Of a stretch of 52,244 nt of DNA, positions 1-52,244 are shown one piece after another. The DNA is taken from positions 1 to 52,244 of the forward strand of contig JADLBK010000073.1 in the NCBI GenBank assembly GCA_020847755.1. Direction: 5' to 3'. The translations under genes were made by a program, and so were the position numbers. The notes under the pieces were generated by a model, which did no database searches, was not told the DNA's origin, and worked only from the letters and a program-made list of their open reading frames with translations. How positions within the stretch are numbered: the stretch's first letter is position 1; every line of letters starts with the position of its first letter. The stretch is from Flavobacteriales bacterium (GTDB taxonomy: Bacteria; Bacteroidota; Bacteroidia; Flavobacteriales_F; PHOS-HE28).

Positions 1-1
1 C

Positions 2-829
2 TACCGCGAGGTGACGCTGCTGGGCCAGAACGTGGACAGCTACCGCTGGAACGTGGACGGCCGCGGCGCGGTGAAGGACCCCGCAGTGCCGGTGACCGAC
101 TTCGCCGACCTGCTGGAGCGGGTGGCCGGGGTGAGCCCGCTGCTGCGCGTGCGCTACAGCACCAGCCACCCCAAGGACATGACCGACAAGGTGCTCGCCG
201 TGATGGCCCGGCACCCCAACATCTGCAAATACATCCACCTGCCCGTGCAGAGCGGCAGCAGTGCGGTGCTCCAGCGCATGAACCGGGGCTACGACCGGGC
301 CTGGTACCTGGACCGCATCGCGGCCATCCGGCGCCACATGCCCGACTGTGCCATCAGCACCGACCTCATCAGCGGCTTCTGCGGCGAGACCGAGGAGGAG
401 CACCGCGATACGCTGAGCCTGATGGAGGCCGTGCGCTACGACATGGCCTTCATGTTCAAGTACAGCGAGCGCCCCAAGACACTCGCCGCTCGGAAGTATG
501 CGGATGACGTGCCGGACGACGTGAAGGGTCGGCGCCTGCAGGAGGTGATCGACCTGCAGATGAAGCATGCGGGCGAGCGCAACCGGCGGCACGTGGGCCA
601 GGTGCAGGAGGTGCTGATCGAGGGCGTGAGCAAGCGCAGCGAGGCCCACCTGTTCGGGCGGAACAGCCAGAACGCGGTGGTGATCGTGGCGCGCGAGCAC
701 GCTGGCACGGAACTGAAGCCCGGCGACCTGGTGCTGGCACGGATCGTGAGCGGCACGAGCGGCTCGCTGCAGGGCGAAGTGACGGAGGTGGTGGTCCGGC
801 ACCGGGAGGCGATGGCGGTGGCGCCCTAG
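2..829 (+). CDS. miaB: MiaB, tRNA-2-methylthio-N6-dimethylallyladenosine synthase (C-terminal part)
   Basis: Radical-SAM methylthiotransferase that adds the methylthio group to N6-(isopentenyl)adenosine at position 37 of tRNAs. The gene is cut by the left edge: the frame is open from base 2 and reads YREVTLLGQNVDSY, an internal MiaB motif, so the N-terminal UPF0004 domain and the radical-SAM CxxxCxxC cluster lie outside. What remains is the second half of the radical-SAM barrel (HLPVQSGSSAVLQRMNRGY, STDLISGFCGETEEEH) and a C-terminal TRAM domain (about the last 75 residues, with LFGRNSQNAVV). The GTG at base 11 is internal, not a start. It is the first gene of the conserved Bacteroidota run leading to lptE and secG; the next gene begins 40 bp downstream. 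Confidence 0.95.
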   Translation, partial: YREVTLLGQNVDSYRWNVDGRGAVKDPAVPVTDFADLLERVAGVSPLLRVRYSTSHPKDMTDKVLAVMARHPNICKYIHLPVQSGSSAVLQRMNRGYDRAWYLDRIAAIRRHMPDCAISTDLISGFCGETEEEHRDTLSLMEAVRYDMAFMFKYSERPKTLAARKYADDVPDDVKGRRLQEVIDLQMKHAGERNRRHVGQVQEVLIEGVSKRSEAHLFGRNSQNAVVIVAREHAGTELKPGDLVLARIVSGTSGSLQGEVTEVVVRHREAMAVAP

Positions 830-868
830 GACGAACGGGCGGGAACGCCCACCAGACAACAGCACGGC

Positions 869-2083
869 ATGAACGTACAACCCATCAAACAGCGCTTCGG
901 GATCATCGGCGGTTCGCCGATGCTGGAACGCGCCATCGAGATCGCCGCGCAGGTGGCCCCGACGGACCTGACGGTGCTGATCACCGGCGAGAGCGGCTCG
1001 GGCAAGGAGGTGATGCCGCAGATCGTGCACCAGCTCAGTTCGCGCAAGCACGGCCCGTACATCGCGGTGAACTGCGGAGCCATCCCGGAGGGCACGATCG
1101 ACAGCGAGCTCTTCGGGCACGAGAAGGGCAGCTTCACCGGGGCGCACGAGGCCCGCAAGGGCTACTTCGAGGTGGCCGACAAGGGCACCATCTTCCTGGA
1201 CGAGGTGGGCGAACTGCCGCTGACCACACAGGTGCGGCTGCTGCGCGTGCTGGAGACCGGCGAGTTCATCCGCGTGGGCAGCAGCAAGGCGCAGAAGACC
1301 AACGTGCGCGTGGTGGCCGCCACGAACGTCAACATGCTGCAGGCCGTGCAGCGGGGCAGCTTCCGCGAGGACCTTTACTACCGGCTGAACACCGTGCCGA
1401 TCCACGTGCCGCCGCTGCGCGAGCGACGGGAGGACATCCACCTGCTGTTCCGCAAGTTCGCCAGCGATGCCGCCGATCGCTACCGCATGCCGACCATCAC
1501 CCTGGAGCCCGATGCACAGCACCTGCTGACGGAGTACCGCTGGCCGGGCAACGTGCGGCAGCTCCGCAATATCGTGGACCAATTGAGCGTGATCGAACAG
1601 ACGCGGTCGATCGGCGCGGCGACGCTGCGGCAATACCTGCCGGAAGAGAGCACGGCGCTGGTGCCCGCCGGGGCCGGCCGTGCGGTGGGGCTGGACAGCG
1701 TGAGCGAGCGGGAGCTGATCTACAAGTTCCTGTTCGACATGAAGAACGACCTGACGGTGCTGAAGGAGCAGGTGGCCGCCCTGACGCATGGACAACCGCT
1801 GCCTTCCGTAACGCCACCGACCTACCGCGACGAGATCGTGCTGCCCATGGAAGGAACCCCCTCGGGCACGGTGAGCATCCAGATGCCGTCCCGTCCGGGT
1901 GGAACGGACCAGGACATCGAGCACACCGAAGTGGAGGAATCGCTGAGCTTGGAGGAGAAGGAGAAGGAGCTGATCAACAAGGCGCTGGCCAAGCACCGGA
2001 ACCGCCGCAAAACGGCCGCGGCCGAGCTGGGCATCAGTGAACGCACCCTGTACCGCAAGATCAAGGAATACGGGCTGCAGTGA
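869..2083 (+). CDS. Sigma-54-dependent transcriptional regulator (AAA+ and Fis HTH, no receiver domain)
   Basis: Bacterial enhancer-binding protein of 404 residues. It starts directly with the AAA+ domain: Walker A GESGSGKE at 40-47, the sigma-54 contact loop GSFTGA at 87-92 (canonical GAFTGA, so A is replaced by S), Walker B GTIFLDEVGE near 106-115, and the arginine-finger region with REDLYYRLN. A Fis-type helix-turn-helix lies at the extreme C-terminus (RKTAAAELGISERTLYRKIK). There is no N-terminal receiver, GAF or PAS domain, so how it is switched on is not visible. A linker of about 120 residues separates AAA+ and HTH. The stop TGA overlaps the ATG of the LptE gene (TGATG). Position between miaB and lptE is conserved in Bacteroidota; its target genes are unknown. 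Confidence 0.93.
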   Translation: MNVQPIKQRFGIIGGSPMLERAIEIAAQVAPTDLTVLITGESGSGKEVMPQIVHQLSSRKHGPYIAVNCGAIPEGTIDSELFGHEKGSFTGAHEARKGYFEVADKGTIFLDEVGELPLTTQVRLLRVLETGEFIRVGSSKAQKTNVRVVAATNVNMLQAVQRGSFREDLYYRLNTVPIHVPPLRERREDIHLLFRKFASDAADRYRMPTITLEPDAQHLLTEYRWPGNVRQLRNIVDQLSVIEQTRSIGAATLRQYLPEESTALVPAGAGRAVGLDSVSERELIYKFLFDMKNDLTVLKEQVAALTHGQPLPSVTPPTYRDEIVLPMEGTPSGTVSIQMPSRPGGTDQDIEHTEVEESLSLEEKEKELINKALAKHRNRRKTAAAELGISERTLYRKIKEYGLQ

Positions 2084-2691
2084 TGGAAGCGGCGAAGGTG
2101 CAGGATGCCAGGGTGCCGGAGTGCGAGGGTCCGAACGCCATGGGGCGGCCCATCGGACGGACCCGGCTGACGACCTCGCTCCATCCACCACGCCTGAGCC
2201 GGACCCTGTTCCTGCTCTTCCTGCTGACCCTGGCCGGATGCAAAGTGAACTACTCCTTTTCGGGCGCTGACGTCCCCGCAGGCGCGTCCACCTATGACGT
2301 GGCGGTGTTCGAGGCACGCGCTCCGTTGAGCACACCACGCACCGCGCAGGTGTTCACCGAAACGCTGCGCGATCTTCTGCAGGCCCAGACACCCCTGAAG
2401 CTGGTGCGCGAAAGCGGCGACCTGCGCTATGAAGGCGCGATCACGGGCTACGACGTGCAACCGGTGTCCATCCAGGCCAATGAGACCGCCGCCCTGAACC
2501 GGTTGACGATGACGGTGAGCGTGACCTACACCAACAGCCTGGACGCGACGCGCAGCAGCACCTTCACCGTGAGCCGGTTCGCCGACTACGACAGCGCGGC
2601 CGACCTGGTGACGGTCGAGGAGGGCTTGGTGCGGACCATCAGCGACCAGTTGGTACAGGATATCTTCGACCGCACACTGGGCAACTGGTGA
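2083..2691 (+). CDS. lptE: LptE-like LPS assembly lipoprotein
   Basis: Outer-membrane lipoprotein expected to plug the LptD translocon and help insert lipopolysaccharide in the outer leaflet. It shows a hydrophobic signal (LFLLFLLTLAGC) with lipobox cysteine, then the Bacteroidota LptE hallmark VNYSFSGADVP and a compact alpha/beta domain ending TISDQLVQDIFDRTLGNW. I use the ATG at 2083, which overlaps the upstream TGA; a GTG at 2080 and, more attractively for the signal peptide, an ATG at 2140 (MGRPIGRTRL) are in the same frame, so the mature protein is the same but the n-region is uncertain. The next gene starts 4 bp after the stop, consistent with an operon. Confidence 0.85.
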   Translation: MEAAKVQDARVPECEGPNAMGRPIGRTRLTTSLHPPRLSRTLFLLFLLTLAGCKVNYSFSGADVPAGASTYDVAVFEARAPLSTPRTAQVFTETLRDLLQAQTPLKLVRESGDLRYEGAITGYDVQPVSIQANETAALNRLTMTVSVTYTNSLDATRSSTFTVSRFADYDSAADLVTVEEGLVRTISDQLVQDIFDRTLGNW

Positions 2692-2695
2692 CCCC

Positions 2696-3745
2696 ATGGA
2701 CCGCGAACGGCTGAACACCTTGCTGCAGGAACCCACGGCCGTGGGCGCCACGGATGTGGCGGGGCTGCGCGAGCTGGCGGGCCGCTACCCGTGGTTCAGC
2801 GGCGCGCAGGTGCTGCTGACGGTGGGCGAAGCGGCCACGGGCGGTGTGCTGTACGACGAGCACCTGCGCCAGGTGGCCGCCCACCTGCCCAGCCGGGCGC
2901 GGGTGCACGACCTGGTGCATGCGGATGCGGGGCCGACGCCCCGTCAACGGGCGACGCCGGTGGATGCAGGACCGCTGACCGTTCCGGTGACACTGGAGCC
3001 CGTGGCGACCGCACCCGAGGCGGGATCCCTTGAGCCGGTCCACGAGGAACCGACGGCCGGGCCCGCCGCCACGTTCGGCTCAGCGTCCGAGGATGCGGCC
3101 CTGAGCGAACGTCCTGCGCAACCGCCCCCCGCGGTGCCGGATGACCTGGACGACCAGATCCGCAGTGCCGCGCTGGCCACCGTGTACGACCTGACATGGT
3201 CAGCGACTAAAGCCCGCGAGGAGGTGCCGGAACCGACCGCCCCGGTCCCTGTTGAGGAACCAGCCCCGCCCACCGGTGCGGTCCCACCGGATGCGGAGCG
3301 TCCATCGGAAGCGCCGCTCCACGCGTCCACCCGGCCAGAGCGGATGCGGTTCACGGCCTGGTTGGACGAGGCACCCGAAGTGACCGCACCGGTGGCCATC
3401 CCGGCTGCGCCTCGAAAGGCCGTGGCGGACGCACCGACGCCGAAGGCCTCCCCCGCTCAGCCCATCCCTGGGGCGATGGACACGAAGGCGTTGATCGAGC
3501 GGTTCATCCAGGGGCAGGCACCGCCAGCCCCCCGCAAGGCGGAGTTCTTCACCCCCCAGCAGGCCGGCAAACGCAGCTTGGAAGAGCATGCCGAGCTGGT
3601 GACCGAGACCCTGGCGCGGATCTATGAGCAACAGGGCGACACCACCCGCGCGGCCGCAGCGTACAGGCGGCTGGCGGAACGGCATCCGCAGCGCAGGGCG
3701 GAGTTCCTGGCCCGTGCCATCGCGGCGGAAGGCGGCAAGGGTTGA
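2696..3745 (+). CDS. Hypothetical protein with Pro/Ala-rich linker and C-terminal TPR-like helices
   Basis: 349-residue protein found where Bacteroidota usually carry a TPR-containing protein between lptE and secG. An N-terminal helical segment of about 80 residues (LRELAGRYPWFSGAQVLL) is followed by a long low-complexity region rich in Pro, Ala, Glu and Val (about 80-270). The C-terminal portion has FFTPQQAGKRSLEEHAELVTETLA and a tetratricopeptide-like hairpin (RIYEQQGDTTRAAAAYRRLA, then ERHPQRRAEFLARA). There is no signal peptide or membrane segment, so it is probably cytoplasmic. It follows lptE after 4 bp. Function unknown; the position suggests envelope biogenesis, which is inference. 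Confidence 0.8.
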   Translation: MDRERLNTLLQEPTAVGATDVAGLRELAGRYPWFSGAQVLLTVGEAATGGVLYDEHLRQVAAHLPSRARVHDLVHADAGPTPRQRATPVDAGPLTVPVTLEPVATAPEAGSLEPVHEEPTAGPAATFGSASEDAALSERPAQPPPAVPDDLDDQIRSAALATVYDLTWSATKAREEVPEPTAPVPVEEPAPPTGAVPPDAERPSEAPLHASTRPERMRFTAWLDEAPEVTAPVAIPAAPRKAVADAPTPKASPAQPIPGAMDTKALIERFIQGQAPPAPRKAEFFTPQQAGKRSLEEHAELVTETLARIYEQQGDTTRAAAAYRRLAERHPQRRAEFLARAIAAEGGKG

Positions 3746-3767
3746 CCGCCGGATCGCCAAGATCCGT

Positions 3768-3775
3768 TTACTTTG
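3768..3775 (+). promoter_or_regulatory. Putative -7 element upstream of secG
   Basis: TTACTTTG followed by CGCCCC resembles the Bacteroidota housekeeping -7 element TAnnTTTG with one mismatch, 42 nt before the secG ATG. No clear -33 TTG at the usual spacing. Suggests secG has its own start site as well as read-through from lptE. Confidence 0.45.
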
Positions 3776-3817
3776 CGCCCCCGCTGAACAGCGGACCTGT
3801 TCCAACGCTCCTTCGCC

Positions 3818-4165
3818 ATGGTCGTCGTCTCCGTCCTCATCATCATCGTGGCCGCCCTGCTGGCCCTCGTCGTGCTCGCCCAGAACCCCAAGGGCGGTGG
3901 ACTGGCGGCGGGTTTCACCGGCGCCCAGCAGATCGGTGGCGTGCAACGCACGGCCGACTTCCTGGAGAAGGGCACGTGGACCCTGGCCGGCGCCCTGATG
4001 GTGCTGTGCCTGGTGAGCGCGGCCGTGCAAAGTGGAGATCCGGCCGAGCTGGATGAGCTGGACGCTCCCACCGAGCAGGTGACCAGTGGCGAAGTGGCCC
4101 CCGAGGACGTGGCACCGGCCCAGGAGGAGGCGCCCGCCCAGGAGCCCGCTCCGGCAACCCCGTAA
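3818..4165 (+). CDS. secG: SecG, preprotein translocase subunit
   Basis: Small inner-membrane subunit of the SecYEG channel. It has two transmembrane helices (residues about 3-22 and 50-70) flanking the SecG signature [20 protein letters not shown] (about 23-42). At 115 residues it is longer than the SecG core of about 70-75 because of an acidic Pro/Ala/Glu-rich tail after residue 70 (for example [16 protein letters not shown]) with no recognisable domain. It follows the TPR gene by 72 bp, in which a promoter-like TTACTTTG is seen. groES follows after 147 bp. Confidence 0.93.
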
Positions 4166-4312
4166 CGCGTCAGGCTGGCAGCGCTGCTGTCAGGTGGTTG
4201 GCTCTCTCCGGGCCGAACCTTGCAAGATCGTCAGTCGTGTGGCAGGGGATGCTCTGTTGGCATGGCGGTTGACATGCGCGGCCCGCAAACCAACCGAACG
4301 ATCCAATTCACC

Positions 4313-4606
<294 letters not shown>

Positions 4607-4671
4607 TCGAACGGGCGACATTCATGTCGCCCTTCCCTTGTCCCCTCGAGATCCAAGAACGGGCGATGTGA

Positions 4672-6345
<1,674 letters not shown>

Positions 6346-6367
6346 GCATCGGTCCGTACGGAACACG

Positions 6368-6397
6368 ACGAGCCCCGGCCGCACGGTCGGGGCTCGT
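6368..6397 (+). terminator. Hairpin terminator after groEL
   Basis: 10-bp perfect stem ACGAGCCCCG / CGGGGCTCGT with a 10-nt loop, 23 bp after the groEL stop. There is no clear T-tract after it, as is usual for GC-rich members of this group. Confidence 0.7.
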
Positions 6398-6687
6398 GCG
6401 TTCCGCAGCATCACCAAGTGTGGGTAAGGCAGGCCGCACCCGGGTCGGCGATGCATGGTCGACGCTGTCCGCCGTGCGCAGGAAGGTCCATGTGCAGGTC
6501 ACATGGGGATCGATCCGTCCCGTCACCTGTGCAACACGTCGTACCCGACGTTCGCCCTGATCCACACATGCTTCACAAGCAGGTCACGCTCCCGTGCCGA
6601 AGGTTGGATGCAGGCTTCATGGTCCCACCGAGCAGTCCTGCTTCCTTCGCTGCGCTGGCCCGGCACCGGTGGACGGTCACGACGTCA
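6398..6687. other. Non-coding stretch, groEL to accessory island
   Basis: About 290 bp with short open frames only and no recognisable protein, tRNA or promoter. It marks the boundary between the housekeeping block and the accessory genes downstream. Confidence 0.5.
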
Positions 6688-7155
6688 TCAGCCCCGGTTC
6701 GGCCCAGCGGTCGCCGGGTCCGATCCGCTCCTCACGGATGAGCCTTCCTCCCCTGCGGAGACCATGCGCTTGACGACCATGGCAGCACTCCCTCGCGGAT
6801 CCACAGCGTTCCGGCTCATGGGCGGCTCCAGCCATACGGCGGGGATCGGATCGCGCCGGCGCCAGGTGCGCGCGGTCTGATAGGCATCGCGGAACGCGGC
6901 GAGGTCGGCATCCGGGTCCTTCCACACCTCGTCGTCGATCAAGGCATCCACGGCGAGCACCTGGGAGACGGTGATGCGCGGGGCAAGCTGGCGACGCAGC
7001 AACTTCAAGCGCAGATGCACATCGGACAGGCGGTCCCCCAGCAGGACATCCTCGAAGCGCAACAGCGCCCACACCACCTGGTCGGTGTGATCCAGTCCGG
7101 TGACCCAGCGCGCCAGCTCGGCACCCAACACGTCCGCGTTCCTTCGTTCACCCAT
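6688..7155 (-). CDS. Hypothetical protein, divergent partner of the ISP-like gene
   Basis: 155-residue protein not recognised. The start is taken at ATG 7155 (MGERRNADVLG) because a promoter-like TACTTTTTG lies 38-46 nt upstream and the longer open frame (to 7530) has Arg/Pro/Cys-rich composition typical of non-coding shadow. The N-terminal 110 residues look like a folded helical domain with alternating charge (LDHTDQVVWALLRFEDVLLG, DRLSDVHLRLKLLRRQLAP, VDALIDDEVWKDPDADLAAF). The last 40 residues look disordered. It has no signal peptide or transmembrane helix. It is transcribed away from the ISP-like gene, with a perfect 8-bp dyad in its leader. It may belong with that gene functionally, but this is inference only. 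Confidence 0.6.
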   Translation of the reverse strand: MGERRNADVLGAELARWVTGLDHTDQVVWALLRFEDVLLGDRLSDVHLRLKLLRRQLAPRITVSQVLAVDALIDDEVWKDPDADLAAFRDAYQTARTWRRRDPIPAVWLEPPMSRNAVDPRGSAAMVVKRMVSAGEEGSSVRSGSDPATAGPNRG

Positions 7156-7162
7156 GGTTTCA

Positions 7163-7185
7163 GATCGACGATGAACACGTCGATC
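7163..7185. promoter_or_regulatory. Perfect 8-bp dyad in the leader of the minus-strand gene
   Basis: GATCGACG-N7-CGTCGATC lies between the putative -7 element (7193-7201) and the start codon (7155) of the minus-strand gene. It could be an operator for a dimeric repressor or an mRNA hairpin. Confidence 0.5.
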
Positions 7186-7192
7186 GCCGGGG

Positions 7193-7201
7193 CAAAAAGT
7201 A
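7193..7201 (-). promoter_or_regulatory. Putative -7 element for the minus-strand hypothetical gene
   Basis: Read on the minus strand this is TACTTTTTG followed by CCCC, close to TAnnTTTG with one extra T. It lies 38 nt before ATG 7155. No convincing -33 TTG was seen. Confidence 0.45.
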
Positions 7202-7540
7202 GTGCGGCGGGGTGCCGGGCGAAAGGCCCGGACCGGACTTCGGCGCCCGACCTTTAAACACGCGGTTGTGGACCGCTTCCCGAGGGCCTGAGGCTCAGGG
7301 GCAGACCGTGCCGAACGCGTTGACGAAGAGACCAAGACCACCAGCATCGCCCTTGCGTATGCAGCAAGCTCGAGGTGAGCGGGATCCGCGGCCACATGAA
7401 CGACCGGCCGCTGCATCGGTCCGATCCGATCGCATGCAACGCCAGACGGCTTGCCCGATGGTGCTTCAGGATCCCGACCATGACCCGCGCGGATCCCTTG
7501 ACACCAGGGGGATCGGTAACGGATCCGCAAGCGAAGCTTA

Positions 7541-7558
7541 ACCTTCCCGTAGGAAGGT
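7541..7558. promoter_or_regulatory. Hairpin ACCTTCC-CGTA-GGAAGGT before the ISP-like gene
   Basis: Perfect 7-bp inverted repeat with a 4-nt loop, ending 17 nt before the TGCTTTG box and 29 nt before ATG 7588. This is the position expected for an operator near the -33 region. A second hairpin, CCGGGC-gaaag-GCCCGG, lies at 7215-7231. Confidence 0.4.
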
Positions 7559-7575
7559 CTTCACGCCGGCCTTCG

Positions 7576-7582
7576 TGCTTTG
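7576..7582 (+). promoter_or_regulatory. Putative -7 element, near-leaderless start of the ISP-like gene
   Basis: TGCTTTG followed by CGGCC and then ATG 7588. The arrangement is nearly identical to TAGCTTTGCGCC-ATG before the receptor gene at 43830, and favours ATG 7588 as the true start. Confidence 0.45.
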
Positions 7583-7587
7583 CGGCC

Positions 7588-8886
7588 ATGCCGCGCTCAT
7601 CGCCCATCGGACCGGGACGCACGGGAGAGCCCGGCGAGGAACTGCCATTGTTCGCCGCGGCCGTACAGGCGGGTCGATCGGACCAGGCGATCTTCAGGCA
7701 TTACACCTCCGGTCCGCCCATCGATGCACATGACCCGCGGCTCGATGCCGACCCCACGGTGCTGATGGAGCGCCTCCGAAGCCTCAACGGACCTGATCCA
7801 CGCAGACCGGGCCCGATGGACGATGCCGAGAGCAGGACCATCCGGTCGTTCGCACCGGACGGGCTCATCGAGTTCCTGCAGCGACCTTTCGGACGCTGCT
7901 ATCTCCACCCTGCCGCAGTGCCGGAGCCGATGGTGGATGAACTTCCTCTGCTGCTGGGGCCTGACGGAAGCGTTGGCAACACCTTCTTGGTGCTCGCCCC
8001 GGAAGGCCGTGGCGCAAGGCCCTTCGTCCACGCCACCACCGCGCTGCCTCACGCGCATCTGGCCGGCAGCGGCCGACGGACCGTTGTGCTGCCGCGACAT
8101 ACGTTCGACCCGAAGGGGAACGTCCGGGACAACATCAGCACCTGGGCCGTGGAGCGTTTCCGGGACGTGTACGGCTCACTGCCCATCCGGCACGGGCACG
8201 ACCCCGGATCGATACCACCCTCGCTGTCGGAAGTGCGCGCCGCACGGGCCCAGGGCATCCGCCGTCGCCCGTACCGGAAGGGCACGACCGATCGCATCAT
8301 CACCAGCGCTGATGTGCTCCATTACACCTACGCTGTCATGAACGATCCCGGCTGGAGCATTCGATCGGAGGAGGGCGGCGCCCCGCCCGGGCCGATCCGT
8401 ATCGTGCTCCATCCCGATCTGGAGGCCTGGTGCAGCATGGGCCAGGAGCTGCTGGAACTTCACCTCGGCCACGAGATGCTGGAGGGGTGGCCGCTGACGG
8501 TGACGCCTTTGCCCGCACCCCTGTTCGAGCGGATCGTGCACGATACCGATGGTGCGGCCCACCTGTGGCGGTTGCGCATGCGGGCGGACAAGGCGGAAGG
8601 CTGGATCGAGATCGACGGCAGGATCAGGCTCGATGGCGTACCGGCGCGGGCCTGGGACCTGATGATGGGCGAACGGTCCGCCCTTGATCGCGTGATCGAC
8701 CAGTACAAGGAGATGGTGCTGCATCCGGGACGCAGTGCCAAGGAGGAGCGGCTGGCGCGTGAACGTCACCTCGACCGTTTCGTCCGCACCCTGCGTCGGG
8801 TGTGCCGCTTGAGCCTGGATACCCAGCGCATCCAACAGCTGATCGGCTCGCTGCCACATGCGATGCCTGCCCGCCAGCCGGTGTAA
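7588..8886 (+). CDS. Stand-alone protein resembling the C-terminal specificity region of type ISP restriction-modification enzymes
   Basis: 432 residues from ATG 7588; the frame is open from 7324 with earlier GTG/ATG codons (7375, 7396, 7480), but that stretch looks non-coding and a promoter-like TGCTTTG abuts 7588. In order, it shows ISP-type motifs: QRPFGRCYLHP at 98-108 (family YRPFD-R-Y), PRHTFDPKGNVRDNIS at 169-184 (family PLYLYP-N), ITSADVLHYTYAVMNDP at 238-254 (family DYIYAVLHSP), MGQELLELHLGHE at 284-296, IRLDGVPARAWDL at 346-358, ERSALDRVIDQYKE at 362-375 (family NRSALEWVIDQY), and VRTLRRVCRLSLDTQRI at 399-415. In known ISP enzymes this region follows nuclease, helicase and methyltransferase domains. 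None of those (no Walker motifs, no NPPY) is present here or in the flanking 1.2 kb. It may be a repurposed DNA-recognition module or a degenerate remnant with an intact frame. Confidence 0.75.
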   Translation: MPRSSPIGPGRTGEPGEELPLFAAAVQAGRSDQAIFRHYTSGPPIDAHDPRLDADPTVLMERLRSLNGPDPRRPGPMDDAESRTIRSFAPDGLIEFLQRPFGRCYLHPAAVPEPMVDELPLLLGPDGSVGNTFLVLAPEGRGARPFVHATTALPHAHLAGSGRRTVVLPRHTFDPKGNVRDNISTWAVERFRDVYGSLPIRHGHDPGSIPPSLSEVRAARAQGIRRRPYRKGTTDRIITSADVLHYTYAVMNDPGWSIRSEEGGAPPGPIRIVLHPDLEAWCSMGQELLELHLGHEMLEGWPLTVTPLPAPLFERIVHDTDGAAHLWRLRMRADKAEGWIEIDGRIRLDGVPARAWDLMMGERSALDRVIDQYKEMVLHPGRSAKEERLARERHLDRFVRTLRRVCRLSLDTQRIQQLIGSLPHAMPARQPV

Positions 8887-9096
8887 GCCCCATTCGACCG
8901 GATCGTTACGCGAACGTGAATGATCGCGGCCGCCACGGCACCGACCGGCAGGCGCTGTGCAGGCCGAACACCGCACCCGCCAAGTGAAAGCCGAGCGTGG
9001 TCCCTCGCGGAGGCGAAATAGATCATGCTTAATGGAAGCGGAACGCACAGCCCACACAGGGCCTGGACCTTCGCCGACCCGGAAGAGCCCCTCCCC

Positions 9097-12000
9097 ATGA
9101 CGTCGTCCACCCGCCTCCTGTTGTTCCTGGTCCTCGCCATGCCGAACGTGCTTTGGGCGCAGGCCACGGTGCGGGGCAAGGTGACCGACGCCACCAATGG
9201 TGAACCCTTGATCGGAGCGGCCGTGCTGGTGAAGGGAACCACTCCACCGGTGGGCACCACGGTGGACTTCGACGGCAACTACTCCCTGCCCCTGAAGCTC
9301 ACCGGTCAGGTCGTGCTGGAGTACTCGTTCTTCGGATACACCTCCCGGGAGGTGTCCGTGGACCTGAGCGGAGGCGGTGTGATCATCCAGAACCTGGTCC
9401 TCGCAGAGGCGAAGATGGAATTGAAGGAGTTCGAGGTGACCCACAAGGCGAGCAAGCGGAGCGATGGCTACCTGGACCGCATGAAGATCAACTCGGCCAC
9501 GAGCTTCGACTTCATCAGCCGCGATGCGATGATGCGCACCGGTGACGGTGATGCCTCACAGGCGGTGCGACGGGTGACCGGGGTGTCCACGGTGGGCTCC
9601 TTCGTCACGGTGCGCGGCCTGGCGGACCGCTACGTGGCCACCACGATCAACGGCGGCCGGGTGCCCACCCTGGACCCCTTCACCAACAACCTGCGACTGG
9701 ACCTCTTCCCCACGGGGCTGATGGACAACATCATGATCACGAAGACCGCCACACCCGATCTTCCGGGGGATTGGTCGGGTGCCTACATCTCGCTCAACAC
9801 GAGCGACTACCCGGAGAAGTTCTTCGTGAACGTGCAGACCACACTGGGCTACAACCCCAACTCCAGCTTCAAGGAGATCGTCGCCGCAGGCACGAGCAGT
9901 ACGGACCGCTGGGGCTGGGATGACGGCATGCGCGGCATCCCCGAAGGCGTCCCCGATGCCGTGGAGGACTTCCCGGAGTTCGTGGACCCCTCCTTGTACC
10001 AGCAGCTCTCGCTGCTCGGTCTGGAAGGATACCTGAACGGACTGGGCATCACATCCGGGACCCCCGGGTTCAACAGCACCTCGATGGGCACCACGAGCAC
10101 CCTGCAGCACCTGGCGCTCACGGAGCTCGGTCTGCTCGCTCCGGCGCTGCTGTACGACGCCACGGCCGTAGGTCAGGCGGTGAACACCTACAACGCCACC
10201 TACGACCTGGCCTACTTCTCCCCCACCGTCAACGCCGGCCTGGTGCGCATGAACACCCTGTTCGACAACAGCCGCTGGCGGGTGGGCACGGGCACGGGTG
10301 ACCCGAACTACAACGTGGGCATCACCCTGGGGGACCAGATCGATGTGGGTCGCAAGCGCGACCGGCCGGGGAAGCTCGGCTACCTGGTGGGCCTGCGCTA
10401 TTCGGCAGAGACCCAATATGACGGAAGCTCCACCTTCCTGCGCACCTTCGAACGGTACGAGGATCCCGAGCCGGGCGACCAGTTCAAGCGCAAGGCCGAG
10501 CAGCGCATCAGCGTGGTCTCGAACGGGTGGAACGCGCTGGGCAACCTCTCCTTCTCGCCGAACCGCAACCACAGCATCGCGTTGATGGCGATGGCGAACG
10601 TGCTCGGGCAGAACAATGCACGCTACATCAGCTTCCTGGACCCGACGATCAGTGGCGAGACCTTCATCTCCGAGGAGCAGTTCTGGGAGCAGCGCAGGCT
10701 GTTCGCCTTCCAGTTGGGCGGCAAGCACTTGATCCCGGCGTTGAATCTGACCGTGACACCCGACGTCTCCTACTCCAGCGGCCGTCGGGACATGCTGGAC
10801 TTCATGACCGTCCAATACGTGCTGCCACCTCCGGGACAGCCCATCACCGATGTGGACGGTGCGCTGACGCCTCCGGGCCGTATCTACCGGTTCCTGAACG
10901 AGCGTCTGCTGGACGCCCGCCTGGGCCTGGAGCTTCCCCTGGGCGACGACCCGGCCCTGGTGCGCAAGCTGAAGGTGGGCGGTGGCTACCGGTGGAACGA
11001 GCGGTACAACGACCAGAAGTACTACGTGGTGCTGGGCGCGCCCGGCCCCACACAATGGGAGGAGCCCGGGCGCTTCGACATGATGGAGGACGGCCGCTTC
11101 CGCTCGCGCTACGCGGCCTTCGGCTCGTTCAAGGACAACGACATCGGGATCCTGAGCGTGGCATCGCTGTATGCGATGGCGGACCACGCGGTGAACCGCA
11201 AGCTCCGTCTGGCAGGCGGTGTGCGCCTGGAACGTTCGGACCTGCTCACCGATGTGCGCCGGTACTGGGAGCTGGGCCTGGCAGCGGAAGACCCCGACCG
11301 GGGCACGGTGGGCGACCTGTCCATCAACGGGGCCGTGAACCCCGAGCCCAAGCCGGCGGTACCCGGCCGGATCGAACAATGGGACGTGCTGCCAAGCATC
11401 AATGCCATCTGGCGGATCACCGGGGATGAGCACGCACCGATGAACCTCCGCGCGGCCTACTTCCGATCCATCGGCCGACCGAGCTTCCGTGAGCTGAGCG
11501 TGGTGCAGTACTACGACTATCTGCTGCAGGCACCGGTCTACGGGAACCCCGACCTGGAGATGACCACCGTCGACAACTACGACCTGCGTCTTGAGCGCTT
11601 CTTCAAGAACGGGGCGAACCTCTCCCTCAGCGGATTCTACAAGGACTTCCAGAAGCACATCGAGCTGCTGCAGACGGCGGCGGGCGGGTTCACCTGGCGG
11701 AACGCGGAACGCTCCTACGTGGTCGGGGCGGAACTGGAAGGACGGGTGAACCTGGTGCGTTGGTTGGAGTGGCGCGGCAACCTCACCTGGATGAGCTCGC
11801 AGAGCCGGTTGAAGACCGTGCTTGACGGGCGCGAGCGTGAATACACCACGCCCATGTTCGGGCAGGCGCCCTACATCGTGAACTCCACCCTGAGCTACAG
11901 GGCGGACAGCCTCGGCCTGGAGCTGAGCGTCTCGTACAACATCCAGGGTCCGAAGCTCGCCGTCACCAACAACGAACTGGACCCGGACGCGATACGGGCC

Positions 12001-12201
12001 TTCGAGATGCCGCGGCACATGATCGACATCACGCTCGCCAAGCGCCTTGGCCGGCACTGGACCGTCAGCCTCCGGGCCCGAGACCTGTTGAACACGGCCG
12101 TCCGCCGCAGCTACCTCTTCGCCGAGGGCTACGGGCCGGACTTCGACAGCTACCGCTGGGGCACCGAATACCAGTTGAACCTCTCGTACACGATCCGATG
12201 A
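9097..12201 (+). CDS. TonB-dependent outer-membrane receptor with CarboxypepD_reg-like domain
   Basis: 1034 residues from ATG 9097 (MTSSTRLLLFLVLAMPNVLW, signal peptide, cut near AQA); the open frame reaches back to 9025 but the extension is not signal-like. Domains: carboxypeptidase-regulatory-like fold at about 25-105 (VRGKVTDATNGEPLIGAAV), plug at about 130-240 (DGDASQAVRRVTGVSTVGS, FVTVRGLADRYVATTINGGR), and a 22-strand barrel ending in LNLSYTIR. Pairing of a CarboxypepD_reg fold with a plug like VRGLADRYVATTING recalls OAR-like receptors of Bacteroidota. The substrate cannot be read. Its stop overlaps the ATG of the next gene (ATGA), so it is translationally coupled to a T9SS cargo protein, which suggests a shared surface function. 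Confidence 0.92.
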   Translation: MTSSTRLLLFLVLAMPNVLWAQATVRGKVTDATNGEPLIGAAVLVKGTTPPVGTTVDFDGNYSLPLKLTGQVVLEYSFFGYTSREVSVDLSGGGVIIQNLVLAEAKMELKEFEVTHKASKRSDGYLDRMKINSATSFDFISRDAMMRTGDGDASQAVRRVTGVSTVGSFVTVRGLADRYVATTINGGRVPTLDPFTNNLRLDLFPTGLMDNIMITKTATPDLPGDWSGAYISLNTSDYPEKFFVNVQTTLGYNPNSSFKEIVAAGTSSTDRWGWDDGMRGIPEGVPDAVEDFPEFVDPSLYQQLSLLGLEGYLNGLGITSGTPGFNSTSMGTTSTLQHLALTELGLLAPALLYDATAVGQAVNTYNATYDLAYFSPTVNAGLVRMNTLFDNSRWRVGTGTGDPNYNVGITLGDQIDVGRKRDRPGKLGYLVGLRYSAETQYDGSSTFLRTFERYEDPEPGDQFKRKAEQRISVVSNGWNALGNLSFSPNRNHSIALMAMANVLGQNNARYISFLDPTISGETFISEEQFWEQRRLFAFQLGGKHLIPALNLTVTPDVSYSSGRRDMLDFMTVQYVLPPPGQPITDVDGALTPPGRIYRFLNERLLDARLGLELPLGDDPALVRKLKVGGGYRWNERYNDQKYYVVLGAPGPTQWEEPGRFDMMEDGRFRSRYAAFGSFKDNDIGILSVASLYAMADHAVNRKLRLAGGVRLERSDLLTDVRRYWELGLAAEDPDRGTVGDLSINGAVNPEPKPAVPGRIEQWDVLPSINAIWRITGDEHAPMNLRAAYFRSIGRPSFRELSVVQYYDYLLQAPVYGNPDLEMTTVDNYDLRLERFFKNGANLSLSGFYKDFQKHIELLQTAAGGFTWRNAERSYVVGAELEGRVNLVRWLEWRGNLTWMSSQSRLKTVLDGREREYTTPMFGQAPYIVNSTLSYRADSLGLELSVSYNIQGPKLAVTNNELDPDAIRAFEMPRHMIDITLAKRLGRHWTVSLRARDLLNTAVRRSYLFAEGYGPDFDSYRWGTEYQLNLSYTIR

Positions 12202-13508
12202 GCACGCGCGCCATCCTGCTGCTGTTCGCCGCCACCGCTGCGGTGAACCTGCTCGCCCAGGGCGATCTGGAGAACGTCATCGTGGAGACCTACTACATCT
12301 CCGACGCGAACGACGCCACGGACACCATCGGCGGGGGCGTCGTCGTCGGTTCACGCACCTACCGGGTGTACGTGGACCTGTGCGACAGCTGCGCGCTTCG
12401 CGCGGTTTACGGTGATGCCTCTCACCCACTGGTGGTCGGCGCCACGGCGCCTTTCTTCAACAACCTGGACCGAGGCCGGACATACGGGCATGAGGTCAAC
12501 AACGGCGCGCTGGACGAGAACACCGTGGCCCTGGACTCCTGGTTCTCGCTGGGCGCCGGCAGCAACCAGAAGTACGGCATCCTGAAGGCGGACGATCCCG
12601 ACGGCAGCATCCTGGGCGGCAACGACGGTGGCAGCGCGATGATCCCCGGAGGCCTGCTCCAGAACGCGGACCCGCTCGCCGGAGCGCCGCTGGATTCGTT
12701 GGACGGTCTGGTGCCGTTGAACGGTGGCGCGGCCCTGCCCCCCGGTTTCGCCGTCACAGGCACGAGCCCCGACAGCCTGTTCAAGGACAGCACCAGCGGA
12801 TCTCTCTTCCAGACGGTGGACACGCGCATCAGCTGCATCACGCCCGGGGTCACAGGGCCGACCACCGCGAACCGGATCCTCATCGGCCAGTTCACCACGT
12901 CGGGCGAGCTGAGCTTCTGCCTCAACCTCGAGGTGCAGCGTGCGAGCGGCTCGATCATCAAATACGTATGCCTGGACACGCTGCTGCAACCCGGTGAAGT
13001 GGCAAGCGGTCTGCTGCAGTATCCCCCGCAGTGCGGATGCATGGACCCCGACTTCCTGGAATACGACCCCACCGCCGGATGCGATGACGGTTCGTGCTCC
13101 ACGCCCATCGTCTTCGGTTGCCTGGACAGCCTCGCGTGCAACTACGATCCGTCGGCGAACTTCCCCGTGACGCAGCTCTGCTGCTATGGTCCGGACAACT
13201 GCAATGGCCTGGACATCACCATTGTCTGTCCGGATGTGAGCCTCGCGGATGCGCTCAGCGGGTCGGCCGACTGGAGCTTCCATCCGAACCCCGTCGCCGG
13301 CGAGCGATTGACCCTCAGCTGGGGCGACCACCGGCCCGAACGTGTGCGTGTGCTCGACGGTACGGGCCGCGTCATGCTGGACCGAGGCTTGAACGCCTCA
13401 CCGGATGGAAGCATTGCACTGGACGTAGCGTCGCTTCCACCAGGAGTGTACGTGGTGCACCTGATCCAGGGCGGGGCCTTGTACGCACGCCTGTTGGTGC
13501 GTGGATGA
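12198..13508 (+). CDS. T9SS type A sorting-domain protein, shared N-terminal domain, paralogue 1
   Basis: 436-residue secreted protein: signal peptide (MSTRAILLLFAATAAVNLLA), then an N-terminal domain of about 250 residues shared with the genes at 13591, 14980 and 17574. Shared motifs are VIVETYYISDANDATDT, TYRVYVDL, LDSWFSLGAGS, DGSILGGNDGGS and NRILIGQFTTSGELSFCLNL. Two cysteine-rich GC-x-D-x(n)-DGSC repeats follow (GCMDPDFLEYDP, GCLDSLACNYDPSA), a type common on Flavobacteriales surface proteins. The C-terminal 80 residues are a T9SS type A sorting domain (WSFHPNPVAGERLTL, SLPPGVYVVHLIQGG), which is cleaved during surface attachment. It overlaps the TonB receptor gene by 4 bp. Confidence 0.88.
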   Translation: MSTRAILLLFAATAAVNLLAQGDLENVIVETYYISDANDATDTIGGGVVVGSRTYRVYVDLCDSCALRAVYGDASHPLVVGATAPFFNNLDRGRTYGHEVNNGALDENTVALDSWFSLGAGSNQKYGILKADDPDGSILGGNDGGSAMIPGGLLQNADPLAGAPLDSLDGLVPLNGGAALPPGFAVTGTSPDSLFKDSTSGSLFQTVDTRISCITPGVTGPTTANRILIGQFTTSGELSFCLNLEVQRASGSIIKYVCLDTLLQPGEVASGLLQYPPQCGCMDPDFLEYDPTAGCDDGSCSTPIVFGCLDSLACNYDPSANFPVTQLCCYGPDNCNGLDITIVCPDVSLADALSGSADWSFHPNPVAGERLTLSWGDHRPERVRVLDGTGRVMLDRGLNASPDGSIALDVASLPPGVYVVHLIQGGALYARLLVRG

Positions 13509-13590
13509 CCCGGACTTCATGATCTGGTAACGCAACGCACCGATGGACGCAACGACGTCCCGATAGTTTAGCCCGCTCAATCGACGACCC

Positions 13591-14976
13591 ATGCACCGCC
13601 TGCTCCTTCCCGCCCTGATCCTCTTCGCAAGTCCCGCACTCGCCCAGTACAACCCGCCCGACCCCAGTGGACTGGAGGGCATCCTGGTGGAGCGCTACTA
13701 TGTGGCCGATGCGAACGATGCTTCGGACACGGACGGAAGCAGCGACCTGGATGCGGGCGAGGTGACCTACCGGGTGTACGCCGACCTGAAGGCAGGCTAC
13801 AAGCTGATCACGGTGGGCGGCTTCCCCGGACATGACATCAGCTTCAGCAGCACGACCACCTTCTTCTACAACGATGACCGGGGCGAAGCGTGGGCAGCGG
13901 ACATCAACGACATCCACCTGAACAAGAACTCGGTGGCGATCGACAGCTGGCTCACGATCGGTGCGGCCAGCGATGCCCACTGGGGCGTGCCCAAGGATGA
14001 GGATACCGACGGCAGCATCCTCACGGGCAACGACGGTGGCAGCACGGGCACGCCGATGCTGGTCAACACCGATCCACTGGCGGGGATCCCGCTGACACAG
14101 GCCGATGGGCTCCTTGCCGGCACCCCACCGGGCATCCTATCCGTGGGAACGGCCCCCACCATCTTCAACGACATCAACGGCAGCAGCTACAGCTCGGACA
14201 ACTTCGCGTGGAGCAGCAACATCGGCAACATCGAAGGCCCCACCCCTTCCAACAAGATCCTGCTCGGCCAGTTCACCACGGACGGCACCTTCACCTTCTG
14301 CCTAAACCTGTGGGTGCGCATCCCCGACAGCCTGGTGTGCAACGATCCGAACTGCCACGAGATCCTGGAGTATTATGCCACCATCATTCCTTCGGACACG
14401 ATCGGTGGCGGGTACAACGCGGACAACAAGTTCAGCCTCCCCTGGCTGTGCTTCGACTCGAGCAGCGAGCAGGTGGATTGCCTGGGAGTGCCGGGCGGCA
14501 GCGCCCTGCCCGGTACCCCGTGCGATGATGGCAATGGCGACACCGTGAACGACACCTACGACAGCAATTGCGTCTGCCTGGGTGAGGACTGCGAAGGCGT
14601 ACCGGGCGGCAGCGCCCTCCCCGGCAGCCCCTGCGACGACGGGGACCCGAACACGGTGAACGACACCTGGCAGACCGGCTGCGTCTGCACAGGAGCGGTG
14701 GGGCTGGATGAGATCACCGGTGGCAATGTGTTGGTGACGGTGCACCCCAACCCCGTGCTGGACGGCTTCAGCGTGGGCATCCAAGGAGCGGAAGGCCAGC
14801 GGGCCTCGTTCGAGCTGCGCACCGCCCTGGGTCAGCTCGTGGTCGCACGCGACCTGGGCGTGATCGGTGAGCGCTGGAACGGGCGGATCGACCTGCAGGA
14901 TGCGGCCAGTGGCATCTACTTCCTGGAGGTGGTCCACGGAGGCACACGTGAAGTGAAGCGTGTGGTGAAGCGGTGA
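13591..14976 (+). CDS. T9SS type A sorting-domain protein with two Cys-rich repeats, paralogue 2
   Basis: 461 residues. Signal peptide MHRLLLPALILFASPALA; shared N-terminal domain about 25-280 (GILVERYYVADANDASDTDG, TYRVYADLKAGYKLITVGG, IDSWLTIGAASDAHWGVPK, NKILLGQFTTDGTFTFCLNL). Residues 296-370 hold two copies of the unit DC-x-GVPGGSALPG-x-PCDDG with four cysteines, the same unit present 13 times in the gene at 17574. A T9SS type A sorting domain ends the protein (VTVHPNPVLDGFSVGI ... SGIYFLEVVHGGTREVKRVV). It starts 82 bp after paralogue 1 and ends 3 bp before paralogue 3. Confidence 0.88.
   Translation: MHRLLLPALILFASPALAQYNPPDPSGLEGILVERYYVADANDASDTDGSSDLDAGEVTYRVYADLKAGYKLITVGGFPGHDISFSSTTTFFYNDDRGEAWAADINDIHLNKNSVAIDSWLTIGAASDAHWGVPKDEDTDGSILTGNDGGSTGTPMLVNTDPLAGIPLTQADGLLAGTPPGILSVGTAPTIFNDINGSSYSSDNFAWSSNIGNIEGPTPSNKILLGQFTTDGTFTFCLNLWVRIPDSLVCNDPNCHEILEYYATIIPSDTIGGGYNADNKFSLPWLCFDSSSEQVDCLGVPGGSALPGTPCDDGNGDTVNDTYDSNCVCLGEDCEGVPGGSALPGSPCDDGDPNTVNDTWQTGCVCTGAVGLDEITGGNVLVTVHPNPVLDGFSVGIQGAEGQRASFELRTALGQLVVARDLGVIGERWNGRIDLQDAASGIYFLEVVHGGTREVKRVVKR
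14476..14700 (+). repeat. Two copies of the Cys-rich unit in paralogue 2
   Basis: Two tandem units of 37 and 38 codons (14476-14586 and 14587-14700), each beginning DC(L/E)GVPGGSALPG. They are the same family as the 13-copy array at 18420-19952. Confidence 0.85.
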
Positions 14977-14979
14977 ACC

Positions 14980-15699
14980 ATGCGCGCCTGGTCCACCCTC
15001 ATCGTCTGGGGATCGCTGTTCGCGACCACGACGGCACGCGCCCAGGACCCCATTGATGACGTGCGGGTCGAGCGCTTCGCCGTGCGGCCCGACCCCAAGG
15101 GCGGCGCCGATCTGGTGACCTACCGATTGTACATCGATCTGGCGGACGGACACCGGCTGAACATGGTGTACGGGGACGAGCACAACGAGCTTCACATCCG
15201 GACCACCACCCATTTCGTGAACTCAACCAACAGTGCGAAGTACGGCGACCGGATGCACCATCGCGACCTTCTCGAGGGCGACGACGCATATGACTCCTGG
15301 TTGACCATCGGAGCGACGAGCAACAAGCACTGGGGCGTGCCGCGTGAACTGGACGAGGATGGCGTGCCGGGGGATGGGCTGGTGGAACTGGACAGTGTGC
15401 CCCAGGTGGTGAACATGCTGATGGAGCCGGGCTACCTGGGCAGCATCCCCGGTTGCTGCCTGCACACGATGAACGGGGCCTGGGCCATCCTGGGCGGTAC
15501 GGCCGGGATCACCGATCTGGGCCTTGTGCTGATCGGACAATTCACCACCGACGGTTCACTTGAATATCAATTGAACGCGCAGGTGAAGCGGCCGGACGGA
15601 TCGCTGGTGCGTTGCGTGTCGACCGTCGCGAAGGAGTCCGACGAGCTGTTGGTCCCGATGCTGAAGGGCACTTCGGCCGTTGCGCCCCCCCGTCCCTGA
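14980..15699 (+). CDS. Secreted protein, shared N-terminal domain only, paralogue 3
   Basis: 239 residues with signal peptide (MRAWSTLIVWGSLFATTTARA). It is essentially the shared domain alone: DDVRVERFAVRPDPKGGADL, TYRLYIDLADGHRLNMVYG, YDSWLTIGATSNKHWGVPR, LVLIGQFTTDGSLEYQLNAQ. It lacks the T9SS sorting domain and the Cys repeats, so it may stay in the periplasm, be released, or be a C-terminally truncated paralogue. It begins 3 bp after the stop of paralogue 2 and is probably co-transcribed. Because it is the minimal form, it defines the boundaries of the domain. Confidence 0.82.
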   Translation: MRAWSTLIVWGSLFATTTARAQDPIDDVRVERFAVRPDPKGGADLVTYRLYIDLADGHRLNMVYGDEHNELHIRTTTHFVNSTNSAKYGDRMHHRDLLEGDDAYDSWLTIGATSNKHWGVPRELDEDGVPGDGLVELDSVPQVVNMLMEPGYLGSIPGCCLHTMNGAWAILGGTAGITDLGLVLIGQFTTDGSLEYQLNAQVKRPDGSLVRCVSTVAKESDELLVPMLKGTSAVAPPRP

Positions 15700-15933
15700 C
15701 CATCTCCCGAAAACGCAGGAAGCGTATCGATCGCGTAAGGTGAAGTGTGCCTGACGCCATGGGTCGCCGTGTTAAGTCCATGTGACCGAAGGACGATCCC
15801 TGTTCACACGGAACGCCACGATCCATAAGCAAAGCATAGCATGCCAGTAACGCCGCCTGGGTGGCGCGGCCGGTTGATTTGCCCCACCTGACGAAGTACC
15901 CGAACCCCTCAAAACCCCAAACCCATTTCGACG
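15700..15933 (+). promoter_or_regulatory. Intergenic leader with a possible -7 element at 15874-15881
   Basis: TTGATTTG at 15874-15881 matches TAnnTTTG at seven of eight positions, 52 nt before ATG 15934. The rest of the 234 bp shows no gene. It suggests a new transcription unit starts with the beta-helix protein. Confidence 0.35.
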
Positions 15934-17490
15934 ATGAAACATGTGAATCGAACTCTGCTGGTGGCCGGTCTGGTCGCCGCTGGCCACGCGGCCACCGCCC
16001 AGTCGGTGGGCAGTGCGTGCGGCTGTCCCGATGTGTCGGCACGCCCACAGGTGCTGCTCTCCACCTTGGTTGACGGCAACAACAACCTGAGCAGCGCGGC
16101 CACCACGCTGAGCTGCGCGAACCTCTACATCCTGAACACGCGGGTGTACGTGAACAACGGCCAGGACCTCTTCATCGAGCCCGGCACGGTGATCAAGGCG
16201 AATTCGAACCCCGGTGCGGCGCATGCGATCATCGTGTCCCGTGGCGGGCAGATCTGGGCGAACGGCAGCGAGGCCTGCCCGATCATCATGACGGCGGCCG
16301 CCGATCCGTTGGACGGCACCTACTCGGTGCTGAACCGCGGTCAGTGGGGCAGCCTGATCGTGCTGGGCCGCGCCTACACGAACAAGCGCACGGCGGATGG
16401 TGACCCCACCGCCACCGCCACGGACGGCGTGGGCACCATCGAAGGCCTGGCCCCGGGCGACAACCGCCACCTCTACGGGATGCCCATCGGCCAGGAGATG
16501 AACGACGACAACAGCGGTGTGCTCCGGTATGTGAGCCTGCGGCATGGCGGTCAGATCATCGGTGCGAACAACGAGATCAACGGACTGACGCTCGGCGGTG
16601 TGGGCAAAGGCACCTCGATCGACCACGTGGAGGTGATCTCCAACCTGGACGACGGCTTCGAGATGTTCGGTGGCACGGTGGACCTGAAGAACCTGGTGGC
16701 GGCGCACTGCGACGATGATTACATCGACTGGGATCAGGGCTACAATGGCCGACTGCAGTTCATCTATGGCATCCAGGGCCCGGACAACAGCGGCGGAGCC
16801 AACAACCAGGGCGACAACGCCTTCGAGTGCGACAGCGACGATGCCGCGACGAACTTCGGCAACGGCGGACTTCGCTCCACCCCGGTGGTGTACAACGCCA
16901 CGATCATCGCCCGCAACCTGAACGACGAGGCGCTGGAGATGAAGGAGCGCACGCAGGGCAAGGTGATCAACAGCATCTTCGCGCGCTTCGCCCGCGGACT
17001 GAACATGACCACGGAGTGCGCTGGCTTCTGGAACGCGAACCAGATGGAGGTGCGCAACTGCACCTTCCAGGAGGTGGGCACACCGCTCCGCATCAACAAC
17101 GTGGTCCCTGCACCCGGCAGCCCCGAGCAGACCAAGTTCGCCGCCGACGGCAACCTGAGCGTGGGCGCCAACGCGCTGATCGATGCCACCTACACGATGG
17201 GTGCGAACAACAGCCTGACCGACCGAGTGAACCCGGTGCCCGCCGCCGGTGCCGTGGCCGCGCAGACCACGCTGACGCCGCCGGTGGACGGCTTCTTCAC
17301 CGGGGCCAAGTACCGCGGGGCCTTCCAGCCTGGCGCGACGCCCTGGACCGAGGGCTGGACGCTGGCCGCCCAGATCGGCCTGGACGTGGCCGCATCCGCC
17401 GGTTGCACGGGTGACCTGAACCGCGATGGTCTGGTGAACACCACCGACTTCGGCCTCTTCGTGAACGCCTTCGGCACCACCTGCTACTAA
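15934..17490 (+). CDS. Secreted right-handed beta-helix-like protein with C-terminal dockerin-like calcium loop
   Basis: 518 residues; signal peptide MKHVNRTLLVAGLVAAGHA, cut near ATAQ. The body resembles a secreted Bacteroidota family with an early FIEPGTVIKANSNPGAA segment, LNRGQWGSLIVLGRAYTN (family RGQWGG-hydrophobic-LG), IEGLAPGDNRHLYG, VLRYVSLRHGGQIIG and repeated beta-strand coils such as VEVISNLDDGFEMFGG, consistent with a parallel beta-helix. The C-terminus is GDLNRDGLVNTTDFGLFVNA followed by FGTTCY. This has the DxNxDGxxxxxD pattern of a dockerin/EF-hand loop and replaces the T9SS sorting domain of its neighbours. How it is anchored is not known. The neighbouring T9SS cargo genes suggest a common surface assembly. 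Confidence 0.85.
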   Translation: MKHVNRTLLVAGLVAAGHAATAQSVGSACGCPDVSARPQVLLSTLVDGNNNLSSAATTLSCANLYILNTRVYVNNGQDLFIEPGTVIKANSNPGAAHAIIVSRGGQIWANGSEACPIIMTAAADPLDGTYSVLNRGQWGSLIVLGRAYTNKRTADGDPTATATDGVGTIEGLAPGDNRHLYGMPIGQEMNDDNSGVLRYVSLRHGGQIIGANNEINGLTLGGVGKGTSIDHVEVISNLDDGFEMFGGTVDLKNLVAAHCDDDYIDWDQGYNGRLQFIYGIQGPDNSGGANNQGDNAFECDSDDAATNFGNGGLRSTPVVYNATIIARNLNDEALEMKERTQGKVINSIFARFARGLNMTTECAGFWNANQMEVRNCTFQEVGTPLRINNVVPAPGSPEQTKFAADGNLSVGANALIDATYTMGANNSLTDRVNPVPAAGAVAAQTTLTPPVDGFFTGAKYRGAFQPGATPWTEGWTLAAQIGLDVAASAGCTGDLNRDGLVNTTDFGLFVNAFGTTCY

Positions 17491-17573
17491 GTACTCCCTG
17501 AACGGACGCCGGGGAGGCGGGTCCGCCCCGATCCCCTCCCCGGCCGCACCGTCCCCATCAACAACACGAACCC

Positions 17574-20500
17574 ATGAACCAGAACTTCAAGTACCTCCTG
17601 CTGGGGACCGCCCTTTGTTGCGGCACCCTGGCGGCCCAGGCCCAGGGCCTGGAAGGCATCATCGTGGAGGAATACCACACGGTGACGCAGGCCGATGCCG
17701 ATGTGATCAACAACGACATCGCAGGCAGCAGCTTCACGATCGCTCCGGGATCGAAGGTGTACCGTGTCTTCGTGGACATGGCCCCCGGCTACAAGCTGAA
17801 CCAGGTGTTCGGTGCACCGGAGACCAGCCCGGGCAGCGGGGTGAGCCTCAACCCGCTGGATTTCTCCACGACGACCACCTTCTGGAACGACGACAACTTC
17901 GGCGCGGACATCCCCGGCCAGACGCGTCGTATCGACGAGGGCACGGCCTTCGACACCTACATCACGGTGAACACGACAGGCACCTCCGGCGGCACCGCCG
18001 GTTGCGGCAGCGCCACCCAGCAGTTCGGCGTGCTGCGCACCGCGGACACCAACGGTGACCTCACCACCTGCGGCGTGTACCCGGGCTTCACGGGCAACGA
18101 TGGCAGCATTCCGGGCACGGGCCCCGCGCTGACCTACAACATCAGCGGCGACATGGATCTGACGGCCCTCACGGCGAGCGCAGCCAGCTTCCAGGTGATC
18201 GACGATGCCTGGACCACGCTTCCCTCCAGCCAGGGCGTGGACCCGAGCGGCACCAACCGCGTGCTGATCGGTCAGTTCACCACCAACGGCACTTTCAGCT
18301 TCCACATCAACGTGCAGCTGAGCGACCCCAACAGCCAGCTGGAGACCTACGTGTGGAACCAGGCCGGTGCGGGTGAGCAGGTGAGCCCCTTCCTCACCTA
18401 CCCGCAGCAGCTTCCTCCGGACTGCAATGGCGTTCCGGGCGGAAGCGCCGTGCCGGGTACGCCTTGCGATGATGGTCTTGCCACCACGGGCAACGATACC
18501 TGGGATGCGAACTGCGTGTGCATCGGTCAGCTGATCGACTGCCTGGGTGTTCCGGGCGGTAGCGCCCTCCCCGGCACCCCCTGCGATGACGGTCTGGCCA
18601 CCACCGGCAACGATACCTGGGATGCCAACTGCACCTGCGTCGGCCAACTCATCGACTGCCTCGGCGTACCGGGTGGCTCTGCTCTTCCGGGCACCGCCTG
18701 CAATGACGGCAATGCCAACACGGGCAACGATACCTGGGATGCCAACTGCACCTGCGTCGGCCAACTGATCGACTGCCTGGGCGTACCGGGCGGCTCCGCT
18801 CTTCCAGGCACCGCCTGCGACGACGGCAACCCCAACAGCAGCAACGACGTGTATGACGCCAACTGCAACTGCTCCGGCACCCTGCCGAACGACTGCCTGG
18901 GCGTGCCGGGTGGTTCCGCTCAGCCGGGTACCGCCTGCGATGACGGTCTCGCCACCACCGGCAACGACACCTGGGATGCGAACTGCACCTGCGTGGGCCA
19001 ACTGATCGACTGTCTGGGCGTACCGGGTGGCTCTGCTCTTCCGGGCACCGCCTGCGACGATGGCAATCCCAACAGCAGCAACGACACCTACGATGCCAAC
19101 TGCAACTGCGTGGGGCAACTGGCCAACGACTGCCTGGGCGTTCCGGGCGGCCCTGCCCAGCCGGGTACAGCCTGCGATGACGGCCTGGCCACCACCGGCA
19201 ACGACCTGTGGAACGCCAACTGCGTGTGCGTGGGTCAGCTGATCGACTGTGAAGGCACCCCGGGCGGCAGCGCCCTGCCGGGTACGTCTTGCGACGATGG
19301 CCTTGCCACCACGGGCAACGACACCTGGGATGCCAACTGCACGTGCGTCGGTCAGGTGATCGACTGCGAAGGCACCGCGGGCGGTAGCGCCCTGCCGGGT
19401 ACGCCTTGCGACGATGGCAATCCCAACAGCAGCAACGACACCTACGATGCCAACTGCAACTGCGTGGGGCAACTGGCCAACGACTGCCTCGGCGTTCCGG
19501 GCGGCCCTGCCCAGCCGGGTACGGCCTGCGATGACGGCCTGGCCACCACCGGCAACGACCTGTGGAACGCCAACTGCGTGTGCGTGGGTCAGCTGATCGA
19601 CTGTGAAGGCACCCCGGGCGGCAGCGCTCTGCCTGGAACCGCCTGCGACGACGGCAACCCCAACAGCAGCAACGACACCTGGGATGCCAACTGCTCCTGC
19701 GTGGGCCAGCTGGCCAGCGACTGCCTGGGTGTGCCAGGTGGACCAGCCCTCCCGGGCACTCCCTGCGATGATGGCCAGGCTCAGACCGGCGACGACACCT
19801 GGGATGCCAACTGCAACTGCATCGGTGAGGTGATCGACTGCCTCGGCGTGCCGGGTGGTTCCGCTCTGCCGGGCACCGCCTGCGACGACGGCAACGCGGC
19901 CACGATCAACGATGTGTACGATTCGAACTGCACTTGCGCCGGCACCCCGATCGGCAACTGCACGGAGATCCTCAGCCTGGACATCACCCTGGACAACAAC
20001 GGGGCTGAGACCACTTGGGAAGTGCGTGACCAGTCCGGCACCACGGTGATCGCTTCCGGCGGTCCCTACCAGAACGGTCAGGCCGGCATCACCGTCACCG
20101 AGACCCTCTGCCTCAACCAGCTCTGCTACCGCCTGATCGTGAACGACGCCGGTGGTGATGGCATCAACGGTGGTGGCTACGTCCTCACCGATGCCAACGG
20201 CCGCCGCATCGTGGACGCCAACGGTTCCTTCGCCAGCACCAGCAGCGTGGTCAACGAGTTCTGCCTGCCGCTGAGCATGGCACGCCTGATCAACGCCAGC
20301 TGCGATCGCACGAACCTCACCTACAGCACCAGCACCCAGATCTACGCCAGCTTCTACCCGGGTGCCACCGGCTACCAGTTCTGGATCTTCGATCCGCACG
20401 GTTCCTACAGCCGCCGCGTGTTCAAGACCACGCAGAACCTGGTGCCCGCCAACCTGGTGACCCTGCCGGTGCCCGCCGACTTCGACCTCAACGTGCGTGT

Positions 20501-20867
20501 GCGCGCCCTGGTGGGTGGCAACTACACCGAGTTCGGTCCGGCCTGCCGCTTCCGTCTCAACACCCCGGGTGGTGCCGGTCGTGAGGCCGTCCTCTTCGAC
20601 GAGGCCAGCAATGTGACCATGAGCCTCTACCCCAACCCCAACCGCGGGGAGGTGGTGAACGTGGCCTTCGACGGCATCGTCGCCGCCGAGCGGATGGACA
20701 TCGACGTGATGGACATCTTCGGCAAGCGCGTGATGGCCGAGCAGATCGCCGCTCCGGGCGGTGCCTTCGTGCACACCGTGGACCTGAGCGACCTGGCCCC
20801 CGGCGTGTACATGGTGAACGTCCGCGTGGGCGAGCGCCTCTACACCCAGCGCCTGGTCCGCCAGTAA
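17574..20867 (+). CDS. Large T9SS type A surface protein with 13 Cys-rich repeats, paralogue 4
   Basis: 1097 residues. Signal peptide (MNQNFKYLLLGTALCCGTLA), then a divergent copy of the shared domain at about 24-270 (GLEGIIVEEYHTVTQADADV, KVYRVFVDMAPGYKLNQVFG, NRVLIGQFTTNGTFSFHINV). Residues 283-793 are 13 tandem units of 39-40 residues, each with four cysteines in the order DC, (P/A/S)C, NC, CxC and the core GVPGGSALPGT-x-C(D/N)DG. A beta-sandwich-like region of about 210 residues follows (ILSLDITLDNNGAETTWEVR), then a T9SS type A sorting domain (MSLYPNPNRGEVVNVAFDG ... LAPGVYMVNVRVGERLY). The cysteines probably form disulfides within each unit, giving a stiff stalk. Possible adhesin or extracellular matrix protein; no catalytic motif is visible. 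It starts 83 bp after the beta-helix gene. Confidence 0.9.
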   Translation: MNQNFKYLLLGTALCCGTLAAQAQGLEGIIVEEYHTVTQADADVINNDIAGSSFTIAPGSKVYRVFVDMAPGYKLNQVFGAPETSPGSGVSLNPLDFSTTTTFWNDDNFGADIPGQTRRIDEGTAFDTYITVNTTGTSGGTAGCGSATQQFGVLRTADTNGDLTTCGVYPGFTGNDGSIPGTGPALTYNISGDMDLTALTASAASFQVIDDAWTTLPSSQGVDPSGTNRVLIGQFTTNGTFSFHINVQLSDPNSQLETYVWNQAGAGEQVSPFLTYPQQLPPDCNGVPGGSAVPGTPCDDGLATTGNDTWDANCVCIGQLIDCLGVPGGSALPGTPCDDGLATTGNDTWDANCTCVGQLIDCLGVPGGSALPGTACNDGNANTGNDTWDANCTCVGQLIDCLGVPGGSALPGTACDDGNPNSSNDVYDANCNCSGTLPNDCLGVPGGSAQPGTACDDGLATTGNDTWDANCTCVGQLIDCLGVPGGSALPGTACDDGNPNSSNDTYDANCNCVGQLANDCLGVPGGPAQPGTACDDGLATTGNDLWNANCVCVGQLIDCEGTPGGSALPGTSCDDGLATTGNDTWDANCTCVGQVIDCEGTAGGSALPGTPCDDGNPNSSNDTYDANCNCVGQLANDCLGVPGGPAQPGTACDDGLATTGNDLWNANCVCVGQLIDCEGTPGGSALPGTACDDGNPNSSNDTWDANCSCVGQLASDCLGVPGGPALPGTPCDDGQAQTGDDTWDANCNCIGEVIDCLGVPGGSALPGTACDDGNAATINDVYDSNCTCAGTPIGNCTEILSLDITLDNNGAETTWEVRDQSGTTVIASGGPYQNGQAGITVTETLCLNQLCYRLIVNDAGGDGINGGGYVLTDANGRRIVDANGSFASTSSVVNEFCLPLSMARLINASCDRTNLTYSTSTQIYASFYPGATGYQFWIFDPHGSYSRRVFKTTQNLVPANLVTLPVPADFDLNVRVRALVGGNYTEFGPACRFRLNTPGGAGREAVLFDEASNVTMSLYPNPNRGEVVNVAFDGIVAAERMDIDVMDIFGKRVMAEQIAAPGGAFVHTVDLSDLAPGVYMVNVRVGERLYTQRLVRQ
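18420..19952 (+). repeat. 13 tandem 117/120-bp repeats encoding Cys-rich units
   Basis: Nine units of 39 codons and four of 40 (numbers 4, 6, 9, 11) with no spacer. Two sub-types alternate: one with LATTGND and one with NPNSSND. Blocks starting near 19053 and 19407 are almost identical over about 220 bp with an offset of 354 bp, exactly three units (39+40+39 codons), showing a recent three-unit duplication. Confidence 0.93.
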
Positions 20868-20884
20868 GCTGATCGACCTTCCGC

Positions 20885-20916
20885 CGAAGGGCCGCTCCTC
20901 ACGGGGCGGTCCTTCG
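20885..20916. terminator. Bidirectional hairpin terminator between convergent genes
   Basis: 14-bp stem (CGAAGGGCCGCTCC / GGGGCGGTCCTTCG with two G-T pairs) and a TCAC loop. It sits 17 bp after the repeat-protein stop and 5 bp before the end of the convergent CHAT gene. Confidence 0.8.
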
Positions 20917-20921
20917 TGCGT

Positions 20922-23900
20922 TCAGCGGGTCCTTTGGTGGCGAACGCGCCAAGCTTGCCAGCCCAGCAGCAGGGCCGAAGCCAGGGCAATGACCGCCGCG
21001 AGCCAGGTCCACGGAAAACCACGATCGAGGTCCACCGGCCGCACGTCCCCGACCAGCACGAGCCCGGCCCAGTAGTATGGCTGAAGGAGTTCGTCCTGAG
21101 CCGCCTCCAGGTGCTCCAACTTTGCCCGGCGCAGCGCCTCGTGCTTGGGCAGCCCGTCGGCGAGGTGCGCATAGAAGCGTTCGATGATCTCCGAGGAGAC
21201 CTTCTCATCGATGCTCCAGAGCGCCATCACGAGGCTGGGGCAGCCGGCATAGGCGAAGCCGTAGCCCAGGGAGCGGACGCCTTCCCCGTCATCGGCCCCC
21301 GCTCCCGACTCGCACGCGGCGAGCACGGCGAGCTGGGCGCGCAGATCCAGTTCGTAGATCTCGTAGGCGTGCAGGTAGCCATCGCTGTCGGGCGTCGTGC
21401 CATCCCCGTCCTTGTTGAGCACCAGGCGCGAGTACATCGGGTTGGTCGCGTTCATCTCCGCGTGCGTGCCCAGGTGCAGGATCCCGTGATCACGCAAGGC
21501 CGATCGGAGCCCCCCTTCGGTGGCGCGCGTACCGATGAGCAGGCTGGCATTGAGGGTGCGGCCCAGGTCCTCCGCCGTGCGCAGGGCGAAGGGCTGCCTC
21601 ACATACCGGAGGTAGGAGCGGTCGAGGCGGATACTGTCGCGCGCTTGGGCCAGATAGCTCCGCTTCACCTCATCGGTGAACCCCGGCGCCAACGCGAGCG
21701 CACGACGCGACCGTCCCCGCGCAAGTTCCGCGAACTGGACGGCGGTGGTGGCGCTGAGCAGGTAGGCGATCGTGTACCGATGGAGCAGCAAGGAGCCGTC
21801 CCTCCCATCCGTGGCGGAGGCCTTGGTGCGCAGCACCTCGAAGTTCACCAGGCGCAAAGGCCCATCGGGAATGATGAGCAGCTCCGTACCCTGCAGATGC
21901 GGGGCCAGGGGCTCCATGACCTGTTGATGGAGCGTGAACGCGGCAGACCGGTAGGCGCCGTCGTCGCGTCGGACGATGGCTTCGTTCAACTCGGCCACAC
22001 GCCCGGCAAGCCCATCGGCCTTCAGTTCGATCAGCGTGGCATCGGAGAGGCTCACGACCAGGGCGTAGAGCGCCGAACCGCTCTGCGCATAGGAGATCAG
22101 CGTACGACCAGGCTTGAGCAGGTGCTTGCGCAAGGCCTCGATGGACGTGGTGGCCTCCTCGTGGCGCAGCGCGAAGTAGATGGGATGATCCTTCCGCAGC
22201 CGGTCGAGGAAGGTGGCGTAGGCCTGTTCATGGGTGTGCAGCCGGGTGGCGCTGGCGGGGTCGTCCGGATCGACGGCGAGGGCCTGGAGGAGCTCCTGTT
22301 CCTGCGCGATGATGCTGTCGGGAACGCCGGAGAAGCGGAGCCCCTTGAAGGCATTGAGCCGTTCCTTCAGCAGGATCGAACGATCGGCCTCCGACACGCT
22401 CAGGAAGCGTTCGCAGGCCACGTCCATGCCCAAGGAGGCGTGGGAGGCATGGGCCAGGTCAAGGGCCAGGCCGAAGAGGCGCTGCTGCGCACCGGTCAGG
22501 AGCAGTTTGGAGGCGGCATCCCGCACATCGGCCTTGTTGCGGGCAAAGGCGGCGATGGCGAGGTCCACATCGGCGTTCCAGGCGTTCCACTGCGCGGCGG
22601 AGGGGTGCTGGCCGGAGATCGCCCGTTCCGCCTTCACCTTCCAGTAGATGGCATCGGGCACGAGCTGCGGCTCGGGATCCGTGGCGGGAAGCGGACTGCT
22701 GCGCAGGGCCGCGATCCGACCCTCGAGCGCGTGAAGCGCCTGTGCGGCATGGGTCCGCGCCGCAACGGGATCGCCGCCGGCGAACGCGGCCTCCGCACAG
22801 AGCACATCGATCTGCGCCACCTTGTGGTGGCCACCCCCGTGGATGCCCGTCAGCACGGCGCGCGCACGCAGGAGGTCCGTCAATGCATCGGCCGGTCGTC
22901 CAGCGCGGATGCGTGCCGCTCCACGCAGCTTGAGCGTGTATGCGAGCATGGCGTCCGTATCCGGGTCCCGGTCACGCGCGCCTGCGGTCAGGCTGATGCC
23001 GAACAACGAGTCGGCCTTCGCGAAGCGTCCCTGTTGCGCGAAGGCGTCCGCCAGTTTCGCCGAGGCCCGGATGTACTCCTCGCTGTGGCGGCCGAAGCCT
23101 CGCTCACTGGCCTGCACATAGGCCTGCAGCAGCTCCTGGGCCCTGACCGGATCGCCGGCGTTCAGCTCGAGGTCGGCGTACCGCTCCTTCACGGCCAGCA
23201 GTTGCGGGTCGTCCGCTTGCAGCACCTTGCTCCGGTCGCGCCAGGCCATGTCGAGCAGCTCGCGCGCCTGTCCGGCATCGCCGCGTTCGAAATAGACCGT
23301 GGCCAGGTTCACGTAGGTCCGCGAGCGGTTCACCAGCATCTCATCGCGCGTGAACTGGTCCTCGGTGGAGGCCAGCAACTGCTCACAGATCAGCAGGTTC
23401 TCCTGGTAATACTGTTGCGCCCTGGCCATGTCACCGGCGGACTGCCAGAGCACCGCGAGGTTCCCGTAGGCGGTGGCCTTCCGGTTGAGGACGGCTTCGG
23501 AGGTACCGGCGCCCAGCTTGTCCAGGGCTTTCATGTAGTAGGTTTCCGCCTCGTGTACTCGGCCCAGGTGCCAGGCGGCCACGCCCGCCGCGGTGTAGGA
23601 CTCGGCCCATTGCTCGACGGGGACGGAACCGGCCTTTTCATACTGTGCGAGCGCATTGCGCGCCCACTGGCCCGATCGGCGATGATCACCGAGCACGCTG
23701 TGATCGAAGGCCAGGTATTGCCGTGCTCGTCCGCGCTGGGTGAACGGGATGGAGGGATCGCCATCGGCCACCTGCACGGCCAGGGAGTCCACGCGTGCGC
23801 ACTGCTTCAGCTCGCCCGCCTCGTAATAGACCCAACTGAGGTCGAAGAGCGCCTCGAGCTCGTGGTCCGCGATCCCCCGTGCTTTCACCAAGGCAAGGAT

Positions 23901-24170
23901 GCGTTCCCCGGCGGCGGTGCCGGCGGCGGCGTCCTTCACCTTGCGGTGAGCGCGGGCGAACTTGTAGAGGTAGCGGTGCAGCGAGTCGGCGTAGGTGGTT
24001 CCGGCCACTTCGCGCAGCTGGACCTCGACCTCGCGGATCAGCTCCGGGAACCGCTGGGCCTCGTAGAGCTCGCCGATCCGCTGGTGGCGCGCCCTGACCG
24101 CATCCTGTTGGGCCTGCACGGCCAGTGCACCACAGCAGAGGACCATTGCCAGCTGCCCGCGCATGGTCAT
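20922..24170 (-). CDS. TPR-CHAT protein: predicted exported, membrane-anchored caspase-like protease
   Basis: 1082 residues. An N-terminal signal-like segment (MRGQLAMVLCCGALAVQAQ) is followed by a long helical TPR region to about residue 560 (for example AEAYYMKALDKL-type hairpins), a linker, and a C-terminal CHAT domain (about 740-1045). The caspase-like dyad is visible: His903 in HLGTHAEMN and Cys953 in LAACESGAG, with ALWSIDEKVSSEIIERFY after it. A transmembrane helix at about 1053-1073 is followed by a basic end (RVRHQRTR), predicting a periplasmic CHAT domain held in the inner membrane by its C-terminus. Its ATG overlaps the stop of the anti-sigma-like gene by 4 bp. The family cleaves proteins; the substrate is unknown, and the upstream membrane protein is an attractive candidate (inference). 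Confidence 0.88.
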   Translation of the reverse strand: MTMRGQLAMVLCCGALAVQAQQDAVRARHQRIGELYEAQRFPELIREVEVQLREVAGTTYADSLHRYLYKFARAHRKVKDAAAGTAAGERILALVKARGIADHELEALFDLSWVYYEAGELKQCARVDSLAVQVADGDPSIPFTQRGRARQYLAFDHSVLGDHRRSGQWARNALAQYEKAGSVPVEQWAESYTAAGVAAWHLGRVHEAETYYMKALDKLGAGTSEAVLNRKATAYGNLAVLWQSAGDMARAQQYYQENLLICEQLLASTEDQFTRDEMLVNRSRTYVNLATVYFERGDAGQARELLDMAWRDRSKVLQADDPQLLAVKERYADLELNAGDPVRAQELLQAYVQASERGFGRHSEEYIRASAKLADAFAQQGRFAKADSLFGISLTAGARDRDPDTDAMLAYTLKLRGAARIRAGRPADALTDLLRARAVLTGIHGGGHHKVAQIDVLCAEAAFAGGDPVAARTHAAQALHALEGRIAALRSSPLPATDPEPQLVPDAIYWKVKAERAISGQHPSAAQWNAWNADVDLAIAAFARNKADVRDAASKLLLTGAQQRLFGLALDLAHASHASLGMDVACERFLSVSEADRSILLKERLNAFKGLRFSGVPDSIIAQEQELLQALAVDPDDPASATRLHTHEQAYATFLDRLRKDHPIYFALRHEEATTSIEALRKHLLKPGRTLISYAQSGSALYALVVSLSDATLIELKADGLAGRVAELNEAIVRRDDGAYRSAAFTLHQQVMEPLAPHLQGTELLIIPDGPLRLVNFEVLRTKASATDGRDGSLLLHRYTIAYLLSATTAVQFAELARGRSRRALALAPGFTDEVKRSYLAQARDSIRLDRSYLRYVRQPFALRTAEDLGRTLNASLLIGTRATEGGLRSALRDHGILHLGTHAEMNATNPMYSRLVLNKDGDGTTPDSDGYLHAYEIYELDLRAQLAVLAACESGAGADDGEGVRSLGYGFAYAGCPSLVMALWSIDEKVSSEIIERFYAHLADGLPKHEALRRAKLEHLEAAQDELLQPYYWAGLVLVGDVRPVDLDRGFPWTWLAAVIALASALLLGWQAWRVRHQRTR

Positions 24171-24889
24171 CGCAGGTCGTTGAGCACGGCCTTCGCCCGC
24201 TGGGCGTACGGATGATCCTCCGTGAAGGGGAGCGCCCGGGCGGCGGGCAGGTCACCACTGCGCACCAGGGCCAGGAAAGCGAACCAGCGGGCCTTGGCGG
24301 CGAACGCCGAACCGGGGAGCTCGGCGATGGGCATGAGCCACGTCACGGCCTTCGCGGCGCGGCCGGCGTTCAGTTCCGCGCAACCGATGTAGAAGCGGAG
24401 GGTGTCGTTGGAGGGCTTCTCCTTGAGCTGTGTCGACCATTTGGCGATGGCCTCGTCATGCTCGCCGAGCTTGTAGGCCACCATGGCATCGTGGAAGGCA
24501 TGATCATCGGCCGCGCTCATGGCCACGGGCAGGCCGGGATCAGGGGTGAAGTGCTCCGCGAAGAGGCGTTCGTGGGCCGGCGGCCGCATCATCCACCAGA
24601 GGGCCACGCCCAGGAGCAGGGCGATGCCGGCGGCGTACTTCAGCAGCCCGCCCCAGGCAGGGCCGCCTCCCTTGCGCAGCTCCGCATCGCCGATCGCCTT
24701 CAGCGAACGTTGCAGGCCACCCAGCTCCACGGCGAGCACATGCTCACGCTCCAGGGCCACTTCCGCCTGCAGGACGGGATCGCCGGCGAGGCGCCGCTCG
24801 AAGGCGGCGCGCTCCTCCGGCCCCATGCGGTCGAGCACGTAGGCCTCGATGGCCTCGAAGGTCGGTCGGTCCGGTACGCCGTTGCTCAT
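24167..24889 (-). CDS. Anti-sigma-factor-like membrane protein with periplasmic TPR
   Basis: 240 residues from ATG 24889 (MSNGVPDRPTFEAIEAYVLD); the open frame to 25054 overlaps the sigma gene and is not used. Residues about 10-65 resemble the helical N-terminal region of many Bacteroidota anti-sigma factors (EAYVLDRMGPEERAAFERRL, AGDPVLQAEVALEREHVLA). A single transmembrane helix is at about 83-101 (LLKYAAGIALLLGVALWW). The C-terminal 130 residues are TPR-like (AFHDAMVAYKLGEHDEAIAK, FYIGCAELNAGRAAKAVTWL). It overlaps the sigma gene upstream and the CHAT gene downstream by 4 bp each (ATGA), so the three products are translationally coupled. It probably sequesters the sigma factor at the membrane. 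Confidence 0.82.
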   Translation of the reverse strand: MSNGVPDRPTFEAIEAYVLDRMGPEERAAFERRLAGDPVLQAEVALEREHVLAVELGGLQRSLKAIGDAELRKGGGPAWGGLLKYAAGIALLLGVALWWMMRPPAHERLFAEHFTPDPGLPVAMSAADDHAFHDAMVAYKLGEHDEAIAKWSTQLKEKPSNDTLRFYIGCAELNAGRAAKAVTWLMPIAELPGSAFAAKARWFAFLALVRSGDLPAARALPFTEDHPYAQRAKAVLNDLR

Positions 24890-25464
24890 GATCGCTCGTG
24901 GTCTTCGCCGCCGATGGCATCGCGTTGGGCGCGCAGCTTCATCATGCAGCGGTACTTGATGGTGCGGATGCTCTCCTCCTCGACACCCAGTTCCTGCGCG
25001 ATGGCCGCCAGGTCCTTGCGTTCGAAGTAGAACCGGTCGAGCACGGTGCGGCACTTGTCGTCGAGCCGTTCATAGATGGCCCGCAATCGTGCAAGCCGTT
25101 CCTCCACGCCGTCGTCCGGTTCCACGGCTGCAGCATGCATGCGTTGATCGTGCACGACGTTCATGTGGCGGTGTGCGGCGGACCGGACGGTGTCCAGCCA
25201 TTTGTTGCGGGCGATGCTGAACAGGAAGGCCCCGGGGTCGGTGCCGGGGGCCAGGGTGCCTTCGCGGGCGCGGAGCCAGAGGACGGTGATGGCCTCCTGG
25301 AAGACGTCGCGGGCGTCATCCCCCGTGCCGCTGTTGGCCAGCACGAAGCTTCGCACCGTGCCGAAGTGCGCGGTGTACAGCGCGCGGAGGCTGGCGGGGT
25401 CGTTCCGCAGGAGACCGCTGAGCCGGTCATCGGCCGCGGGGCGGGAATGGGCGGGCGTAGGCAC
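24886..25464 (-). CDS. ECF-type RNA polymerase sigma factor
   Basis: 192 residues if started at GTG 25464 (reads M-PTPAHSRPAADDRLSGLL); the frame is open to 25866, but the extension runs across the divergent promoter region and is low-complexity. Region 2: LYTAHFGTVRSFVLANSGTG, DDARDVFQEAITVLWLRARE, GAFLFSIARNKWLDTVR. Region 4: LDDKCRTVLDRFYFERKDLA, AIAQELGVEEESIRTIKYRC. It is the first gene of the sigma / anti-sigma-like / CHAT operon and is probably autoregulated. It is divergent from a LuxR-type gene 157 bp away. Confidence 0.88.
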   Translation of the reverse strand: MPTPAHSRPAADDRLSGLLRNDPASLRALYTAHFGTVRSFVLANSGTGDDARDVFQEAITVLWLRAREGTLAPGTDPGAFLFSIARNKWLDTVRSAAHRHMNVVHDQRMHAAAVEPDDGVEERLARLRAIYERLDDKCRTVLDRFYFERKDLAAIAQELGVEEESIRTIKYRCMMKLRAQRDAIGGEDHERS

Positions 25465-25553
25465 GGGCTGGCCACGCGATGATACGGCGAAAGGGCGTTG
25501 AGGTCCATGGGCCGGGTCCGGCTTCTTGGATGCACATCGGGGAGACAGCCCGG

Positions 25554-25595
25554 ATGTGAACGATCGGGCGCGTCGGGGAACGGGATCGTTCACAT
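25554..25595. promoter_or_regulatory. Perfect 12-bp inverted repeat between the sigma operon and the LuxR gene
   Basis: ATGTGAACGATC at 25554-25565 and its exact complement GATCGTTCACAT at 25584-25595, separated by 18 bp. The arm centres are 30 bp apart, about three helical turns. The right arm ends 26 bp before ATG 25622. It is a candidate operator for the LuxR-type protein or a stable leader hairpin. Confidence 0.6.
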
Positions 25596-25621
25596 ATCCC
25601 CACCCACCCCGATGATGGGGC

Positions 25622-26080
25622 ATGGAACGCACACCACCCACCCCATCGGCAAGGCCCATGGCCGGGAACCGTCGGGTCGTGATCGCCGTGATCGACCTTC
25701 CGGACGGCGAGCCCGAGGGACCGATCGTCCGCACCGGCCACATGATCACCCTGGACGGTGCGATGCCGGTGGAGGACCTGATCGCCGGTCTGCTGAACCG
25801 TCCACCGTGCGTGCCGATGCAACCCGGTGTGGAGCGCGTGGAGGTGCAGTTGATGCGCCGCGACACCCGCCCCGAGGTCCGCTTGAGCCCGCGCGAACAC
25901 CAGGTGCTGCAGGCGCTGGTGGCCGGATTGAGCTACAAGATGATCGCGGACCGGCTGGGCATCGGATTCCAGACGGTGAGCACGCACCTGAGGCACATCT
26001 ACACGAAATTGGGCGTCCGCACCAACACCGAGGCCGTGGCCATGGCGCTTCGATGCGGGATGCTCGCCGAACGCGCCTGA
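25622..26080 (+). CDS. LuxR-type HTH transcriptional regulator
   Basis: 152 residues. The C-terminal half is a GerE/LuxR helix-turn-helix: LSPREHQVLQALVAGLSYKM, IADRLGIGFQTVSTHLRHIY, TKLGVRTNTEAVAMAL. The N-terminal 85 residues (VVIAVIDLPDGEPEGPIVRT, MPVEDLIAGLLNRPP) are not a recognisable receiver: the usual phosphorylation aspartate pattern is absent, so it is probably not a standard response regulator. ATG 25622 is preferred over an earlier frame opening at 25498. It is divergent from the sigma operon and 30 bp upstream of a secreted beta-helix gene; regulation of either is plausible. Confidence 0.82.
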   Translation: MERTPPTPSARPMAGNRRVVIAVIDLPDGEPEGPIVRTGHMITLDGAMPVEDLIAGLLNRPPCVPMQPGVERVEVQLMRRDTRPEVRLSPREHQVLQALVAGLSYKMIADRLGIGFQTVSTHLRHIYTKLGVRTNTEAVAMALRCGMLAERA

Positions 26081-26110
26081 ACCCGAACAACAACCAACTC
26101 CCGAACTGAC

Positions 26111-27151
26111 ATGATCCATCGACCGACCCTTTTTCTGGCCTGTGCCGCGCTGCTGGGAACCTCCGCCCGCGCGCAGCTCCAGCGCATCGTCGTGCAAGGC
26201 ACCGGCGCACCGCAGGTGTTCACATCCATCTATGATGCCGTTGCGGGCGCCCAGCCGAACGACAAGCTCTACTTCAGCGGCGGCACCTTCCTGGCCGACT
26301 CGGGCCTCACCCTGACCATCCCGCTGCACTTCATAGGTGCGGGCATCCACCCGGACAGCACCAGCGTGACCACGCCGACAATCCTGACGACGAACGGGAA
26401 CGCTGACTTCACCTTCACCACCGGTGCGAGCGGAAGCAGCTTCACCGGCATCCGGTTCAACCCCGGAGGTGAGATCTACTATGGGATCGACGGTACCGAC
26501 GATGATCCGGTGGACATGCTGTTCGAGCGTTGCACCTTCAAGTTCGTCCGCCTCGGGTGGGTGGAACCCTCCACCTCGAGCAGCACATTCAATGAATGCA
26601 TCTTCTACGACGGCATCTATGCCTCCGGTGGTGCGGCCACGATCGACCGGTCCGTGGTGCAGGGTGGTCCGCTCAACATCTTCCGCCCCAGCGGCCTGAT
26701 CATGAGCAACAGTGTGATCCTGGGCCAGCGTCTGCAGAACTCCCAGAACGCCATCGTCCAGAACTGCGTGTTCACGTATGCCGGTGCACCGCTGTGGCAG
26801 GTGAGCGGGGTCCAGATCACCAACTGCATCATCAATGGCGCCGGGATGTTCAGCAACTCGGGCGGTAACACGGAGACGAACACCATCTACAGCCAGACTC
26901 CGGCGATGACCTTCGTGAGCGAGACGGACGGCGCCTACCAGTTCACCGACGATCTGCACCTGCTGCCCGGTAGTCCGGGGATCGGTGCGGGCAACGACGG
27001 AACGGATATCGGCCTCTATGGGACGAGCTCGCCGTACAAGCCCGGCAACGTGCCGTACAATCCGCACTTCCGGAACGCCACCATCGCCCCGGCCACGAAC
27101 CCCGATGGCACGTTGCCGGTGAACATCCGCGTGGCCGCACAACCGAACTGA
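26111..27151 (+). CDS. Secreted beta-helix-like protein of unknown function
   Basis: 346 residues with signal peptide (MIHRPTLFLACAALLGTSARAQ). The pattern is of a right-handed parallel beta-helix: FTSIYDAVAGAQPNDKLYFS at the N-terminus (pectate-lyase-like entry coil), then coils such as MLFERCTFKFVRLGWVEPST, TFNECIFYDGIYASGGAATI, LIMSNSVILGQRLQNSQNAI, and VQITNCIINGAGMFSNSGG. It ends with LHLLPGSPGIGAGNDGTDIG-type motifs seen in surface choice-of-anchor proteins. No T9SS sorting domain is present, although the next gene, 3 bp downstream, has one. Possible partner of that protein. Confidence 0.82.
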   Translation: MIHRPTLFLACAALLGTSARAQLQRIVVQGTGAPQVFTSIYDAVAGAQPNDKLYFSGGTFLADSGLTLTIPLHFIGAGIHPDSTSVTTPTILTTNGNADFTFTTGASGSSFTGIRFNPGGEIYYGIDGTDDDPVDMLFERCTFKFVRLGWVEPSTSSSTFNECIFYDGIYASGGAATIDRSVVQGGPLNIFRPSGLIMSNSVILGQRLQNSQNAIVQNCVFTYAGAPLWQVSGVQITNCIINGAGMFSNSGGNTETNTIYSQTPAMTFVSETDGAYQFTDDLHLLPGSPGIGAGNDGTDIGLYGTSSPYKPGNVPYNPHFRNATIAPATNPDGTLPVNIRVAAQPN

Positions 27152-27154
27152 GCG

Positions 27155-28099
27155 ATGCGCGCCAAGGTGATACTGCCTGCCATCGCGGCCATGTGCAGCG
27201 CGCAGGCCCAACAGATCGACACTTACCGCTACTGGTTCGATGACGCCATCGCCAATGCGGTCACCACCACCGTTGCCGCGACCGATGAGCTCACGCTCAA
27301 CACGGTGTGGCCGACCGGCTCCATGGCCCCGGGTCATCACCGCGTGAGCTTCCAGTTCCGTGACACCGATGGTGTCTGGTCGGTGCCCTCCACGAAGCTG
27401 TTCGTCCGCGGTGGACATGACATCGTGGGCTACCGGTACTGGGTGAACGACGACATCGGCACGCTCATCACCGGCACTGTAGGCCCGGCCCAGGTGGCGG
27501 ACCTTAATTCCCTGATCGATCCCGGTACCTTGACCAAGGCCTTCAACACCGTCACGATCCAGTTCATGGACGCCGACGGCGCGTACACCGTGCCACGGAC
27601 CGAGCACTTCACCGCGCACAGCGGCCTGGTAAGCGGGTATCAATACTGGATCGATGACGACATCGCGAACAGCCAGAGCGGGAGCCTCGCTCCGGCCGAC
27701 GTGGTCGACCTGATCGCGGACGTGCCCACCGGCGTTCCGAACGGGAACCATCTCTTCACCATCCGCTTCAGCGGAGCGAACGGCAGCTGGAGCGTCCCGC
27801 TCACCGCGGAGTTCAGCGTGATCCTGAGCACACCGGAGCTTCCGGGCGTCACGGACCTGCTGCTGTTCCCCAATCCGGTGACCGATCAGCTCGGGCTCCG
27901 GCTGACGACCGACGAGGCGCGCACCCTGAGCCTGCAGGTGCTCGACCTCTCCGGATCCGTGGTGGCCGACCTGAGCACCTGGAGCGTGAGCTCCACGGCG
28001 CACCGCAGCTGGGACATCAGCGCGTTGGCCAGCGGGAGCTACCTGCTCCGGATCACGGGTGAGCACGGGGCCTGGACCACCCGGTTCGTGAAGCCGTGA
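27155..28099 (+). CDS. T9SS type A sorting-domain protein with three YRYWFDD-type repeats
   Basis: 314 residues; short signal peptide (MRAKVILPAIAAMCSAQA). It has three tandem beta-rich repeats of about 70 residues beginning YRYWFDDAIANAV, YRYWVNDDIGTLI and YQYWIDDDIANSQ, each closing with a strand like RVSFQFRDTDGVWSVP or FTIRFSGANGSWSVP. This is an Ig-like repeat found on Bacteroidota surface proteins. The C-terminus is a T9SS type A sorting domain (LLLFPNPVTDQLGLRL ... LASGSYLLRITGEHGAWTTR). It lies 3 bp after the beta-helix gene, so the two are likely co-expressed. Confidence 0.87.
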   Translation: MRAKVILPAIAAMCSAQAQQIDTYRYWFDDAIANAVTTTVAATDELTLNTVWPTGSMAPGHHRVSFQFRDTDGVWSVPSTKLFVRGGHDIVGYRYWVNDDIGTLITGTVGPAQVADLNSLIDPGTLTKAFNTVTIQFMDADGAYTVPRTEHFTAHSGLVSGYQYWIDDDIANSQSGSLAPADVVDLIADVPTGVPNGNHLFTIRFSGANGSWSVPLTAEFSVILSTPELPGVTDLLLFPNPVTDQLGLRLTTDEARTLSLQVLDLSGSVVADLSTWSVSSTAHRSWDISALASGSYLLRITGEHGAWTTRFVKP

Positions 28100-28139
28100 A
28101 CGCGAACACCTGACCGGCGGACCGGCAGGACATCAGCAA

Positions 28140-28167
28140 AAGGGCTGCTCCACATGGGGCGGCCCTT
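28140..28167 (+). terminator. Hairpin terminator after the T9SS repeat protein
   Basis: 12-bp stem AAGGGCTGCTCC / GGGGCGGCCCTT (two T-G pairs) with an ACAT tetraloop, 41 bp after the stop codon. The same GGGCNGC design as the terminator at 20885. Confidence 0.78.
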
Positions 28168-28219
28168 CCTGCGTTGAACCGATCGGCACGGAGCGTGTAC
28201 GGGGGGCTGTCGCGGTGCC

Positions 28220-28227
28220 TTCCTTTG
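28220..28227 (+). promoter_or_regulatory. Putative -7 element for the DUF4139 gene
   Basis: TTCCTTTG followed by CATCG, 16 nt before ATG 28244; seven of eight bases match TAnnTTTG. Confidence 0.4.
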
Positions 28228-28243
28228 CATCGAGAACCCACCC

Positions 28244-29854
28244 ATGCGCACGCTCCTGGTCCCGTTCCTGATCGCCACCACCCTGCTGCAGGCCGCAGAG
28301 GGCGAACGACCCGTCACCAGCCGGATCACCGCGGCCAAGGTGTTCCTGAGCGGCGCACAGGTGAGCCGGTCCGCATCGGTCACCGTGCCGGTCGGGCGCA
28401 CCACGCTGGTGTTCGCGGGCCTCAGCCAGGAACTGGACCCGATGAGCATTCAGGTGACGGGCAAGGGCGGCTACACGATCCTGAGCGTCAACCACCGCAT
28501 CAACTACCTCACGGAAAGCCCGAAGAAGCAGGAGATCGAGGAGCTGAAGGCGCGGATCAAGAAGCTGGAACACGACTGGAACATCGAGAACGGCCTGCAA
28601 CAGGTGTGGGTGAACGAGGAACAGCTGCTGCTGAAGAACAGCACGGTGGGCGGGCAACAGAACGGGCTCACCGCCGCACAGCTGCAGGCCGTGAACGACT
28701 ATGTGCGCGAACGGATGAAGGCCATGAAGGCCGGCTGGCTGGCCGTGGAGGAAAAGAAGCAGGCCATCCATGAGGAGGCCGAGAAACTGCGCCAGCAGCT
28801 CGGCACGCTGCAGGCCCAGGCCCCGCGCCCCACATGCGAGGTGGTGGTGGAGCTGGACAGCCCGGCGGAGGTGGCGGCCACCTTCACGCTCGGCTACTTC
28901 GTGCGCAGCGCGGGATGGACACCGGCCTATGACCTGCGCGCCAAGGCCGTGGGACAGCCCATCGAACTGCTGATGAAGGCCCAGGTGGTGAACAACACCG
29001 GAGAGGACTGGACCAAGGTGGACCTGGGCCTGAGCAGTGGCAACCCCACGGTTGGCGGGGTGATGCCCGAGCTGCGGCCTTGGGTGCTGGATGAACCCGC
29101 GATGCTGGAGTCGATCACGATCCGAAGTGGGCGGACCAGGTCCGAGGCGTACCGCGAAGCGCCACCGGCCGCCATGGGCGATGCAACGATGAAACTGGAT
29201 GACCTGGACGCCGTGACCACGGTGGACAACACCGTGGTGTTCCGCACCACCACCGTGGAGTTCGCCATCGAGGCTCCGTTCACTGTGCCCAGCGACGGAC
29301 AGGCGCACACGGTGGGCGTACGCACGCACAGCATCCCTGCGCTGTACAAGCACTACTGCACACCCAAGCTGGACCCCGATGCCTTCCTCTATGCACGCAC
29401 CACCGGATGGGAGGACCTGAACCTGCTGCCGGGTCAGGCCAACGTGTTCTTCGAGGGCACCTTCGTGGGCCAGAGCCATCTGGACCTGAGCCGCCCGCAG
29501 GACACGCTGAACATCAGCCTGGGGCGCGACAAGGGTGTGGTGGTGGAGCGTGCGCGCCGCAAGGGCTCCGACGACAAGGCCGTGATCGGAGGCAAGCGCA
29601 CGGTGACGCGCGGATGGGACATCACGGTGCGCAACACCAAGTCCACCGCGGTGGACCTGGAACTGCACGACCAGTACCCGTTGAGCCCGCGCAGCGAGGT
29701 GGAGGTGAAGCTCGAGGACGCCGGTGGTGCCGCGGTGGACGAGCAGCGCGGGCGCCTCACCTGGCGCTTCAGCCTGGAACCCAAGGCCACGCGTAAGCAG
29801 GGCTTCGTCTACAGCGTGAAGCATCCCAAGGACCAGCCGGTGGTGGTGGAGTAG
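28244..29854 (+). CDS. DUF4139 / mucoidy-inhibitor MuiA family protein
   Basis: 536 residues; signal peptide MRTLLVPFLIATTLLQAAEG. The N-terminal DUF4140-type domain (SRITAAKVFLSGAQVSRSAS, DPMSIQVTGKGGYTILSV) is followed by a coiled coil at about 95-195 (KKQEIEELKARIKKLEHDWN, EEKKQAIHEEAEKLRQQLGT) and a C-terminal DUF4139 beta-rich domain (YFVRSAGWTPAYDLRAKA, QVVNNTGEDWTKVDLGLSSG, ATRKQGFVYSVKHPKDQPV). Family members are envelope proteins of unknown biochemical role. It has its own putative promoter and follows a terminator, so it is an independent unit. Confidence 0.9.
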   Translation: MRTLLVPFLIATTLLQAAEGERPVTSRITAAKVFLSGAQVSRSASVTVPVGRTTLVFAGLSQELDPMSIQVTGKGGYTILSVNHRINYLTESPKKQEIEELKARIKKLEHDWNIENGLQQVWVNEEQLLLKNSTVGGQQNGLTAAQLQAVNDYVRERMKAMKAGWLAVEEKKQAIHEEAEKLRQQLGTLQAQAPRPTCEVVVELDSPAEVAATFTLGYFVRSAGWTPAYDLRAKAVGQPIELLMKAQVVNNTGEDWTKVDLGLSSGNPTVGGVMPELRPWVLDEPAMLESITIRSGRTRSEAYREAPPAAMGDATMKLDDLDAVTTVDNTVVFRTTTVEFAIEAPFTVPSDGQAHTVGVRTHSIPALYKHYCTPKLDPDAFLYARTTGWEDLNLLPGQANVFFEGTFVGQSHLDLSRPQDTLNISLGRDKGVVVERARRKGSDDKAVIGGKRTVTRGWDITVRNTKSTAVDLELHDQYPLSPRSEVEVKLEDAGGAAVDEQRGRLTWRFSLEPKATRKQGFVYSVKHPKDQPVVVE

Positions 29855-29886
29855 CTTCGCAGTTCACCGCACCCAGCGGCCCGTGC

Positions 29887-30558
29887 ATGCGCTCTCCCCA
29901 CCCATCGCTCATCGTTCTCCTGCTTGCCACACTGCCCTTGGGCCTGTCCGCGCAACGCGTGAACGCCACCTTCATCGGCAACTGCGCGTTCCGGATCGGG
30001 CTGGAGGACTGGACGCTGTTCACCGACTTCCCCTACCAGCCCGGCCACTCAGGATATGACACGTACGAGATGCCGGCCGATATGGCCGATGTCCGGGGAA
30101 CAGCCCTGATCACGCACGGTCACCTCGACCACTTCGACAGCAGCAGGTTCGCCGGGACACGCCTCGACCTGATCGCGCCGTTCCAAGCGGAGGCGGCACA
30201 AGCTGCTTCGATCGCCCGGCTCGAGGCGCAGGGCATCTACATCTACCCGCAGGCCACGCCGCATGGGGACATGCCGCATGCCTCGTACATCGTCAGCCTC
30301 CGCGGGCGCCGTCTGTACATCGCGGGCGATACCGAGGACCCCGCGCACCTGCTGGCTTCGCGTGACCTGGCGGTGGTCTTCGTCACGCCCTGGTTGCTGC
30401 GCACGGTGCACGCGCAGGGCAAACGCATCGATGCACGCGCCGTGGTGGTGATGCACCACGAGGCGGCCACCGTCGAGGGCCTGGACCTTCCTGCGCCCTG
30501 TGACGGGTGCCGCTTCGTCATCCCGCGTCAGGGCGAGGTGATCGAACTGTTCCGCTGA
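29887..30558 (+). CDS. Exported metallo-beta-lactamase-fold hydrolase (UlaG-like)
   Basis: 223 residues with signal peptide (MRSPHPSLIVLLLATLPLGLSAQ), an unusual location for this fold. Metal-binding motif HGHLDH at 77-82; further ligands are likely in PHGDMPHASY and AGDTEDPAHLL; a late VVVMHHEAATV segment may give the last histidine. The short length and N-terminal GNCAFRIGLEDWTLFTDFPY resemble the UlaG-like L-ascorbate-6-P lactonase branch rather than beta-lactamases. The substrate is unknown. It starts 32 bp after the DUF4139 gene and may be co-transcribed. Confidence 0.83.
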   Translation: MRSPHPSLIVLLLATLPLGLSAQRVNATFIGNCAFRIGLEDWTLFTDFPYQPGHSGYDTYEMPADMADVRGTALITHGHLDHFDSSRFAGTRLDLIAPFQAEAAQAASIARLEAQGIYIYPQATPHGDMPHASYIVSLRGRRLYIAGDTEDPAHLLASRDLAVVFVTPWLLRTVHAQGKRIDARAVVVMHHEAATVEGLDLPAPCDGCRFVIPRQGEVIELFR

Positions 30559-30596
30559 TCCGAGCGGAACGTCGGAGAACCTGTTCAGCAGGGGCC

Positions 30597-30725
30597 ATGG
30601 CCGAAGCCCTGAAGGAGGTGTTCAACCGGGCGTAGTTCGATCGTCCGGTGGAAGAGATCGCCGCTGCCTCGACGGCCGGGCAGAGGGCGGCTGATGCGGA
30701 AAGGAAAGGTGTCAGCAAGGAGTGA
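30597..30725 (+). pseudogene. Possible remnant of a DNA alkylation repair (AlkD-like) N-terminus
   Basis: A start-like ATG at 30597 reads MAEALKEVFNRA, then TAG (30633-30635), then FDRPVEEIAAAS in the same frame to TGA at 30723. The beginning resembles the MAEPLK-x(2)-(F/Y)N start of AlkD-like HEAT-repeat glycosylases with an internal stop. The match is short, so this may be chance. Confidence 0.2.
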
Positions 30726-30786
30726 GGAATACCCACCGAACCACGGTGAAAGACGCTGATACGCAGTGCCTGATGGACACAAAGGA

Positions 30787-31227
30787 TCAGGCCAGCTGTG
30801 CGCTCAGGGTGATGGGCACGCTCCGCAGCAATTGGCTGATGGGGCAGTTGGCCTTGGCGTCCTCCGCACAAGCCTGAAACCGCTCGGCGTCGATGCCAGG
30901 CACCGTGCCCTTCAGGTCCAGATGGATGCCCACCACGCCCATGCCCTCGCCCACCTTGTCCATCTTCACGTTGGCCGTGCATTCGAGCGCATCGGCGGTG
31001 AAGCCGGCGGCGTTGAGCACGAAGCTCAGCTTCATGGTGAAGCAGCTGGCGTGCGCAGCGGCGATCAGCTCCTCGGGGTTGGTACCGGCGCGGCCGTCCT
31101 CGCTGACGAAGCGGGTGAGGAAGGAGTGCGGGGTGTTGCTGAGCACACCGCTGGTGGTGGTGATGTGGCCGGCGCCTTCCTTGCCGGTGCCGTTCCAGGT
31201 GGCGGTGGCCTTGCGGTTGATGGGCAT
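30787..31227 (-). CDS. OsmC family peroxiredoxin
   Basis: 146 residues from ATG 31227 (MPINRKATATWNG). OsmC/Ohr fold reducing organic hydroperoxides. Both catalytic cysteines are seen: AAAHASCFTMKLS and ANCPISQLL. The N-terminal ATWNGTGKEGAGHI and the typical GTNPEELIAAAHASCF match OsmC rather than Ohr. It is the last gene of a five-gene minus-strand group, 38 bp after the NAD(P)-binding gene. Cytoplasmic; no signal peptide. Confidence 0.92.
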   Translation of the reverse strand: MPINRKATATWNGTGKEGAGHITTTSGVLSNTPHSFLTRFVSEDGRAGTNPEELIAAAHASCFTMKLSFVLNAAGFTADALECTANVKMDKVGEGMGVVGIHLDLKGTVPGIDAERFQACAEDAKANCPISQLLRSVPITLSAQLA

Positions 31228-31265
31228 CTGCGTTCGCGTTAGGGGTTGGTGCCGAAGGTAATGGC

Positions 31266-31871
31266 CTAGCGCCGCATCAGCTTGAACGCGATCCCACGAC
31301 CCATCTTTTGGAAGATGGCCAGATCGATCCACACCAGGGCGAAGCCTTCCAGGATGGGCACCTTGTCATCGCCGCCCATGTCGTAGCAGGCGGCGAAGCC
31401 CACGGCCTTCACCAGCTCGCGCACCCGGGCCTTCGCATCGGCACTGCCACCGGCCATGAACATGTCCGCCAGCTCATCGCCGTAGCGCGGGTCGGCCAGG
31501 TTCTCCCAGCCGGTGCAGTTGAAGACCTTCACGGCGTCAGCCCCGGCTTTGCGCAGCGCTTCGAAGCCGGGCGCGGTGCCGAGCGGACCCGCCATGTTGG
31601 TGGCGTCCATCACCAGCTTGCCCTTCACCGCATCCCCCAGGCTCGTGGCCAGCTCCACCACCACCTTGCCGGGCGTGGCGATAAGCACGGACTCTGAGGC
31701 CTGCACCGCCTCAGTGATCGTCATCACGCGGGCGCCGATGCCTTGCGCCCAGGTCAAGGTCTCCGCGTCGTTCGGGTTGCGCGCACCGATGAGGATGTCG
31801 TGTCCCGCGGCCTTCCATTTCTCCGCGAGCGTGCCGCCGATGTTGCCGGCGCCGATGATGGTGATCGTCAT
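31266..31871 (-). CDS. NAD(P)-binding protein of the NADPH-dependent F420 reductase-like family
   Basis: 201 residues from ATG 31871 (MTITIIGAGNIGGTLAEKWK). Rossmann motif GAGNIGGTLA at the N-terminus, ARNPNDAETL after the second strand (NADP preference likely), ATPGKVVVELATSL and MDATNMAGPLGTAPGFEALR, as in F420H2:NADP oxidoreductase-like proteins. Such proteins are common in bacteria without F420, so the true substrate is unknown. It lies between the DUF481-like gene (41 bp) and OsmC (38 bp), in line with a redox role. Confidence 0.88.
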   Translation of the reverse strand: MTITIIGAGNIGGTLAEKWKAAGHDILIGARNPNDAETLTWAQGIGARVMTITEAVQASESVLIATPGKVVVELATSLGDAVKGKLVMDATNMAGPLGTAPGFEALRKAGADAVKVFNCTGWENLADPRYGDELADMFMAGGSADAKARVRELVKAVGFAACYDMGGDDKVPILEGFALVWIDLAIFQKMGRGIAFKLMRR

Positions 31872-31912
31872 GGCAGGTTGAAGGGTTGGGGGTTGATGAG
31901 GTTGGGGGTTGG

Positions 31913-32773
31913 TCACCGCCGTTCATAGCTGATGCCAAAGGTCCACAACAGGTCCTCGTAGGTGTTGCGCTGCTGCACCACGCTCTCGTAGCTCCAGTTC
32001 ACGGCCTGGCGCAGGGCAAAGCATTTCTTGAGGGGGATGCTGAGCGCGGCTTCCACGTGGGCGCGCAGGTTGTCGGCATCGGTGAGCGATGGCTGCAACC
32101 AGGCTTCGTACTGGACGCGCATCACCCCTTCCAACAGCTTGTGCTCGCCGTACAACCGGCCGGTGAGACGCCAGGTCTCCAGCTCCGTTGCGGTCAGGTC
32201 AGGCCGCTCCCGGAAGCTCGCGCTGCGAAAAGTGTTGGCCTCGTAGGTGGCGGTGGCGGAGAGCTTGAGCAACTGCGCGTTCTTCCGCAGCAGCACATAG
32301 GTGATGCCCGGGCCCACCTGGGTTCGGTGGTCGATGCCGCGCTGGTGGCTGCGCTGGTACCACAGCATCAGGTAGGGATAGAGGCGGGCGCGCGGGTTGA
32401 CATAGACGAAGTTGCGCCAGATGCCCTCCCCCAGTGTCTGCCGGTAGAAGAAGGTGCCGTACTGGTAGTTGATCGCGCTCTTGAAGCCCCAGCGCTCGCG
32501 AACGTGCGCCACCTCACCCGTTCCCAGCAGCATGAACTGCTCCACGTTGCCGCGCAGCCAGCTACCGGTGGCGCTCACACGGTACTGCCAGCGCAGGGTA
32601 TCGGCCTCGCTCAGTTGGGCGTGGGCGGTGGAGATAGTGGTTAGGTTGATGATCGCGGCAGTTGTGAAGGTCTGTATGGTGAGAAAGTGAGAAGATGAGA
32701 AAGCGCGCCACTTTCTCACTTCATCTCTTTCTCTCTTTATCACTTCTCCAAGCATCTCAATCCAAGTATCCAT
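31913..32773 (-). CDS. DUF481-like outer-membrane beta-barrel protein
   Basis: The frame gives 286 residues. From STAHAQ onward it is a mature beta-barrel of about 230 residues with alternating aromatic strands (LRWQYRVSATGSWLRGNVEQ, WGFKSAINYQYGTFF, LYPYLMLWYQRSHQRGIDHR, EDLLWTFGISYERR). This resembles DUF481 proteins. The start is uncertain: ATG 32773 overlaps the bestrophin gene by 17 bp, with alternatives at ATG 32755 and GTG 32719. The last gives a compact signal peptide (MRKWRAFSSSHFLTIQTFTT). The region between carries a GA/CT-rich imperfect hairpin, so part of the predicted N-terminus may be untranslated leader. Confidence 0.8.
   Translation of the reverse strand: MDTWIEMLGEVIKRERDEVRKWRAFSSSHFLTIQTFTTAAIINLTTISTAHAQLSEADTLRWQYRVSATGSWLRGNVEQFMLLGTGEVAHVRERWGFKSAINYQYGTFFYRQTLGEGIWRNFVYVNPRARLYPYLMLWYQRSHQRGIDHRTQVGPGITYVLLRKNAQLLKLSATATYEANTFRSASFRERPDLTATELETWRLTGRLYGEHKLLEGVMRVQYEAWLQPSLTDADNLRAHVEAALSIPLKKCFALRQAVNWSYESVVQQRNTYEDLLWTFGISYERR
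32680..32745. repeat. GA/CT-rich imperfect inverted repeat
   Basis: GAGAAAGTGAGAAGATGAGAAAG on one arm faces a near complement (CTTTCTCACTTCATCTCTTTC) across a CGCGC centre. The composition is quite unlike the surrounding GC-rich DNA, and it lies at the 5-prime end of the DUF481-like gene. Confidence 0.5.
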
Positions 32774-33689
32774 CCACCGGCTGAAGCTTCACGGGCAGTT
32801 GCGTTTCGCCCAGCAGTTCCCGCAGGTCGCGCTCGATGGTGTTGCATAGGGCGGTGAGCGGCACATCGGTGATGCGGCCCTCGAAGGGGTCCTCGTTCAC
32901 CTCGCCCACCTTGCCGATGATGGCGAACACGAAGCTGATGACGAGCGCCACGGGCACCACGGCCCAGCCAATGCCCATGCGCTCCAGGTCGGCCACCAGG
33001 CAGAAGGGCAGCAGCACGATGAACACCTGCAGGAAAAGGCGTGTGAAGAAGTGGTATTGCCGTAGCAGCGGCGTGTTCTTGATGCGTTCGCAGCCGCCCT
33101 GGTAATTGGCCAGCGCCAGCAGCTGTCCTTCCATCTGGAAGCTGTCGAAGCCGCCGAGGGTGCCATCGGCCATGGCCTGGTAGATGCGGCGGCCCAGCTG
33201 CTGCATCACCACGTTGGGCTTGTTGTTCGCCTTCAGCACTTCATCGTGGTCCGCGGCGGGGAGCAGTGGTGCCAGCTCAGACCACGCCTGCTGCCCGCGT
33301 AGGTGGAGCCGCAGCGCATGCACCCACGCGATCACCTTGTACACCATCTCGCGCTTGAAGGCCGCACTGCGCGCCGCGTCGTGGTTCGGCTGGTGCGCAT
33401 GGCTGTCCGTGAAGGTGATGATGAGCCGCGCCAGCACCCGCGTGCTGTTCACGATGCCGCCCCAGAGCGTGCGCGCCTCCCACCAGCGGCCGTAGGCGCT
33501 GTTGTTGCGGAAGCCGATGAAGATGGCCAGCGCCCCGCCGAGCGTGGCCGCGATGCTGAAGGGCAGCGCCACCAGGGGTTCCCAGCGGTGCAGCGCATAG
33601 GCCCCACCCGCTGCGACCAGGGCCAGCAACAGCTCACCCTGCACGTAGGGGAGCACCTTCAGGGGGGAGAAGCGGCGTTTGATGATCAT
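32757..33689 (-). CDS. Bestrophin family (UPF0187) membrane channel
   Basis: 310 residues from ATG 33689 (MIIKRRFSPLKVLPYVQGEL); the frame extends to a TTG at 33722, which is less likely. Hydrophobic segments: about 17-34, 43-60 (FSIAATLGGALAIFIGFRNN), and a pair near 215-265 (QVFIVLLPFCLVADL, WAVVPVALVISFVFAIIG). Family signatures are FRNNSAYGRWWEARTLWGG near residue 58 and GEVNEDPFEGRITDVPLTAL near the end. Bacterial bestrophins are pentameric ion channels of the inner membrane. It overlaps the DUF481-like gene. Confidence 0.92.
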   Translation of the reverse strand: MIIKRRFSPLKVLPYVQGELLLALVAAGGAYALHRWEPLVALPFSIAATLGGALAIFIGFRNNSAYGRWWEARTLWGGIVNSTRVLARLIITFTDSHAHQPNHDAARSAAFKREMVYKVIAWVHALRLHLRGQQAWSELAPLLPAADHDEVLKANNKPNVVMQQLGRRIYQAMADGTLGGFDSFQMEGQLLALANYQGGCERIKNTPLLRQYHFFTRLFLQVFIVLLPFCLVADLERMGIGWAVVPVALVISFVFAIIGKVGEVNEDPFEGRITDVPLTALCNTIERDLRELLGETQLPVKLQPVDGYLD

Positions 33690-33720
33690 GGGCTGGGATA
33701 CATCGTTCGGGTTGCGGATC

Positions 33721-33786
33721 AACGGTCCAGCGCACCCGTATGGTCAACCCGGTGGGTCGAGGCTACAGGTGCGCTGATCCACCGTT
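33721..33786 (-). terminator. Long imperfect inverted repeat after the DJ-1/PfpI gene
   Basis: Arms AACGGT-CC-AGCGCACC (33721-33736) and GGTGCGCTGATCCACCGTT (33768-33786) pair over 15 bp with an asymmetric bulge. On the minus strand it begins 3 nt after the DJ-1 stop, so a terminator or processing structure between DJ-1 and bestrophin is likely. Confidence 0.45.
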
Positions 33787-33789
33787 ATG

Positions 33790-34536
33790 TCAGGCTCCCA
33801 GCGCCTCGATCACCATGCGGGCGGTGGCGGCGCCACTGAACTGTTGCTGGCCGGTGATCAGTCGCCCATCGCGTACGGCGAAGGCCTTGAACATCCCGCC
33901 GGTGATGAAGTTGGTGTTGGGCAGCTTCCTCGCCTCGGTCTCGATCCAGAAGGGCTGGATGCGCTGGCCCACGAAGTTGTCCGCGAACTGCTCCTCGGCA
34001 TCGGCGAAGCCCGTCCAGGTCTTGCCGTCCACCAACAGCTTGCCGTCGGCGGTCTTCGCCTTCAGCAGGATGCAGGTGGCATGGCACACGATGGCCACCA
34101 CCTTCCTCGCCTCGTGGAAGTCCACCACGAGCTTGTGGAGCGGGGCGTTGTCGATGAAGGTGTACATCGGGCTCTGGCCGCCGGTGAGGAAGACGGCGTC
34201 GTAGTCGGCCACGTTGATAGCGCTCATCGGCTTGGTGTTCTTCACCAGCTCCGCATGCTTGGGGCTCTTCTTGAAGCCGAGGCTCAGGATGTCGGCCGCG
34301 CTGTACCCGCTCTCGTGCTCGGGGTCGCTGAAGCCGTCGGCCATCAGGTCCCCGCCATCGGGGCTGTAGATGTCCACCTGGTAGCCTTTCTCCACGAACT
34401 CCCAGTAGGGGTGCGTGAGCTCGGCCCACCAGAAGCCGATGGGCCAGCCGGTCTGCTTGCTGGTGGAGGCGTTGGCGGCGATGAGGGCGATGCGCTTGGG
34501 CTTCGCGGGGTCGATGAGGTTGAGGGATGCGCTCAT
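33790..34536 (-). CDS. DJ-1/PfpI (type 1 glutamine amidotransferase-like) protein
   Basis: 248 residues from ATG 34536 (MSASLNLIDPAKPKRIALIA). It resembles the Hsp31/glyoxalase III-like branch: GFWWAELTHPYWEFVEKGYQ at 34-53, VDIYSPDGGDLMADGFSDPE after it, DAVFLTGGQSPMYTFIDN, and the nucleophile elbow AIVCHATCILL with Cys151-His152. Known members detoxify glyoxals or act as deglycase or peptidase. It is divergent from an HxlR regulator, a common arrangement for electrophile-responsive genes. First gene of the minus-strand cluster reaching OsmC. Confidence 0.9.
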   Translation of the reverse strand: MSASLNLIDPAKPKRIALIAANASTSKQTGWPIGFWWAELTHPYWEFVEKGYQVDIYSPDGGDLMADGFSDPEHESGYSAADILSLGFKKSPKHAELVKNTKPMSAINVADYDAVFLTGGQSPMYTFIDNAPLHKLVVDFHEARKVVAIVCHATCILLKAKTADGKLLVDGKTWTGFADAEEQFADNFVGQRIQPFWIETEARKLPNTNFITGGMFKAFAVRDGRLITGQQQFSGAATARMVIEALGA

Positions 34537-34547
34537 GGTCTGTTGTT

Positions 34548-34569
34548 CGGACCGCAAACCTCCGGTCCG
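34548..34569. promoter_or_regulatory. 7-bp inverted repeat in the DJ-1 leader
   Basis: CGGACCG (34548-34554) and CGGTCCG (34563-34569) with an 8-nt loop, 12 nt upstream of ATG 34536. Possible leader hairpin or binding site. Confidence 0.4.
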
Positions 34570-34586
34570 TACAAGCACGATCGGTG

Positions 34587-34613
34587 GTTAGTACTCCTTT
34601 GTAGGGTACTTAC
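34587..34613. promoter_or_regulatory. Candidate HxlR operator between DJ-1 and hxlR
   Basis: GTTAGTAC-N11-GTACTTAC: the arms match at seven of eight positions (AGTAC/GTACT perfect). It is centred between the divergent start codons 34536 and 34714. TAC/GTA-containing dyads are typical of HxlR-type binding sites. Confidence 0.5.
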
Positions 34614-34713
34614 ATTTTGGATAGCATCAGCGCTAACAAGACCTTGGGCGATCTTTGGAGCGCCCTTCATCGCCACCCCAACACCACGACAGGTCCATCA
34701 CCTGCTGTTCAGC

Positions 34714-35100
34714 ATGCCCGACTTCACCCACGACGGTCACGTGTACTACAACCCGCTGGAGTTCGCCATGGCGCACATCGGCGGCACGTGGAAGAGCCCG
34801 ATCCTCTACCGCCTCAAGAAGGATAAGCAGCGCTTCAGCGAGTTGAAGAAGAGCATGGCACACATCAGCGACCGCCAGTTGGCGGCCGCACTGCGCGAGT
34901 TGGAGCAGCACGGGCTCATCACCCGTAAGGTGTACGCGGAGGTGCCGCCACGTACCGAGTACGCCCTCACACCCTTGGGGGAACAGGCCATCCCTGTGAT
35001 CGAGACGCTTCGGCAATACGGTTTGGACCTGATGAAGGCTGCTGGCATCAAGAGCGAGTTCTACTTCCCGAAGAAGAAGGCAGCCACTCGGAAGAAATGA
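34714..35100 (+). CDS. HxlR family winged-helix transcriptional regulator
   Basis: 128 residues from ATG 34714 (MPDFTHDGHVYYNPLEFAMA). HxlR core: IGGTWKSPILYRLKKDKQRF, SELKKSMAHISDRQLAAALR, ELEQHGLITRKVYAEVPPRT, EYALTPLGEQAIPVIETLRQ. Redox-sensing members carry a conserved cysteine just before the P(L/V)E motif; here it is Asn (NPLEFAM) and the protein has no cysteine at all, so thiol sensing is excluded. The open frame upstream to 33787 is antisense to DJ-1 and is not used. It likely controls the divergent DJ-1 cluster. Confidence 0.9.
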   Translation: MPDFTHDGHVYYNPLEFAMAHIGGTWKSPILYRLKKDKQRFSELKKSMAHISDRQLAAALRELEQHGLITRKVYAEVPPRTEYALTPLGEQAIPVIETLRQYGLDLMKAAGIKSEFYFPKKKAATRKK

Positions 35101-35116
35101 CCCGATGGGCCTGTCC

Positions 35117-35641
35117 TCACGGCAACGCGAACTTCATCTCCGTAAGTCCCAGCCCGAGGAAATGTTCAAGGAGTTCCTTCGCCGCTTCTCCACCACGCTT
35201 CGCGTGATGAAGGAGCGTGAGCCCGTGCGGGCCTTTTGCGCGCAGCAGGTGCGGGAAGGCCGCCAACTGGGCTTTCACCACGGCCGTATGGCCCAACATG
35301 GTGACCACGAAGATGTTGGGGCGGGCACCGCGCTCGAGCAGGTATTCCGCCACATCGCGGCTGCCCACATGACCGGCCGCTTCCAGGGCCGTCTCGAAGT
35401 CGCCGCCGCCCCAATCGTAGCAAGCGTTCAGCAACCCGGGCCGCTCATCGAGCATGCGCTTCACGGCTTCGAACTCGCCGTGCCCCACCCGTACGAATTC
35501 CTTCACCAGGTCATCGGGAAGGCGCGGTGGCTTGTCGATACCGGCAAGGTTCTGCGCGCGCGCGGGCAACACGCCCAGCAGCGGCAGACCAAGGGCGGTG
35601 GTGGTGAGGAAGCGGCGGCGGTGCATGATGCGTCGGTTCAT
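35117..35641 (-). CDS. Ankyrin-repeat-like protein with Tat signal
   Basis: 174 residues from ATG 35641. Twin-arginine-type signal: MNRRIMHRRRFLTTTALGLP then a hydrophobic stretch and ARAQ, predicting export in a folded state. The mature part has ankyrin-like pairs of helices: FEAVKRMLDERPGLLNACYD, FETALEAAGHVGSRDVAEYL, LERGARPNIFVVTMLGHTAV, GLTLLHHAKRGGEAAKELLE. The ATG overlaps the stop of the ABC permease gene by 4 bp, so it is coupled to it. Possible periplasmic partner of the transporter; unproven. Confidence 0.83.
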   Translation of the reverse strand: MNRRIMHRRRFLTTTALGLPLLGVLPARAQNLAGIDKPPRLPDDLVKEFVRVGHGEFEAVKRMLDERPGLLNACYDWGGGDFETALEAAGHVGSRDVAEYLLERGARPNIFVVTMLGHTAVVKAQLAAFPHLLRAKGPHGLTLLHHAKRGGEAAKELLEHFLGLGLTEMKFALP

Positions 35642-38040
35642 TCGTGACGAAGCGCCTTCACCGGATCCGTCTGCGCCGCGCGTATCGCCCGGAAGCTCAC
35701 CGTGAACATGGCGATCAGCAGCACGACCAGTCCTGAGCCCACGAAGACCAGCGGCTCGATGTGCGTGCGGAAGGCGAAGTTCTCCAGCCAGCGGCCCACG
35801 CCGAACCACGCGAGCGGTACTGCGACCAGCGTGCCGATGAGCACGAGGAAAAGGAAGTCGCGCGTGACCACCCAGGTGATCCGCAACGTGTCCGCGCCCA
35901 TCACCTTGCGGATGCCGATCTCGCGGGTGCGCTTCTCGGCGGTCCAGGAGGCGAGGGCGAAGAGGCCCAGGCAGGCGATGAAGACCGCGAGCAAGGAGAA
36001 GATGCCGACGAGCTTGGCCAGCCGACCCTGCGCTTCGTACTGCATGTCCAGCTGGTCGTCGAGGAACTGGTGCTCGAAGGGGAAGCTGGTGGTGCGTGCG
36101 TTCCACTCCTTGCGCGCCGCTTCGATCACGGGCGTGGGGTCGCCGCCTTCTGTGCGGATGTCGATGTAGCGCAGCCATTGCCCGATGTCCCTGGTCATGT
36201 CGAACACGAAGGGTTGCACGGCCTTGAAGAGCGGGTCGAAGGCGAAGTCCCTGGCCACGCCCACCACGCGTTCCTCACCGTGCGGCGTGTCCATGCGCTC
36301 GCCCACCGCTTGGGCGGGGTCGTCGGGATGCAGCTGCTTCGCGAAGGTCTCGTTGATCACCACGCTGAGCGAATCATCGCCGGGGAAGTCGCGCGAGAAC
36401 CAGCGGCCGGCGAGCAGTTCGATGTCCATGGCCTGCTGGAACTCGGGGTTCACATAGAGCGCGGGCAGATAGGTCCACTTGCCCTGCTCCATGGTGCCCC
36501 AGTTGAACTCGTGCGTGTTGTGCTTCTTGCCGATGATGTCGTTGGCCCAGCTCACGGCCTTCACGCCGCTGATCTTCTTCAGCTCGGGGAAGACGGCCGT
36601 GTCCACATCGTACATCGGTGCGCGCACAGGGATCAGGATCACCTGCTCCTTGGCGAAGCCGAGGTCCACGCTGCGCAGATGGTCGTGCTGCCGCTGCACG
36701 AACACGGTGCCGATGATGAGCACCAGTGCGATGGCGAACTGCACCACCACCAGGGCCCTGCGCAGCGCCAGCCCACGAGCGGTGCCGCCGCCGTTGCCCT
36801 TCAGCACTGCGGCGGGCTGGAAGGATGATAGGAAGAAGGCCGGGTAGATCCCGCTGAGCAGGCCCAGCACCACGGCGATGCCGAACAGCACTGGGGCGAC
36901 CATCGCCGGCAGCACCATGGTCTCCCCGGCCAGCGCGTTGAAGGCGGGCATCAGCAGGTGGATGAGCGCGAGGGCGATCAGCGCGGCGAGCACGCTCATG
37001 AGCACGCTCTCCAGGATGAACTGGGCGATGAGCTGGCCGCGCGTGGCGCCGGCGGCCTTCCGCACGCCCACCTCGCGCGCCCGGTAGGCGCTGCGCGCCG
37101 TGGCCAGGTTCATGAAGTTGACGCCCGCGAGCAGCAGGATGAAGAAGCCGATGGCCCAGAGGATGTTCACCGTGCCCGCATCGCCGTTCTGCCGCATCTC
37201 GAAGTCGAGCTTGCTGGTGAGGTGGATGTCCGCCAGCGGCTGCAGCTCGTGCCCGATCTGGTCCTTCAGGAAGTCGGGGTAGTACTTCTGGATGAAGTCC
37301 GGGAAGACGCGCTCCGCCTCCGCTTCGCTCACGCCCTCCTTCAGCCGGACGTAGGTCCAGCAGGGGTTCCACACCCAGTTGTTGCGCTCGATGTTCCTCC
37401 AGAACTGCAGGATGGTGCCGAAGCTCACCAGGCCCTCGAAACGGATGTGCGAGTTGCGCGGGATCTCGCCGAGGATGCCCGTGACCTGCACATCCATCGC
37501 GTTGTCCCACTTCATCAGCTGCCCCATCGGATCGGCATCGCCGAAGTACTTCTTCGCCAGCTCCTGCGAGAGCACGATGCTGCCAGGCTTGCTGAGCGCT
37601 GTCTTCGGATCGCCCTGGATCAGTGGATAGCCGAAGAGCTCGAACACGGTGCTGTCCACGAGATAGAGGCCGCTCTCGGTGAACATCTTGTCGGTGCTGA
37701 GGCTGTCGCCGACCTTCAGCGTGTGCTGCGGGTCCTGGAAGTCGAACCAGCGGCAGTAGCGTCCGATGAGCTCCGGATGGTCGTGGTACAGCGTGGGTCC
37801 GAGGCCGAAGACCATGCTGCTGCTGTGCTCGCCCTGGCCCTCCATCTCGATCTTGCCCACCACGCGGTACACGCGGTCGTGGTGCGGCACGAAGCGGTCG
37901 AAGCTGCGCTGATGGCGCACGTACGACCCGATCAGCACGAAGCATGCGAACCCCGTGGCCAGGCCCAGCAGGTTGATCAGCGTGTAGAGCTTCTGCTTCC
38001 AGAGGTTGCGGAAGCCGGTGAAGAGGAGGTTCTTCAGCAT
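35638..38040 (-). CDS. ABC transporter permease of the MacB/FtsX type (second permease)
   Basis: 800 residues, the large eight-helix-like Bacteroidota form. The N-terminal cytoplasmic/TM1 motif is FRNLWKQKLYTLINLLGLAT. A MacB periplasmic core follows (LVDSTVFELFGYPLIQGDPK, SIVLSQELAKKYFGDADPMG). FtsX domain 1 is near 285-420 (NFMNLATARSAYRAREVGVR), a second periplasmic domain near 440-650, and FtsX domain 2 at the end (AVFIACLGLFALASW, EIGIRKVMGADTLRI, ending VKALRHE). It shares the cluster with an ATPase and HlyD-like adaptor further upstream, but the cold-shock gene and a terminator separate it from the other permease, so it may be transcribed alone. Confidence 0.93.
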   Translation of the reverse strand: MLKNLLFTGFRNLWKQKLYTLINLLGLATGFACFVLIGSYVRHQRSFDRFVPHHDRVYRVVGKIEMEGQGEHSSSMVFGLGPTLYHDHPELIGRYCRWFDFQDPQHTLKVGDSLSTDKMFTESGLYLVDSTVFELFGYPLIQGDPKTALSKPGSIVLSQELAKKYFGDADPMGQLMKWDNAMDVQVTGILGEIPRNSHIRFEGLVSFGTILQFWRNIERNNWVWNPCWTYVRLKEGVSEAEAERVFPDFIQKYYPDFLKDQIGHELQPLADIHLTSKLDFEMRQNGDAGTVNILWAIGFFILLLAGVNFMNLATARSAYRAREVGVRKAAGATRGQLIAQFILESVLMSVLAALIALALIHLLMPAFNALAGETMVLPAMVAPVLFGIAVVLGLLSGIYPAFFLSSFQPAAVLKGNGGGTARGLALRRALVVVQFAIALVLIIGTVFVQRQHDHLRSVDLGFAKEQVILIPVRAPMYDVDTAVFPELKKISGVKAVSWANDIIGKKHNTHEFNWGTMEQGKWTYLPALYVNPEFQQAMDIELLAGRWFSRDFPGDDSLSVVINETFAKQLHPDDPAQAVGERMDTPHGEERVVGVARDFAFDPLFKAVQPFVFDMTRDIGQWLRYIDIRTEGGDPTPVIEAARKEWNARTTSFPFEHQFLDDQLDMQYEAQGRLAKLVGIFSLLAVFIACLGLFALASWTAEKRTREIGIRKVMGADTLRITWVVTRDFLFLVLIGTLVAVPLAWFGVGRWLENFAFRTHIEPLVFVGSGLVVLLIAMFTVSFRAIRAAQTDPVKALRHE

Positions 38041-38138
38041 GGCAACAAGGGGTGATGCAAGTTGCCCGCTTCGCCCTATCGGGCGATGGAATGCGTGCGC
38101 TGGCGTTGGCGCGGTGACGGGCGGTTGGCCCCGAATGG

Positions 38139-38168
38139 CGAAGCCCCCCGATCGCTCGGAGGGCTTCG
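38139..38168 (-). terminator. Hairpin terminator after the cold-shock gene
   Basis: Stem CGAAGCCCCCCGA / TCGGAGGGCTTCG with one mismatch and a TCGC tetraloop, about 20 nt after the cold-shock stop on the minus strand and before the ABC permease. Confidence 0.75.
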
Positions 38169-38189
38169 TTACAAGTAAGCGTGAAAGGT

Positions 38190-38381
38190 CTAAGCCTTCG
38201 AGACGTTCACCGCATTGGGCCCCTTGGGGCTCTGTTCCACTTCAAACGTGACCTTGTCACCTTCGAAGATCTGCGCACGGGTGCCGGTCTTGTGAACGAA
38301 GAGGTCCTTGCCTCCTTCGTCCGGGGTGATGAAACCAAAACCTTTCTCCGTGTTGAAGAACTTCACTGTACCACTTGACAT
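38190..38381 (-). CDS. Cold-shock domain protein (CspA family)
   Basis: 63 residues from ATG 38381 ([20 protein letters not shown]); the open frame extends to 38693 without similarity. One OB-fold cold-shock domain: RNP1 KGFGFI at 13-18, RNP2 LFVHKT at 27-32, C-terminal [13 protein letters not shown]. It binds single-stranded RNA and DNA and acts as an RNA chaperone. It lies in its own unit (promoter and terminator visible) between two ABC permease genes. Confidence 0.95.
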
Positions 38382-38399
38382 TGTACTGACTGGTAATGT

Positions 38400-38440
38400 G
38401 TCCCGATCAAAGCGGGACCTGTTGGTATCCGGCAAAAGCA
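38400..38440 (-). promoter_or_regulatory. Cold-shock gene promoter and leader hairpin
   Basis: On the minus strand TGCTTTTG (38433-38440) resembles TAnnTTTG. The predicted leader of about 45 nt contains the 6-bp hairpin GTCCCG-N7-CGGGAC (38400-38418), ending 18 nt before ATG. Leader structure is common in cold-shock genes. Confidence 0.4.
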
Positions 38441-38539
38441 CCGGGGAACGGGGGCAAGGTAGGTCCATATCCACCCGGAGCCGACGATCGAAGCAGAATA
38501 AACTCCTTGGGGACGGAAAGGGGCCGGAGCGGGCGCCGC

Positions 38540-40957
38540 TCACTCGTGCCGTAGCGCCTTCACGGGATCGGCCACCGCCGCGCGGTAGGCCTGCACCGAG
38601 ACGGTGAGCACCGTGACGATCAAGGTGATGAGCAGCGCGGCCGCAAAGAGCAGAGGCGAGATAGTGGTGTGGTACGCGAAGGTCTCCAGCCAACGGCCGA
38701 TGGCGTAGAAGGCCAGCGGGAAGGCCACGAGCAGCGCCAGGCCCATGAGGATGACGAACTCGCGGTTCATGCGCCGCACGATGTCCAGGAGCGGCGCCCC
38801 CAGCACGCGGCGGATGCCGATCTCGCGCGTGCGCTGCTTCGCCGTGAAATAGGCCAGCCCGTACAGCCCCATGATCGTGAGGACGATGGTGAGCACGGCG
38901 AACGCGGTGAACACCCGGTATAGTCCGTCCTCGGCCTCATAGAGCTGCGCGATGCTGTCCGTGAGGAAGGTGGCATCCCATTCGGCGTTCGGGAAGAGGC
39001 GCTTCCATTCGCTCCGGAGCGTGGCCAGTTGCTGCGAAACATCACCCGGCGACAGGCGCAGCACGAGGTTACGCGCGCCGTAGCGCTCGCTGCTCTGGAA
39101 GAGCACGAGCGGCTCGATCGGCGTGTGCATGCTGGTGTAGTGGAAGTCCTTCAGGACGCCGATCACGGTGAGCTCCTGATCCACGCTGTCACCGGGGATG
39201 TGGATCTTCTCCGTTAAAGGATCCTGCCAGCCGAATGCCTTCACCGCGCTCTCGTTCACCATCACGGCGTTCTCACGATCGCCGGGGATGCTGGGGTCGA
39301 AGTAGCGGCCCGCGGCCAGTTCCACGCCGAGCAGCGCGGGGAAGTCGGCATCGGTGCTCATGGTCGGCATCGGCTTGTCGACCCGACCCTCGGGCGTGTT
39401 CACCTTCAGCACCCAGCGGCCGCTCCCCTGCCCCGGCAGGTTCTGCGTGAAGGCCGCGCCGCTCACGAAGCTCTGGCGCATCAGCTCGTCCTTCACCGGG
39501 CGCAGCCTGTCCCACGCGAGCGTGTCGGGGCCTTGTGGCAGCGGCATGGCGATGCTCAGCAGGTTCTCCTTTCGGAAGCCCATGTCCGTGGTGCGCAGCC
39601 AATGCAGTTGCGCGAAGACCGCGAGCGTGCCCACCACCATGAAGAGGGCGATGGCGAACTGCGCCCCCATGAGCACCTTGCGCACACGGCCCCTGCCCGC
39701 GCCACTGGCCAAGCCTTCCTTCAGCAGCAGTTGCGGTGCGAAACGCGACAGGAAGAAGGCGGGATAGCTGCCGGCGCCCACGCCGATCACGAGCACGATG
39801 AGCAACACCACCGCGAGGAAGCTGCCGCGCAGCACGTGGCCCATGCCGATCTCCTTGCCCGTGATGCCATTGAACGCGGGCAGCGCCAGCCAGAGAAGGC
39901 CGAGCGCCACCACGATGCCGAAGACCGCGATCATCACGCTTCCGCCGATGAATTGCGCGACGAGCTGCCCACGCTGCGCGCCGCTCACCTTGCGCAAGGC
40001 CACCTCCTTGGCGCGGCGCGTGGCATCGGCCGTGCTCATGTTGATGTAGTTGATGCAGGCGATGGCCAGGATGAGCACCGCCACGATGGCGAAGAGCGTG
40101 ACGTAGGCCTTGTTGCCCTTCTTCGGCGTGTCGTAGATGAGCTCGTTGTTGAAGTACACCTCGCGCAGCGGCTCCAGGTTGAAGCGGATGCTTCCTTGGA
40201 ACCGGTCCCCGCCCCAGGCCGGGATGATGTACTTGGTGACGAAGGCGTCCATCTTCCCTTGGAAGTCATCGGCGCTCACGCCCGGTGCCAGCACCAGGTA
40301 GTTGAAGCAGCTGTTGTTGCCCCAGCTCTGGCCCAGCTGCTCGCGTGCTTGCGGCGGCATGCCCAGACGGCTCATGAAGACGCCCATGGGGATGTGCGTG
40401 TTCTCCGCCTTCCCGTCGATCACGCCGGCCACCTTCAAGGTGCGGCCATTGCGCGTAACCAGCTTGCCGATGGGGTCCTGCTCGCCGAACATGCGCGTGG
40501 CCATGTCCTGCATGATGACGATGTTGTCCGGCTCGTCCAGCGCATCGTTCCCGCCGTGCGTGAAGGTGAAATCGAAGTTCCGGAAGGTGCTGGTATCGGC
40601 GTTGTAACCGTCCTTCGCCTCGTAGCGCTGCCCGTCGTGCTCCAGCGTGGTGGGCCCCAGCTGGTAGAGCGAGATGCCCGCTTCGATGTCGGGATGCTCA
40701 TTCAGCAGCGCCTCGATGATGGGGAAAGGCGTGATGCCGAAATCATCCTTGGTATCACCGAACCGGTAGTGTGCCTGAATACGGAAGATCCGGTCGGCCT
40801 TCCGATGATGGGCATCGTAGCTCAGCTCATCCTGCACGTAGATGGTGATGAGGAAACAGGCCACCACACCGATGGCGAGGCCGAAGATGTTGAGCGCCGC
40901 GAAGAGCTTGTCGCGCCTGAGGGAGCGCCAGGCGATAAGGAGGTAGTTGTTCCACAT
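38540..40957 (-). CDS. ABC transporter permease of the MacB/FtsX type (first permease)
   Basis: 805 residues, paralogous to the permease at 35638. TM1 motif [20 protein letters not shown], core domain with [20 protein letters not shown], FtsX region [20 protein letters not shown], second core with [20 protein letters not shown], final FtsX domain ([34 protein letters not shown], ending VKALRHE). Its start is 12 bp after the ATPase stop, so ATPase and permease are co-translated. MacB-type systems use the power stroke to move substrates from the periplasm through a TolC-like channel; substrate unknown. Confidence 0.93.
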
Positions 40958-40969
40958 GCGAGCGTGAGC

Positions 40970-41665
40970 TTAGAGCAACGCCTGGACCGGCACATGGCCT
41001 TCCACCACCTTTCCGTCGAGCAGCTTGATGGTCCGCTGGGCATAGCCCGCATCGCGCAGGCTGTGCGTGACGATGATGATGGTGGTGCCCGCCTTGTTGA
41101 GCTCGGTGAGCAGGGCCATCACCTCTTCGCCCATCGTGCTGTCCAGGTTGCCCGTGGGCTCGTCGGCCAGGATGAGCTTGGGCGCGTTCACCACGGCGCG
41201 GGCGATGGCGACGCGCTGCTGCTGGCCGCCGCTGAGCTGCTGGGGAAAGTGCTTCGCGCGGTGCCCGATGTTCATCCGGTCCATCGCCGCCTTCACCCGC
41301 TGTTCCCGTTCGGCCCTGCCCAGGCGCGTGTAGATCAGCGGAAGCTCGATGTTCTCCGCCACGGTGAGCTCATCGATCAGGTTGAAGCTCTGGAACACGA
41401 AGCCGATGGTGCTCTTGCGTACCTCCGCCCGCCTGCGCTCGTTGTAGGCGCTCACGTCCTCGCCGTTCACCAGGTAGGCTCCGCTGCTGGGTCCGTCGAG
41501 CAGCCCCAGGATGTTGAGCAGTGTGGACTTTCCACAACCGCTGGGACCCATGATGGCCACGAACTCGCCCTGGGCGATGTCGATGCTCACGTCGTGGAGG
41601 GCGGTGGTCTCCACGGTGTCCGTGCGGTAGACCTTGGAGAGGTGGGCGGTCTTCAGAAGGCTCAT
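40970..41665 (-). CDS. ABC transporter ATP-binding protein (MacB/LolD type)
   Basis: 231 residues from ATG 41665 ([20 protein letters not shown]). Walker [10 protein letters not shown] at 40-48, Q-loop [20 protein letters not shown], signature [14 protein letters not shown], Walker [15 protein letters not shown]-loop [12 protein letters not shown]. Size and motifs fit the MacB/LolD/FtsE subgroup, which powers FtsX-type permeases. It is flanked by the permease (12 bp) and by the HlyD-like adaptor (77 bp). Confidence 0.96.
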
Positions 41666-41678
41666 GGTCGTGTTGGTT

Positions 41679-41704
41679 GCGTGTTGTGGGGGCCCGCAAC
41701 ACGC
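41679..41704. repeat. Palindrome in the adaptor-ATPase gap
   Basis: GCGTGTTG (41679-41686) and CAACACGC (41697-41704) form a perfect 8-bp dyad, extended inward by GGG/CCC. A further GTAACACGCCA at 41710-41720 repeats the right arm. It could be a processing or attenuation signal in the operon. Confidence 0.4.
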
Positions 41705-41742
41705 CATGCGTAACACGCCACGTGCGCAGGCTTTCGTTGGAG

Positions 41743-42987
41743 CTATTCGATCAGTAGTTCATCCGCGTCATTGAATGCGGCATAGCGGCTCGTCACCACC
41801 CGTTCGCCGGGTTGAAGGCCGTCCAGCACTTCGTACACATCGGGGTTCTGCCGACCAAGCTTCACGTCACGCCGCGTGGCCATGCCGTCCGCGTCCAGCA
41901 CATAGACCCAGCCACCGCCCGTGTCCTGGAAGAAGGGTCCGCGCGGCAGGAGCACGGCCTGCATGTCCTCGCTCAACTGCAGCCGCACCTGGAAGGTCTG
42001 GCCGCGACGCACGGCGGGCTTCTCCCCCACGAAGCGCAGGTCGACGTCGAACTCGCCGTTGCTCACCTCGGGATACACCTTGAAGACCTCGATGGCATGC
42101 TCCCGACCGGCGTGGGTGAAGGTGCCCAGCAGTCCGATGCCGATCCGGCTCACATAGTGCTCGGGGATGCGCGCCCGCACCTTGAAGCTCTCCAATACAT
42201 CGATCTGCGCGATCCGCTCACCCCGCTGCCGGGTCTGTCCCAGCTCCACGTTCAGTCCGCTGAGCTGCCCATTGATGGGCGACTTGATCACCAGGTTCCG
42301 CAGGTTCTCCCGCAGGAAGCGCAGGTTCTGATCGATGAGCTCGAGACCGCTGGTGATGGAGCCGAGCTGGCTCTGTCGGAAGAGCGAATCGCTCCGGACA
42401 TTGGCCGCCAGCAGCCGGCGCTTCTCGCGCATGTACTCCAGGTGCTCGCGGTTGCTCCGGAAGGTGTGGGCGGCCATCAACGAGTCGCGCACCAGCCGCT
42501 CGTCCACCACGGCTTCACGCTCCAGACGCTTCAGGTCCTTCTCCAGGTTGAGCAGCTCATCGCGCAGGCGGGTGGTCTGCTGATCCATCGCCAGGCGCGT
42601 GGTGCGCAGGTTGTTCTGTTGGTCCAGCAGCTGCGCCTCGCGGTTGATGGCGTCCATGTGCAGCTGCGGATTGCTGAGCTCGATGATGGGATCGCCCGCC
42701 TTGACGTGCGTGCCGTCCTCCACGAAGCGGTGCTTCACGGTGCCTCCTTCGAGCGCGTCCAGGAAGACCGTCTGGATGGGTTGCACCGTGCCGGTGACGG
42801 GGATGAACTCCTTGAACAGCCCCTTCTCCACGGTTCCGATGCTGACCTTGGCGGCCTCCACGCGGACCCTGCTCGTGGCGAACGAGCTGCTCCACCAAGC
42901 CAGGGCGACGAGGATCGCAACGGCCGTTCCTCCGAAGGCGATCAGGCGTCTCCTCCGGGCCGGCCGGGGGTCGATGACACGGTCCAC
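41743..42987 (-). CDS. HlyD/MacA-type periplasmic adaptor (membrane fusion protein)
   Basis: 414 residues. A cytoplasmic basic N-terminus with a transmembrane anchor at about 16-33 (LIAFGGTAVAILVALAWW), a lipoyl half-motif (FIPVTGTVQPIQTVFLDALE, VEDGTHVKAGDPIIELSNPQ), a coiled-coil hairpin at about 125-235 (LRDELLNLEKDLKRLEREAV), the second lipoyl half (LVIKSPINGQLSGLNVELGQ), a beta-barrel (DVLESFKVRARIPEHYVSRI), and the membrane-proximal domain (VLLPRGPFFQDTGGGWVYVL). It is the first gene of the ABC export operon and links permease and outer-membrane channel. Confidence 0.93.
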   Translation of the reverse strand: MDRVIDPRPARRRRLIAFGGTAVAILVALAWWSSSFATSRVRVEAAKVSIGTVEKGLFKEFIPVTGTVQPIQTVFLDALEGGTVKHRFVEDGTHVKAGDPIIELSNPQLHMDAINREAQLLDQQNNLRTTRLAMDQQTTRLRDELLNLEKDLKRLEREAVVDERLVRDSLMAAHTFRSNREHLEYMREKRRLLAANVRSDSLFRQSQLGSITSGLELIDQNLRFLRENLRNLVIKSPINGQLSGLNVELGQTRQRGERIAQIDVLESFKVRARIPEHYVSRIGIGLLGTFTHAGREHAIEVFKVYPEVSNGEFDVDLRFVGEKPAVRRGQTFQVRLQLSEDMQAVLLPRGPFFQDTGGGWVYVLDADGMATRRDVKLGRQNPDVYEVLDGLQPGERVVTSRYAAFNDADELLIE

Positions 42988-43218
42988 GGCCCGAAACTGC
43001 GGGTTGCCAGAGCGCCGGGCCTCGGATGAAGGGACGGACCGGTGGACCGATGACCGGCAGGGACGAACGGGGAACAGTGACCGCCCGGGAAAGCCTCGCG
43101 GTCCGGACCATGGTGCAACCCAGCATCCAGAGCACCGCGGTCCGGGCGGCAGGTGGTGGTGGCGGGGTCTCCGGGACCCGGAACGCCCGATGGGAAAGGC
43201 CTTCCGGGCGGGGGGGGC
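42988..43218. other. Non-coding region between adaptor and RRM gene
   Basis: About 230 bp between divergent genes. An open frame runs through it into the RRM gene, but its translation is Gly/Arg/Pro-rich without similarity. No RNA gene was recognised. Confidence 0.45.
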
Positions 43219-43248
43219 TTGCCGGGATCGGACTTCTGCCTACTTTCG
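43219..43248 (+). promoter_or_regulatory. Promoter of the RRM protein gene
   Basis: TTG (43219-43221), 19 nt, then TACTTTCG (43241-43248): this fits the Bacteroidota TTG-N17-20-TAnnTTTG pattern with one mismatch. The 5-prime leader would be about 75 nt. Confidence 0.6.
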
Positions 43249-43328
43249 TGCCGCCCAACGGCCGGAGCGTGCTTTGGCGAGACCACTCCGGCACAGGCAA
43301 AGACCAACCAAACACGTCAGTAGAACGC

Positions 43329-43685
43329 ATGAACATTTACGTCGCCAACGTCCCTTACTCAGTGAAGGACCAGGACCTCCGTGAGCTCTTCGAGCCTTAC
43401 GGCGAGGTCACTTCGGCCAAGATCATCATGGACAAGGCCACCAACCGGAGCCGCGGCTTCGGTTTCGTGGAAATGTCCGATGACAACGCCGGCCGTCAGG
43501 CCATCGAGGCCACCAACGGCAAGAATTTCCACGGCCGTGACCTCGTGGTGAACGAGGCCCGCCCCCGCCCGGAGGGCGACCGCCCCTTCCGTGGAGGAGG
43601 TGGTGGCGACCGTGGCGGCTACCGCAACGACCGCGGCGGGTTCCGCGACCGTGGCGAGCGCTCCTACCGCCGCGACGAGGAGTGA
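43329..43685 (+). CDS. RRM-domain RNA-binding protein with Gly/Arg-rich tail
   Basis: 118 residues from ATG 43329. One RNA recognition motif: RNP2 IYVANV at 3-8, RNP1 RGFGFVEM at 42-49, with LRELFEPYGEVTSAKIIMDK between. The C-terminal 38 residues are rich in Gly, Arg and Asp (GGGGGDRGGYRNDRGGFRDR). This is the small single-RRM type found in Bacteroidota and cyanobacteria, where it is linked to RNA stability or cold response. It is a separate transcription unit with a clear promoter and terminator. Confidence 0.95.
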   Translation: MNIYVANVPYSVKDQDLRELFEPYGEVTSAKIIMDKATNRSRGFGFVEMSDDNAGRQAIEATNGKNFHGRDLVVNEARPRPEGDRPFRGGGGGDRGGYRNDRGGFRDRGERSYRRDEE

Positions 43686-43703
43686 TCCATCCCCATGCCA
43701 TCC

Positions 43704-43733
43704 AAGGGGCCCCGCTTCGGCGGGGCTCTTTCG
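43704..43733 (+). terminator. Terminator after the RRM gene
   Basis: GCCCCGC-TTCG-GCGGGGC stem-loop (UUCG tetraloop), extended by AGGG / TCTT wobble pairs and followed by TCTTTCG, 18 bp after the stop. Confidence 0.85.
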
Positions 43734-43817
43734 TTACCCCCCCCTGGCTCCCTGTGAAAAGATGTTGATCTCGACCGGGGTTGCCGGCCCACGCTCGGCG
43801 GCCAGCAGGCATCCCGG

Positions 43818-43825
43818 TAGCTTTG
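43818..43825 (+). promoter_or_regulatory. Exact -7 element, leaderless start
   Basis: TAGCTTTG is an exact TAnnTTTG, followed by CGCC and then ATG 43830. The transcript would begin at or next to the start codon. No -33 TTG at normal spacing. Confidence 0.5.
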
Positions 43826-43829
43826 CGCC

Positions 43830-46322
43830 ATGCCCCCTTCCCCCCTCCGGGTCCTGCTGCTCATGTCCGTCATCGCCCCGTTCATGGCAGCGATGGCGCA
43901 ACGGCCCGGGGGCGGCGGACGTCCGGTGAACGGCCGCATCTACGGGAAGGTGATCGACGCGGTGAGCGGCAAGGGTGCGGAGTTCGCGACGGTGACCCTG
44001 TTCGCCGGCGTGCGCGACAGCGTGGTCACCGGCGCCATGGTACGTGGCAACGGCGATTTCCTGCTGGAGCCGGTGCCCGGCGGACGCTACCGCCTTCAGG
44101 TGAGCTTCCTGGGCTACCGCGCCATCGAGCAGGCCGTGGAGGTGACGCGCGAAAAGCCCGAGGTCGACATGGGCAACCTGAAGTTGGAGGCGGATGCCGG
44201 AGTGCTGCAGGAGGCCACGGTGGTCCGCGAGAAGAGCCCGATGCAGATGCTGGTGGACCGCAGGGTGTTCAACGTCGACAAGGACCTGGCGGCGCGCGGC
44301 GGTTCCGGCGTGGACGTGATGAAGAACGTGCCCGGCCTGAGCGTGGACGTGGAGGGCAACGTGGAGATGCGGGGTGCCCGCCCGCAGATCCTGGTGGACG
44401 GCCGCCCCTCCTCGCTCACGCTGGAGCAGATCCCTGCGGAGGAGATCGAACGGGTGGAGGTGATCACCAACCCCTCGGTGATCTTCGACGCCAACAGCAC
44501 CGGAGGCATCATCAACGTGGTGCTGAAGAAGAGCACCAAGCCCGGCTACAGCGGACAGCTCCAGGCCGGGGTGGGCACGAACGACAGGTACCAGGCCGGC
44601 GGCAACATCAACCTGCGCGAAGGCCGCTGGGGCTTCAACCTCAGCGCCAATTACAACGACGGCACCAATGTCACCGACGGGCTCACGCTCCGCACCGACC
44701 TCGCCCAGGGCCTGCCGACAGGCACGTTCGAGCAGGACACGGACAGCCGGTCCGGACGGCGCATGTTCGGCGGTCGATTCGGCGTGGATGTACAGGTGAG
44801 CAACCGCAGCGTACTGTCCGTGTCGCAGGGCGTCCGGTTCCACGACATGTCGGGCTGCGAGCGCCAGGCCTTCGAGAACCGCACGGCGACCGGGCAGGTC
44901 AGCTCGTATGGCACGCAGGTGAACGACTCGGAGAGCGACACGCGGAGCCTGACCTCGCAATTGGCCTTCCGGCACAAGGGCCCCAAGGAGGGCAAGGAAT
45001 GGTCGGTGGACCTCACCTACAACCGGTGGGACCGCGACAGTGATTCGCGTTTCGACCTGCGGCGCTTCATCGCCGATGGAGGGCCCGACACCACCACGCC
45101 GCGCATCCAGGACAACCTGGGCGGGTCGTACTACGACCAATGGTCCTTCCAGTTCGACATGGCGGATCCGCTGAGCGAACGCAGCAAGCTGGAATACGGC
45201 GTGAAGAGCAACCTGAAGTGGGACCGCACCTGGCTGGACGTGCTGCTGACGACTCCGCAGGCGCCCATGGGCGAGCTCGATAGTGCGCTCACGAACGACT
45301 ACCGCATCACCGACCTCATCAACGCGGCCTACGTGAACTGGACGCGCACGCTCACCGAGCGCTGGAGCCTGCAGGCCGGGCTGCGCTTCGAGCAGACCTG
45401 GTTCGAGACGGAGCTGATCGGCAAGGACCAGGTGTTCAGTTACAAATACCCTGATGGCGGGCAGGACCTGCTGAAGGCGCTGTTCCCAGCGGTGTACCTG
45501 GTGCATCGCTGGCCCGGGACCCTGCGCGAACTGCAGGTGAACTTCTCGCGCAAGATCGACCGGCCACGATTCTGGCAGATCATGCCCTTCATCATGTTCA
45601 GCGACGCCCGCAACGTGCGCATCGGCAACCCGGGTCTTGCCCCGGAGATGAACAACATGGCCGAGGTGAACCACCTGTTGCCCTTCTGGAAGGGCAAGGC
45701 CAGCTGGCTCACCAGCGCCTTCGGTCGCTACACCGAGGATGTGATCACGGGCTACAGCACCCCGCTGGCCACGGACAGCACCGTGCTGCTGAACACCTTC
45801 GTGAACGGCAGCCACAGCGTCACGGCCGGTTGGGAGAACGTGCTGAAGGTGGAACCGTTGCAGGGCCTTCAGTTCACGCTGAGCGGCACCGCGCAGTACC
45901 TGGATGTGGCGCTCTCGTCCGCGAACGGTGGGGAGCGCAACCAGGGCTTCCTGTGGAACGCCAAGCTGCTGGTGAACTACCGCCTGCCGAAGGACTGGTC
46001 CGTGCAGGTGAACGGCGAGTACGAAGGGCCGCGGATCCAGCCGCAAGGCCGCACCTTGGAGCAGTACGGCGTGGACCTCTCAGTGGGCAAGGACATCACG
46101 CGCCGGTTGAACGCCGTGGTGTCGGTGAACGACGTGTTCTTCACGCGGCGCTGGGGCAACACGGTGGAGACGGCCTTCTTCGAACAGGAGACCTACCGCC
46201 GTCGCGAGATGCGGTTCGTGCGCTTCACCCTCACCTGGAAGTTCGGCGAGCAGAACAGCTCGATCTTCCGGCGCCGGCAACCGCAGCGCGACGCCAACGA
46301 TGGCGGCGGCATGGAGATGTAG
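43830..46322 (+). CDS. Outer-membrane beta-barrel receptor (TonB-dependent-like, OMP_b-brl_3 type)
   Basis: 830 residues. Signal peptide (MPPSPLRVLLLMSVIAPFMA), CarboxypepD_reg-like domain at about 35-115 (GRIYGKVIDAVSGKGAEFAT), plug at about 130-235 (DVMKNVPGLSVDVEGNVEMR, PQILVDGRPSSLTLEQIPAE, VIFDANSTGGIINVVLKK), and a long barrel with NFSRKIDRPRFWQIMPFIMF and RIGNPGLAPEMNNMAEV, motifs of the outer_membrane_beta-barrel family. It ends FRRRQPQRDANDGGGMEM rather than in the usual terminal aromatic. Ligand unknown. It is preceded by a leaderless-type promoter and converges with the HmuY gene, leaving a 5-bp gap. Confidence 0.9.
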   Translation: MPPSPLRVLLLMSVIAPFMAAMAQRPGGGGRPVNGRIYGKVIDAVSGKGAEFATVTLFAGVRDSVVTGAMVRGNGDFLLEPVPGGRYRLQVSFLGYRAIEQAVEVTREKPEVDMGNLKLEADAGVLQEATVVREKSPMQMLVDRRVFNVDKDLAARGGSGVDVMKNVPGLSVDVEGNVEMRGARPQILVDGRPSSLTLEQIPAEEIERVEVITNPSVIFDANSTGGIINVVLKKSTKPGYSGQLQAGVGTNDRYQAGGNINLREGRWGFNLSANYNDGTNVTDGLTLRTDLAQGLPTGTFEQDTDSRSGRRMFGGRFGVDVQVSNRSVLSVSQGVRFHDMSGCERQAFENRTATGQVSSYGTQVNDSESDTRSLTSQLAFRHKGPKEGKEWSVDLTYNRWDRDSDSRFDLRRFIADGGPDTTTPRIQDNLGGSYYDQWSFQFDMADPLSERSKLEYGVKSNLKWDRTWLDVLLTTPQAPMGELDSALTNDYRITDLINAAYVNWTRTLTERWSLQAGLRFEQTWFETELIGKDQVFSYKYPDGGQDLLKALFPAVYLVHRWPGTLRELQVNFSRKIDRPRFWQIMPFIMFSDARNVRIGNPGLAPEMNNMAEVNHLLPFWKGKASWLTSAFGRYTEDVITGYSTPLATDSTVLLNTFVNGSHSVTAGWENVLKVEPLQGLQFTLSGTAQYLDVALSSANGGERNQGFLWNAKLLVNYRLPKDWSVQVNGEYEGPRIQPQGRTLEQYGVDLSVGKDITRRLNAVVSVNDVFFTRRWGNTVETAFFEQETYRRREMRFVRFTLTWKFGEQNSSIFRRRQPQRDANDGGGMEM

Positions 46323-46327
46323 CTGCG

Positions 46328-47290
46328 CTAGAGCTCCTGCACCTCCCAGGTGGGGCAGCCCACCGTGCCCAGGTCGTCATAGAAATCCAGGAAGTGCAGC
46401 TTGTGGAAAAGGCCCTGCGCGTCATGGATGATGTACACGATCCCCGGATCCACGGTGTAGGCGCCATCGTCGAACGAATAGGTCTTCCAATCGAACCCGA
46501 TGACGTCCCGCGCCGTGCTGAAGGGGTGCTGCACCGTGTCCGCCAGGCTCACTGCGGCCATGTCGGTACCGGCGATGCGCGCGACACGGACCCCGGGCGG
46601 CGTGAGCACCCCCGTGACGATGTAGGGGATGAAGGGCTCGTGGAACTGGTGCGTGTACTGCGTGAAGACCATGTCCCAGCTGCCCGTGGTCGGCTCCACG
46701 TCCACGGGTCCCGTTGCGAAGCTGAACATGCTGGAGGCGCAAGCGCCGGACTTGGCCAGCGTGTGCTCCTGGAGATCGGAGCCATCCAGCGCGGCCGTGC
46801 GGAACACATAGGCCGTGGAGGTGACCTGCAGGAGCTGCAGTTTGCGCACACCGAGGTGGGCTCCGAAGGCGTTGTAGCCCAGATCGATGAGGTGGATGTC
46901 CTGCGCCCCGCGCCAGTCCCCGATCGCCGTGCTGTCCGGATGCCCGCTGGGCGCGTCGATGCGGCGGCCCTGCGCCATCCCGGCGGTATCGGCCGGTGCG
47001 GCGATGTCGGCCGCACCGATCGACCAGGCGGTCATCAGGCGGCTGCCGTTCAGCCACACCCGCCACGCGTCCGGGCCGCTCTCGAAGGCCAGGTCCCAGG
47101 CGGTCTTCGGGTTGCTGCGCACCACGCTGCGCGATGCCACATCCACCCACAGCTGGTCCTGATACCCGCTGCCCATGCACAGTTGCACCCGCTGCGCCTC
47201 ACCGCGCGGGCGGGCGGGTACGGGCAGCTCCTCCTTGAGGCAGCCCGTGAGGAGCAGGAGGGAGAGCGGAAGCAGGGCGGTGGCACGCAT
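46328..47290 (-). CDS. HmuY family lipoprotein (hemophore-like)
   Basis: 320 residues; signal and lipobox at the start (LLPLSLLLLTGC), so surface- or periplasm-facing lipoprotein. HmuY fold hallmarks: KTAWDLAFESGPDAWRVWLN near 61-80, TGSWDMVFTQYTHQFHEPFI near 203-222 followed by PYIVTGVLTPPGVRVARIAG, and the C-terminal GIVYIIHDAQGLFHKLHFLD. In Porphyromonas HmuY takes heme from host proteins and hands it to the HmuR receptor. The gene starts 2 bp after the TonB receptor stop, the same pairing. I did not assign heme ligands. Confidence 0.87.
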   Translation of the reverse strand: MRATALLPLSLLLLTGCLKEELPVPARPRGEAQRVQLCMGSGYQDQLWVDVASRSVVRSNPKTAWDLAFESGPDAWRVWLNGSRLMTAWSIGAADIAAPADTAGMAQGRRIDAPSGHPDSTAIGDWRGAQDIHLIDLGYNAFGAHLGVRKLQLLQVTSTAYVFRTAALDGSDLQEHTLAKSGACASSMFSFATGPVDVEPTTGSWDMVFTQYTHQFHEPFIPYIVTGVLTPPGVRVARIAGTDMAAVSLADTVQHPFSTARDVIGFDWKTYSFDDGAYTVDPGIVYIIHDAQGLFHKLHFLDFYDDLGTVGCPTWEVQEL

Positions 47291-47292
47291 GA

Positions 47293-49527
47293 TCAGGATC
47301 GCTTGCGCAGTTCAACATCGAGGCGCAGGAACCAGGTGCGCCCGGTGGTCATCGGCACGGCGCTGGCCCCGGCGGAGTGCGCGCCCTCCGCCATGCTGGC
47401 CGCGAGGTTGCGCACATCGAACAGGTCCTTGCATCCCACGGTGAGGCCGAGGCGGCGGTCGAGGAACGACTTGGTGAGGGTGGCATCCGCCAGGTGGTAG
47501 GCGCTGATGGTGCCACGGGTCACGGCACCATCGGCATCCACGATGTAGTTGGCCAGTTCGCCCTGGTACTTGTAGAAGAGCGATGCGCTGAGGCCCATCC
47601 GGCGATGATCCCACATGACCGAGGCACGTGCCTCCGGACTCCACAGCGCGGCGGGTGACACGGCGTCGGTGCGTCCGGTGATCGAGCCGCCGGTGGTGAA
47701 CGCCCAGCGACCATTGTCCCAACCGGCGCCCAAGGTGCCCCCGTAGGTGCGCAGCGAACCGATGTTCACGTAGGTGTACCGTGCACCGCTCACCTGGGCG
47801 AGGCTGATGAGGTCGGCCACATCGTTGGCGAAGGCCGTGAGCTCGGCCGACCACGTGCCGCGTTCCCGCTGCGTGCGGTAGGTCAGCGCTGCGCTGCCGT
47901 GGTGCGCACGTTCCGGTCGCAGCTCGGGGTTGCCCACGATGTCGTGGTTCACGTCCACGAAGTAGAGGTGCAGTTCCTTCAGGGAAGGGGCACGGAAGCC
48001 ACGTGCATAGGCAGCGCGCACGGTGAGCGCGGGCGTCGCAGCCCAACGCAGGTTGGCCGAAGGGATCAGCGGGGCCTCATAGCGCGTATTGTAGGCATAG
48101 CGCAGCCCCGGCCGCAGTGTCAACCGGCTCCACGGACGCAACTCCATGCTGGCGAAGGCGGCCAGGTCACTGATGGCCTCCCCGTCGCCGGCCATGCGGT
48201 CCCCGCTGCCGGTCTCGTGGTTGAGGTCGGTGCCCACTTCCCAGGACAGCCATGCTCCTTCAGGGGCCGAGGCCAAGGTGGCGCGCAGGTTGGTGAGCGT
48301 GAAGCGTGAGGTGTCCTGCGTGCCGGGTGTGGTCACCAGCTGCTCACTGAGGTCGGTGAGGTCGCGGAACCAGGTGTTCCGGATGCGACGATAGCGCTGG
48401 TGCGCAAGGAGCGCATTGAGCCGACGATCCCGGTCGAGGCGTCCCTCGGCGAAGACGGCGTTGTCCAGCCGGTGTGTGAGGAACTGCTCATCGAAGGCGG
48501 TCTCGTGGTACGGCGCACGGGGCCTGCCACGGTCGGTGATGCGGTCCTGGAACACCTCGCCCTTGTAGCCAAGGTCCCAGCGATCGCCGCGCCAGCGGTG
48601 ATTGAGGCGCGCGAAGAGCTGCTCCCGCGGCTTCCACTGCTGGTGGCGCGTGCTGTCGGCCAGGCTCGGCGTGGGATCATACCAGCCGCCGGTGGCCGGG
48701 TCCCAGCCGGCAAAGGCATTGCGGCCGCCGGTGAGCACCAGGTCGTGTGCTCCCAGGCGCGTGGTGGCGGTGCCCGTGAGGTTGAGCCGGCCGATGTGCT
48801 CGGCATAGGCCGTGGCCTTGGCGCTGGCGTGGTCGTTGGAGCGTTTGCGGGTGATGAGGTTGATGGTGCCGGCCAGGGCGTTGGTGCCGTAGTTCACGCT
48901 GAGCGGGCCCTCCACCACTTCCACGCGTTCGATGCCCGTGAGGTCCAGCTGCGCGAGGTCGAGGTTGCCATCCTGTCGACCGATCACCGGCACCCCGTCC
49001 ACCAGCACCTTCACGTTCTCGCCACCGAGGCCCTGCATGCTCACCGCGGTGCCCAGGATGTTGTCCTGCCCCAGTCGTACGGTGAGCTCATTGCGCAGGG
49101 CGTCGCCGAGGTTGTTGGCGGCCATGCGATCGAGCCGGCCGCGGTCGATCACGCGCACGCGATGCACGGCGTTCTCCGCGATGTTGGCCCCATACTGACC
49201 GGTGACCACCAGTTCCGGCATGTTGATCGAGGATGGGCTGAGGCGCAGTGCATGGGGGCCTCCACCGAGCAGCGTGTCCTCGAGGACCGTGAAGCCCATC
49301 ATCCGCACGCACAGGACCACTGGGCGGCCGGGGTCCGCCGGCACGGTGAGGGCTCCATGGTCATCGGTCTGCGCGGTGAAGGCCTCACCCTCCTGCCGCC
49401 ACGTCACGCTCGCGAAGGGAACCGCGGCACCGTTCTCGGCCCTGCACTGCAAGCGGACCTGGGCGGAGAGCACGGACGGAACGATGGTGGCCGTGAAGAG
49501 GAAGAGCCGGCCGGCGGTGTATCCCAT
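47293..49527 (-). CDS. TonB-dependent receptor (HmuR-like partner of HmuY)
   Basis: 744 residues from ATG 49527 (MGYTAGRLFLFTATIVPSVL); a GTG at 49554 is an alternative. A short CarboxypepD_reg-like domain (AAVPFASVTWRQEGEAFTAQ) precedes the plug (RLDRMAANNLGDALRNELTV, AVSMQGLGGENVKVLVDGVP, ERVEVVEGPLSVNYGTNALA, GTINLITRKRS) and a 22-strand barrel (FRAPSLKELHLYFVDVNHDI, NPELRPERAHHGSAALTYRT, ending FLRLDVELRKRS). FRAPSLKELYF and NP-L-PE are typical of heme, siderophore and cobalamin receptors. Neighbouring HmuY proteins point to heme. Confidence 0.92.
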   Translation of the reverse strand: MGYTAGRLFLFTATIVPSVLSAQVRLQCRAENGAAVPFASVTWRQEGEAFTAQTDDHGALTVPADPGRPVVLCVRMMGFTVLEDTLLGGGPHALRLSPSSINMPELVVTGQYGANIAENAVHRVRVIDRGRLDRMAANNLGDALRNELTVRLGQDNILGTAVSMQGLGGENVKVLVDGVPVIGRQDGNLDLAQLDLTGIERVEVVEGPLSVNYGTNALAGTINLITRKRSNDHASAKATAYAEHIGRLNLTGTATTRLGAHDLVLTGGRNAFAGWDPATGGWYDPTPSLADSTRHQQWKPREQLFARLNHRWRGDRWDLGYKGEVFQDRITDRGRPRAPYHETAFDEQFLTHRLDNAVFAEGRLDRDRRLNALLAHQRYRRIRNTWFRDLTDLSEQLVTTPGTQDTSRFTLTNLRATLASAPEGAWLSWEVGTDLNHETGSGDRMAGDGEAISDLAAFASMELRPWSRLTLRPGLRYAYNTRYEAPLIPSANLRWAATPALTVRAAYARGFRAPSLKELHLYFVDVNHDIVGNPELRPERAHHGSAALTYRTQRERGTWSAELTAFANDVADLISLAQVSGARYTYVNIGSLRTYGGTLGAGWDNGRWAFTTGGSITGRTDAVSPAALWSPEARASVMWDHRRMGLSASLFYKYQGELANYIVDADGAVTRGTISAYHLADATLTKSFLDRRLGLTVGCKDLFDVRNLAASMAEGAHSAGASAVPMTTGRTWFLRLDVELRKRS

Positions 49528-49535
49528 CTGGAAAA

Positions 49536-49550
49536 GCTCCGCAAAGGAGC
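49536..49550 (-). promoter_or_regulatory. Hairpin masking the ribosome-binding site of the TonB receptor gene
   Basis: On the minus strand GCTCC-TTTGC-GGAGC then TTTTCCAG-ATG: the GGAG 10-13 nt before ATG 49527 is inside the stem, and the run of T resembles a short attenuator. Confidence 0.35.
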
Positions 49551-49594
49551 GCACGCGCGCACAGGCGCACGGTCACGGACACGTCAAGAGTGGC

Positions 49595-50812
49595 TCAGCG
49601 CAGCAGCACCCGGGCCACGGCCGGACCACGGTCGGTGTCCAGGCGCAGGGTGTACATCCCCGCTCCAAGGCCATCCAGGTCGAGGGTGAAGGGCGAACCG
49701 TTCACGGCATCACCGGAGCGCACCACGCGGCCCGCGGCATCCAACACCTCGAGCCCAAGGACCCGGGCGTCGCCCGCGTCGATGGTCACCAGACCGTCCA
49801 CCGAGGGGTTGGGCCACGCCCGCAACTCGGCGGGGCGGGCATCCTCCGCCAGGCCGGTGGCGCTCACCAGCTCCTGGGTGAAGTCGATGGTGCCGGAGGT
49901 GCTGCCACCAAAGCCGGTGAAGGCCAAGTGCCAGACTTGGCCACTCTGATCCTTGACGAAGTAGCTCAGGGAGTCCTCGATCACCCACTGGAAGGTCTGC
50001 ATGTCGAAGCGCTTCCAGTCGAAGCCGATGGTGTTGATGTGCGCGTTGTATGCGGCGGTGGTCCAGTCGGCGTCGGCCGGAGGCATGCCGGCCATGCGCG
50101 CGGCCTCGATGCCTTTGTTCTGCAGGACACCGGTGACCCCGTACGGCTGCGGGATGAAGGAGACGTACTTCACGAACGTGAGGTCCCAGCTGTCGTTGGC
50201 CGGTTCGCGATCGACCACGGTGTGGGCCTCCAGGTCCCAATAGGCGAAGTTCTTCGTGCTGTAGGCCGCTTTGTTGAGCTGGCCGATGAGCTCGTCGCTG
50301 CCGTCGAGGTTGGCGTGGGTGAAGGTGTAGGTGCCCGTGGCCAGGCCGTCGATGCGGAGCTTGCGCCAGGTGCCCGAGCCAAGGCGGACCAGGAAGATGG
50401 TGTCGCCGGCCACCACATGGGTGATCATGTTGTAGTTGCCCCAGCCCAGATCGAACTCATCGGCGAAGGGGCCCTGATTGAGCGCACCGAAGCTCCAGCT
50501 GGTGTCGGCGTTGTGTGCGCGCGGCCAGGTGGAGAGGCCGGTGGTGTCCACGCTGCTCCATTGAGCGATGCTGAAGGGGGTCTTCACCACTTCCACACCC
50601 GCCTTCTGGGTGTTCACCAGCACGCTGGCCGTGAAGCCCTGGATCTCGAAGGCCAGGTCCCAGTCGTTCACCGGGGCGGTGCCCACCACGCCGTTCTGCA
50701 GGCTGTACCACACCTGATCGGCATAGCCAGGAGCGATGCTCACGGTGACGGGGGTCTGGGCGCGCAGGCCGGTGATGAGGAGGATGGTCGTGAGGAGGAG
50801 CGTGGAACGCAT
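49595..50812 (-). CDS. HmuY-like domain fused to a T9SS type A sorting domain
   Basis: 405 residues; signal peptide MRSTLLLTTILLITGLRAQ. The body matches the HmuY-family lipoprotein two genes away: VNDWDLAFEIQGFTASVLVN, THANLDGSDELIGQLNKAAY, NDSWDLTFVKYVSFIPQPYG with VTGVLQNKGIEAARMAGM, and SYFVKDQSGQVWHLAFTGFG. The last 80 residues are a T9SS type A sorting domain (LRAWPNPSVDGLVTID ... GAGMYTLRLDTDRGPAVARV). So this is a T9SS-exported form instead of a lipoprotein. A promoter-like TTGCTTTG lies just upstream. It precedes the TonB receptor by 67 bp in the same direction. Confidence 0.87.
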   Translation of the reverse strand: MRSTLLLTTILLITGLRAQTPVTVSIAPGYADQVWYSLQNGVVGTAPVNDWDLAFEIQGFTASVLVNTQKAGVEVVKTPFSIAQWSSVDTTGLSTWPRAHNADTSWSFGALNQGPFADEFDLGWGNYNMITHVVAGDTIFLVRLGSGTWRKLRIDGLATGTYTFTHANLDGSDELIGQLNKAAYSTKNFAYWDLEAHTVVDREPANDSWDLTFVKYVSFIPQPYGVTGVLQNKGIEAARMAGMPPADADWTTAAYNAHINTIGFDWKRFDMQTFQWVIEDSLSYFVKDQSGQVWHLAFTGFGGSTSGTIDFTQELVSATGLAEDARPAELRAWPNPSVDGLVTIDAGDARVLGLEVLDAAGRVVRSGDAVNGSPFTLDLDGLGAGMYTLRLDTDRGPAVARVLLR

Positions 50813-50831
50813 CGGTCAGGGTTCGGGGGTG

Positions 50832-50863
50832 CAAAGCAACTGCTGTCGCGCAGGGAGGAACAA
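50832..50863 (-). promoter_or_regulatory. Promoter of the T9SS-HmuY gene
   Basis: Minus strand: TTG (50861-50863), 21 nt, TTGCTTTG (50832-50839), with the start codon 19 nt downstream. Seven of eight bases match TAnnTTTG; the spacer is slightly long. Confidence 0.45.
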
Positions 50864-50913
50864 GGGGAATGCAGGGTGCCGGGTCATGGAACTGCAACAT
50901 GAGAAGATCAGCA

Positions 50914-50955
50914 GGGCCCGGGTTTCACCGACCTGCGTCGGATCCACCCGGGCCC
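50914..50955 (-). terminator. Nested hairpin terminator after the repeat-rich T9SS gene
   Basis: Outer stem GGGCCCGGGT (50914-50923) with ACCCGGGCCC (50946-50955), inner stem CCGAC-CTGC-GTCGG (50928-50941), separated by a 4+4 internal loop. It starts 21 nt after the stop on the minus strand. Confidence 0.65.
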
Positions 50956-50976
50956 CGCCTTCACCGGACCTCGTGA

Positions 50977-52244
50977 TCAGTCCACTTTCGTGAACCGCTG
51001 CGTGATGACCCCATCGCCGATCGTCAGGCGCAGGATGTACTGGCCGGGCACGAGACCGGCCACATCGACCGTGGTCCGGGTCTCACCCTTGCCGGCGTTC
51101 ACCGCCAGCGCAGGCATGGCCTCCTGGCCCAGGATGTTGATCACGCTCATCTCGATGCGGGCCTCCGCGTAGGCGGTCAGCTCGATGTTGAGCACATCGC
51201 GGGCCGGGTTCGGCCACAGGTTCAGTTCAGCCAGCGGCATGTCCTGCTCGATGGCCTTCACCAGTTCCTCGTCCAGCACGCGACCATCGCTCAGCACCAG
51301 CGACTGGGTGCCGTCCTGGTCCACACCGAACACCCCGTTGAGGATGGCGCAGAGGAACGGACCCACCACCAGGTGCGGTGCGCCCGTCACGTCAAGGCTG
51401 GCGCAGATGCTGCCACCACCCTGGATCAGCAGGCTGTTCACATCGAAGCCCGTGGTGACGCCAAGCTGAACGATGGAGAGGTCCAGCGTGGCCGGGTCGT
51501 ACACCAGGGTGTGGATGCGGTAGAGACCGAGCTGCTGCACGGTGAACACCGGCGTGGCGCTCACCTGCTGGATCGTGAGGCCGAAGCCACGCGTCAGCAC
51601 GTACAGCGTCTGATAGCCGGCCGGCACCACAGCGTCGCCACCGGGCAGGCCCACCAGCGTGGCATTTCCACCCGTGCGGCACACGACGAAGTTCTCCGGA
51701 GCGATGGTGCCGGCGCTCGCCAGGCACTCATCCGTGCAGATGGTGACATTGAACTGCGCACCCGGCACGTCCAGGCTGGCACAAATGCTGCCGCCGCCCT
51801 GCACCAACAGACCGTTCACGTCGAAGCCCGTGGTCACGCCCAGCTGCACGATGCTCAGGTCGAGCGTCGCGGGGTCGTACACCAGCGTGTGGATCGTGTA
51901 GGTGCCGTCAGCATCCACGTCGAAGCTTAGGTCCGGACCGGCGTTCACGATCGTGAGACCGGCGCCTTGCGTCAGCACGTACACCGTCTGGTAGCCGGCA
52001 GGCACATTGGCATCGCCATTGGCGGTGGCGGCCACCGTGGCCACACCATTCTCCAAGCAGACCTCCATGGACATAGCGGTCAGCGTGCCGGCGCTCGGGC
52101 TGGCCACGGTGAAGGCTGCACCCGGCACGTCCAGGCTGGCGCAGATGCTGCCGCCGCCCTGCACCAGCAGACCGTTCACATCGAAGCCCGTGGTCACGCC
52201 CAGTTGCACGATGCTCAGGTCGAGCGTCGCGGGGTCGTACACCA
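50977..52244 (-). CDS. Repeat-rich T9SS type A sorting-domain protein (N-terminus outside the window)
   Basis: At least 422 residues; the frame is open at the right edge (the GTG at 52242 is an internal Val). Three copies of a domain of about 120 residues: VYDPATLDLSIVQLGVTTGF, DVNGLLVQGGGSICASLDV, then a variable part, an AGT-(I/L) strand with a Cys, VPAGYQTVYVLTQGAGLTI, and YTIHTLVYDPATLD starting the next copy. The last copy is truncated, followed by a T9SS type A sorting domain (LNLWPNPARDVLNIELTA ... GLVPGQYILRLTIGDGVITQ). Large cell-surface protein, possibly an adhesin; no enzymatic motif. Confidence 0.88.
   Translation of the reverse strand, partial: VYDPATLDLSIVQLGVTTGFDVNGLLVQGGGSICASLDVPGAAFTVASPSAGTLTAMSMEVCLENGVATVAATANGDANVPAGYQTVYVLTQGAGLTIVNAGPDLSFDVDADGTYTIHTLVYDPATLDLSIVQLGVTTGFDVNGLLVQGGGSICASLDVPGAQFNVTICTDECLASAGTIAPENFVVCRTGGNATLVGLPGGDAVVPAGYQTLYVLTRGFGLTIQQVSATPVFTVQQLGLYRIHTLVYDPATLDLSIVQLGVTTGFDVNSLLIQGGGSICASLDVTGAPHLVVGPFLCAILNGVFGVDQDGTQSLVLSDGRVLDEELVKAIEQDMPLAELNLWPNPARDVLNIELTAYAEARIEMSVINILGQEAMPALAVNAGKGETRTTVDVAGLVPGQYILRLTIGDGVITQRFTKVD
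51412..52244 (-). repeat. Near-identical DNA blocks in the repeat-rich T9SS gene
   Basis: A block of about 100 bp encoding DLSIVQLGVTTGFDVN-(G/S)-LL recurs at about 51412, 51790 and 52150, with spacings of 378 and 360 bp. The second and third differ at only a few positions, so unequal recombination could change copy number. Confidence 0.85.

Follow-up and report, generated by a model that had tools for sequence, protein, structure and literature searches.

Introduction

In Porphyromonas gingivalis, HmuY is present in one copy, exclusively as a lipoprotein, with a single domain of ~200 aa, and it is encoded in the hmuYRSTUV operon. A related system in Flavobacterium psychrophilum comprises the heme-binding HfpY and the receptor HfpR, both of which the bacterium requires to use heme when iron is scarce (PMC9331221). 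In Riemerella anatipestifer, heme is handled by a secreted hemophore (RhuH), an outer-membrane heme binder (RhuA), and a receptor (RhuR); RhuA is unable to strip hemoglobin, and heme has been proposed to pass from RhuH to either RhuA or RhuR (PMC11967795, PMC10986502). A Flavobacterium columnare protein (C6N29_01035) that contains a HmuY domain and a Por_Secre_tail is reported to be secreted by the T9SS, and cells from which it was deleted grew without defect in the media used there, which included an iron-limited medium (PMC9618737). Genes for T9SS proteins have also been found close to hmuY: in Porphyromonas endodontalis, the gene for a T9SS-tailed protein (POREN0001_0445) lies upstream of hmuY in the hmu operon (PMC11208336), and in P. 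intermedia, a T9SS gene that adjoins hmuY is strongly iron regulated (PMC10434189).

Here, we analyze a Flavobacteriales locus in which a TonB-dependent receptor is encoded together with two HmuY-family proteins, one a lipoprotein and the other tagged for T9SS secretion. We consider it likely that the three genes form an operon for heme uptake in which the two HmuY proteins are exported by different routes. The HmuY-HmuR model would thereby gain a second HmuY, tagged for secretion, that has been kept with the lipoprotein and the receptor across many Bacteroidota families.

Results

Three Adjacent Genes Encode a Receptor and Two HmuY-Family Proteins

The window (the whole stretch of 52,244 nucleotides that was analyzed) belongs to a MAG that is 83% complete and consists of 264 contigs. 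The locus contains three minus-strand genes arranged head to tail, and all window coordinates given below refer to that strand. The first gene, T (49595..50812, 405 aa), encodes a HmuY-family protein with a T9SS type A sorting domain; after a gap of 40 bp, R (47293..49554, 753 aa) encodes a TonB-dependent receptor of the heme/HmuR-like type; and after a further 2 bp, Lp (46328..47290, 320 aa) encodes a HmuY-family lipoprotein. The initial annotation had described a heme-type locus in which one HmuY lipoprotein adjoins a TonB receptor and a second HmuY protein is fused to a T9SS type A sorting domain. Its gene coordinates (46328-50812) were exact, and the profile matches, the models, the conserved gene order, and the heme genes of related loci described below bear out this view of the locus.

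The consensus for Bacteroidota promoters is TTG followed by TAnnTTTG. In a brief look at the region upstream of T, the sole feature seen was a weak candidate for such a promoter (50832..50863, 19 bp before T), which reads TTG, 21 bp, and TTGCTTTG and has one mismatch; TTGCTTTG is the same in five of the seven aligned sequences from the window's genus. Just upstream of T, a gene at 50977-52242 that reaches the window edge encodes a T9SS-sorted protein that contains several nearly identical repeats (GVTTGFDVN...LLVQGGGSICASLDV).

T and Lp Share the HmuY Fold but Carry Different Export Signals

T scored above the cut-offs of the HmuY profile PF14064 (28.9 bits; Pfam gathering cut-off 27) and of the sorting-domain profiles PF18962 (27.5 bits; cut-off 27) and TIGR04183 (27.1 bits; cut-off 23), and Lp scored 39.5 bits against PF14064; several of these scores are marginal on their own and are supported by the orthologs and the structural models. 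A PF14064 search of the window's genome returned Lp only, and because this search missed T, the absence of a profile match at its sensitivity means little.

Structure prediction, which the initial annotation had suggested for both proteins, placed them in the HmuY fold. The AF2 model of T (mean pLDDT 91.7, from 51 orthologs) aligned with HmuY (3h8t) with a Z score of 13.7 (2.9 Å over 129 residues), and that of Lp (mean pLDDT 92.7, from 48 orthologs) aligned with a Z score of 16.0 (2.4 Å over 137 residues). HmuY proteins were the top solved-structure matches for both models. The first outcome that the initial annotation had named as refuting it, a T9SS protein without this fold, thus did not occur.

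The HmuY part of each protein is about 290 aa long and contains an internal repeat, and so it is not the textbook single domain of ~200 aa. When the N-terminal and C-terminal halves of T were compared as profiles, hhalign gave a probability of 96% (E 3e-9), against 9.1% or less for reversed-profile and unrelated (CTD) controls; the halves of Lp alone match weakly (44%), and T and Lp align over the whole length of Lp. The structure alignments of T with HmuY proteins extend over its residues 14-322, within which only 128-140 residues are paired.

The two proteins differ at their termini. T lacks a lipoprotein signal, which is a trait of the characterized HmuY members and not a criterion of the PF14064 family, and has instead a predicted signal peptide of the signal peptidase I type (residues 1-18, LRA|Q, 50759..50812), in which A18-Q19 is almost invariant among 51 orthologs, and a C-terminal T9SS sorting domain (about residues 325-405, 49598..49840). 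The fold of this tail matched the C-terminal domain of a T9SS cargo protein (8glk_D) with a Z score of 11.7 (1.7 Å over 74 residues), in agreement with the profiles, and the window's genome encodes the T9SS translocon SprA (2499.7 bits). In Lp, the lipobox LTGC is followed by CLKEE (47228..47251), which fits the lipoprotein surface-export signal C-X-K-(D/E)2-X (PMC5080379). The lipobox cysteine, Cys17, is kept in all 48 aligned Lp orthologs, and 39 of the 48 fit C-x-[KR]-[DE]-[DE].

Candidate heme ligands were sought among conserved columns. T orthologs share a motif specific to T, GWGNYNMITH (residues 123-132, 50417..50446), and its Tyr127 and His132 are candidate ligands: Y127, like G228, is found in 79/79 T sequences and H132 in 74/79. 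His132 is the only His, Met, or Cys column conserved in at least 50% of the 79 sequences, which keep one His and show no conserved His/His or Met/Met pair of the kind found in characterized HmuY proteins. The corresponding candidate in Lp is Met86 (47033..47035), a methionine in 65 of 75 orthologs; apart from Met1 and the lipobox Cys, no other His, Met, or Cys column reaches 50% in that set.

R matched PF00593 (105.7 bits) and the Plug profile (70.2 bits). Its best NCBIfam profile was TonB-hemin (TIGR01785), with 122.1 bits against a cut-off of 316.85, and it also matched the B12 receptor profile TIGR01779 below cut-off (116.5 bits). The FRAP and NPEL boxes and the His537 between them (47920..47997) are present, and H537 is kept in 55/55 orthologs.

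The Three Genes Are Kept Together across Bacteroidota

When 58 relatives were searched, T was whole in 31 of the 35 genomes from the window's genus and was present as contig-end fragments in two more (G014 and G034); the other two (G007 and G015) gave no match to T. A genome collection supplied 28 further loci, and additional loci came from phylum and family samples. The survey of T9SS-HmuY fusions proposed in the initial annotation thus grew to 79 distinct T genes in Bacteroidota, and for 67 of these, R and Lp are both encoded in the stretch examined. The order is T>R>Lp in 49 of the trios and R>Lp>T in 15, and in three, T is divergent from R>Lp. Among the bacteria that carry R-Lp-T is the culturable Chishuiella changwenlii DSM 27989 (L052). 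Five of the other 12 T genes lie at contig ends, and seven have one or neither partner: R only (L160, L161, and L168), Lp only (L163), or neither nearby (L158, L159, and L162). R and Lp without T were found at loci L169-L173. In the phylum sample, 34/296 genomes gave a match to the Lp profile, and 12 of those 34 encode a full-length T.

The lone T genes of L158 and L159, which have no receptor or lipoprotein gene near them, each adjoin a gene for a protein of ~350-360 aa. At two other loci (L166:9225-10007 and L167:9778-10584), a small protein of 260-268 aa is encoded between R and T and divergently from R; the one from L166 carries a T9SS tail, outside of which it has no solved relative.

A quick, unrooted tree was built from T (79 sequences) and Lp (75 sequences) with the sorting domain removed; it has some long branches, and a single branch (SH-aLRT 99) divides the T group from the Lp group. 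When the T and Lp labels were shuffled, ~51 changes were required on average and never as few as 1. Because one well-supported branch parts the two proteins even with the tail removed, the pair looks ancient, and the split would fit a single old duplication.

Related Loci Contain Heme Transport and Heme-Handling Genes

Genes for a periplasmic binding protein, a FecCD permease, an ATPase, and HemS accompany T and R at loci L054, L069, L077, L090, L160, L166, and L167. They lie between T and R in two congeners of the window's organism (L069 and L077) and also in L090 and L054, between R and T in L160, and behind Lp in L166 and L167. The window's own MAG, which is 83% complete, yielded no HemS.

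A DUF6607 gene adjoins T in 14 loci, and the DUF6607 protein of an R-Lp locus (L170, 4327-5229) matched the hemophore RhuH (8XJC) with an E value of 2.7e-94. PF20311 (DUF6607) is labeled as being of "unknown function," yet a member matches this solved hemophore. A PF20311 search of 56 relatives, the window's genome among them, gave no match, and none of its controls matched either. Eight Flavobacteriaceae loci (L185-L187 and L189-L193) encode three putative heme collectors (a DUF6607/RhuH protein, T, and Lp) beside one receptor. Since related loci also encode a heme ABC transporter with HemS, or a RhuH homolog, the ligand of the system is likely to be heme.

At two loci, a CbiX-type chelatase gene lies between T and R (L056:3568-5890 and L089:2702-4230), and in L056, it is followed by a gene for an FMN-binding membrane protein. 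The chelatase at this position possibly serves to remove iron from heme.

Most Genomes of the Window's Genus Appear to Lack Heme Synthesis Genes

Ferrochelatase was found in only 3/35 genomes of the genus (G007, G015, and G021), and ALAD in only 2/34 (G015 and G021). The sole members without a T match, G007 and G015, both have ferrochelatase (Fisher p 0.005), in a set of genomes that are not independent, as they share ancestry; T, HemS, and ferrochelatase are all present in G021. Most of the genus is thus likely to be auxotrophic for heme, a reading that is weakened by this shared ancestry and by the gaps in draft genomes, since genes missing from MAGs can be gaps. Across families, a hand tally showed a weaker trend (p 0.013). 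The trend was absent in Flavobacteriaceae, where ferrochelatase was kept in 10/10 of the T-bearing genomes tested, so that carriage of T does not generally imply heme auxotrophy.

Since genes for heme synthesis are missing from the window's genus, the T-R-Lp system there probably meets a need for heme itself, and relatives that encode HemS probably use it as a source of iron as well. These results suggest that an environmental genus of Flavobacteriales relies on external heme, and the operon would matter most for relatives that are apparently unable to make heme.

Discussion

The architecture of the locus suggests how heme might be passed inward. After cleavage of its signal peptide, T would be exported by the T9SS and then either released or anchored to glycan on the surface, where it would act as a heme collector with the HmuY fold. 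Lp would sit next to R on the external side of the outer membrane and would take heme over for the receptor, which would move it across the outer membrane with energy from TonB. The most likely route of heme would then run from the environment to T, from T to Lp, and from Lp to R, an order of transfer that we regard as plausible, if a little short of probable.

T and Lp may instead act in parallel, each binding heme and each delivering it directly to R, with T acting at a distance and Lp serving as a local lid or docking partner. Loci L160 and L161, in which T and R but no Lp were detected, suggest that T may work without Lp, and L169-L173 show Lp with R but without T. In contrast, T and Lp adjoin each other without R in L163, and the two usually occur together, both partners being present for 67/79 T genes. 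We consider this arrangement without a relay possible but doubtful.

T might also be a surface heme store, an adhesin for heme proteins, or a detoxifying sponge that does not feed the receptor. In favor of such a role, T9SS type A cargo can remain on the cell surface. Loss of the T9SS-secreted HmuY of F. columnare without a growth defect in iron-limited medium points in the same direction (PMC9618737). However, T is tightly linked to the receptor and to heme-import genes, and it occurs in most genomes of a genus without ferrochelatase, which points to uptake and makes a storage, adhesin, or sponge function distinctly unlikely.

Transport of a tetrapyrrole other than heme, such as protoporphyrin IX or cobalamin, would be consistent with the match of R to the B12 receptor profile (below its cut-off), with the CbiX-type chelatase genes of two loci, and with the preference of Bacteroides fragilis HmuY-2 for protoporphyrin (PMC12106395). 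The HemS and RhuH-type neighbors, the invariant histidine of the receptor, and the loss from the genus of both ferrochelatase and ALAD argue against such a ligand, which we judge to be very unlikely. That T is a degenerate passenger copy without a pocket is exceedingly improbable: although its HmuY score is below that of Lp, many of its columns are almost unchanged in 79 sequences, it is whole or present at contig ends in nearly all genomes of the genus, and this column conservation, with the loci that retain both partners, rules out a passenger gene.

Returning to transfer from T through Lp to R, the conserved residues allow a more detailed version of this route, which as a whole is unlikely to be correct in every part. 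An ancient duplication of HmuY would have given rise to a two-stage relay made up of a T9SS-secreted collector, whose single-His site would suit extracellular ferric heme, and a lipoprotein that uses a Met at the cell surface next to the receptor. Heme would pass down a ladder of redox potential or affinity into R, and the relay would have become the heme supply for a lineage that has lost heme synthesis. The two candidate ligand residues make a heme relay directly testable. More broadly, the locus assigns a likely role in heme acquisition to a set of proteins annotated as "T9SS type A sorting domain" proteins.

The initial annotation had proposed that a T9SS-delivered collector and a lipoprotein acceptor feeding one receptor would be a relay beyond the textbook HmuY-HmuR pair. 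As a claim of novelty this was overstated, as a T9SS-secreted HmuY has already been reported from F. columnare (PMC9618737), and a set of secreted collector, membrane binder, and receptor has been proposed within Flavobacteriales for RhuH-RhuA-RhuR (PMC11967795). The part that stands is the linked T9SS/lipoprotein HmuY pair, on which we found no paper in the open-access literature; new here are this pair, its age, the internal repeat of its members, and its link to heme auxotrophy.

The described systems each share some features with the locus. The F. columnare HmuY resembles T in its described domains, and the accessible part of its report describes no paired lipoprotein HmuY or neighboring receptor (PMC9618737). 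POREN0001_0445 resembles T in its T9SS tail and its place in the operon; it has been described only as β-barrel-like, and its homologs as orphan genes. HfpR-HfpY likewise pairs a receptor with a HmuY-family protein, but it has one such protein and no described T9SS partner (PMC9331221). RhuH-RhuR-RhuA offers a secreted collector, an outer-membrane heme binder, and a TonB receptor in one locus, and L170, in which the DUF6607 gene is divergent from R-Lp, has the same layout as the Riemerella locus; by gene position, RhuA would correspond to Lp. RhuH itself is a DUF6607 protein (8XJC) that is reported to be structurally distinct from HmuY and to occur in outer membrane vesicles in Riemerella, whereas the secreted collector here would be a HmuY paralog with a T9SS tag. 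With P. gingivalis HmuY-HmuR, the locus shares the HmuY fold (Z scores of 16.0 for Lp and 13.7 for T) and a lipoprotein HmuY that adjoins a TonB receptor, and it differs in having two paralogs with internally repeated HmuY regions of ~290 aa, one of which is T9SS tagged.
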